IMG/VR virus record: IMGVR_UViG_3300044908_000010
Span: 1 to 32,745 of that record
DNA length: 32,745 nt
Reading direction: 5' to 3' (one strand)
DNA from: a virus
A program made the translations under genes and the position numbers. The notes under the pieces were generated by a model, which worked only from the letters and a program-made list of their open reading frames with translations, had not been told where the DNA came from and made no database searches. Numbering within the stretch: the first letter of the stretch is position 1; each line of letters opens with the position of its first letter. Positions 1 to 32,745 of this stretch are shown here, in pieces.

Positions 1-174
1 GGTGGTGTGTATGACGAGCATCTCGGCGCATTGAAGTTGCTGATTCGTTTCGGCGACGCATTGCCAGTCAAACAGCACCTCGAGTACTTCGACGCGGCGA
101 CGCGGACGGTCACGGCTGGCTTCGGCGCGGCCTTCGCGCGCGAACTGGCTGCGGCTATGGCATCAGCGAAATAG
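1..174 (+). CDS. 3' end of an unidentified phage gene (partial)
   Basis: The frame is open from the first base and stops at TAG 172-174, leaving the last 57 codons of a gene that starts outside the window. The visible tail is mixed alpha-helical in character and ends in an Ala-rich stretch (ELAAAMASAK). No motif is recognisable. It is followed about 20 nt later by an intrinsic terminator, so it probably closes the transcription unit that precedes the packaging genes. I do not recognise the family. Confidence 0.55.
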   Translation, partial: GGVYDEHLGALKLLIRFGDALPVKQHLEYFDAATRTVTAGFGAAFARELAAAMASAK

Positions 175-192
175 CTGCGCAAACACATAAAC

Positions 193-220
193 ACGGCGGC
201 GTCCTGCGGGGCGCCGTTTT
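193..220 (+). terminator. Intrinsic terminator before the HNH gene
   Basis: ACGGCG at 193-198 can pair with CGCCGT at 212-217, or CGGCG 197-201 with CGCCG 212-216. A TTTT run and the sequence CATTT follow. It separates the upstream gene from the HNH endonuclease, whose start is only 15 nt further on. It is the weakest of the eight forward hairpins. Confidence 0.55.
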
Positions 221-234
221 CATTTGAGCAATGG

Positions 235-1074
235 ATGAGTGAGCCGCATAAGACCTGTAATCGGTGCGGTGAGTTGAAATCCGCCGATCAGTTCTACCTG
301 AATAAGCAGCGCGGCACTCGCCGCACGACATGCATTGCATGTTGCCTGGCGAATAAGTCGCCAAATGGTGGAAAGCGGACGCCAGAACGGCGCGCCGAAT
401 ACCGTCGTGAACGTGGCGAAACGACCTCGGAATATGTGCCGAAAGCCGTGACGATGGATCTAGCGGCAGAGAGGCGCGCAGCTCGACATGATGCGCATGT
501 GAGGGCTTGGTCAAAGGCTGATGCAAAAGCAAAGTCGCTGCGCCATGATGCCCATATCAAAGAGTTCAAGAGCAAGATTAAGAGCGAAAGAAATGTCGCT
601 CAGTTTCGGCACAAGTACAAAACCGATCCTGAGTTTGCTCTAAAGCAGCGGTTGCGCACACAGACCCGCAAGAAGGCAAGACTGCATCCGAAGCTTGATG
701 ATCTGATGCGCGATGCGATCAAGCGCGGTGGGTCTAGCCGCACTGTCGCTGATGTGTGCGGCTACACGATCAAAGAACTGAAGACGCATCTAGAAGCGTT
801 GTTCGCCGATGGGATGGATTGGCAAGCATTCATGCGTGGCGAGATTCACATCGATCACATCAAACCACAACGGCTGTTCGATCTATCGGATGCCGGCGAG
901 GTGAGGGCCTGTTGGGCGCTGTCGAACCTGCAGCCGCTATGGCGCGCGGACAACCTGCGCAAGGGCGGCAAGCACGCACCAACCTTGGGCGATAGTAATG
1001 AAACTGAAAGGTACTCCTGGAGGGTCTCAGAACCCGTGGGCATTGCGCGCCGCGATCTTTCGGCGTGTGCGTAA
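235..1074 (+). CDS. Zinc-ribbon HNH homing endonuclease
   Basis: The 279-residue protein starts with a treble-clef or zinc-ribbon pair (C8-x2-C11 and C33-x2-C36), then a long basic helical linker (about 60-170). The C-terminal HNH nuclease core has IDHIKP with H208, N231 in LSNLQPLW and N240 in DNLRKGGK. This is the common free-standing phage HNH layout. It probably cuts DNA of related phages lacking the insertion, which would promote its own spread. It lies between a terminator and the small terminase gene, away from any coding interruption. An ATG at 231 leads to an immediate stop, so 235 is the start. About 30 residues after the HNH core do not look like the family and overlap a small ORF at 998-1105, so the true end of selection on this frame is unclear. 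Confidence 0.85.
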   Translation: MSEPHKTCNRCGELKSADQFYLNKQRGTRRTTCIACCLANKSPNGGKRTPERRAEYRRERGETTSEYVPKAVTMDLAAERRAARHDAHVRAWSKADAKAKSLRHDAHIKEFKSKIKSERNVAQFRHKYKTDPEFALKQRLRTQTRKKARLHPKLDDLMRDAIKRGGSSRTVADVCGYTIKELKTHLEALFADGMDWQAFMRGEIHIDHIKPQRLFDLSDAGEVRACWALSNLQPLWRADNLRKGGKHAPTLGDSNETERYSWRVSEPVGIARRDLSACA

Positions 1075-1105
1075 TTTTCAAATTCAGGTAACACGGCCCC
1101 GATGA
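998..1105 (+). CDS. Possible 35-residue basic protein coupled to small terminase
   Basis: ATG 998 opens a 35-codon frame ending in TGA 1103-1105, which overlaps the terminase small-subunit start at 1102 as ATGA, the same coupling seen across this genome. The product is basic, with a central ALRAAIFRRVRNF segment. It overlaps the non-conserved tail of the HNH frame, so one of the two readings may be the real one. There is no strong ribosome binding site and no recognised family; the support is positional only. Confidence 0.3.
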   Translation: MKLKGTPGGSQNPWALRAAIFRRVRNFQIQVTRPR

Positions 1106-1680
1106 ATCAAAGCGAGTTCGCGACTCTTCATGGCGTCAGTCGCAAGACGGTGACGAAGTGGAAAGAGCGCGGCTGGCTTGTATTTGCGGGTGACGAGGTC
1201 GACGTCGATGCATCGAACGCCAACCTAAAAAAATATCGGCGCGATGGCGTCGCTCCTGTTACCCGGACGGCAGAGGGTAACAAGAGAGGTAACAAGCCGC
1301 GCGCGGCAGCCGCACCGGCCGACGAGGTAACAATCCGGCCCGGCGAGAGCGCCGAGACGGCTGCCGAGCGAATCCTGGTGGCGACCGGCGCCGAGATGGA
1401 TTTCGATGAAGCGCGGCGGGTGAAGGAGAACTACCTCGCCTTGCTGAACCAACTCGAATACGACCAGAAGGCCGGCGCCGTCGTCGCAGTCGCCGACGTC
1501 GCGCGGGCAGTTGGCGAGGAATACGCGAAGGTCAGAACGCGCTTGCTCTCGATCCCTGCCGAGCAGGCCCCACAGATTCAGCGCTGCAAGACGGTGATCG
1601 AGGTGCAGGACATGCTGCACACAATCATTGTCGAGGCATTAGAGGAGTTGACCCGGGATGGAGCCGTACGCACCGCCTGA
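1102..1680 (+). CDS. terS: Terminase small subunit (Nu1-like)
   Basis: This 192-residue protein (lambda Nu1 is 181) begins with a winged helix-turn-helix (residues about 2-30, FATLHGVSRKTVTKWKERGW) of the kind Nu1 uses to bind packaging-site DNA. A basic Pro/Ala linker follows (about 45-75). The helical C-terminal half (about 85-185) should bind the large subunit and drive oligomerisation. It recognises concatemeric phage DNA and positions the large subunit for the first cut. The last 23 bases overlap the large-subunit gene, which supports coupled synthesis. An AGG lies about 12 nt before the ATG. The assignment rests on the HTH, size and location; sequence similarity within this family is normally low. 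Confidence 0.85.
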   Translation: MNQSEFATLHGVSRKTVTKWKERGWLVFAGDEVDVDASNANLKKYRRDGVAPVTRTAEGNKRGNKPRAAAAPADEVTIRPGESAETAAERILVATGAEMDFDEARRVKENYLALLNQLEYDQKAGAVVAVADVARAVGEEYAKVRTRLLSIPAEQAPQIQRCKTVIEVQDMLHTIIVEALEELTRDGAVRTA

Positions 1681-3676
1681 CGCGCGGCGCTACGCCAATG
1701 GGTACGACGCGCTAAAGCGCGAGCTACTGGATGCTCGCCGGCGCAATATCCAGCCTCCACCCAAGCTATCTCTGAGCGAGTGGGCGGCGAAATATGCCGT
1801 CCTATCGCGCGAGACCAGTGCCCAGACGGGCAGGTTCCGCGCGTTCCCATATCAAAACGGGATCATGGACGCGGTCACTGACCCGTCGGTGACGATGATC
1901 TCTGTCATGAAGAGTGCCCGGGTCGGATACACGAAAGTGCTCGACCACGTTGCGGCCTACTTCATAAGCCAAGATCCTTCGCCGATGCTGTTTGTGCAGC
2001 CGCGGGTCGAAGACGCGGAGGATTACAGCACGACCGAAATCGAGCCGATGTTGCGCGATACACCGATCGTGGCTGCGATCGTCGGCGACCTGAAGAAGAA
2101 GGATGCGAAGCAGAAGATCCTGAAGCGGGTTTTCCGCAACGGGTCTTCCATGTCGTTCGTGGGGGCCAATAGCCCGGGCGGCTTCCGCCGGATCACGGCG
2201 CGCATTGTCGCTTTTGACGAAGTGGACGGTTATCCCGTCCAGGGCGCCGGCAAGGAGGGCGATCAGATCGCGCTGGGTATCAAGCGCACGGAATCGTTCT
2301 GGAACCGCAAGATCATCTTGGGCTCGACGCCGACCGTGAAAGGCTTCAGCCGAATCGAGAAAAGCTTCGCGAAGAGCGACCAGCGGCGCTACTACGTGCC
2401 GTGTCCGCACTGCGGCGAGCATCAGGTTCTCGAGTGGGGTGGTCCAGATACCCCACACGGCATCAAGTGGGAGAAGGATGAGAAGGGCGAGGGACTGCCC
2501 GATACCGTCTACTACGTATGCAAGCACAACGGCTGTGTCATCCGCGAAGTTGACAAGCCCGACATGGTCGACCGCGGCGAATGGCGTGCCGAGGCCCCAT
2601 TCAACGGGCATGCTGGCTTCCACATCTGGGCCGGGTACAGCCTGTTTCCGAATGCATGCTGGTCTAACCTTGTCGCCGAGTGGCTTCAGGTCAAAGACGA
2701 TCCCCTCGCACGGCAGACGTTCATTAACCTCGTGCTCGGCGAGACATATGAGGACCGCGGGGAGCGGGCGCTGAAAGAGACCGCGCTGGCTGCGCGCACT
2801 GAAGTTTGGGCCGGCGAAGTGCCTGACGGCGTCGCCGTTATCACTGCTTCATGCGACGTCCAGGACGATCGGGTCGAGCTCGAAACGGTTGGTTGGGGGC
2901 GCAACGAGGAGCGTTGGTCGCTTGACTACAACGTTATCGACGGCGACCCAGAGAGCGACGAATTGTGGGATGAGGTGGATGCATATCTCATGCGGCAATG
3001 GCGTCGCGCCGATGGCCGGCCGTTCAAGGTTGAGGCCGCGTGTATCGACTCTGGCGGGCACCACACCCAGAAGGTCTATGAGTTCTGTAAGGCGCGGATC
3101 CGCCGGCGCATCTGGGCAATCAAGGGCGAGTCGGCGATCGCCGGCAAGCGCAACCCGGTCTGGCCGACGAGCAAGCCGAGCCTTAGAAACAAATCGAAGT
3201 ACCGCCCGATCATCATCGGCGTGAACGCCGCGAAAGACGTGATCCGCTATCGGTTGCACCTTGAGGCTGAGGAGCGAGAGGGCTCGCTCGTCTATCCGCC
3301 GGGATATATGCATTACCCGACAGATCGAGACATCAACTTTTTTGCGCAGCTCGTCTCTGAGCGCTCGATCGTGAAGCAGGCGAACGGCCAGAAATATCGA
3401 GTGTGGGAATTGCCGCCGGGCCGCGCGAATGAGGCGCTCGACCTTGCTGTGTATTCCTATGCCGCGCTATGCGGCCTGATTCACTACGGGCTGAAGCTGA
3501 ACAAGCGTGTCGAGATCACATCGCAACCGTATGTCTCGGACGGCGTTGATGTCGAACCGGTGATGGTCGAGCCGCCCACTGAAATGGCAGCGGTGGTCGC
3601 GCCGGTGATGAATCAGACAGTCGCCGCACCCGCAGCAAAACCCGGTCGGAAATCGTTCGCGAGCCGTCTTGCATAG
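1658..3676 (+). CDS. terL: Terminase large subunit, GpA family
   Basis: At 672 residues it matches the lambda GpA family (lambda A is 641). The N-terminal packaging ATPase shows a variant Walker A (KSARVGYTK, about 85-93) and Walker B (IVAFDEVD, D187-E188). A Cys cluster (CPHCGE, then CKHNGC, about 250-295) is probably a zinc-binding insertion. The C-terminal RNase H-like nuclease has acidic residues at D400 (CDVQDD), D464 (CIDSGG) and D595 (ALDLAVY), with the expected spacing. It cuts the concatemer and pumps DNA into the prohead through the portal. The start is the ATG inside the terS gene, with AGGAG about 10 nt before it. All motifs are intact and no interruption is seen. Confidence 0.97.
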   Translation: MEPYAPPDARRYANGYDALKRELLDARRRNIQPPPKLSLSEWAAKYAVLSRETSAQTGRFRAFPYQNGIMDAVTDPSVTMISVMKSARVGYTKVLDHVAAYFISQDPSPMLFVQPRVEDAEDYSTTEIEPMLRDTPIVAAIVGDLKKKDAKQKILKRVFRNGSSMSFVGANSPGGFRRITARIVAFDEVDGYPVQGAGKEGDQIALGIKRTESFWNRKIILGSTPTVKGFSRIEKSFAKSDQRRYYVPCPHCGEHQVLEWGGPDTPHGIKWEKDEKGEGLPDTVYYVCKHNGCVIREVDKPDMVDRGEWRAEAPFNGHAGFHIWAGYSLFPNACWSNLVAEWLQVKDDPLARQTFINLVLGETYEDRGERALKETALAARTEVWAGEVPDGVAVITASCDVQDDRVELETVGWGRNEERWSLDYNVIDGDPESDELWDEVDAYLMRQWRRADGRPFKVEAACIDSGGHHTQKVYEFCKARIRRRIWAIKGESAIAGKRNPVWPTSKPSLRNKSKYRPIIIGVNAAKDVIRYRLHLEAEEREGSLVYPPGYMHYPTDRDINFFAQLVSERSIVKQANGQKYRVWELPPGRANEALDLAVYSYAALCGLIHYGLKLNKRVEITSQPYVSDGVDVEPVMVEPPTEMAAVVAPVMNQTVAAPAAKPGRKSFASRLA

Positions 3677-3684
3677 GAAAAGAA

Positions 3685-3930
3685 ATGGCTATCACTGACG
3701 GCATGAGCACCGCCGACATGCAGTCGAGACTGGCGGCGCTCCAGGCTGCCTATTTTGATTTGCTGGCGGGCGCCAAGATCGTGACGGCGAATTATTCGCA
3801 GGCCGATGGAAGTAAGTCGGTGACGTACAAGCAGACGGACATTGCTGATGTCTACAGGGGGATTCTGATGCTGCAAAAGGCACTCGGGATCATCTGTCAC
3901 TATCCTCGCGCACGCAGGGCTCTATTCTAA
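3685..3930 (+). CDS. Head-tail joining protein, gpW family
   Basis: The 81-residue protein (lambda W is 68) has the gpW pattern: an N-terminal helix rich in Leu and Ala (LAALQAAYFDLLAG), a beta hairpin (KIVTANYSQADGSKSVTYKQTD) and a second helix (DVYRGILMLQKALG). gpW docks under the portal after packaging, plugs the channel and forms part of the surface to which the tail attaches. Its place between large terminase and portal is that of lambda W. AGGAAA lies 6 nt before the ATG. The next gene begins directly after its stop codon. Confidence 0.88.
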   Translation: MAITDGMSTADMQSRLAALQAAYFDLLAGAKIVTANYSQADGSKSVTYKQTDIADVYRGILMLQKALGIICHYPRARRALF

Positions 3931-5598
3931 ATGTCACTCATCGTCGATTCTTCTGGCAAGCCCTTTGGGGATCTGCCGGCCGGCGGTCGTGCGCGTGCGG
4001 ATAGTGGGTGGGGTGGGCCAGGAATCACGCAGCCGCCGTACTCAAGCTTGTTCCCGTATGAAGCGGCGTCCGTACAGACGCCCGAGATGGGGCAGTGGTT
4101 TCCGTGGATCCGCTCGCCTGATTCGGAAATCAACTTTTCGCGCGACCGCATGGTGTCGCGCTCGCGCGACCTCACGCGGAATGATGGTTGGGCAAGCGGT
4201 GGCATCACCCGGATTCTGGACAATACCGTCGGCGCTCACATGCGCCTGTCGGCCAATCCGGACTGGCAGTATCTGGGGCGGTTCAGCAAGAAATTCGATG
4301 CTGTATGGGCCGATGAATTCCGGAAGGCTGTCGAAGCGCTGTGGCGCGTCTATTCCGAAGATCTTGGCCATTACAACGATGTTTCGCGCCAGTTGACGAT
4401 GTCCCAGCAGATGCGACTTGCGTTGCGGCATAAGCTGATCGACGGCGAGAATCTATTCGTCGCGCACTGGATGCCGGAGCGCATCGGCCGCGGCGCCGCG
4501 CAATATGCCACAGCTTGGCTGTTGGTAGACCCTGACCGCCTGTCGAACCCGTATCAGATGGTCGATACGAAGTACCTCCGCGGCGGCGTGGAGATCGATG
4601 ATTATGGCGTGCCCGTCGCGTATCACATTCGCGAAGCACACCAAAATGACTGGTACAACGCGGTCGAGAGCATGTTGTGGGCTCGCGTAGAGCGAGAAGA
4701 CCCGGACGGCTGGCGCCGTGTGATTCACGATTTCGAGCGTGATCGCGCCGGCCAGAACAGGGGCATCGGCGTATTCACGCCGGTTCTCTCGCACGCGAAG
4801 ATGCTGGCACGTTATTACGGCGTCGAGCTGCAGGCGGCGACGGTCGCAACGATCTTCAGCACCTATGTGACGAGCCCGTACGACCCGGCAATGATCCAGG
4901 ACGCGATGGAGAGCGAGGGAAGTGAACTCGGTTTCTATCAGGATCTGCGTGCGGACTGGGCCAAAGAGCGACCGGCGATGCTGAATCAGGTCCGTGTGCC
5001 GACTCTGGCGCCGGGCGAAGAGATCAAGCAGGTCAATGCGGCGCATCCTCATACCGGATTTGAGGATTTCGCCCACGAAATGCTCCGCTCGATCGCGTCG
5101 GCGCTCGGCGTATCGGCCGAACAGATCACGCAGGATTGGAGCAAAACCAACTATTCGAGCGCGCGAGCTGCGCTGCTCGAGAGTTGGAAGACGCTCAGCC
5201 GCCGAAATACCGAATTCAAGACCGGCACGGCCACACCAATCTATGCCTCATGGCTTCAGGAGGTGATTGAACGCGGCGATCTTGACGACGTGCTGCCAGT
5301 TGGAGCCCCGGATTTCATCGAAGCGGCAACGGCATATTCGCGTTGCGATTGGCTCGGCGTGGCGCGCGGCTGGGTTGATCCGGTCAAGGAAAAGCAGGGT
5401 GCGATTCTTGGCCTGGATGGCGGCTTGTCCACGCTCAAGCGCGAATGCGCCGAGCAAGGACTCGACTGGGAAGAGGTTATTGCCCAGCGCGCCATCGAAG
5501 TTAGGGCATTCAGGGATGCAGGGCTGCCGCCGCCGAAGTGGTTTGGCGATGGCGCTACTGATTCCTCAAAACCGGATGAGGCCCAAGAGCCGACATGA
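3931..5598 (+). CDS. Portal protein, lambda B family
   Basis: The 555 residues (lambda B is 533) show hallmarks of the lambda portal family: the early segment with RDLTRNDGWASGGITRILDNTVG, a conserved aromatic middle with WMPERIGRG and DPDRLSNP, and the late helix region with LGVSAEQITQDWSKTNYSSARAALLESW near residues 390-420. It forms the dodecameric ring at the unique capsid vertex through which DNA enters and leaves, and it nucleates prohead assembly. The C-terminus is hydrophilic and low in complexity. Its last four bases overlap the protease start as ATGA, implying coupled translation and a controlled stoichiometry. Confidence 0.95.
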   Translation: MSLIVDSSGKPFGDLPAGGRARADSGWGGPGITQPPYSSLFPYEAASVQTPEMGQWFPWIRSPDSEINFSRDRMVSRSRDLTRNDGWASGGITRILDNTVGAHMRLSANPDWQYLGRFSKKFDAVWADEFRKAVEALWRVYSEDLGHYNDVSRQLTMSQQMRLALRHKLIDGENLFVAHWMPERIGRGAAQYATAWLLVDPDRLSNPYQMVDTKYLRGGVEIDDYGVPVAYHIREAHQNDWYNAVESMLWARVEREDPDGWRRVIHDFERDRAGQNRGIGVFTPVLSHAKMLARYYGVELQAATVATIFSTYVTSPYDPAMIQDAMESEGSELGFYQDLRADWAKERPAMLNQVRVPTLAPGEEIKQVNAAHPHTGFEDFAHEMLRSIASALGVSAEQITQDWSKTNYSSARAALLESWKTLSRRNTEFKTGTATPIYASWLQEVIERGDLDDVLPVGAPDFIEAATAYSRCDWLGVARGWVDPVKEKQGAILGLDGGLSTLKRECAEQGLDWEEVIAQRAIEVRAFRDAGLPPPKWFGDGATDSSKPDEAQEPT

Positions 5599-6398
5599 TA
5601 ATCAATCCAACGAAGCTAGCGAGCGGCCTGCTGGGCAAGCCGCTAGCAATTCATCCTGGCTATTTTCAGGCAGCTATGGGCATTGAAGCGCGCGCACTAG
5701 ATGATGGTGTCCGTCTTGACTGTGGTTATGCCTTGGTTGACGGCGTGGCGGTCATCCCTGTATTGGGCCTTCTGGTTCAGGACCTAGGGACGATCTATAG
5801 CTGGGGCGATGTAACGGGATATGACGGGATTCGCGCCAACTTCCTAATGGCGCTCGCTGATTCGAAAGTCGACGCGATTGCCCTCTCGGTTAAAAGCGGA
5901 GGCGGTGATTGCGCTGCGCTTTTCGACCTAGTCGACCTCATATACGAATCTCGCGACATCAAGCCGACGCTTGCAATTTGCGCAGAAACAGCCTATTCGG
6001 CGGCGTATGCGCTCGCCAGTGCGTGTGAGCAGATCACCGTTCCCAGAACGGGCGGGGTCGGGTCTGTCGGAGTTGTGGCCGCACATATCGACGTGACGAA
6101 AGCGCTCGACATGGCTGGCATCGCTGTTGAATTCTTTCACTATGGAGACCGAAAGGTCGACGGCCATAGTGAGATCCCGCTGTCGAAAGAGGCGCGCGAG
6201 CGCTTTCAAGCCGACGTCGACGAACTCGGAAAATTGTTCGTCTCGACAGTGGCACGTAACAGAAACCTGTCTGTGGACGCCGTTCGGAAAACACAGGCAA
6301 CTACGTTTCTCGGCGCCGCTGGCGTCGAGGCGGGTCTCGCCGACGCCGTGATGGCTCCGGACGAGGCGTTTCGATCCCTGCTCGCCGAGCTGGGCTGA
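5595..6398 (+). CDS. Head maturation protease, S49 (SppA/lambda C) family
   Basis: This 267-residue serine protease has the ClpP/SppA fold. The nucleophile is probably Ser135 in ETAYSAAYALAS, the general base probably Lys187 in YGDRKVDG, and the oxyanion glycines lie near 101-104 (VKSGGGD). The GGVGSVGVV block at 153-161 is typical of S49. In lambda, C (439 residues) carries the protease at the front and the Nu3 scaffold in the same frame at the back. Here the gene ends after the protease domain, and an acidic scaffold-like protein follows as a separate ORF 26 nt later. It should process scaffold and portal inside the prohead. Confidence 0.93.
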   Translation: MIINPTKLASGLLGKPLAIHPGYFQAAMGIEARALDDGVRLDCGYALVDGVAVIPVLGLLVQDLGTIYSWGDVTGYDGIRANFLMALADSKVDAIALSVKSGGGDCAALFDLVDLIYESRDIKPTLAICAETAYSAAYALASACEQITVPRTGGVGSVGVVAAHIDVTKALDMAGIAVEFFHYGDRKVDGHSEIPLSKEARERFQADVDELGKLFVSTVARNRNLSVDAVRKTQATTFLGAAGVEAGLADAVMAPDEAFRSLLAELG

Positions 6399-6424
6399 CA
6401 TTTCCCAAACCCCTAGAGGTATCA

Positions 6425-7123
6425 ATGAGCATCCGTTCCCTTGCGGCGCGCGGGCTGTCGTTCGCCCATCTCGCCGGCCTGTCCGCCAAAGCCGCAAAGG
6501 CTGAAGACGACGAAGACAAGAAAGACGCTAAAGCCGAGGGCGATAGCGACGACGAAGAGGAAAACACCGATCGCAATCGCGACGACGGCGACGCCAAAAA
6601 GTCGAAGAAGGCCAAGGCCGCTGAAGACGACGATGACGATCAAGGCGACGACGGTCAGAAGTCGGGAAAGAAGGCCAAGAAGGCCGAGGACGGCGACGAG
6701 ACCAAGGATTACGACGCCGAGGAAGATGACGACGAAGACGACCAGGGTGACGACGGTCAGAAGTCGGGAAAGCGCGCCAAGGCTGAAGAAGACGAGGACG
6801 ACGAAGACGAGGAAATGCGCGGCAAGAGCGCAGTCGCCAAGGCTCGCCGTCGTGAGCAGGCGCGCTGCGCCGCGATCTTCGCGTGCAAGGCTGCTGCGCG
6901 CAATCCCGAGATGGCGGCAAATCTCGCGTTCAACACACGCATGCCGCGTCAGGAGGCAATCGCAGTGTTGCGCGCGGCTCCTGCGGCAGTGCAGCCCGGC
7001 CAAGGTCGGCAGGCACGCAATCCGAACCTCGGCGCCGGTGGCGAGGTACATCGCAATCCGGCTGCAGCGGCAAGCGCCGGTTGGGATCGCGCTTTCTCGA
7101 AGATCTCCGGTAAGCGCGCGTAA
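6425..7123 (+). CDS. Highly acidic probable scaffold protein
   Basis: The 232-residue protein has a short hydrophobic N-terminus (about 1-25) and then about 120 residues of nearly pure Asp/Glu/Lys/Ala. A repeated block (DDGQKSGK twice) sits in that region. A structured C-terminal section (about 138-232) contains ARRREQARCAAIFACKAAARNP and LAFNTRMPRQEAIAVL, a pattern I associate with the C-terminal extensions of phage S49 proteases. Position between protease and decoration gene, helical acidic make-up and size match a Nu3-type scaffold that shapes the prohead and is then degraded. It has its own start (GAGGT, 6 nt spacing), so it does not depend on the protease frame. The role is inferred. Confidence 0.72.
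   Translation: MSIRSLAARGLSFAHLAGLSAKAAKAEDDEDKKDAKAEGDSDDEEENTDRNRDDGDAKKSKKAKAAEDDDDDQGDDGQKSGKKAKKAEDGDETKDYDAEEDDDEDDQGDDGQKSGKRAKAEEDEDDEDEEMRGKSAVAKARRREQARCAAIFACKAAARNPEMAANLAFNTRMPRQEAIAVLRAAPAAVQPGQGRQARNPNLGAGGEVHRNPAAAASAGWDRAFSKISGKRA
6638..6772 (+). repeat. Tandem acidic block in scaffold gene
   Basis: Two almost identical stretches of about 33 bp (6638-6670 and 6740-6772) encode DDQGDDGQKSGK and are embedded in GAC/GAA/AAG-rich DNA. The arrangement suggests expansion by slippage or local duplication, which would let the length of the charged linker vary between relatives. Confidence 0.75.
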
Positions 7124-7153
7124 CCCTCTCACACACTCCAAGGATCTTCGATC

Positions 7154-8083
7154 ATGACTTATGTTTCTCGTGCTCCACTTTTCGAACAATGGCACCCGGG
7201 TGGTTTCCTGGTCTCGACGGCGCGCGGCAAGCGCTACATCGATCGCGGCCTGATCGGTGGCGGCGCCAAGATTTACCCGGGCACCGTGCTGGGCCTGCAG
7301 ACGACTGGCGCAACCGCCGTCGCGGCCGCACTCGGCACCAATACCGGCAATGGCACGTTCGGCGCCATCACGCCGGTTACCGTGCCGACGCAGATCGGCG
7401 TGTATTCGGTTCTGTTCACGGCCGCAACAGCGTTCACCGTAACCGCGCCGAGCGGCGCGACTGCGACAGGCTCGACCGGCGTCGCGTTCTCGGCTCTGGG
7501 TATCGGTTTCACGATTACCGCGGGCGGCACTGCGTTCGCAGCAGGCGATACATTCGCGATTACGACGACCGCTATTGTCGGCAAGCCGACTGCGGCTGCC
7601 GTGGCTGGCGGCACGAACGTCGGTAACGGCACGTCGAGCGCGGTCACGACGAACGGCTATGCACCGACGCTGGGCGTCTACACGGTCGAATTCGACGACG
7701 CGACGCACTTCATCGTGTCGGCACCGAACGGCCAGGAAATTGGCCACGGTACGACAGGCGTTGCGTTCTCCGGCGGCGGCCTGAACTTCACCATCACGGC
7801 CGGCGGTACCGCGTTCCTCCCGGGCGACAGCTTCACGGTCATCGTGTCTGCTGGCGCTGGTTTGTGGGTCACCTGTACGGCCACCGCTGTGGATGGCTCG
7901 CAGAACGCTGCCGGGATCTGCTTCGGTCTGTCGGACGCCTCGTTGAATAACATCCACGGCGCGATCGTCACTCGCGCCTGCGAAGTGAACATCTCGGAAC
8001 TCGTCTGGGATCCATCCATGAATGCGACGTCGCAAGCCAACGCACTCGCCCAACTCGCAGTGCTCGGCATCATCGGCCGCTAA
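7154..8083 (+). CDS. Head decoration protein D with two inserted repeat domains
   Basis: Residues 1-60 (FEQWHPGGFLVSTARGKRYI and GTVLGL) and 236-309 (LWVTCTATAVDGSQNAAGICFGLSDAS to the end) together look like a lambda gpD-type capsid-stabilising protein; lambda D is 110 residues. Between them lie two beta-rich repeats, about 61-138 and 153-232, each beginning GTNxGNGT, passing through GVYxVxF and ending FTITAGGTAF-x2-GD-x-F. D trimers clamp the expanded shell, so the inserts probably project from the capsid surface as extra loops or small domains. It is followed by a terminator that separates it from the capsid gene, so the D-to-E ratio may be set by read-through. Confidence 0.88.
   Translation: MTYVSRAPLFEQWHPGGFLVSTARGKRYIDRGLIGGGAKIYPGTVLGLQTTGATAVAAALGTNTGNGTFGAITPVTVPTQIGVYSVLFTAATAFTVTAPSGATATGSTGVAFSALGIGFTITAGGTAFAAGDTFAITTTAIVGKPTAAAVAGGTNVGNGTSSAVTTNGYAPTLGVYTVEFDDATHFIVSAPNGQEIGHGTTGVAFSGGGLNFTITAGGTAFLPGDSFTVIVSAGAGLWVTCTATAVDGSQNAAGICFGLSDASLNNIHGAIVTRACEVNISELVWDPSMNATSQANALAQLAVLGIIGR
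7334..7849 (+). repeat. Duplicated ~92-codon domain inside decoration gene
   Basis: The protein-level repeats at codons 61-138 and 153-232 share GTNxGNGT, GVYxVxF, TxFxVxAPxG, GVAFS and FTITAGGTAFxxGDxF. By eye, protein identity is clear while the DNA has drifted, so the duplication does not look recent. Confidence 0.8.
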
Positions 8084-8106
8084 CCACTCCCTACAACATC
8101 GCATTC

Positions 8107-8130
8107 AAGGCCGCCTTCGGGCGGCTTTTT
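8107..8130 (+). terminator. Intrinsic terminator between decoration and capsid genes
   Basis: GCCGCC 8110-8115, tetraloop TTCG, GGCGGC 8120-8125 and TTTTT, followed by CATTT. The stable C(UUCG)G loop and T-run make this a textbook rho-independent terminator. It lies inside the structural operon, 23 nt before the capsid start, so it should only partly stop late transcription or need antitermination. Confidence 0.88.
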
Positions 8131-8152
8131 CATTTCTGAAGGAGCCGTTCAA

Positions 8153-9190
8153 ATGGCATCACTTGACATTTTCAACCAGGACCCGTTCTCGACTGTCACC
8201 TTGACGGCAGCGGTTGACAAATATCCGTACGAGCCGCAAGCGCTCGGCGAACTGAAGATTTTCGATGACGACCCGATCCGCACGACGGCTCTGGTCGTTG
8301 AGCAGCGCCAAGGGAAGTTGATCGTCGTTCCGCTGAGCGAGCGCGGCGAAGCGGGCACGCAGCGTACGACGGAAAAGCGCCAGGCGCGTTACTTCGAAGT
8401 GCCGCGTCTTCGCCATGAAGATACGATTTTCGCGAACGAACTGCAGAATATCCGCGCGTTCGGCACCGAATCGGAGCTGATGCAGGTTCAGGACGAAGTT
8501 GCGCGTCGCCTCTCCGGGCCGACCGGCCTGCTAAAGAATATTGAGAACACCTGGGAATTCCAACGTCTCGCCGCCGTTCAAGGTCTGTTCACCGACTACG
8601 ACGGGACCGTTATGTACAACTGGTTTCAGGAATTCGGCATCACGCAGCCGACCGAAGTCGGTTTCAATCTGGCTGCCGGCACCGCGAACTCGATCCGACC
8701 GATCTGCAATCAGATCGTCCGCTCGATGGCGCGCGCCGCTCAGGGCTCGTTCACTTCGAACACGCAAGTATGGGCGCTCGCCGGCGATACGTTCTATGAC
8801 CAGTTCGTCAATCACCCGGATGTGATTCGCACATTCATCAACTGGTCCGATGCGCGCGACATCCGCGGCGGTAATGTCGGTGGCGCGTTCACTGCGTTTG
8901 ACTTCGCTGGCATCAAATGGCTGAACTACCGCGGTTCGGATGACAACGTGTCCATCAAGATCCCGAACGACAAGGTCAAGTTCTTCCCGGTTGGCGCTCC
9001 CGGCATCTTCCGCCGAGCGCTGGCGCCGGGTGAATCGTTCCAGTGGGTCAACACCCCCGGCAAGCCGGTGTACGTGATTCCGATCATGGATCGCGACCGC
9101 AACGAGTGGGTAAAACTCGAAACTTCAAGCTACCCCTTGCATATCTGCACGAGACCGGAAGTACTGCAAAGCGGCCGTCAGGAAGCCTGA
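8153..9190 (+). CDS. Major capsid protein, lambda E family
   Basis: At 345 residues it is close to lambda E (341). Recognisable family segments are the N-terminal FNQDPFSTVTLTAAVDKYPY, TEKRQARYFEVPRLRHEDTIFANEL, the middle block AGDTFYDQFVNHPDVIRTF and the conserved C-terminal SYPLHICTRPEVL. It has the HK97-type fold that builds the icosahedral shell. AAGGAG lies about 10 nt before the ATG. The gene is complete: the CTRP-x-L end is present, and the endonuclease that follows begins in the stop codon (TGATG), so the mobile insertion left the capsid intact. It is preceded by a terminator, which is unusual for the most abundant protein of the particle. Confidence 0.95.
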   Translation: MASLDIFNQDPFSTVTLTAAVDKYPYEPQALGELKIFDDDPIRTTALVVEQRQGKLIVVPLSERGEAGTQRTTEKRQARYFEVPRLRHEDTIFANELQNIRAFGTESELMQVQDEVARRLSGPTGLLKNIENTWEFQRLAAVQGLFTDYDGTVMYNWFQEFGITQPTEVGFNLAAGTANSIRPICNQIVRSMARAAQGSFTSNTQVWALAGDTFYDQFVNHPDVIRTFINWSDARDIRGGNVGGAFTAFDFAGIKWLNYRGSDDNVSIKIPNDKVKFFPVGAPGIFRRALAPGESFQWVNTPGKPVYVIPIMDRDRNEWVKLETSSYPLHICTRPEVLQSGRQEA

Positions 9191-9939
9191 TGTTCGCCTA
9201 TCTCGTAACCGGGCCGTCCGGAAAGAGATATGTCGGCATCACCTCGGGAGAAATCGCGGCGCGCTGGCAGCAACATGTCAGCGCTGCGATTGCGCGCAGA
9301 TTCAATAGCGCTTTGCATGCGGCCATTCGCAAGTATGGCGCAGAGGCTTTCTCCGTCGAGCAAATAGGTTCCGCTGAAACATGGAAAGAACTGTGCGCGC
9401 TGGAGCGTTCGGCTATCGCCGAGCGCGGCACATTTACCCCCAATGGCTACAACCTGACGCTCGGCGGCGACGGCACTCCTGGTTATATCTATGCAAATAG
9501 ATCCCCGGAGTCGCAGGCGCAACTCTCGAAGAAGATCGCCGAGGCAAACGCCCGCAGAACCCCGGAGGAGCGCGCACGCATCGCCGAGGCGATCGCTGCA
9601 TCAAAGCGAGGGAAGCCTCGGCCGCCTGAGTTGATTGAGAAACTTGCTGCGCAGAAGCGCGGAAAGACTCATTCCGAAGAAGCGAGAGCGCGGATGTCGG
9701 CTGGGCATGTGGGCTTTAAACATTCAGCCGAGTCCCGCGAAAAGATGTCCGCGATTGCCAAGGCGCGTAGCGCTGAAAGCATGGCGAACTTCACAGGATG
9801 CCGAAAGGGGCAGCCGGTGTCTGACGAGACGCGTTCCAGGATGTCGGAAGCGGCTCGGGCGCGCAGTCAGGCTACCGCAGAGAAGATGCGGGAAATCTGG
9901 CGGCAACGCAAAGCAGCGCAGGCAGGAGGTGCTCCATGA
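9190..9939 (+). CDS. GIY-YIG homing endonuclease with NUMOD3 repeats
   Basis: ATG 9190 overlaps the capsid stop (TGATG) with AGGA just upstream, giving 249 residues. A longer frame from 9043 only runs through the capsid gene. The GIY-YIG domain shows AYLVTGPSGKRYVGIT (Y4, Y14-V-G16), catalytic R25 and H29 in RWQQH, probable catalytic E72 in LERSAI, and N88 in GYNLTLGGDG. Residues about 130-225 carry repeated NUMOD3 DNA-binding motifs (SKRGKPRPPE, KRGKTHSEEARARMS, KHSAESREKMS). It should make a site-specific break in the capsid-connector junction of related phages and spread by repair. The reading frame overlaps the next gene as ATGA, so it is tightly woven into the operon. Confidence 0.93.
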   Translation: MFAYLVTGPSGKRYVGITSGEIAARWQQHVSAAIARRFNSALHAAIRKYGAEAFSVEQIGSAETWKELCALERSAIAERGTFTPNGYNLTLGGDGTPGYIYANRSPESQAQLSKKIAEANARRTPEERARIAEAIAASKRGKPRPPELIEKLAAQKRGKTHSEEARARMSAGHVGFKHSAESREKMSAIAKARSAESMANFTGCRKGQPVSDETRSRMSEAARARSQATAEKMREIWRQRKAAQAGGAP

Positions 9940-10277
9940 GCATCGACTGGGATGCAGTGGTGGGCTCGCCGGTCACGAATGTGTTTGGCGAGTCCGTCAC
10001 ATACACGTCGGTCGGTGGTCAATCTTTTCCGCTGACCGGTAACTACACCGAGGGTGCGGTGACTGAGGAATCTCTCGGCGAGGCCGTGCCGTCGACGATC
10101 ACCGATCCGACGTTGGGGGTGCAGTACTCCGCATTCCCGCCGGGGATTGTGCCGCTGCAGGGCGATCAGGCTGCGTTCATTAATCCGGTGAGCAAGGTCT
10201 TCGAGACTTTCGTCGTCAAGGATGTTCGGCCCGACGGGCAGGGCACCGCCTATCTCAAGCTGAATTTCGTCAGGTAA
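9936..10277 (+). CDS. Head-tail connector, FII-like
   Basis: The 113-residue protein (lambda FII is 117) has an N-terminal helical tail (MSIDWDAVVGSPVTNVFGE) followed by a small beta barrel: VTYTSVGGQ, LTGNYTEGAV, a TLGVQYSAFPPGIVPLQGD segment and the closing FVVKDVRPDGQGTAYLKLNFVR. This matches the FII/Gifsy-2-type head-tail attachment proteins that sit between gpW and the tail terminator. Its start overlaps the GIY-YIG stop (ATGA). Before the endonuclease arrived it would have followed the capsid gene directly, as FII follows E closely in lambda. Confidence 0.82.
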   Translation: MSIDWDAVVGSPVTNVFGESVTYTSVGGQSFPLTGNYTEGAVTEESLGEAVPSTITDPTLGVQYSAFPPGIVPLQGDQAAFINPVSKVFETFVVKDVRPDGQGTAYLKLNFVR

Positions 10278-10281
10278 TTCC

Positions 10282-10830
10282 ATGCTCTATCGTGCGCAGC
10301 TCCGCGACACTGCGGCGGCTCAGCTCGTCGCTGCAAACACGCTGGCAGGTGCAAATGTGTTTGTGCCGCGGGACTGGCCGACGAATACCGGGACCTATCC
10401 GGCGATTCTCGTGCAGGCCTATCGGGAGCGAGAGGATGCACGTGGGCATACGCAAGTGCCCCAGTTCATCGCGGTCGCGCGGTTGTCTGTGGTCGGTCGA
10501 TTGCAAGGCGCGACAGCCGAGGCCGTTGAGTCGCAACTGGATGAGTTCTGCGAGCAGATCCGGCTGGCGGTCCTGACCTGTCAGGCGATTTTGCAGAACG
10601 TGTCCCGCATTGCCTATGTAGAGACCGACATGGGCGTTTCGAGCGAAGGCCGGCAACACATCGGCGAAGTGCAGCTTGATTTTGGCCTCGAGTACTCCGT
10701 CGACATCGACCCGATCGGGCAATCACCTGTCAGCCCGTCCGCAGCAGTTCCGTTCCAGACCGCAACAGTCACCGTTATCGAGCCGGCCGGCACTACGCAG
10801 CCGTCACAAACGTACACCCTCCCGCAGTAA
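10282..10830 (+). CDS. Probable tail completion/terminator protein
   Basis: The 182-residue protein lies between the connector and DUF2635/sheath, the slot of tail completion proteins (lambda U, P2 R, Mu gp37 type). Residues about 1-140 have a mixed alpha/beta layout: a helix (DTAAAQLVAANTLAG), the strands YPAILVQAYRERED and FIAVARLSVVGRLQ, a long helix (AVESQLDEFCEQIRLAVLTC), and terminal strands with RQHIGEVQLDFGLEYSV. The last 40 residues are Pro/Thr/Val-rich and probably flexible. Such proteins cap the tail tube and set the joining surface. AGGTAA lies 6 nt before the ATG. The family call is by position and fold impression. Confidence 0.7.
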   Translation: MLYRAQLRDTAAAQLVAANTLAGANVFVPRDWPTNTGTYPAILVQAYREREDARGHTQVPQFIAVARLSVVGRLQGATAEAVESQLDEFCEQIRLAVLTCQAILQNVSRIAYVETDMGVSSEGRQHIGEVQLDFGLEYSVDIDPIGQSPVSPSAAVPFQTATVTVIEPAGTTQPSQTYTLPQ

Positions 10831-10842
10831 GGAGTTCCACCC

Positions 10843-11043
10843 ATGAAGGTTTATCCGAAACCTGGTCTCCTTGTGCGAGACCCGGTAACGATGCAGCACA
10901 TCCCCAGCGATGGTCATGAAGTGTCTGAATTCGACATGCACTGGGCCATGATGATCAACCATGGGGACGTCACGACGACCCTGCCGAAGTCGCTGGCATT
11001 GCCGGTGGTTTCGAGCAAGAAGAATGACGGGGGTATGGAATGA
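10843..11043 (+). CDS. DUF2635 (Mu gp38-like) protein
   Basis: The 66-residue protein matches DUF2635: KVYPKPGLLVRDPVTMQHIPSDGHEV, then an HWAMMINHGDVTTT strand. These proteins occur directly before the sheath gene in Mu-like myophages; their role in the tail is not settled. AAGGAG is 7 nt upstream of the ATG. The stop overlaps the sheath start (ATGA at 11040-11043). Confidence 0.85.
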   Translation: MKVYPKPGLLVRDPVTMQHIPSDGHEVSEFDMHWAMMINHGDVTTTLPKSLALPVVSSKKNDGGME

Positions 11044-12533
11044 CGATTCCTTTCCAGCAGATCCCCTCAACGCTGCGCACGCCGCTGTTTTTCGCCGAGG
11101 TCAACAACTCGAACGCGAACACGGCGACGCAAAACCAGCGCGCGCTCCTGATCGGCAACATGGTCACGACTGGCGGGCAGTCTGGCAACGCGACGCCGAA
11201 CGTGCCGACGATCTCGCAAGGAGCAAGCGACGCCAAGACCAAATACGGTCTCGGCTCGATGCTTGCGCAGATGCTTTACACCTACCGCCAGAACGATACG
11301 TTCGGCGAGGTGTGGTGCCTGCCGCTGGCCGATGATCCGTCGGCTGTTGCTTCCGCTGGCTCGATTGCCTTCACGTCGGCACCGACGGCAACCGGTGTGC
11401 TGTATCTGTACATCGGCGGTTACCGCATCCTGACGACGGTCACGGCGGCCATGACGACTGCCCAGGTCGCGACGGCCGTGGCCGCTTCGATCAATGCTGC
11501 TGTTGACGCCGCTGTGACGGCGACGGCTGCTACGAGCACGGTGACGATCACCGGCAAGAACAAGTGCGCCGCGGCGAATGACATCGACATCCGCGTCAAC
11601 TACCTGGGCACTGCGTCGGGTGAAGTGACGCCGACGGGCTTGGCGTACACCATCACGGCCATGGCCAACGGTGCCGTTAATCCGTCGCTGACGAGCGGCT
11701 TGGCGAACCTGGTCGATCTGTCTTTCGACTTCATCGCGATGCCGTACACGGATGCAACGTCGCTCAACGCGATGCAGTCGTTTCTGAATGACGCGTCGGG
11801 TCGGTGGAGTTGGTCGGTCCAGATCTACGGCCACATGTTCTGTGCGTATCGCGGCACGTCGGCGGCGCTCGGCACGTTCGGCATCACGAGAAACGACCAG
11901 CACGCGTCGATCCTCGGCTTCTATGATTCGCCGACGCCGAACTGGAAGATTGCGGCCGCCTATGCAGCGCAAGCAGCGATCAGCGTCCGCGCCGATCCGG
12001 GTCAGCCGCTCCAGACGCTGGTTATGCAAGACGTTCTGGCGCCGCCGCTGCAATCGCGGTTCCTGCTGTCGGCTCGCAACACGCTGCTGTACGACGGCAT
12101 TTCGACCTTCACGGTCGACTCGTCGAACCAGGTCCATCTGGAAGGCACGATCACCACGTATCAATTGAACTCGTTCGGGGTGGCTGACAACAGCTATCTG
12201 CAAGTCAACACGATGTTCCTGTTGATGTACGTGCTGCGGCAGCTTCAATCGCTGGTGACGACGAAGTACGCCCGCTCGAAGCTGGCGGCGAGTGGCACCG
12301 TGTTTGCGCCGGGTTCGAACATCGTCACGCCAGTCATCGTTAAGGCCGACCTGATCGCCCAGTACAACACGATGCAGTTCAACGGGTTCGTGCAACAGGC
12401 CGCGGCATTCGCGGCAGGCCTGATCGTGCAGATCGATGCGACGAATCCGAACCGCCTCGATGTGCTGTACGACGCGATCCTGATCGATCAGCTGAACGTC
12501 TTCGCCCTGCTGGCTCTGTTCCGGAACAGCTAA
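11040..12533 (+). CDS. Contractile tail sheath protein, Mu gpL family
   Basis: The 497 residues are almost the size of Mu L (495). The N-terminus (MTIPFQQIPSTLRTPLFFAEVNNSNAN) and the block NQRALLIGNM are typical of the family, as are GLGSMLAQMLYTYRQND, the central strand repeats (about 95-220) and the C-terminal LIAQYNTMQFNGFVQQAAAFAAGLIVQIDATNPNRLDVLYD. Sheath subunits polymerise around the tube and contract to drive it into the cell. This is the main evidence that the particle is a myovirus. A terminator closes the segment 12 nt after the stop. Confidence 0.95.
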   Translation: MTIPFQQIPSTLRTPLFFAEVNNSNANTATQNQRALLIGNMVTTGGQSGNATPNVPTISQGASDAKTKYGLGSMLAQMLYTYRQNDTFGEVWCLPLADDPSAVASAGSIAFTSAPTATGVLYLYIGGYRILTTVTAAMTTAQVATAVAASINAAVDAAVTATAATSTVTITGKNKCAAANDIDIRVNYLGTASGEVTPTGLAYTITAMANGAVNPSLTSGLANLVDLSFDFIAMPYTDATSLNAMQSFLNDASGRWSWSVQIYGHMFCAYRGTSAALGTFGITRNDQHASILGFYDSPTPNWKIAAAYAAQAAISVRADPGQPLQTLVMQDVLAPPLQSRFLLSARNTLLYDGISTFTVDSSNQVHLEGTITTYQLNSFGVADNSYLQVNTMFLLMYVLRQLQSLVTTKYARSKLAASGTVFAPGSNIVTPVIVKADLIAQYNTMQFNGFVQQAAAFAAGLIVQIDATNPNRLDVLYDAILIDQLNVFALLALFRNS

Positions 12534-12550
12534 CGCAATTTGACCTTGAG

Positions 12551-12574
12551 AGGCCGCCTTCGGGCGGCTTTTTT
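12551..12574 (+). terminator. Intrinsic terminator between sheath and tube genes
   Basis: GCCGCC 12553-12558, TTCG loop, GGCGGC 12563-12568 and TTTTTT, then CATTCT. The hairpin and flank nearly duplicate the one at 8107-8130. The tube gene starts 18 nt later with GGAG in between. Confidence 0.9.
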
Positions 12575-12591
12575 CATTCTGGAGAGCCTAA

Positions 12592-12960
12592 ATGGCGGAT
12601 ACAACCAATCGGTTGGCGGGGATTGCGACGGTCACCGTCGACGGCGTCAACTACCTGTTGTCGGGAGAATTCACCTATCGCCCGTCGACGGTCACGCGCG
12701 AATCCCTGAAAGGCCAGGACACCGTCCATGGCTACAAGGAAATGCCGGAGACCGGCAAGATTGGCGCGACGTTCCGCGACGCCTCAAACATGAGTGTCGC
12801 GGCGTTCAACGCGATGACGAACATCACGTTCGTTGGCCAGCTCGCGAACGGCAAGGTCATCATCGGCCGCAACATGTGGACCGTCGAATCGCAGGAAGTC
12901 AAAACGGAAGATGGCACTTTTGAGGTCTCTTTCGAGGGCCCTTCGGTCACAGAGAACTAA
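12592..12960 (+). CDS. Tail tube protein, Mu gpM family
   Basis: The 122 residues (Mu M is 118) show the family pattern NRLAGIATVTVDGVNYLLSGEFTYRP, the RESLKGQDTVHGYKEMPETGKIGATFRD segment and the closing MWTVESQEVKTEDGTFEVSFEGPS. Hexamers of this protein stack into the inner tube around the tape measure. GGAGAG lies about 8 nt before the ATG. The protein is needed in large amount, which fits with its own segment behind a terminator only if read-through or a separate start of transcription occurs. Confidence 0.93.
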   Translation: MADTTNRLAGIATVTVDGVNYLLSGEFTYRPSTVTRESLKGQDTVHGYKEMPETGKIGATFRDASNMSVAAFNAMTNITFVGQLANGKVIIGRNMWTVESQEVKTEDGTFEVSFEGPSVTEN

Positions 12961-12963
12961 TCC

Positions 12964-13308
12964 ATGAACGATTTCGACAAAGACAAGCAAGACGCGGCCG
13001 AGCCGGTCGAATTGCCGTCAGAAAAGACCATCACGCTGCGCAAGCCGATCACTATCGGCGCCGGCGCAGATCAGGTCAGATACGACGAGATCACCCTTAA
13101 TGAGCCGTCGGTCGACCAGATCGAAAAGTTCATCAAGAAGCTCAAAGGCACGAACGAAATCGACGCGATGCGTTATTTCGTGGCGCTTGTTTCTGGCTTG
13201 TTGCCGACCGTGATCGGAAAGATGGGCGCCCGCGATTGGAACGAAGCACAGGAGTTCCTCCAGGCTTTTTTTCCGAAAAGCGACTCCCCAGTAATTGGGA
13301 ATATGTAG
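12964..13308 (+). CDS. Tail assembly chaperone (Mu gp41-like), unshifted form
   Basis: The 114-residue protein lies between tube and tape measure. After an acidic start it has the gp41/P2 E features: KTITLRKPITIGAGADQVRYDEITLNEPSVDQIEKFIKK, then helices MRYFVALVSGLLPTVIGKM and DWNEAQEFLQAFF. Tail assembly chaperones coat the tape measure during tail assembly and are absent from the finished virion. A slippery T-run at 13266-13272 near its end leads into a second frame that continues to 13430, giving the usual pair of short and long products. Confidence 0.88.
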   Translation: MNDFDKDKQDAAEPVELPSEKTITLRKPITIGAGADQVRYDEITLNEPSVDQIEKFIKKLKGTNEIDAMRYFVALVSGLLPTVIGKMGARDWNEAQEFLQAFFPKSDSPVIGNM

Positions 13309-13430
13309 TCGCTGCCACGGCGAAGTTTTACGGCTGGGCTCCGCGTGAGGTTGGCGAACTGACGTGGAGTGAGGTTGAGCGCTGGGCTCGACACGCGGAT
13401 CTAATAGTCAAAACCGAAAATGGCAAATAA
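12964..13430 (+). CDS. Frameshifted tail assembly chaperone (join 12964..13272, 13272..13430)
   Basis: A -1 shift on TTTTTTT would fuse the first 103 codons of the chaperone to 52 codons of the overlapping frame, giving a 155-residue protein. The added part starts SEKRLPSNWEYVVAATAKF and contains YGWAPREVGELTWSEVERW, the short helical pattern seen in the T-domain of gpG-T/E-E' type proteins (a Trp- and Glu-rich helix binding the tape measure). The extension ends at TAA 13428-13430, inside the tape-measure gene. The extension has no good start of its own; an ATG at 13236 lies inside the upstream frame. Mu, P2 and lambda all use a -1 shift at this place. Confidence 0.85.
13266..13272 (+). promoter_or_regulatory. 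Programmed -1 ribosomal frameshift site
   Basis: The heptamer T TTT TTT is placed in the zero frame exactly as X XXY YYZ (GCT TTT TTT CCG), so both tRNA-Phe can re-pair after slipping back one base. It lies 12 codons before the zero-frame stop, and the -1 frame is open for 52 codons from here. Pro and Arg codons follow, but I see no long stable stem directly downstream. Confidence 0.85.
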
Positions 13431-15357
13431 ATTCGAGATCCGCATCGGCGCGGTCGACGGCGTCACGAAGGTTGCAAACCGGATAAGCCGCTCGATCGAG
13501 GGCATCACATCGCCCTACACGAACCTGAAGAAGTCGCTGAAGACGCTCGGAGATACCAGCGGTGTCGGCAAGCTGAATGAGGGGTTGGGGAAGGTTGCCG
13601 ACACGGCCCGCAACGTCGCCGATCGGATTGCATCCATCGTTCCTGGCTTGACGGCGATCACCAGCGCATTGTCGCTGGTCGGGATCGGCAAGCTGGCGGC
13701 CGACTGGGGTGCGTTCGGCTTTTCACTGTCGAAAACCTCCCGCTCGCTCGGCATGTCGACGAGCGACCTTCAGGCATGGCACATCGCGGCGCAGAAGGCC
13801 GGTGTAGCGGCCTCGGAGTTCGATTCGAGCATTGCGGGCTCACAGAACACGATTCGCGATGCGCGATACGGGAAAAACCCTGAAGCGCTGATGCTGATGC
13901 AGCGCATGGGCGTACAGATCGCGGCGAATCGCGACGGCACGATCGACTACCTGACGACGCAACAGCGCTTGATGGCCGCGATCGGCCGGCAGAAAAGCCC
14001 GGTCACGCAGCGCAATGTTGCGGGTGCGCTCGGGATGGAAGGGCTGTTGCCGATGATCCAGCGCGGCACGTACGGGCAGGATCTCGCGAACGCGCGTACG
14101 AGCGGGCAGATCATGACGCCGGCGCAGATCAAGAGCGCTGAGCAGTTTGAAGACCGGATTATCTCGCTCAAGCAGTCGCTGACGAATCTCGGCTACTCGA
14201 TCGGCAACGCCGTGACGCCACCACTACAGAATTTCGTCGAGTCGATGACGTCGTTTTTCAACGACAACAAGGCGCAGATCGTCGACACCATCGGCGGTGC
14301 TTTCAAGCAGATCGCCGAGTGGATCAAAAGCGTCGACTGGAAGGGTGTTGCGACCGACATCGGCAACATGGTCACGCAGATCGGGGGCGTGAAGGGCATT
14401 GCGATCGCCATCGCGGCGATCACCTTCGCCGGCCCGATTGGTGGGCTGCTCAGCCTGACGTCGAGCCTTGTTTCGCTGACGGCGATCACGATCCCGGCGG
14501 CCATCAAGGCGCTTGCCCAGTTCGGTGTCGCACGTGCGGCAGCCGCTGCAGCTGGAACTGCTGTTGCGGGTGGCGAGGGGGCGGCAGCGGTCGCCGCCGG
14601 GGCGGCCGGCGTGGGCGCTGGTGGTCTCATTGCTGGAACCCTAGGCCTCGCGGGTCTCGGTCTCGGCGTCTATGGCTTCCTGAAGTATATGAAGTCGATC
14701 ACGCCGGGTGGTCATTTCGTATCGCGATTCGATAGCAACGCACATGGCTACACGGGTGGCGCCGGCCAGCGCACTGCGCAATCGACCGCGCTGTTTTCCC
14801 GTCTCGAGTCGCAATACAAGCTGCCGAGCGGCCTTCTCGACAGCGTCTGGGCGACCGAGTCGTCGCGCGGCGTGAACATGCTTTCGCCGAAGGGCGCGAA
14901 GGGTCATTTCGGGTTTATGGATCCGACGGCGGCGCAGTATGGCCTCACCGAACCGAACGACCTGAATGCATCGGCTACCGCTGCGGCTCGCATGTATAGC
15001 GATCTCCTGAAGGCCAATGGCGGGGATCTCGACAAGGCGTTGGCCGCTTACAACTGGGGCCAAGGCAACCTGAATAAATCGGGGCTCGCCGGTGCGCCGG
15101 CTGAGACGCAAGACTACATTTCCAAGGTCGAAGGCGGGATGGGTCTGACGCGCTCTGCGCCGCTCGCGGCACCGGTTGCCAGTGGCGATCACGATGCGCA
15201 GGTTGCGGCGCTTCAGGGCACCGCTCCGCAACTCCATGTAACGGTCAACAACGCATTGCCGGGCACGAAGGTGGATGCCCGCGGCGCGGATGGCTCCTAC
15301 ATGCCTACGAAGATCAATTATTCGATGGGTAACCCCTCTTACGGCGCGCTTCCATGA
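13420..15357 (+). CDS. Tail tape measure protein with lytic transglycosylase domain
   Basis: The 645-residue protein has N-terminal coiled-coil helices (about 10-75), a TP901/Mu gp42-like core (LAADWGAFGFSLSKTSRSLGMSTSDLQAWHIAAQKAG), and hydrophobic helices (about 328-370 and 405-425) that may enter the host membrane. A SLT/goose-lysozyme-type domain (about 460-570) carries likely catalytic Glu480 in WATESSRG, GHFGFMDPTAAQYG and AAYNWGQGNL. It sets tail length (at roughly 0.15 nm per residue, near 95-100 nm, an estimate) and opens the peptidoglycan during DNA entry. Its start overlaps the frameshifted chaperone by 11 nt and its stop overlaps the next gene (ATGA). Confidence 0.92.
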   Translation: MANKFEIRIGAVDGVTKVANRISRSIEGITSPYTNLKKSLKTLGDTSGVGKLNEGLGKVADTARNVADRIASIVPGLTAITSALSLVGIGKLAADWGAFGFSLSKTSRSLGMSTSDLQAWHIAAQKAGVAASEFDSSIAGSQNTIRDARYGKNPEALMLMQRMGVQIAANRDGTIDYLTTQQRLMAAIGRQKSPVTQRNVAGALGMEGLLPMIQRGTYGQDLANARTSGQIMTPAQIKSAEQFEDRIISLKQSLTNLGYSIGNAVTPPLQNFVESMTSFFNDNKAQIVDTIGGAFKQIAEWIKSVDWKGVATDIGNMVTQIGGVKGIAIAIAAITFAGPIGGLLSLTSSLVSLTAITIPAAIKALAQFGVARAAAAAAGTAVAGGEGAAAVAAGAAGVGAGGLIAGTLGLAGLGLGVYGFLKYMKSITPGGHFVSRFDSNAHGYTGGAGQRTAQSTALFSRLESQYKLPSGLLDSVWATESSRGVNMLSPKGAKGHFGFMDPTAAQYGLTEPNDLNASATAAARMYSDLLKANGGDLDKALAAYNWGQGNLNKSGLAGAPAETQDYISKVEGGMGLTRSAPLAAPVASGDHDAQVAALQGTAPQLHVTVNNALPGTKVDARGADGSYMPTKINYSMGNPSYGALP

Positions 15358-16169
15358 GCTTCTGGGACAGTTTGCAGCAGGCGACTTGGCGGGGAATTCC
15401 ATTCGGGGTGAATGCAGCAGATGCCCGCTTCGGTCGCAAGCAGGCGATTCACGAATACCCGAATCGCGATGAGGTATGGGTAGAGGATCTGGGGCGGGCC
15501 GCGCGGCGGATCAACGTGCGCGGCTTCCTGCTCGAGAACGATCTTGTCTATGGTGGCGGCGACGTCATCACGCAACGCGAAGACATGATCGAGGCGTGCG
15601 AGACGGAAGATCAGGGTGAGCTCGTGCACCCGACGCTCGGCCGGTTGAATGTCAGTCTGCTTTCGTTTGAGGTATCGGAGCGGAAGGAAGACGGACTGAT
15701 GTTCGAGATTCGCCTCTCGTTCATCGAAAGCGGTCTGCGGATCTTTCCGAGCAGCGTCTCGTCGACCGTCGATGCAGTCAGCGCTGCGGCGGATGCGGCC
15801 GATGTTGCTGCGTCTGCTGACTTTGCGACGCGGGCTCTTGCTGATTTGCAGCAGGGCGCTTCCGTCGTGAAGCAGGCAGTTTCGACGGCCACGCTATGGG
15901 CAGGAAAGGCCATCGGCCTGGTGAATGGTGCGACGAGCATCTTTCACATGGTCACCGGGCTGACCGGTTCATACGGGCGGTTTGCCGGCGGCCGAACCGT
16001 TGGTTTCTCGGGATTTTCCGCGCTGTCTAGCATGCAGCAGGCTCTCGGCACAGCGCAGCAAGCCAATGCGACCGTTCAAACCCTGACCGCATACGGGGCG
16101 CAGGCGCGTAACACCGTTATTCAGGCCGGTTCGGCTCTTACATCCGCAGCAAGTTTCCTGGGCCTCTGA
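15354..16169 (+). CDS. DNA circularisation protein, N-terminal part (Mu gp43/N-like)
   Basis: The 271 residues begin with the DNA_circ_N domain of Mu N-like tail proteins: SFWDSLQQATWRGIPFGV, GRKQAIHEYPNRD, VEDLGRAARRINVRGFL and LVHPTLGRLNVSLLSFEVSERKEDGLMFEIRLSFIE (about 1-130). An Ala-rich helical region follows. In Mu the protein is 491 residues and belongs to the tail hub or baseplate. Here the frame stops at TGA 16167-16169 and the remaining homology continues in a second ORF that starts inside the stop codon. I read this as a gene in two coupled parts, and less likely as an assembly error. Confidence 0.88.
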   Translation: MSFWDSLQQATWRGIPFGVNAADARFGRKQAIHEYPNRDEVWVEDLGRAARRINVRGFLLENDLVYGGGDVITQREDMIEACETEDQGELVHPTLGRLNVSLLSFEVSERKEDGLMFEIRLSFIESGLRIFPSSVSSTVDAVSAAADAADVAASADFATRALADLQQGASVVKQAVSTATLWAGKAIGLVNGATSIFHMVTGLTGSYGRFAGGRTVGFSGFSALSSMQQALGTAQQANATVQTLTAYGAQARNTVIQAGSALTSAASFLGL

Positions 16170-16732
16170 TGGACTCAATCACTGCATTCGCTGTGGCAGC
16201 GCAAGCGCTCGCTGCCTCGGTCTTCGCGTTCGCCGCGAATCCAGCCGATGCAGTGAGAATGCTTATCAACCTGGCCAACTTCACGCCGAATGCGCCGACG
16301 CCGACTTACTCGGTCGGCGCGGCCATGGCGGATATTCAGGATGCCACTGGCGATCTGTTCCGGCGGGCCGCAGTGGTTGCGCTCGCGCGCGCGTCGTCGA
16401 CGTATCAACCGGCGTCGGCAGACGATGCGGCCAATGTTCGAACGCTGGTGGTTGGTGCGCTCGACAACGAGATCGAGATCGCTGGCGATCAGGGTGAGGA
16501 CGGGACGTTCAACGCGTTGCGAGCGCTGCGCGCGGCGGTGATTCAGGATCTGGCGACCCGTGGCGCTGGGCTGCCGTCGACCATGACGGTGTCGCTAAAG
16601 GCTGCATTGCCGGCCCCCGTTCTGGCCCAGCAGCTTTACCGCGACCCGAACCGCTCCGATGAGATCGTGAGCGAGGCGAATTGCCCGCATCCGGCGTTTT
16701 TGCCTCCTTCTTTCAAGGTTTTGTCCTCATGA
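16169..16732 (+). CDS. DNA circularisation protein, C-terminal part (Mu gp43/N-like)
   Basis: The 187 residues match the second half of Mu N-like proteins: an Ala-rich helical start, the helix FRRAAVVALARASSTYQPAS, the block ALRALRAAVIQDLATRGAGLPSTMTV, and the C-terminal motif LPAPVLAQQLYRDPNRSDEIVSEANCPHPAFLPP. The ATG overlaps the stop of the upstream part (TGATG), in the -1 frame relative to it. There is no strong ribosome binding site, so its synthesis probably depends on termination of the first part. Together the two parts (458 residues) have about the length of one Mu N protein. Confidence 0.85.
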   Translation: MDSITAFAVAAQALAASVFAFAANPADAVRMLINLANFTPNAPTPTYSVGAAMADIQDATGDLFRRAAVVALARASSTYQPASADDAANVRTLVVGALDNEIEIAGDQGEDGTFNALRALRAAVIQDLATRGAGLPSTMTVSLKAALPAPVLAQQLYRDPNRSDEIVSEANCPHPAFLPPSFKVLSS

Positions 16733-17784
16733 GCGACGATCTGACGCTTGTGATCGGCAGTCAGCAGATTTCGGGGTGGAAGTCGATCAGGGTCTCCAGG
16801 GGCATAGAGCGCTGTCCGAGTGACTTCGAAATTGAGGCGACCGAGCGCTTTCCCGGCGCCAATGAAGTGCAGATCTCGCCGGGCGACGAATGCACGGTGT
16901 TTCTTGGTTCTGACATCGTGATTTCCGGGTATGTGGATCGCATCCGGCCACGCATCAAGAAAAACGACCATGCCATTGTCGTGTCGGGCCGCGGCAAGTG
17001 TCAGGATCTGGTCGATTGCTCGGTCTACAAGTCCGGTTTTCAGTATCTGAACATGCACGTGCTCGATATTGCCAAACAGATGGCGGCCGAGATGGGCGTG
17101 AGCGTCTACCTCGCTGGCGGGACCGATCAGGGTGATGTGATCTCGCAATTGAACGTCATCATGGGCGAGACGCCTTATGACGTGCTGGAGCGGCTCTGCC
17201 GGTTCCGCGCGATGTTGCTATACGAGGACACCGACGGTTCACTACTGCTGTCTGGCATCGGCATTCAGTCGGCGGCCAGTGGTTTTCAGGAAGGCATCAA
17301 CGTCGAAGAAGCCGAAGGCACCTATGCGATGGACGGCCGGTTCTCGACCTACGTCGCGGTGCAGCAGGGCCTCGATGTGTGGCGCGACGTCGGCGACGGC
17401 GGCAACCTGATCGCGATCGAGACGGATCCAGGTGTGCCACGCAATCGACCGAAGGTGATCATCGCCGAGGGCGTCTACGGCGGCCAGGATGTGGCGGCCC
17501 AGCGTGCGCAGTGGGAAAAGGCTCGTCGGTATGGCCGCGCGTTCGCTGTTCGGCTGACGACGGATGGATGGCGGGATTCGGCTGGCGCGCTCTATGAGCC
17601 GAACACGCTCGTGACGCTGGACATTCCGAGTCTGAAGCTGACGAACAAAACGTGGGTGATCTCCGATATCACGTACACGAAGAATATGCAGGGCACGCAC
17701 GCGATGCTGACCATCATGCCGCCGCAAGCCTTCGACCAGCAACCTGTGATCCTGAATCCGATCGCACCTGATGTAACCCAGTAG
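16729..17784 (+). CDS. Baseplate hub protein (Mu gp44/P-like, P2 gpD-like)
   Basis: I place the start at ATG 16729 (ATGA overlap with the upstream stop, AAGG about 10 nt before); an ATG at 16681 would add 16 residues that lie inside the previous gene. The 351-residue product begins DDLTLVIGSQQISGWKSIRVSRGIERCPSDFEIEATERFPG, followed by PGDECTVFLGSDIVISGYVDRIRP and the SGRGKCQDLVDCSV motif. ETPYDVLERLCRFRAMLLYEDTDGSLLLSGIG is typical of gp44/gpD hub proteins, homologues of T4 gp27. It forms the trimeric hub linking tube and spike. The C-terminal region returns to a beta fold (LVTLDIPSLKLTNKTWVISDI). Confidence 0.9.
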   Translation: MSDDLTLVIGSQQISGWKSIRVSRGIERCPSDFEIEATERFPGANEVQISPGDECTVFLGSDIVISGYVDRIRPRIKKNDHAIVVSGRGKCQDLVDCSVYKSGFQYLNMHVLDIAKQMAAEMGVSVYLAGGTDQGDVISQLNVIMGETPYDVLERLCRFRAMLLYEDTDGSLLLSGIGIQSAASGFQEGINVEEAEGTYAMDGRFSTYVAVQQGLDVWRDVGDGGNLIAIETDPGVPRNRPKVIIAEGVYGGQDVAAQRAQWEKARRYGRAFAVRLTTDGWRDSAGALYEPNTLVTLDIPSLKLTNKTWVISDITYTKNMQGTHAMLTIMPPQAFDQQPVILNPIAPDVTQ

Positions 17785-17790
17785 GCACCC

Positions 17791-18390
17791 ATGAACGACG
17801 CATCCATGTTCGACCGCATCACGCGGCGGATTCAGATGGCTATTGGGCGCGCCCGGATCAATGTGGTGAACGATGCCGGGCCGATCCAGTACGTGCAGGT
17901 TTCGTATAGCAAGATCGAGCCTAAAGACAATACCCCGCGCGTGATGGAGTACGGCTACACGTCGAACCCGCCGGCGCAGACAGATGCGGCGCTGGTGCAC
18001 GTGTCGGGCGACCGATCAAACGCGATCTGTGTCGGCACGAATCACCAGCCGAGCAGGCCGACGAATCTGGCGACTGGCGAAGTGATGCTTTACCAGTTGA
18101 ACGGCATTCAGATCTATCTCAGCAACGCTGGATTGGTGATCAATGCCGGCGGCTTGCCGGTCGTATGCAATAACGCAACCAACTTCACGGTGAATTGCTC
18201 CGGAAAGTTCAAGGTGGTGGCGCCGGGCGGCGTCGAGTTCGACACGCCTACGGTGGCTTCGACGGGGGACTTCCAGGACAACATGGGGACCAACTCGGCG
18301 ACGATGAAGACCATGCGGCAAGCCTTCAATCTGCACGATCACAGCGACCCGCAGGGCGGCACCACCGGCGGCCCGAATACTTCGATGTAA
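17791..18390 (+). CDS. Baseplate spike protein (Mu gp45-like, gpV type)
   Basis: The 199 residues match Mu gp45 in size and layout: N-terminal FDRITRRIQMAIGRARINVVNDAGPIQYVQVSY, an OB-like domain with VHVSGDRSNAICVGTNHQPSRP, then a beta-helix needle (IQIYLSNAGLVINAGG, FTVNCSGKFKVVAPGGVEFDTPTVASTGDF). The tip carries HDH at 182-184, the H-x-H motif that holds an iron ion at the apex of gpV/gp45 spikes, followed by a Gly/Thr-rich end. The trimer pierces the outer membrane on contraction. A terminator lies 17 nt beyond the stop. Confidence 0.92.
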   Translation: MNDASMFDRITRRIQMAIGRARINVVNDAGPIQYVQVSYSKIEPKDNTPRVMEYGYTSNPPAQTDAALVHVSGDRSNAICVGTNHQPSRPTNLATGEVMLYQLNGIQIYLSNAGLVINAGGLPVVCNNATNFTVNCSGKFKVVAPGGVEFDTPTVASTGDFQDNMGTNSATMKTMRQAFNLHDHSDPQGGTTGGPNTSM

Positions 18391-18407
18391 CGCATCGCCA
18401 CTCAACT

Positions 18408-18432
18408 TTAGCCCGCTTAGGCGGGCTTTTTT
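18408..18432 (+). terminator. Intrinsic terminator between spike and gp46 genes
   Basis: GCCCGC 18411-18416, loop TTAG, GCGGGC 18421-18426 and TTTTTT. The next ATG (18439) is only 6 nt after the T-run, so the 3' arm (GGCGGG) is the only purine-rich stretch near enough to act as a ribosome binding site. Confidence 0.88.
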
Positions 18433-18438
18433 ACGCCC

Positions 18439-18885
18439 ATGTCCGATACCTCAACTGTCTGGGACCTGACCAATAGTCGGGGCGATTGGGTGTTGTCTGG
18501 CGCCCAACTGCAAACCGGAAACGACTTGCAGTCGGCTGTTTTGATCAGCCTGTTCACCGACAGAGTTGCAACGCCGGGCGACGTGATTCCTGACGGCACG
18601 ACGGATCCGCGCGGGTGGGTTGGCGACCTCGGCGAGACATACCCGATCGGCTCGCGATTCTGGCTACTCGATCGATCGAAGCAAACGAATCAGGTGCTCA
18701 AGGATGCGCAGGCCTATGCAGTTGAGGCGCTGCAATGGCTTCTTGACGATGGTGTCGTGGCGAAGTTCGACATCACCGTCGAATGGACGAAGCCGGGGAT
18801 GCTGGGCATTCAGATCATTGCGCATAAACCGAATGGCACGACGGTGCCTCCGTTTCAATTTGCCTGGGCCTGGAAAGGACAGTAA
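18439..18885 (+). CDS. Baseplate wedge protein (Mu gp46-like)
   Basis: The 148-residue protein matches the GP46 family: TVWDLTNSRGDWVLSGAQLQTGNDLQSAVLISLFTDR, GWVGDLGETYPIGSRFWLLDRSKQTNQVL and AQAYAVEALQWLLDDGVVAKFDITVEW. It is the counterpart of the T4 gp25 wedge component that links sheath initiation to the baseplate. Its stop codon overlaps the next start (TAATG). Its start sits right behind a terminator T-run with no separate ribosome binding site, which is unusual. Confidence 0.92.
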   Translation: MSDTSTVWDLTNSRGDWVLSGAQLQTGNDLQSAVLISLFTDRVATPGDVIPDGTTDPRGWVGDLGETYPIGSRFWLLDRSKQTNQVLKDAQAYAVEALQWLLDDGVVAKFDITVEWTKPGMLGIQIIAHKPNGTTVPPFQFAWAWKGQ

Positions 18886-20024
18886 TGCCATACGCACGCC
18901 CAAAACTTTCGGACCTAAAAACGCAGGTTGCGCAGGATATTGCCGCCGGCCTGGTTGGATCTGATCCGCTGCTTCGATTCTCCAATCTCAACATCACAGG
19001 CACGGCGCAGGCGAACCTCGCGAACCTGCATTTCGGTTACCTTGACTGGATCGCGCTGCAGGCTGTTCCGTTCACCTCGTCGGGCGAGTTCCTTCGCGGC
19101 TGGGCTGCGCTGAAAAACGTGTTTCAGGAGCCCGCCATTCAGGCCGGCTCCGTGACGCCAGGTCAAGTGACTTTCACTGGTGTTGCTGGGACGGATGTCC
19201 CGCTCGGAACGCCGCTCGTGCGCGGGGATGGTGTTGGCTACACAACCACGGCTGACGCTGTTGTGGTCGGCACGACTGTCGTGGTTTCGGCTATTGCGAA
19301 TGCCGATCCGACGGGGCAGACGGGCGCATTTGGAAACTGTCCGACCGGGACCGTTATCACGCTCGGCACGGCCATTCCCGGCATTCAGTCAAACGGCACG
19401 GTCACGACGGCTTTCCAGAACGGCGCAGACATCGAGACCGACGACAGCCTCATGTCGAGGATGTTGCTCGCCTACCAGAACACACCGCAGGGCGGCGCGA
19501 CGAACGATTACGTCGAATGGGCGCTCGCCGTCAACGGCGTAACGCGGGCGTGGTGTAACGGGAATGGGTTCGGCGCGGGTACGGTCGTCGTGTATGTGAT
19601 GCTGGATTCGACTGAGTCGGCTCACAACGGGTTTCCGCAAGGGGTGAGTGGCGTAGCGACAGCCGAGACACGCGGGACGCCTACAGCGACCGGCGATCAG
19701 CTTGCTGTCGCAAATTACATCTACCCGCTGCAACCGGTCACGGCGCTGGTCTACGTCTATGCGCCGACGGCCGCAGCGCAGAACTTCACGATCAGCGGTA
19801 TTTCGACTGCATCGACCGCGACGAAAGCGGCCATCGCTGCGGCTATTGCTGGCGTCTTCGTTCAGTACGGCACGCCGCTCGGCGGAACTGTTTCGCTCTC
19901 GCTGATTGAGTCGGCGATCGCCGCTATCTCGGGCACGACTGGCTTCGTTATCACTGTGCCGGCCGGCAACATCACCACGACGATTGGCTTTTTGCCGACC
20001 GTCGGCACGATTTCTTACATTTAG
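18885..20024 (+). CDS. Baseplate J-like wedge protein (Mu gp47-like)
   Basis: The 379 residues belong to the baseplate J/gp47 family: PYARPKLSDLKTQVAQDIAAGL at the N-terminus, LAYQNTPQGGATNDYVEWALAVNGVTRAWC in the middle (the most conserved block), then VVYVMLDS, PLQPVTALVYVYAPTAAAQNFTISG, and the C-terminal IAAISGTTGFVITVPAGNITTTIGFLPTVGTISY. The protein forms the wedge that changes state when the baseplate is triggered. Residues about 85-165 are a Thr/Val/Gly-rich beta domain. AAGGA precedes the ATG by 5 nt. The following gene starts 4 nt after its stop. Confidence 0.95.
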   Translation: MPYARPKLSDLKTQVAQDIAAGLVGSDPLLRFSNLNITGTAQANLANLHFGYLDWIALQAVPFTSSGEFLRGWAALKNVFQEPAIQAGSVTPGQVTFTGVAGTDVPLGTPLVRGDGVGYTTTADAVVVGTTVVVSAIANADPTGQTGAFGNCPTGTVITLGTAIPGIQSNGTVTTAFQNGADIETDDSLMSRMLLAYQNTPQGGATNDYVEWALAVNGVTRAWCNGNGFGAGTVVVYVMLDSTESAHNGFPQGVSGVATAETRGTPTATGDQLAVANYIYPLQPVTALVYVYAPTAAAQNFTISGISTASTATKAAIAAAIAGVFVQYGTPLGGTVSLSLIESAIAAISGTTGFVITVPAGNITTTIGFLPTVGTISYI

Positions 20025-20027
20025 CCG

Positions 20028-20624
20028 ATGGCCGCTCCAAACTACTCAGCCGCCGATTATCTGTCGGCGATGCAGGCGCTCATGCCGCGCGGGCGCGTTT
20101 GGCCGAAGGATTCGGACGCAACCCAGACGCAAATGCTTAGCGGGCTTGTCCAGGTCTATGCGCGAAACACCGCTCGAGCAAACAACCTGCTGGTTGATGC
20201 GTTCCCGGCGAGCACTGAGGAACTGCTTCCGGAGTGGGAGGCAACGCTAGGCCTGCCTGATCCGTGCGCCGGGCTCTCGCCGACGATCCAACAACGTCAG
20301 GCGCAAGTGCTCGCGCGATTCACGGCGGCTGGCGGCCAGTCGGCGGCGTACTACATCAGTCTGGCCGCAACGCTTGGATATGTGATCACGATCACACAGT
20401 TTGCGCCATTCAGGTTCGGCCAGAGCACATTCGGAACACCCCTCTATGGCGTGGCATGGGCTTTTGCATGGCAAGTGAATGCGCCGACGTTCTCGATCAA
20501 CCAGTTCAAGTTCGGCGTTGATGTCTTCGGCGAGCCTTTCTCGTATTGGAGCAACAACGTTCTCCAGTGTGAGCTGCAGCGCTTTGCGCCGGCGCACACC
20601 TACCTCCTATTCAAATACTCCTGA
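20028..20624 (+). CDS. DUF2313 baseplate protein (Mu gp48-like)
   Basis: The 198 residues match the DUF2313/Mu gp48 family: YSAADYLSAMQALMPRGRVWP at the N-terminus, helical LLVDAFPASTEELLPEWEATLGLPDPC, a PTIQQRQAQVLARFTAAGGQSAAYYISLAATLGYVITI segment, and a Cys/Pro C-terminus QCELQRFAPAHTYLLFKYS. These proteins correspond to P2 gpI and connect the wedge to the fibres. The gene directly precedes the tail fibre with 6 nt in between. Confidence 0.92.
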   Translation: MAAPNYSAADYLSAMQALMPRGRVWPKDSDATQTQMLSGLVQVYARNTARANNLLVDAFPASTEELLPEWEATLGLPDPCAGLSPTIQQRQAQVLARFTAAGGQSAAYYISLAATLGYVITITQFAPFRFGQSTFGTPLYGVAWAFAWQVNAPTFSINQFKFGVDVFGEPFSYWSNNVLQCELQRFAPAHTYLLFKYS

Positions 20625-20630
20625 GGCCAC

Positions 20631-21881
20631 ATGGATCGTCTGATCGCAACAAACTCGGTCAATCTTGCGGGTGCTGATACTGCGCCGGTGACCGGCACGC
20701 CGCAGTATGCAACGTCGGGCAATCCGGCAACCAACACGCCGGCTACGGTGTATCCCGCATACGCGTTCAATGCGATGCAGGACGAGGTCATGAATGTGAT
20801 TCTCGGCGCAGGCCTTACGCCGAACCGCAATGCATGGAATCAGTTGATCACGGCGATTTTGTCTCTGTCGCAAACGCAGAACGGTACGGCATTCACGACT
20901 GCCGGCGCCGCGCCCAATTTCACGCTGACGCCAGTTCCGGCGCTTACGGCGCTCGCCGCCAACCAGCGCTTCCGGGTCAAGTTCAATGCAGCTGGCACGA
21001 CGGGGTCGAATACGCTGAATATCTCGGGCCTCGGCGCTGTCGCGCTGATGCAGTTCGACTCGAATGGTAATCTTCAGCCGGCGATCGTGCCGAGCGGCCT
21101 GCTGTCGGACGTCGAGTACAACGGCACCTATTGCGTGGTTCTTGACCCTGTCTCGCCGAAGATGTCGGTGGTCGGGTCAATGCGCAGCCTCAAGATGTAC
21201 ATCTCGGCGGCATCGGCCAGTGCAACGCTGACGGCCGATGAAATCATCGTCGAAACTGCGCTCGGCGGGATGGCGTATCAACTCTCCAGCTTCAACAAAA
21301 CCATCAACCTCGCTATGACTGGCGCGGGCGGTATGGACACCGGATCGGCCCCGGTATCGGGCTATGTCGGCATCTACGCGATCTACAATCCGACGACGGC
21401 TACGGCTGCGCTGCTGGCGACAAACGCCGCGTCGCTGGTTGGAAATGTGTATGGCGGCGCGAACATGCCATCAGGCTATACCGCATCGGCACTTATCTCG
21501 GTATGGCCAACGAATGCTAGCAGCCAACTCAAGACCGGTTTGCAGATCGACCGCGACATCGGAATTACGCTCGCGACAGCCTACTCGACGTCTTCCGTCG
21601 TCGGCACGCCTAGCGGAGTTTCCATTACGACGATCGTGCCCGTCAACGCGCGCGCGATCATGGGAGAGCTGTCAGTTGCGTCAACTGTAGCGTCCAGCCT
21701 TGCACTGAGTGTGTCAGCTGACGCACTGGGCACAAGCCAGCAGAACGTCACGCTGAACAGTTCAAGCGGCGCTGCCAATTACAGAATGCTGCTCCAGCAG
21801 CCGCAGGCGTTCTACTTTTCTTCGGCCAGCTCGGCGGGCACGCCCACTTTCATTGTGTACATTACCGGGTACTCTATCTGA
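20631..21881 (+). CDS. Tail fibre protein (first fibre locus)
   Basis: The 416 residues follow the last baseplate gene, the usual fibre position. The N-terminus has the attachment-type segment YPAYAFNAMQDEVMNVILGAGLTPNRNAWNQLITAIL (about 40-80) common in fibres of temperate phages, then a beta-rich region (FTLTPVPALTALAANQRFRVKFNAAGTTGSNTLNISG). The C-terminal half is Ser/Ala/Thr-rich with a probable beta-sandwich or trimeric stem and ends in an aromatic-rich tip (FYFSSASSAGTPTFIVYITGYSI). It should determine receptor binding. No collagen-like or known chaperone domain is visible. Confidence 0.85.
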   Translation: MDRLIATNSVNLAGADTAPVTGTPQYATSGNPATNTPATVYPAYAFNAMQDEVMNVILGAGLTPNRNAWNQLITAILSLSQTQNGTAFTTAGAAPNFTLTPVPALTALAANQRFRVKFNAAGTTGSNTLNISGLGAVALMQFDSNGNLQPAIVPSGLLSDVEYNGTYCVVLDPVSPKMSVVGSMRSLKMYISAASASATLTADEIIVETALGGMAYQLSSFNKTINLAMTGAGGMDTGSAPVSGYVGIYAIYNPTTATAALLATNAASLVGNVYGGANMPSGYTASALISVWPTNASSQLKTGLQIDRDIGITLATAYSTSSVVGTPSGVSITTIVPVNARAIMGELSVASTVASSLALSVSADALGTSQQNVTLNSSSGAANYRMLLQQPQAFYFSSASSAGTPTFIVYITGYSI

Positions 21882-21890
21882 GGCTGCCAT

Positions 21891-22085
21891 ATGACGAATA
21901 TTGACGTCCAGTTCACTGATTCGGCCTCAACAGCCATTCTCTCGGTGTTTGCCGGCCCACAAGATCCGACGGCTTACCCTAACCAGGCTAATATTCCGAG
22001 CAGCGATGCGCGTTATGAGGCATGGTATGCGGCGCTTCCTGCGATTACGACGTGGAAGGGTGGTTTCGTAGTTCCAGGGACGTGA
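21891..22085 (+). CDS. Small protein downstream of tail fibre
   Basis: The 64 residues start 9 nt after the fibre gene, with GAGG about 7 nt before the ATG. The sequence TAILSVFAGPQDPTAYPNQANIPSSDARYEAWYAALP resembles the short proteins that sit behind fibres in phages of this group, where they may serve as fibre accessory or assembly factors. No motif proves this. The last 41 bases overlap the end of the convergent acyltransferase gene, so the 3' ends of two opposing transcripts are complementary. Confidence 0.7.
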   Translation: MTNIDVQFTDSASTAILSVFAGPQDPTAYPNQANIPSSDARYEAWYAALPAITTWKGGFVVPGT

Positions 22086-23190
22086 CCGCAACCCATCGCT
22101 TGCCGGCTCGAATAAACGGCTTTTCGATGAGTCGGGAGGCGATCACACCAAAAGCCACGACGGCGCATAGGGTGAATTCCCATCTCATGCCGAGCAGCAC
22201 CATCAGATAAACGATCGGCGCATGAAAGGCATAGATGCTGTACGCGCCCGATCCGAGTCCGCTGAAGATGTTACCGCGCGCGTTGCGATGTTCATCGATG
22301 GCTGAGACTAGGCAGGCGAAGCACACCGCGAATGCCATCTGCCTGACACCGGCGAGAAGTTGTGCGACATGCTCCCCGAATGGAAGGCTCAAGGTAAGGA
22401 CCAGCCAGATAAGAGCAGGAATGACGACGAATCGCCTCATTCGAGAAGCAAAACGACTGTCAGTGAATTTTGCGCCGATCCACCAGAACGGTAAAAAGGC
22501 GATCACGCTGGCGTTGTATGACCAGTAGCGCCAGTCTGGGACATGGGTGGTAATCGCAACACTGGCGAGCCAGCACACGACCATGACACCCCACCAGGCG
22601 CGCTCCGACCATCGGCTCATGAACAGGAGCGCAAGAGGATAGACGGCATACAGCCACATCTCGACAGCGACAGTTTGAAGTGGTCCATTCCCCTGAATCG
22701 ATGGAAAGAATGTGAGAGGGTTGACGGCCTCGACAGCAAACAGCTTTCCGATGATGTGAATGATCGAAAGCGATTGCGTGCCGGTCACCCATGGAACTCT
22801 GACAGGGTCGACAGAAGCGCCGATCAGGAAGGCGCCGACCCCGAAAAATGTAGAGATGAAGAAGACCGGATAAATCCGGAAAAATCGTCGTATTGCGTAT
22901 GCGCGAATACCGTCCTGAGGCGATCGCATGCCGCTCCGGTGGATGCAGTAGCCGCTGAGAACGATGAATCCAAGGACGGCAGGATGCGTCTCGCTATTAC
23001 TCATGAGCAGGCTTAGCAGCCAATCCATGACTGAGGCTAGGCCTTTCGGAATTGCGGTCTGCGTCTGAATCAGGACGACCCAAGGAACCATGTGAGTGAA
23101 CACGACCCACATGGCCAGGATGAAACGAAGCGAGTCGATATGAGGCGAGCGACTGTGATCGACCGGAATGTCGAGAATGGGAGCGCGCAT
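22045..23190 (-). CDS. Acyltransferase 3 (O-acetyltransferase) membrane protein
   Basis: The 381-residue protein has about ten hydrophobic segments. The signature R-x10-H of AT3 proteins is present at R22 and H33 (RFILAMWVVFTH), followed by the GFIVLSGYCIHRSG loop, FRIYPVFF and a C-terminal GSGAYSIYAFHAPIVYLMV. Such enzymes move acetyl or other acyl groups across the inner membrane onto polysaccharide, typically O-antigen, and are well-known phage serotype-conversion genes. It is last in a minus-strand cassette, 9 nt behind a 52-residue ORF, without a clear ribosome binding site, so coupling is likely. A role in changing the phage receptor on lysogens is an inference. Confidence 0.92.
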   Translation of the reverse strand: MRAPILDIPVDHSRSPHIDSLRFILAMWVVFTHMVPWVVLIQTQTAIPKGLASVMDWLLSLLMSNSETHPAVLGFIVLSGYCIHRSGMRSPQDGIRAYAIRRFFRIYPVFFISTFFGVGAFLIGASVDPVRVPWVTGTQSLSIIHIIGKLFAVEAVNPLTFFPSIQGNGPLQTVAVEMWLYAVYPLALLFMSRWSERAWWGVMVVCWLASVAITTHVPDWRYWSYNASVIAFLPFWWIGAKFTDSRFASRMRRFVVIPALIWLVLTLSLPFGEHVAQLLAGVRQMAFAVCFACLVSAIDEHRNARGNIFSGLGSGAYSIYAFHAPIVYLMVLLGMRWEFTLCAVVAFGVIASRLIEKPFIRAGKRWVAVTSLELRNHPSTS

Positions 23191-23199
23191 CTAGCGGGA

Positions 23200-23358
23200 T
23201 TATTCGGGGTTATCTTCGGCCGCCTTCTCGCTTAAAGGCGGCGTAACGAATCGCCCTTTCTGCTGGTGAAGTACGGCCAGATCCTTGTCCGCGGTGTGCA
23301 TGACGTCGCCCGTTTCGAACTCGATTCGGTACATGATCTCTTTCGCATCGTCAGTCAT
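23200..23358 (-). CDS. 52-residue hypothetical protein
   Basis: I choose ATG 23358 because GGAGG lies 5 nt upstream; an ATG at 23391 would add 11 residues. The protein (TDDAKEIMYRIEFETGDVMHTADKDLAVLHQQKGRF) looks like a small soluble alpha/beta protein without a signal or membrane segment. It sits between the barrel and acyltransferase genes of the minus-strand cassette, ending 9 nt before the acyltransferase start. No family recognised. A perfect 8-bp inverted repeat lies in its last codons. Confidence 0.72.
   Translation of the reverse strand: MTDDAKEIMYRIEFETGDVMHTADKDLAVLHQQKGRFVTPPLSEKAAEDNPE
23219..23242 (-). other. Inverted repeat in the 52-residue ORF
   Basis: GCCGCCTT 23219-23226 and AAGGCGGC 23235-23242 form a perfect 8-bp stem with an 8-nt loop. 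On the minus-strand transcript no T-run follows, so it is not an ordinary terminator. It ends about 28 nt before the acyltransferase start and could hinder or time translation of that gene. Confidence 0.4.
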
Positions 23359-23402
23359 GATTTCCTCCGTGTGAGGGCCGTACTTTACCATTCCCGACCG
23401 AA

Positions 23403-24197
23403 TCAGTATTTGTAACGTATCAGTAAGCTATCCACAGAATGCCAGATCGCTGGTCCCGAGTTATTGCTCGTCGGCTTGACGAAAAAATGCTGGTAGACGA
23501 GCGAGAAATTGTCGTAGCTCACCGATGCGCCAACGACCGCTCCCACACGCCAGCCGTCCGAACTCATGTAGCGCAAGCTGATGGGTGCGGGTTGCCAGTT
23601 GTGATAGATGATGTTTGAGACGTCCTCCGTCCAGACGGTCTTATGGATGAACGGACCCGCCTCGATGCCCAGGCGCCAGTTGCCCACTCGGTAGTACGGT
23701 TCGAGCGAGAGAATGAACCCGGCTTCATGGCCCGAGCCTTGGTAGCGCGCGAGCGGGAGGCACGGACCGTTGCAGCTTTTGGTAGCGGGGTTGTAATCCG
23801 CATCCAACGGGACCGCTTCGGCATCAGTATGCACCGTGCCAAGCCAGGCGTAATCGGCATGCCAGTCTACGCCCCAGCTTGGCGCCCTCCAGATCGGTCC
23901 GGTGAGACCCGCCTCGACGGCCGGCGCCGTGAGTTGCAACTTGTGCGGGAAGGCTTCCTGATACCAGTAACTATCGACACCCTTGCTATACGCCGATCCG
24001 CCGATGGCGGCTTCCAGATGAAGATAGTCGGCAACGCCGTCTGCCTTTGCCGCGGCGGCGGCACAACCGAGAGTCACGGCTATAGCGGCTGCCCGCCAGC
24101 GAGATCTGGTTTTGCGGTCCGACCGGCTTGCGGCGATAGGCGCACGAGAAGCGCGACGAACGCGCGACGATTGAACCACCCGATTTTGCGTGTGCAT
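23403..24197 (-). CDS. Predicted outer-membrane beta-barrel protein
   Basis: The 264 residues start with an unusually long Arg/Ser-rich stretch (1-34), then a signal-like core (AAAIAVTLGCAAAAAKA) with probable cleavage after A52. The mature part alternates aromatic-rich strands (SYWYQEAFPHKLQL, WGVDWHADYAWLGTV, EAGFILSLEPYYRVGNWRLGIEAG, GWRVGAVVGASVSYDNFSLVYQHFF) and ends in Tyr (LLIRYKY), as outer-membrane barrels do. One loop has a Cys pair (KSCNGPC). It starts in the stop codon of the SGNH lipoprotein gene (TAATG) behind GGAG. I do not recognise a lipid A deacylase or PagP motif with confidence, so enzyme, pore or receptor blocker all remain possible. Confidence 0.75.
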   Translation of the reverse strand: MHTQNRVVQSSRVRRASRAPIAASRSDRKTRSRWRAAAIAVTLGCAAAAAKADGVADYLHLEAAIGGSAYSKGVDSYWYQEAFPHKLQLTAPAVEAGLTGPIWRAPSWGVDWHADYAWLGTVHTDAEAVPLDADYNPATKSCNGPCLPLARYQGSGHEAGFILSLEPYYRVGNWRLGIEAGPFIHKTVWTEDVSNIIYHNWQPAPISLRYMSSDGWRVGAVVGASVSYDNFSLVYQHFFVKPTSNNSGPAIWHSVDSLLIRYKY

Positions 24198-25081
24198 TAT
24201 TGTGCTCCAACGATGCTCTTAACGAGCGGCGCGAGAACTGCGGCCTGCCGCTGGGCCTTGATGCTCAACAGCCAGTCATCCGGGAAAAGGCATCCGGACA
24301 TATGGCTTTGCCAGTTCGGCAGGCTCTGGATGTAGTCAAACTGTTTCACTAATGGCACGTTGTATTGCGCAGCAATGTTGTCCATCGTCGTGACGTAGTT
24401 TTCGAGATATGGGTGATTGCCATCGCAGACTGGGTTCGGTTCCTCGATAACCGGCGCCTTTCCGGCAATCCTGACGTCCTGAATCCACGCAATCAACGCG
24501 TCGGTATATGGTCCGAGCGACTGCGCAAGATCGTCATTAATCGCGTGGTTGACCAGCTCTATATCGGCCTTCGATGTCGCCATACGTTGCGCGAACGGTG
24601 GGCCGCCTCCGTCGACGCCATTCATCATATTGACCAACGAACTCGCTGTACCGCCCTCGGCCAGATTGCTGATGGTGACGCTGTCGCCAAACTGCGCACG
24701 TAGCAGCGCCTGCGAATCAACCGGCTCCGTCTGTTGTGTGATTGCTGGCATGCCGTAGCTCTCGCTCGTAATGCCATACATCGCGTCGTCGCCGTGAATC
24801 TCTATCAGGACTGGCTTTGGCGGCGGTGGGGCGACAACTGGCGCCGATGCGGCTGGCGCGGACGCTGCGGCGGGAGTTGATGCCGCCGACGGGCTTGATG
24901 CGACCGGCGCTGAAGCAGTGGCCGGTGCGCTGGCTTGAGGTGGGGCCGACGCAGGCACTGAGATTGACGGCGCCGATGCGGCCTGTGCAGTCGGGGTCGA
25001 ATTCGATCCACTACCACCGCATGCCGAGAGTGCGCAAGCAGCGAAGGCGGCTATTGCTCCGGCTCGCCAGCGTCCTCCGAT
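24197..25081 (-). CDS. SGNH/GDSL-fold lipoprotein with degenerate catalytic residues
   Basis: Numbering is from a possible ATC start at 25081. A signal peptide ends in the lipobox LSAC (C21), an Ala/Pro/Ser-rich linker spans about 31-90, and a SGNH-like domain follows: block I IEIHGDDAMYG (G97-D98-D99), block II NLAEGGTAS, block III INDD (N182), IEEPNP, and block V CLFPDDW. Where GDS is expected there is GDD, and the His before Pro seems to be Phe266, so the esterase triad looks broken. The frame is open back to ATG 25393, but this part overlaps the HTH gene and no ATG, GTG or TTG exists in between, so the start is unresolved. It is coupled to the barrel gene (TAATG). Confidence 0.75.
   Translation of the reverse strand: MGGRWRAGAIAAFAACALSACGGSGSNSTPTAQAASAPSISVPASAPPQASAPATASAPVASSPSAASTPAAASAPAASAPVVAPPPPKPVLIEIHGDDAMYGITSESYGMPAITQQTEPVDSQALLRAQFGDSVTISNLAEGGTASSLVNMMNGVDGGGPPFAQRMATSKADIELVNHAINDDLAQSLGPYTDALIAWIQDVRIAGKAPVIEEPNPVCDGNHPYLENYVTTMDNIAAQYNVPLVKQFDYIQSLPNWQSHMSGCLFPDDWLLSIKAQRQAAVLAPLVKSIVGAQ
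24812..24990 (-). repeat. Ala/Pro/Ser-rich linker
   Basis: About 60 codons between the lipobox and the SGNH domain are almost only Ala, Pro, Ser, Thr and Val, with repeated SAP and SAPA units. This length could span much of the periplasm from a membrane-anchored Cys. Confidence 0.7.
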
Positions 25082-25344
25082 AGATCGATTGAAGCTCCGA
25101 CCCGGCGCATTCGCGCGAGGATTCGCTCGATAACTTCGGCGCTCAGCTCGAGGCGAGCCATGGCGAAGAAAAGCATGTATGCGCCGAGCTCGCGCTTGTT
25201 CCTGGCGGTGTCTGATCTGGACGTGTATCGGCGAAATGCCCGGTCCCCGGCGACGCCAAACAATTTCGCCATCTGTGTGCCGTTCAAACCGAGTTCCGTC
25301 TTCAGTCGCTCGATGTCCTCTGGACGAGGGGGCTTGTAATGCAT
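25051..25344 (-). CDS. Small helix-turn-helix protein
   Basis: ATG 25344 gives 97 residues; a GTG at 25377 would add 11 but lies inside a hairpin. The sequence PRPEDIERLKTELGLNGTQMAKLFGVAGDRAFRRYTS has the XRE-like HTH pattern (GLNGTQMAKLFGV as the turn), followed by a long helical tail (LGAYMLFFAMARLELSAEVIERILARMRRVGA). I recall related proteins in Burkholderia prophages. It is first in the minus-strand cassette, behind a good promoter, and so is the natural candidate for controlling it, perhaps on itself. Its end overlaps the 5' part of the SGNH gene. Confidence 0.82.
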   Translation of the reverse strand: MHYKPPRPEDIERLKTELGLNGTQMAKLFGVAGDRAFRRYTSRSDTARNKRELGAYMLFFAMARLELSAEVIERILARMRRVGASIDLSEDAGEPEQ

Positions 25345-25359
25345 GTCGGGAGATTCCAG

Positions 25360-25377
25360 GTGCGCGAAAAGGCGCAC
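25360..25377 (-). other. Leader hairpin before the HTH gene
   Basis: GTGCGC 25360-25365 and GCGCAC 25372-25377 form a perfect 6-bp stem with loop GAAAAG (plus-strand reading). It lies 15 nt upstream of ATG 25344 and covers the alternative GTG start. It could affect access to the weak GGA ribosome binding site. Confidence 0.45.
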
Positions 25378-25447
25378 GAAAGCAGGCTTTCATGATCGTT
25401 CCTATCGGGATGTCGGACCGCGCGGTATGCGAGGTGCCAGTGCGATC

Positions 25448-25477
25448 AGAATAGGGCCAATGGTCCTAGTAAGTCAA
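25448..25477 (-). promoter_or_regulatory. Sigma70-type promoter for the minus-strand cassette
   Basis: On the minus strand TTGACT (25477-25472) is followed after 18 nt by TATTCT (25453-25448), a 5/6 and 4/6 match to the consensus boxes. The spacer holds an imperfect inverted repeat, GGACCA-T-TGGCCC, a possible operator. The first gene starts about 100 nt downstream. It is the clearest promoter in the window. Confidence 0.6.
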
Positions 25478-25501
25478 GCATCAAATAATGATTCGACCAA
25501 C

Positions 25502-25527
25502 AAAGGCTGCCTCCGGGCGGCCTTATT
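25502..25527 (+). terminator. Intrinsic terminator before the lysis genes
   Basis: GGCTGCC 25505-25511, loop TCCG, GGGCGGCC 25515-25522 (one G-T pair), then TTATT and CATTT. The interrupted T-run makes it weaker than its relatives. The next gene starts 17 nt later. Confidence 0.7.
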
Positions 25528-25543
25528 CATTTGCGGGGCCCAA

Positions 25544-25723
25544 ATGACAGAAACAGAAGCACGCCTTAACAGCCACGAGGCTGTTTGCCTCGAGCGTTAT
25601 GGCCAGATCAATACCAGGCTGGCGAGGCTGGAGAAAATCCTGATTACCAGTGTGGGGGCGCTGATCTGCGGGATGGCGGCGCTTATTACGACACTGGTGT
25701 TGCACGGAAGCTCGGTTCTATGA
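25544..25723 (+). CDS. Small membrane protein, holin/XhlA-like
   Basis: ATG 25544 gives 59 residues, with an amphipathic or coiled-coil helix (TEARLNSHEAVCLERYGQINTRLARLEKIL) followed by one membrane segment (ITSVGALICGMAALITTLVL). This matches the XhlA-type layout. The stop overlaps the endolysin start (ATGA), so a part in lysis such as holin or holin partner is likely, but a single membrane helix does not prove it. A longer frame from 25343 runs through the intergenic region and is not supported. Confidence 0.75.
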   Translation: MTETEARLNSHEAVCLERYGQINTRLARLEKILITSVGALICGMAALITTLVLHGSSVL

Positions 25724-26355
25724 ATCTCACGCCTGCCATCATTGCCGCAGGGTGCGGCGCATCGCCGGCACGAGCTGCGCAATGGCTCTCACCACTACAG
25801 GCAGCATGCGACAAATTCGCAATCAATACGCCGCTTCGAGTGGCTGCTTTTCTCGCGACGTATGGCATCGAATCTGCGCGGCTGACTGCGCTGGTTGAAA
25901 ACATGAATTACAGCGCGGCCGGCCTGCTGTCGACGTTCCCGAATGAGTTCGACGAGGCCGAGGCGCAGCAGTACGCCAACAAGCCTCCGATGATCGCCAA
26001 TCGTGCCTATGCGAACCGCAACGGAAACGGTGACGAGGCGAGCGGCGATGGATGGATGTTCCGTGGTCGCGGCATGGGCATTACTGGACGCCGAAACTAC
26101 CTGCTATGCGGGATCGGCATCGACCTTGATCTGACCACGCACCCCGAGCTGCTCGAGCAACCCGCTGATGCTGCGCTGGCGTCGGCCTGGTACTGGTTCA
26201 ATCGCAATCTGAATGCGCTTGCTGATGCAGGCAACTTCCTCGGCGCGTCGAAGGCGGTCAACCTCGGCAGCGCAACGGCACCCGGAACGCCGGGTAGCTA
26301 CTCGCAACGGCTTGCGCTGTATGGCGCGGCCAAGAAGGCGCTCAACGTCGCCTGA
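25720..26355 (+). CDS. Endolysin, glycoside hydrolase family 19
   Basis: ATG 25720 overlaps the previous stop (ATGA) and gives 211 residues. The family pattern is clear: RVAAFLATYGIESARLTALVENMNYSAAGLLSTFP, with catalytic Glu51 and second Glu60, then NKPPMIANRAYANRNGNGDEASGDGWMFRGRGMGITGRRNY and the C-terminal SASAWYWFNRNLNALAD-like helix and KAVNLGS. The usual H before the catalytic Glu is Ile (GIES for GHES). It cleaves the glycan of peptidoglycan. No signal peptide is visible, so it needs a holin to leave the cytoplasm. Confidence 0.95.
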   Translation: MNLTPAIIAAGCGASPARAAQWLSPLQAACDKFAINTPLRVAAFLATYGIESARLTALVENMNYSAAGLLSTFPNEFDEAEAQQYANKPPMIANRAYANRNGNGDEASGDGWMFRGRGMGITGRRNYLLCGIGIDLDLTTHPELLEQPADAALASAWYWFNRNLNALADAGNFLGASKAVNLGSATAPGTPGSYSQRLALYGAAKKALNVA

Positions 26356-26376
26356 TCCCGAACATTCTCACCTATG

Positions 26377-26401
26377 AGGCCGCCCTAGAGGCGGCTTTTT
26401 T
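26377..26401 (+). terminator. Intrinsic terminator behind the endolysin
   Basis: GCCGCC 26379-26384, loop CTAGA, GGCGGC 26390-26395 and TTTTTT 26396-26401. The next ATG follows the T-run without a gap, so the gene behind it would lose its leader if termination occurred here. Confidence 0.85.
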
Positions 26402-26746
26402 ATGCCCATCGCCAAACACCTTATCGATGCTGCGAAAGGCAAGCATCCGCTCGGCGCTGCTCGCTCGGGTAAATGGCCTGCGGTTCGCAAGCAGCACCTC
26501 GCGCTGCATCCGACGTGCGAAGTGTGCGGCAGCACGGAGAAGCTCGAAGTGCATCACCGCCGACCTTTTCACCTCCACCCGGATCTCGAGCTCGATCCGA
26601 AAAATCTGGTGACGTTGTGCGAGTCGAAAAAGAGTGGCGTGAACTGCCATCTCTGGTACGGGCACCTCGGCAACTTCCGTAGCTTCAACGTCGACGTCCT
26701 GATCGATGCTGCGGTGTGGCTCAAGAAATTTATGGAGCGGCCATGA
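26402..26746 (+). CDS. Small HNH endonuclease
   Basis: The 114-residue protein has C39-x2-C42 (CEVCGS), the HNH centre VHHRRPF with H51-H52, N68 in DPKNLVTLC and a second metal pair C73 and C82-H83 (VNCHLWYGHLGN). This is a compact zinc-supported HNH nuclease. Similar small HNH proteins help packaging in HK97-like phages, but there they lie next to the terminase; here the gene is behind the endolysin, so a packaging role is unproven. The ATG directly abuts a terminator T-run, and the only Shine-Dalgarno-like sequence is the 3' arm of that hairpin. The stop overlaps the next start (ATGA). Confidence 0.88.
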   Translation: MPIAKHLIDAAKGKHPLGAARSGKWPAVRKQHLALHPTCEVCGSTEKLEVHHRRPFHLHPDLELDPKNLVTLCESKKSGVNCHLWYGHLGNFRSFNVDVLIDAAVWLKKFMERP

Positions 26747-26922
26747 CCTCTCTCGCCACGTTCACGATGTCCGCCGACATGGCAGACGGCACAACAACGA
26801 TCGCCGCTGAGCAACTGATTGCGGACGCAATCGCGCAATACCTGACCGCACAGGGTCTCGTCGCAAACGTCTCGATCACATGCACGGCGGTAACGCCTGA
26901 GTCCAGCGTGGCATCTCAATAG
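26743..26922 (+). CDS. 59-residue hypothetical protein
   Basis: ATG 26743 overlaps the HNH stop (ATGA); an ATG at 26716 would extend into the HNH gene. The protein has two halves, TSLATFTMSADMADGTTTIAAEQLIADAIAQYLTAQGLV (strand and helix) and NVSITCTAVTPESS (strand). No family recognised; coupling to the HNH gene and a clean frame support it as real. Confidence 0.6.
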   Translation: MTSLATFTMSADMADGTTTIAAEQLIADAIAQYLTAQGLVANVSITCTAVTPESSVASQ

Positions 26923-26935
26923 GAAGCGCCTCTAA

Positions 26936-28795
26936 ATGACTGTCGTCGTTCTCACATCAGGGACCAGCTACACGATCCCGGGCGATTGGTCATCTACCAA
27001 CCAGATTGAAACTTGGGGTGCTGGCGGCGGCGGCGCAGGCGTTAGCACTTCGAACACCTGCCCTTCGACGGGGGGCGGCTCTGGCGGCTATTCGTCGATC
27101 AGCAATGTGACAGGCCTTTCGGGGTCTATCGCAATCTCCATTGGTACCGGAGGACCGGGGGGTGCTTCGGGTAATAACTCAGGCACGAGTGGCGGCCCGA
27201 CATGGTTCAACGGAGCAACCCAATCCGTTAGCACCGTATCTGCCAACGGAGGTGGCGGCGGCATCGCCAGTGCAAGCGCCACGTCTATAGCTGGGGGCGC
27301 TGGAGCGACTACAACTGGTGCAACTGGCACAACCAAAACCGCAGGGTCTGCCGGCGGCGCTGTAGCCAACGACACTGTCGCCGCAAGCGGCGGCGCAGGC
27401 GCTCCAGGCCCTCAGGGACTCGGTGCGGTGGGCGGCGCAGGAACATCGACTACGACAGGCGCGGGTGGTGCAGGCGACAGTGGAAGCGGTGGTGCAGGCG
27501 GTTCAAGTGTTTCGTATTCATCGGGCAGTGCGGGCAATCCTGGTACAGCCAATAGCAATGGTGGGGGCGGAGGGGGTGCGGCATCAAACGGCGCAGGGGG
27601 CGCAGGCGCACTGCCTGGCGGCGGTGGAGGCAGTACTACCGGATTTAGCTCGAATGGTGCTGGTGGCGCAGCTGGCGGGGGGCAGATCCGCATTACGTAC
27701 ACGCCGGCCAGCTCCGGAGTAACCGGAACAGCCGCATCAACGCAAGCGGCCAATACATCTACTGCATCCGGCGCGGTCGCCATCTCCGGATCGTCTGCCG
27801 GCACGCAGCAGGGCAATACTGATGCGGTATCTGGTGCCGTAGCAATCTCCGGATCGGCAGCATCAACACAAGTTGCAAACGCCGATGCCGGATCGGGTTC
27901 CGTTGCAATCTCTGGATCATCGGCCAGCGTCCAAGCCGGCAACATCGATTCTGCATCTGCCCAAAACGCCATATCAGGCGCGAGTGCATCGGCGCAAGCG
28001 AAGAATACGAGCGTTGTTATTGGTGCCGTTGCTGCCGCAGGCGCGAGCGCTTCAAACCAGGCTGTAAATACCGCAAGCACTGCGGGCCTCGTGCTGATAT
28101 CAAGCGCAGGCACCTCGGCGCAGCAAGCAAACATCGGCGCGGCATCTGGTGCGGTCGCCGTCGCCGGTACTTCGGCAAGCACACAAGCGCCGAGCGCCTC
28201 AAACGCTTCTGGCGTGGTCGGCAACGTCTCGCAAGGTAATGCGGCAAGCATGCAGGCGGCCAATACGGATTCTGCTGCGGGCAGTGCGGCTATCGCAGCA
28301 GCTGCGGCATCGGCGCAAGGAAGGAACGCCGCGGCGGCATCCGGGGCGCTGGCCATTGCCTCATCTGCCGCGTCGACGCAGATCGCCAACACCGAGATCT
28401 CAATTGGCGCGGTTGTGGTTTCTGGCGCGGCTGCCTCGATGCAGGCCGCGAATAGCGATTCAGCGTCGGGCATTGTCCCGGTTTCCGCCTCGAGCGGCTC
28501 AGCGCAACAGGCAAATTCCGCAGCAGCAAACGGGACGTCGACCCTCGGCGGTGGAATCGTCGGCGCTTCTGCGAGCACGCAGGCCGCGAACGAGGCTGCT
28601 GTCGTCGGATGGGTGATTCCGACAAGTCTCGGATCGCCGCTTATTGCTGTGCCGGCTGAGCGCCGCATACTCAGCGCCGTGGTCGAGGAGCGCATGCTTA
28701 TCGTGACCGGCGAGCGACGTGTATTCGCAGCGAGCGCCGAGCAGAGAATTCTGACGATACTCAATGAGAAGCGGATTTTCGGAACTGCTGCGTAA
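26936..28795 (+). CDS. Glycine-rich, 21-residue-repeat fibre-like protein
   Basis: The 619 residues fall into three parts. Residues 1-20 (TVVVLTSGTSYTIPGDW) and 20-260 form a Gly-rich domain of the type found in phage fibres (GAGGGGAG, GGGSGGY, SANGGGGG). Residues about 264-563 carry 14 copies of a 21-residue repeat with a core like GSAASTQAAN-T followed by SGAVAIS. The C-terminus has five copies of a 9-10-residue repeat with E-R near the start (ERRIL, ERMLI, ERRVF, EQRIL, EKRIF). Such regular Gln/Asn-containing repeats suggest a beta-solenoid or fibrous trimer, so a receptor-binding or surface fibre is likely. It is in a separate locus from the first fibre, next to a fibre-tail adaptor. Confidence 0.78.
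   Translation: MTVVVLTSGTSYTIPGDWSSTNQIETWGAGGGGAGVSTSNTCPSTGGGSGGYSSISNVTGLSGSIAISIGTGGPGGASGNNSGTSGGPTWFNGATQSVSTVSANGGGGGIASASATSIAGGAGATTTGATGTTKTAGSAGGAVANDTVAASGGAGAPGPQGLGAVGGAGTSTTTGAGGAGDSGSGGAGGSSVSYSSGSAGNPGTANSNGGGGGGAASNGAGGAGALPGGGGGSTTGFSSNGAGGAAGGGQIRITYTPASSGVTGTAASTQAANTSTASGAVAISGSSAGTQQGNTDAVSGAVAISGSAASTQVANADAGSGSVAISGSSASVQAGNIDSASAQNAISGASASAQAKNTSVVIGAVAAAGASASNQAVNTASTAGLVLISSAGTSAQQANIGAASGAVAVAGTSASTQAPSASNASGVVGNVSQGNAASMQAANTDSAAGSAAIAAAAASAQGRNAAAASGALAIASSAASTQIANTEISIGAVVVSGAAASMQAANSDSASGIVPVSASSGSAQQANSAAANGTSTLGGGIVGASASTQAANEAAVVGWVIPTSLGSPLIAVPAERRILSAVVEERMLIVTGERRVFAASAEQRILTILNEKRIFGTAA
27725..28625 (+). repeat. Fourteen 63-bp (21-codon) tandem repeats
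   Basis: Units begin G-[TSA]-[AS]-[AS]-[SG]-x-Q-x-x-N and end in [SA]-G-x-V-x-[IV]-[SA]; 13 intervals cover 27725-28562, one of them a few codons longer. DNA identity between units is only partial. Copies 1-4 are most alike, whereas later copies have drifted, which suggests expansion at the 5' side. Confidence 0.85.
28655..28780 (+). repeat. Five short E-R repeats at fibre C-terminus
   Basis: Five units of 9 to 10 codons (A-E-R-R-I-L, E-E-R-M-L-I, G-E-R-R-V-F, A-E-Q-R-I-L, N-E-K-R-I-F) end the fibre-like gene. The regular charged pair and hydrophobic pair suggest short stacked beta strands, possibly an attachment point to the particle. Confidence 0.65.
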
Positions 28796-28812
28796 CCCAA
28801 ACTGGAGCATTC

Positions 28813-29145
28813 ATGCCGTTCTCACCGCCGATTCCAGTAATCAACAAGAGCCCGTCTGCGCTACTGGATTATGGTTTTGATCTCTCCGCTCGCGATCCGT
28901 CCTCGGGGTCTGGACCGTGGCTGCAGCCTGGAGAAACCATCACCGCACTGACGGTGACAGCCGATGCGGGCGTAACAGTGGCTTCATCGGGGATCTATCC
29001 CAATGCGTCCGGCGTGCAGTCTCAAGTCGTCGCATGGGTATCTGGCGGGACGATAGGCACCGAGTACAACGTGTACTTCCTGTTCACGAGTAGTGCGGGC
29101 CGGCAAGACACCAGAACGCTGACCCTCAACGTCGTCCAGCGATAG
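28813..29145 (+). CDS. Phage fibre-tail adaptor-like protein
   Basis: The 110-residue protein matches a common small virion-associated family: SALLDYGFDLS, the WLQPGETITALTVTADAGVTV strand pair, VVAWVSGGTIGTEYNVYFLFTSSAGRQDTRTLTLNVVQR. The immunoglobulin-like beta sandwich is typical of proteins that link fibres to the tail or decorate them. TGGAG is 5 nt upstream of the ATG. A terminator follows 20 nt behind the stop. Confidence 0.78.
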   Translation: MPFSPPIPVINKSPSALLDYGFDLSARDPSSGSGPWLQPGETITALTVTADAGVTVASSGIYPNASGVQSQVVAWVSGGTIGTEYNVYFLFTSSAGRQDTRTLTLNVVQR

Positions 29146-29162
29146 ACGGGCCTCATCTAATA

Positions 29163-29186
29163 CAGCCGCCTTCGGGCGGCTTTTTT
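29163..29186 (+). terminator. Intrinsic terminator behind the adaptor gene
   Basis: GCCGCC 29165-29170, TTCG loop, GGCGGC 29175-29180, TTTTTT. It is the same hairpin as at 8107 and 12551. The following gene starts 17 nt later with GGAG. Confidence 0.9.
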
Positions 29187-29202
29187 ATTGTCCGGAGCGT
29201 AA

Positions 29203-29616
29203 ATGGCATCGAACCTCAAGTATTCAGCCGTGTTGAAAAACGGCCAGCAGAATGCAATAACGACCGCGCTCGGCGCTTCGGCCCTGCTCAACATCTATAG
29301 CGGCTCGCAGCCAGCGAATCCAGACACGGCGATCACGTCGCAAGTGTTGCTCGCAACGCTGACTTGCAACGCGACTTTCGCCCCTGCCGCAGCAGCCGGC
29401 GTCCTGACACTGAACAGCATTTCGAGCGGCACCGGTACGGCTGGCGCGGGCGCCGGCACGACGGCGACATGGTATCGCCTGACGACCTCGGGCGGCACGG
29501 CTCACATTGACGGCACGGTCGGTATATCTGGCGCGGACATGAATTTGAATAATACGAATATCGCCCAGTCGCAGACCGTTTCCGTCACGTCCTTTACGCT
29601 GTCAAACTCGAATTGA
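29203..29616 (+). CDS. Small beta-rich phage structural protein
   Basis: The 137 residues follow a layout seen in fibre-associated phage proteins: LKYSAVLKNGQQNAITTALGASALLNIYSGSQPANPDTAI, LATLTCNATFAPAAAAGVLTLNSISSGTGTAGAG, TATWYRLTTSGGTAHIDGTVG and MNLNNTNIAQSQTVSVTSFTLSNSN. It is probably a beta sandwich and a virion component. The exact role is not known. It lies between the adaptor and the fourth endonuclease gene. Confidence 0.72.
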   Translation: MASNLKYSAVLKNGQQNAITTALGASALLNIYSGSQPANPDTAITSQVLLATLTCNATFAPAAAAGVLTLNSISSGTGTAGAGAGTTATWYRLTTSGGTAHIDGTVGISGADMNLNNTNIAQSQTVSVTSFTLSNSN

Positions 29617-29648
29617 GTTGCAGTCCGAAATAACGTGATAAAATAAGC

Positions 29649-29682
29649 GGGCCGCGTTGGTGTATCAGCACCAGCGCGGCCC
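29649..29682 (+). other. Strong hairpin before the endonuclease gene
   Basis: GGGCCGCGTTGGTG 29649-29662 pairs with CACCAGCGCGGCCC 29669-29682 over 14 bp with one G-T pair and loop TATCAG. No T-run follows, so it is not a classic terminator. An AT-rich GATAAAAT at 29637-29644 lies just before it and could be a -10 box. It is 36 nt upstream of the ATG at 29719, outside the ribosome binding site AAGGTGA. Confidence 0.7.
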
Positions 29683-29718
29683 TGACCGAACCATTACCTT
29701 CTTCTACAAGGTGACAGC

Positions 29719-30336
29719 ATGGCTATCCGCAATCCTACACCAATTGGTGAAACCTTCGGGCGTTTGACGGTTATTGAAGAGGCGCCGCGCGTAAAAAAGT
29801 ATGTTCGCCGCGTTTCGGCGATGTGCTCGTGTGGAACTGTTAGAGACTACGATCTAGACAAGCTATTCACCGGCAACACCAAATCCTGCGGTTGCTTTGA
29901 GCGCGATCACCCCAGCCGGACTAGGCATGGCCAGAATCGAGGCGGCGCAGCATCCGGATCGTACCGGACCTGGAAGGCCATGAAACAGCGTTGCTCGGAC
30001 CCAAACAGCATTGGATGGAATGAGTACGGCGGCCGCGGCATCAGGGTCTGCGAGCGCTGGATAAATTCTTTCGAGAACTTTTTCCAAGACATGGGCGAGC
30101 GGCCGGTCGGCATGACGCTAGATCGCGAGCGAGTTAATGAGGACTACGGCCCCGGCAATTGCAAATGGGCCACGCGGAAGGAGCAAAGCAACAACAGGCG
30201 CAATACCATCTTCCTTGAGTTTAAAGGAGGGAAGATGGCGATTTCCCAATGGGCCGATGAATTAGGAGTCGGCTACAGCGTGCTATATGGACGGTACGCC
30301 AAAGGCTGGCCGCCCGAGCGAATACTTGCTGCTTAA
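29719..30336 (+). CDS. HNH/His-Me-finger-type mobile endonuclease-like protein
   Basis: The 205-residue protein has an N-terminal zinc site (CSCG at 36-39, CGC at 57-59) and the core TWKAMKQRC, YGGRGIRVCERW (103-114), FFQDMGERP, LDRERVN, YGPGNCKWATRKEQSNNRRN. I know this core from very common phage proteins related to homing endonucleases. A C-terminal HTH-like part (MAISQWADELGVGYSVLYGRYAKGWPPERIL) would read DNA. It stands alone between structural genes, with its own hairpin in front and terminator behind, which looks like a self-contained insertion. Nuclease activity is inferred. Confidence 0.82.
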   Translation: MAIRNPTPIGETFGRLTVIEEAPRVKKYVRRVSAMCSCGTVRDYDLDKLFTGNTKSCGCFERDHPSRTRHGQNRGGAASGSYRTWKAMKQRCSDPNSIGWNEYGGRGIRVCERWINSFENFFQDMGERPVGMTLDRERVNEDYGPGNCKWATRKEQSNNRRNTIFLEFKGGKMAISQWADELGVGYSVLYGRYAKGWPPERILAA

Positions 30337-30344
30337 TCAACACC

Positions 30345-30369
30345 AACCCCGCCACAGAGCGGGGTTTTT
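30345..30369 (+). terminator. Intrinsic terminator behind the endonuclease gene
   Basis: AACCCCGC 30345-30352, loop CACAGA, GCGGGGTT 30359-30366, TTTTT and CATTT. It begins 9 nt after the stop codon and ends 65 nt before the next gene. Confidence 0.88.
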
Positions 30370-30433
30370 CATTTCTAAAGCGGCTAGCAACCGACCAGGA
30401 CCATTCGGGGTCTTTCAATCCATTGGAGTTTTC

Positions 30434-30730
30434 ATGAGCACTGTCATCGTTACCGTTGCAACACAAGCCCAGTCGTTCCCTGCTGGCACCGCTGCGGCCG
30501 GCATCACCATCACGCTCGTCGGCGCAGCAGTCGCGCCGCAGACCGTTACGGCCGCGCCGTATTCGGCATCGTTCGCGGATGTCGCGCCCGGCACCTATAC
30601 GGCATCCGCCCAAGCCGTTGACCATGCTGGCAATGCGTTGGGCGCAGCGGCCGTGTCGGAGTCGTTCACTATCGCTGCACCGGACGTGATGGTCGACGTG
30701 CCCGCAACGGTAAGCGTGACGGTGCAGTGA
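30434..30730 (+). CDS. 98-residue beta-rich hypothetical protein
   Basis: ATG 30434 has GGAG 6 nt upstream; a longer frame from 30287 is only the overlap with the endonuclease gene. The sequence TVIVTVATQAQSFPAGTAAAGITITLVGAAVAPQTV, ASFADVAPGTYTASAQAVDHAGNALG, ESFTIAAPDVMVDVPATVSVTV has the strand pattern of an immunoglobulin-like domain. It probably is a virion or envelope-binding accessory. Its stop codon overlaps a 31-codon ORF (TGATG). Confidence 0.7.
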   Translation: MSTVIVTVATQAQSFPAGTAAAGITITLVGAAVAPQTVTAAPYSASFADVAPGTYTASAQAVDHAGNALGAAAVSESFTIAAPDVMVDVPATVSVTVQ

Positions 30731-30825
30731 TGCGCTGGCGGCATTGGCTGCCGACGTGGTGCAGGCGACGCCGCCACGTCGAAGTACAAATTCCCGTCGC
30801 GTTCCATATACGGATTCTCAAATGA
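30730..30825 (+). CDS. 31-residue Trp/Arg-rich small protein
   Basis: ATG 30730 lies in the stop codon of the gene before (TGATG), and its TGA 30823-30825 overlaps the start of the next (ATGA). The product, RWRHWLPTWCRRRRHVEVQI plus a short tail, is rich in Trp, Arg and His and strongly basic. Coupling at both ends is a good sign of use, but no family is recognised. It might simply serve to couple translation, act as a membrane-active peptide, or be spurious. Confidence 0.45.
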   Translation: MRWRHWLPTWCRRRRHVEVQIPVAFHIRILK

Positions 30826-31064
30826 ACTGGAATCTCTTCCTGCAATTCATCGGCTATGCGTTTCTGATCTCGCTCTACGCGGTTTTCGTGTGGACAGGTC
30901 GAGCGCCGGTCGAGGGCTTCATCGTGATTCTCACGGGCGCGTTATCGACCCTGGGCGTTGCCCACGTGTCTTCGTCGTCGGCAAAACGCGCGACGGATGC
31001 GGCCGCCGCTGCACAACCTCCCGCCGCTCCGGCGCCTGCGCCGACCACCGTCACCCAGCAGTAA
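30822..31064 (+). CDS. Small two-helix membrane protein, possible holin
   Basis: ATG 30822 gives 80 residues with two membrane helices (NLFLQFIGYAFLISLYAVFVW and GFIVILTGALSTLGVAHV) and a flexible Ala/Pro C-terminus (PPAAPAPAPTTV). Size and layout fit a class II holin or a small envelope protein. The gene sits between the tiny basic ORF and a lipoprotein gene, in a segment that ends with a lipase, which favours a role in lysis or envelope change. No specific family was recognised. Confidence 0.65.
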   Translation: MNWNLFLQFIGYAFLISLYAVFVWTGRAPVEGFIVILTGALSTLGVAHVSSSSAKRATDAAAAAQPPAAPAPAPTTVTQQ

Positions 31065-31099
31065 TCCCGCCGCGCTGCGGCACCTCTGAAGGAATCACC

Positions 31100-31570
31100 A
31101 TGTTCAAGAAACTATGCCTCGCGGCAGGCCTTGTCGCGTCCATGCTGTTTGCTGGCTGCGCATCGAATGGCACTGCACCCAAAATCCCGACCCCGCAACA
31201 ACTCGTCGCCGACTTCTGCCCGGTCGTCAATGCCGACCTGAAGGTGCTGGCCGTCTCGCCCCTGCTCAATGCCTCGCAGCGGCAATTGCTGAATGGCGTA
31301 CCGGGTGACCCGACGAAGCCGGGGATCATCGCGATCAACGCAGCGGTCTGTGCCGCCGGCGGCCAGATCAACGTGACGGATTTGCAGACGCTCAACAACA
31401 CGGCGTTTCCTGCTCTTATCGGACTCGTCAGCGCGCTGCCGATGCTGCCGAACCAACCTGCCATCCTGATCGGCCTGACGCTCGCACAACCGATCCTGAA
31501 TCAGATCGTGGCGCAGGTTATGCCTGCCGCCCCGGTCGCCGCTTCCGCGCCTGTCGCAGCGAGTCAGTAA
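31100..31570 (+). CDS. Predicted lipoprotein
   Basis: AAGGA lies 6 nt before ATG 31100, giving 156 residues. A short basic start and hydrophobic core end in the lipobox LFAGC (C20), so the mature protein should be acylated and exported. The rest is helical (PQQLVADFCPVVNADLKVLAVS, ASQRQLLNG, ITVCAAGG-like Cys region, ALIGLVSALPMLPNQPAILIGLTL) with three further Cys. The lipase gene starts directly after its stop codon, suggesting joint action. It is too long for an Rz1 spanin and I know no family. Confidence 0.75.
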   Translation: MFKKLCLAAGLVASMLFAGCASNGTAPKIPTPQQLVADFCPVVNADLKVLAVSPLLNASQRQLLNGVPGDPTKPGIIAINAAVCAAGGQINVTDLQTLNNTAFPALIGLVSALPMLPNQPAILIGLTLAQPILNQIVAQVMPAAPVAASAPVAASQ

Positions 31571-32176
31571 ATGACGCCCCGCGACTTCGCCCTGCTGGCG
31601 CAGGAGGCCTATACGGCGGTGCCGGACATTGGGAAGGCGGATAGCGCCTCGCGCGCTATCGTTCGCCATACCGCCGCAGGCCTCGTCGTGGCATTCCCGG
31701 GCACCGATAATCTCGCCAGCTTCGCCGCTGACTTCGACATCGAACCGTTCGAAGTGGCCGGCATTGGGAGGGTCTACCGTGGATTCTGGGACGCGTGGGA
31801 CGCAATCTCTTTGCCGGTGCTGGCAGCAGCAGCCGGGCAGAAGGTAACGCTCGTCGGGCATTCATTGGGCGCTGCGATCGCGTTGATGTGCGCGGCCTAT
31901 ATGACGGTCGGAGGCAATGCGCCTGCCGCCGTTTATGGCTTTGAACCTCCGCGCGTAGGCATCGATACAGGCGTCTGCACTGCGCTCGCTGGCGTGCCCG
32001 TGTTCCTGTTCAAAAACGGAAATGACGTGGTTCCCGATGTGCCGCCGGGCGGCATCCATGCTGCGCCCCTGGCGCAGATCGGAACCGCGGCCTTACCGTT
32101 TCCAAATATCACGGACCATCAGATTGCGCGCGTGATTGCGGCCCTGGCTATCGTCGGCTCTGGCGTGCCGGCGTGA
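31571..32176 (+). CDS. Class 3 lipase
   Basis: The 201 residues show the alpha/beta hydrolase of class 3 lipases: VAFPGTDN (oxyanion region), nucleophile Ser98 in TLVGHSLGAAIAL, YGFEPPRVG, acid Asp152 in KNGNDVVPDVPP and His183 in ITDHQI. It has no signal peptide. Phage lipases may attack lipids or lipid-linked esters during lysis, as LysB does in mycobacteriophages, though that family is different. The position behind a membrane protein and a lipoprotein suggests an envelope role late in infection. It ends 2 nt before a convergent minus-strand gene. Confidence 0.9.
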   Translation: MTPRDFALLAQEAYTAVPDIGKADSASRAIVRHTAAGLVVAFPGTDNLASFAADFDIEPFEVAGIGRVYRGFWDAWDAISLPVLAAAAGQKVTLVGHSLGAAIALMCAAYMTVGGNAPAAVYGFEPPRVGIDTGVCTALAGVPVFLFKNGNDVVPDVPPGGIHAAPLAQIGTAALPFPNITDHQIARVIAALAIVGSGVPA

Positions 32177-32178
32177 GA

Positions 32179-32415
32179 TTATTTGGACCTGAATGCAAAT
32201 TCGAGTCCAAATTGCCCCCAAGCTTCGCCAGCGTGGTTCTCGCACGTCTTGTTAGAGCAATAGCCCCACCAGTCGTTATCGGCATAAGGCGCTTCCGTTC
32301 CCATGCCGTCGTTGCAGCAGGCGTGAATAACGGGCCACCCGCAGGCCTTGCAGAATAGGCCTAGTGCCACCTTCGCTGTGTTGTTCGGCTTTGCCTCGAC
32401 TTCGCTCACACCCAT
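32179..32415 (-). CDS. Cys-rich, probably zinc-binding small protein
   Basis: The 78-residue frame begins at ATG 32415; a GTG at 32409 with GGAG 6 nt upstream is as likely and would remove two residues. Seven Cys are arranged as C-x2-C (CKACGW), CC, then C and C (WGYCSNKTCEN), ending LEFAFRSK. This resembles zinc-ribbon proteins of phage early regions. The function is not known. It is convergent with the lipase gene and the second in a minus-strand pair. Confidence 0.72.
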   Translation of the reverse strand: MGVSEVEAKPNNTAKVALGLFCKACGWPVIHACCNDGMGTEAPYADNDWWGYCSNKTCENHAGEAWGQFGLEFAFRSK

Positions 32416-32440
32416 CTCCCATTCCGCCTATGGCGGTGAA

Positions 32441-32719
32441 TCAATCAGTCAATCCGGCAGCTGCGCGAACTATTGCGCGACGGGTTGCCGCTCCCCATCC
32501 CTCGCCATCTTTAAACGAGTATTCTTCTCTAGCTTCTGTTTTTTTGCCGTTTGACCCGTATGTGACGGCTATTACCGTATCGCCGATAAAGTCCAGAGAT
32601 ATTCCGCACGCCGTCACCAGCCGCATTGCATCACCATCATCCGCGAGAGGGCGCCACTCATAACCCTCCCAGCCACCGAGTTCTCGCTCTGCGCCGTACC
32701 ATGTTCGCCATCCGTGCAT
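32441..32719 (-). CDS. Small phage accessory protein
   Basis: The 92 residues start at ATG 32719 (AGAAAG about 9 nt before). The stretch YEWRPLADDGDAMRLVTACGISLDF resembles a widespread family of small phage proteins with W-x-PL-x-DDGDA-x-RL, and the end AATRRAIVRAAAGL is a helix. Function unknown. It is 25 nt upstream of the Cys-rich gene and in the same direction, and may mark the start of an early or accessory region that goes on beyond the window. Confidence 0.75.
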   Translation of the reverse strand: MHGWRTWYGAERELGGWEGYEWRPLADDGDAMRLVTACGISLDFIGDTVIAVTYGSNGKKTEAREEYSFKDGEGWGAATRRAIVRAAAGLTD

Positions 32720-32745
32720 GCTATTGCTTTCTTCGCTATATATCG

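Follow-up and report, generated by a model that had tools for sequence, protein, structure and literature searches.

The locus raises the question of how an exported protein is translated when its signal peptide has no start codon of its own and overlaps the end of a regulator gene. The window, which is the whole IMG/VR virus record (32,745 bases), carries five minus-strand open reading frames between forward tail-fibre and lysis genes. The sequence-only reading had placed five genes here, inside the forward late region, and all five were found there. The TAATG that it described as joining the SGNH and barrel genes was also confirmed, base 24197 being common to the SGNH stop and the barrel start. 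It had further taken the HTH gene and the SGNH gene as successive genes; they are actually overlapping frames of one stretch. No Rfam families were found in the window. The features are as follows.

25503 to 25524, plus strand: terminator-like hairpin in the gap separating the cassette promoter from the forward lysis genes
25448 to 25477, minus strand: cassette promoter, sigma-70-like, TTGACT-18-TATTCT
25452 to 25468, minus strand: putative autorepressor operator, dyad TAGGACCATTGGCCCTA in the spacer between -35 and -10
25414 to 25439, minus strand: 5' UTR hairpin (mean z -1.3 across loci)
25400 to 25403, minus strand: Shine-Dalgarno AGGA of the leader ATG
24197 to 25393, minus strand: open reading frame of the exported (SGNH) protein, 398 aa, its 5' part containing all of HTH and reading -1 relative to it
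25051 to 25344, minus strand: XRE-like HTH regulator, 97 aa, out of frame within the leader
25019 to 25072, minus strand: end of the signal peptide and lipobox, RWRAGAIAAFAACALSAC, read in the SGNH frame across the stop codon of HTH
24200 to 24838, minus strand: SGNH-fold domain, degenerate (GDD for GDS, no DxxH)
23403 to 24197, minus strand: outer-membrane beta-barrel with signal peptide; structure model of 23406-24041
23200 to 23358, minus strand: 52-residue protein with a good Shine-Dalgarno, no relatives found
22045 to 23190, minus strand: AT3 acyltransferase with R-X10-H and RXXR motifs

The regulator matches phrog_20491 (2e-20) and, weakly and below the curated cut-off, the Pfam domain Xre-like-HTH (0.0014). 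Its homologues in BZS1 and IFTN8 carry the XRE annotation, and the presence of the HTH domain identifies it as an XRE-type regulator. The SGNH signal peptide, RWRAGAIAAFAACALSACGG, contains no start codon, and the SGNH frame is without ATG, GTG or TTG from the HTH start to the signal peptide. Followed backwards, this frame stays open across the entire HTH gene as far as 25393, where an ATG precedes that of HTH by 49 nt. Read from there, the window product consists of a leader of 124 residues including the signal peptide, followed by the SGNH lipoprotein. The lipobox Cys is followed by Gly-Gly in nearly all relatives. The open reading frame of the exported protein contains the HTH gene in another frame. 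In five loci (L012, L013, L091, L153, and L154), the SGNH gene has its own ATG as well, and the leader may be dispensable there.

With the window counted, the scans gave a non-redundant set of 94 sequences, drawn from viral contigs and from Paraburkholderia, Ralstonia, and Burkholderiales genomes. The HTH gene is found with SGNH in 24 loci, with the barrel in 23, and with both in 8, and its association with one or both in these 55 non-redundant loci indicates that the gene set is not due to chance. The nested arrangement recurs in >70 related loci. The co-occurrence predicted for the cassette thus stood for HTH, SGNH, and barrel, and failed for the 52-residue protein, which has no relative and is peculiar to the window. 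Neither this protein nor AT3, which is absent from most loci, was accepted as part of the conserved core.

The cargo frame, designated as frame 2, is -1 relative to HTH. It is open through HTH in 55/55 loci, against 3.7 expected from synonymous codon reshuffling, in which frame 2 stays open in about 6% of trials. With the loci grouped into 23 clusters at 70% nucleotide identity and the highest probability taken per cluster, the joint probability is 10^-27. HTH homologues of phages that lack the cargo were used as the control; frame 2 is open in 4/25 of them, against 1.8 expected, and closed in 21/25. Chance openness of frame 2 was rejected on these counts. In all 55 loci, the HTH ATG is preceded at a distance of 10-52 nt by a start with a Shine-Dalgarno; the spacing varies, yet this start is always in frame 2. 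The mean anti-Shine-Dalgarno pairing is -5.4 kcal/mol for the leader ATG, versus -2.3 for the HTH ATG and -2.3 for a random ATG. No ribosome site is visible for the HTH ATG in cassette loci; the cargo-less HTH genes mostly have their own (mean pairing of the best start, -5.65 kcal/mol).

A held-out set of 146 host-genus genomes yielded 18 new HTH loci. Frame 2 is open in 17 of them, a Shine-Dalgarno start in frame 2 is present in 16, and the cargo is in frame in 16. In the single closed locus, L233, the barrel is broken by a stop; the two loci without in-frame cargo are L239, with a broken barrel, and L228, where the leader is still open. In L005 and L007, the open frame stops shortly past HTH, and KilA-N and AP2-domain genes precede the barrel.

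Substitutions pile up at the third positions of HTH codons, which marks the HTH frame as the sequence-constrained one. The leader frame is kept open yet is variable and weakly constrained in sequence, as is expected where the leader is discarded. Strong selection on the amino acids of the leader is not evident from codon-position counts; these are flat in the short leader, where all three frames are mostly open and the counts hence uninformative, and they shift only gradually near the HTH end. Both frames of this same-strand overlapping pair are maintained by selection, as indicated by codon-position counts for HTH and by the openness tests with their controls for the cargo. In the HTH alignment, a conserved stretch usable for a collection scan was not found.

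Two unrelated kinds of cargo follow the same leader, a GDSL-like lipoprotein or an 8-stranded barrel; in Paraburkholderia phage IPK it is the barrel. HTH genes 86-97% identical to each other are linked to different cargo, the switch falling within the signal-peptide codons (L006, L028, L082, and L054). The SGNH fold was modelled with AF2 at pLDDT 94, and its best PDB match is TesA (1u8u, E 1.3e-9). The barrel model (pLDDT 94) has eight main strands and matches OmpA; at the sequence level, the barrel has no real match in PDB. Its signal peptide and membrane barrel fold identify it as an outer-membrane beta-barrel. Matches to OMP_b-brl were obtained for 8/51 relatives, and the best match of the barrel among viruses is to a protein from Xanthomonas phage FoX1. 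The earlier assignment of an AT3 protein, an SGNH fold, and an outer-membrane barrel was therefore borne out, by a PF01757 match (E 6.1e-22) for the first and by structure models for the other two.

The window SGNH protein has GDD and GCLF, and the catalytic Ser, Asp, and His of the GDS and DxxH motifs are lacking. Among the cassette-type SGNH proteins, the nucleophile Ser is substituted by Asp in 43/43, the DxxH Asp is lost in 43/43, and the His is lost in 42/43, while a new His is invariant. The triad is intact in all eight aligned GDS-type copies, and several of them come after a GDD copy in the same locus. Codon substitution patterns indicate that the family is conserved and not decaying. 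Judged by its catalytic residues, the window protein is an SGNH-fold pseudo-enzyme and not a hydrolase. A surface sugar is a possible ligand of the GDD type.

A single sigma-70-like match was found upstream of the leader, and no further promoter was found in 21.8-25.8 kb. The match by itself is within chance; its conservation across loci is beyond chance, and the TTGAC -35 element is present in 53/55 related loci. This agrees with the proposal that one promoter drives the cassette. The dyads in the spacer differ in sequence between loci and are palindromic in most, with a mean score of 4.3 versus 0.3 in shuffles and two thirds above the 95th percentile. Operators resemble each other more where the HTH helix regions do (Mantel r 0.37; maximum in 1000 permutations, 0.13). 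Variation of the dyad with HTH suggests autorepression, and it is likely from these sequences that HTH represses its own promoter via the spacer dyad. The covariation may come partly from common descent. For the 5' UTR hairpin, RNAalifold gave four pairs only, from a gappy alignment and with weak overall energy; 3/4 pairs show compensatory changes. The terminator-like hairpin is a single match within chance, and similar ones precede many related cassettes.

Translation of the cargo could also be explained by programmed -1 frameshifting near the HTH 3' end, which would give both HTH and HTH-cargo products. The cargo frame is always -1 and overlaps the HTH stop codon, as frameshifting would predict. 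However, frameshifting needs neither a frame 2 open across HTH nor an upstream Shine-Dalgarno-preceded ATG in that frame, and both are present in every one of the 55 loci; the HTH start lacks a Shine-Dalgarno, and inspection of the overlaps by eye revealed no common slippery heptamer. Frameshifting was rejected as the main route and is considered unlikely. It is very unlikely that frame 2 is open through codon bias and that translation of the cargo begins at an internal non-standard codon beside the signal peptide. GC-rich genes can leave alternative frames open, as 9% of 95-codon windows in cargo genes do, and barrel-type loci have an ATG inside the hydrophobic core. The low rate of openness after codon reshuffling and the mostly closed cargo-less homologues argue against codon bias, and the sites before SGNH signal peptides share no start-like codon.

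Another explanation concerns the products: AT3, SGNH, and barrel would form one envelope-spanning machine for polysaccharide O-acylation, with SGNH as the acyl carrier. A catalytic partnership of AT3 and SGNH had been part of the sequence-only reading. The window AT3 has the intact motifs R-FILAMWVVFT-H (R-X10-H, in TM1) and RFFR (RXXR), which are given as motifs of AT3 proteins, and fused SGNH domains are known as AT3 partners (PMC9833829). An AT3 gene lies within 4 kb in 42/104 loci. On the other hand, most loci are without AT3, some having glycosyltransferase or oxygenase genes instead, and the loss of the nucleophile and, in 42/43, of the catalytic His from the cassette SGNH proteins makes it improbable that they take or transfer acyl groups. 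A protein without the catalytic Ser, Asp, and His is unlikely to be a catalytic partner or acyl carrier of AT3. The carrier role was rejected on this loss, the claimed partnership found no support, and the machine as a whole is considered unlikely.

The preferred reading, to which a probability of about 0.7 is assigned, is a self-regulated lysogenic-conversion unit, in which translation would start at the leader ATG, a discarded leader would be overprinted with HTH, and operator-bound HTH would limit expression. Transcription would begin immediately past the -10 element (25448) and give one transcript, on which ribosomes would initiate at the ATG at 25393 and read the -1 frame across HTH into the signal peptide and the cargo. 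Upon export, signal peptidase II would cut off the leader together with the signal peptide; signal peptidase I would do so for barrel cargo. Because the leader would be removed on export, its sequence would be almost free, and HTH could be overprinted on it. HTH would be a secondary product of the same mRNA, binding the dyad between -35 and -10. The barrel would go into the outer membrane, and AT3 in the inner membrane would acylate surface polysaccharide, which would probably alter phage receptors.

A broader proposal is held with somewhat less confidence, though it still appears rather probable. Betaproteobacterial prophages would share a reusable 5' module composed of the operator-promoter, the UTR hairpin, and the leader frame with its overprinted autorepressor. 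Cargo would be swapped by recombination in the signal-peptide codons, and the part removed at export would serve as free coding space for the regulator. If this is true, the cargo and its limiter are inseparable in the module.

Parts of this arrangement resemble known systems. The moron of Serratia phage vB_SspM_BZS1 consists of HTH p25 and O-acetyltransferase p24, and surface modification against superinfection was proposed for it (PMC7556043). Its HTH is related to the window HTH (46% identity), and, as in the cassette, AT3 adjoins HTH in an orientation opposite to the tail genes. In contrast to the cassette, frame 2 of the BZS1 HTH is closed by 8 stops, there is no exported cargo, and the genes are consecutive. 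Serotype conversion by acyltransferases of phages such as Shigella phage Sf6 (Oac), as cited in the same article (PMC7556043), offers a parallel in that an AT3 protein encoded by a prophage would acetylate the O-antigen. In Burkholderia phage Magia (NC_070954), the tail fibre and holin genes flank an SGNH gene and AT3; however, its SGNH is of the GDS type with its own start, HTH is absent, and SGNH and AT3 are convergent. We know of no nested regulator, lipoprotein, or barrel in Sf6 Oac-type systems. In the lambda Rz/Rz1 spanins, one stretch likewise encodes two phage proteins in separate frames, and the gene of the lipoprotein is nested in that of an inner-membrane protein; in the cassette, the nested gene is that of a cytoplasmic regulator, and it lies in the leader of the exported protein.

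Long autotransporter signal sequences have an extended N-terminal region ahead of the signal peptide (PMC2805444). The cassette leader is similar in that an extra N-terminal region precedes the signal peptide. To our knowledge, the autotransporter extensions are much shorter and contain no second gene; a signal peptide after about 105 residues is far beyond the extended autotransporter signals known to us. No description of a regulator nested in a leader with swappable cargo was found in the open-licence literature, and we know of no case in which a regulator is encoded in another frame of such a leader, ahead of an exported protein. Phage morons that modify the surface are already known.

Long same-strand overlaps with good evidence for two frames are rare in bacteria and their viruses. 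The present overlap recurs in >70 loci with a natural control group, and a simple reason for its tolerance is suggested, as the overlapping part of the exported protein is probably discarded at export. Annotation software limited to a single gene per stretch would truncate the exported protein or omit HTH. Recognition rules could be derived directly from the collected HTH/operator pairs. In some loci, an intact GDS copy comes after the GDD-type SGNH gene, giving a phage pair of pseudo-enzyme and enzyme.

The five minus-strand genes are probably a self-contained lysogenic-conversion cassette with its own promoter. An envelope-directed prophage cassette had been proposed, of which the separate transcription and the joint recurrence of HTH, SGNH, and barrel were retained, and the five-gene set as a unit was not. 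Lysogenic conversion is the likely role as judged from gene content, and surface modification with phage exclusion is plausible on the same grounds. A tblastn search with the AT3 protein against named phages gave no match. The third slot often encodes a surface-polysaccharide enzyme. Besides AT3, L017 has a glycosyltransferase (GT2)/GtrA-like cluster there, and L020 has a 2OG-Fe(II) oxygenase. Downstream tail genes, where detected, are on the opposite strand in 52/52 cases. Endolysin homologues lie upstream in several loci, also on the opposite strand.

Comparison of 53 related promoters revealed that the type of operator, the putative dyad in the -35/-10 spacer of the cassette promoter, goes with the type of recognition helix in the HTH protein.

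Examples of recognition-helix types and the putative operators they go with
GRQFHKYL: operator ATCACCCTAGGGGTGAT
RQWRRY: operator GTACCC-GGGTAC
SRRWRxY: operator TAGGCGGAATCCGCCTA

A short hairpin lies upstream of the ribosome site in the window (25414-25439, minus strand) and in 51 related 5' UTRs, and some of its pairs show compensatory changes (alignment A8).

Among the loci with cassette-related genes in other sequences, L005 (7318-7998) and L007 (7414-7998) include ORFs with KilA-N and AP2 domains between HTH and barrel; there the leader ORF, which elsewhere reads through the HTH gene into the exported cargo, terminates shortly past HTH. Tandem SGNH genes were found at L014, L032, L105, L108, L119, L120, L131, L135, and L141. 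The first is GDD-type, without the catalytic residues, and the copy that follows it is, in most of these loci, GDS-type with DxxH. At L017 (2942-5659), AT3 is replaced by GT2, a GtrA-like 130-residue gene, and a 461-residue gene, a group resembling a gtr serotype-conversion cluster.

The following three window genes lie outside the cassette.

9187-9939, plus strand: protein (MFAYLVTGPSGKRYVGIT...) reading like a GIY-YIG homing endonuclease, immediately 3' of the capsid-like gene
26936-28795, plus strand: 619-residue Gly/Ala/Ser-rich protein with numerous degenerate repeats (type ASTQAANT.SGAVAISG), possibly a fibre
29719-30336, plus strand: mobile HNH/AP2-like ORF (SGSYRTWKAMKQRCSDPN...) within the late region, with a relative close to the cassette at L005 (5033-5701)
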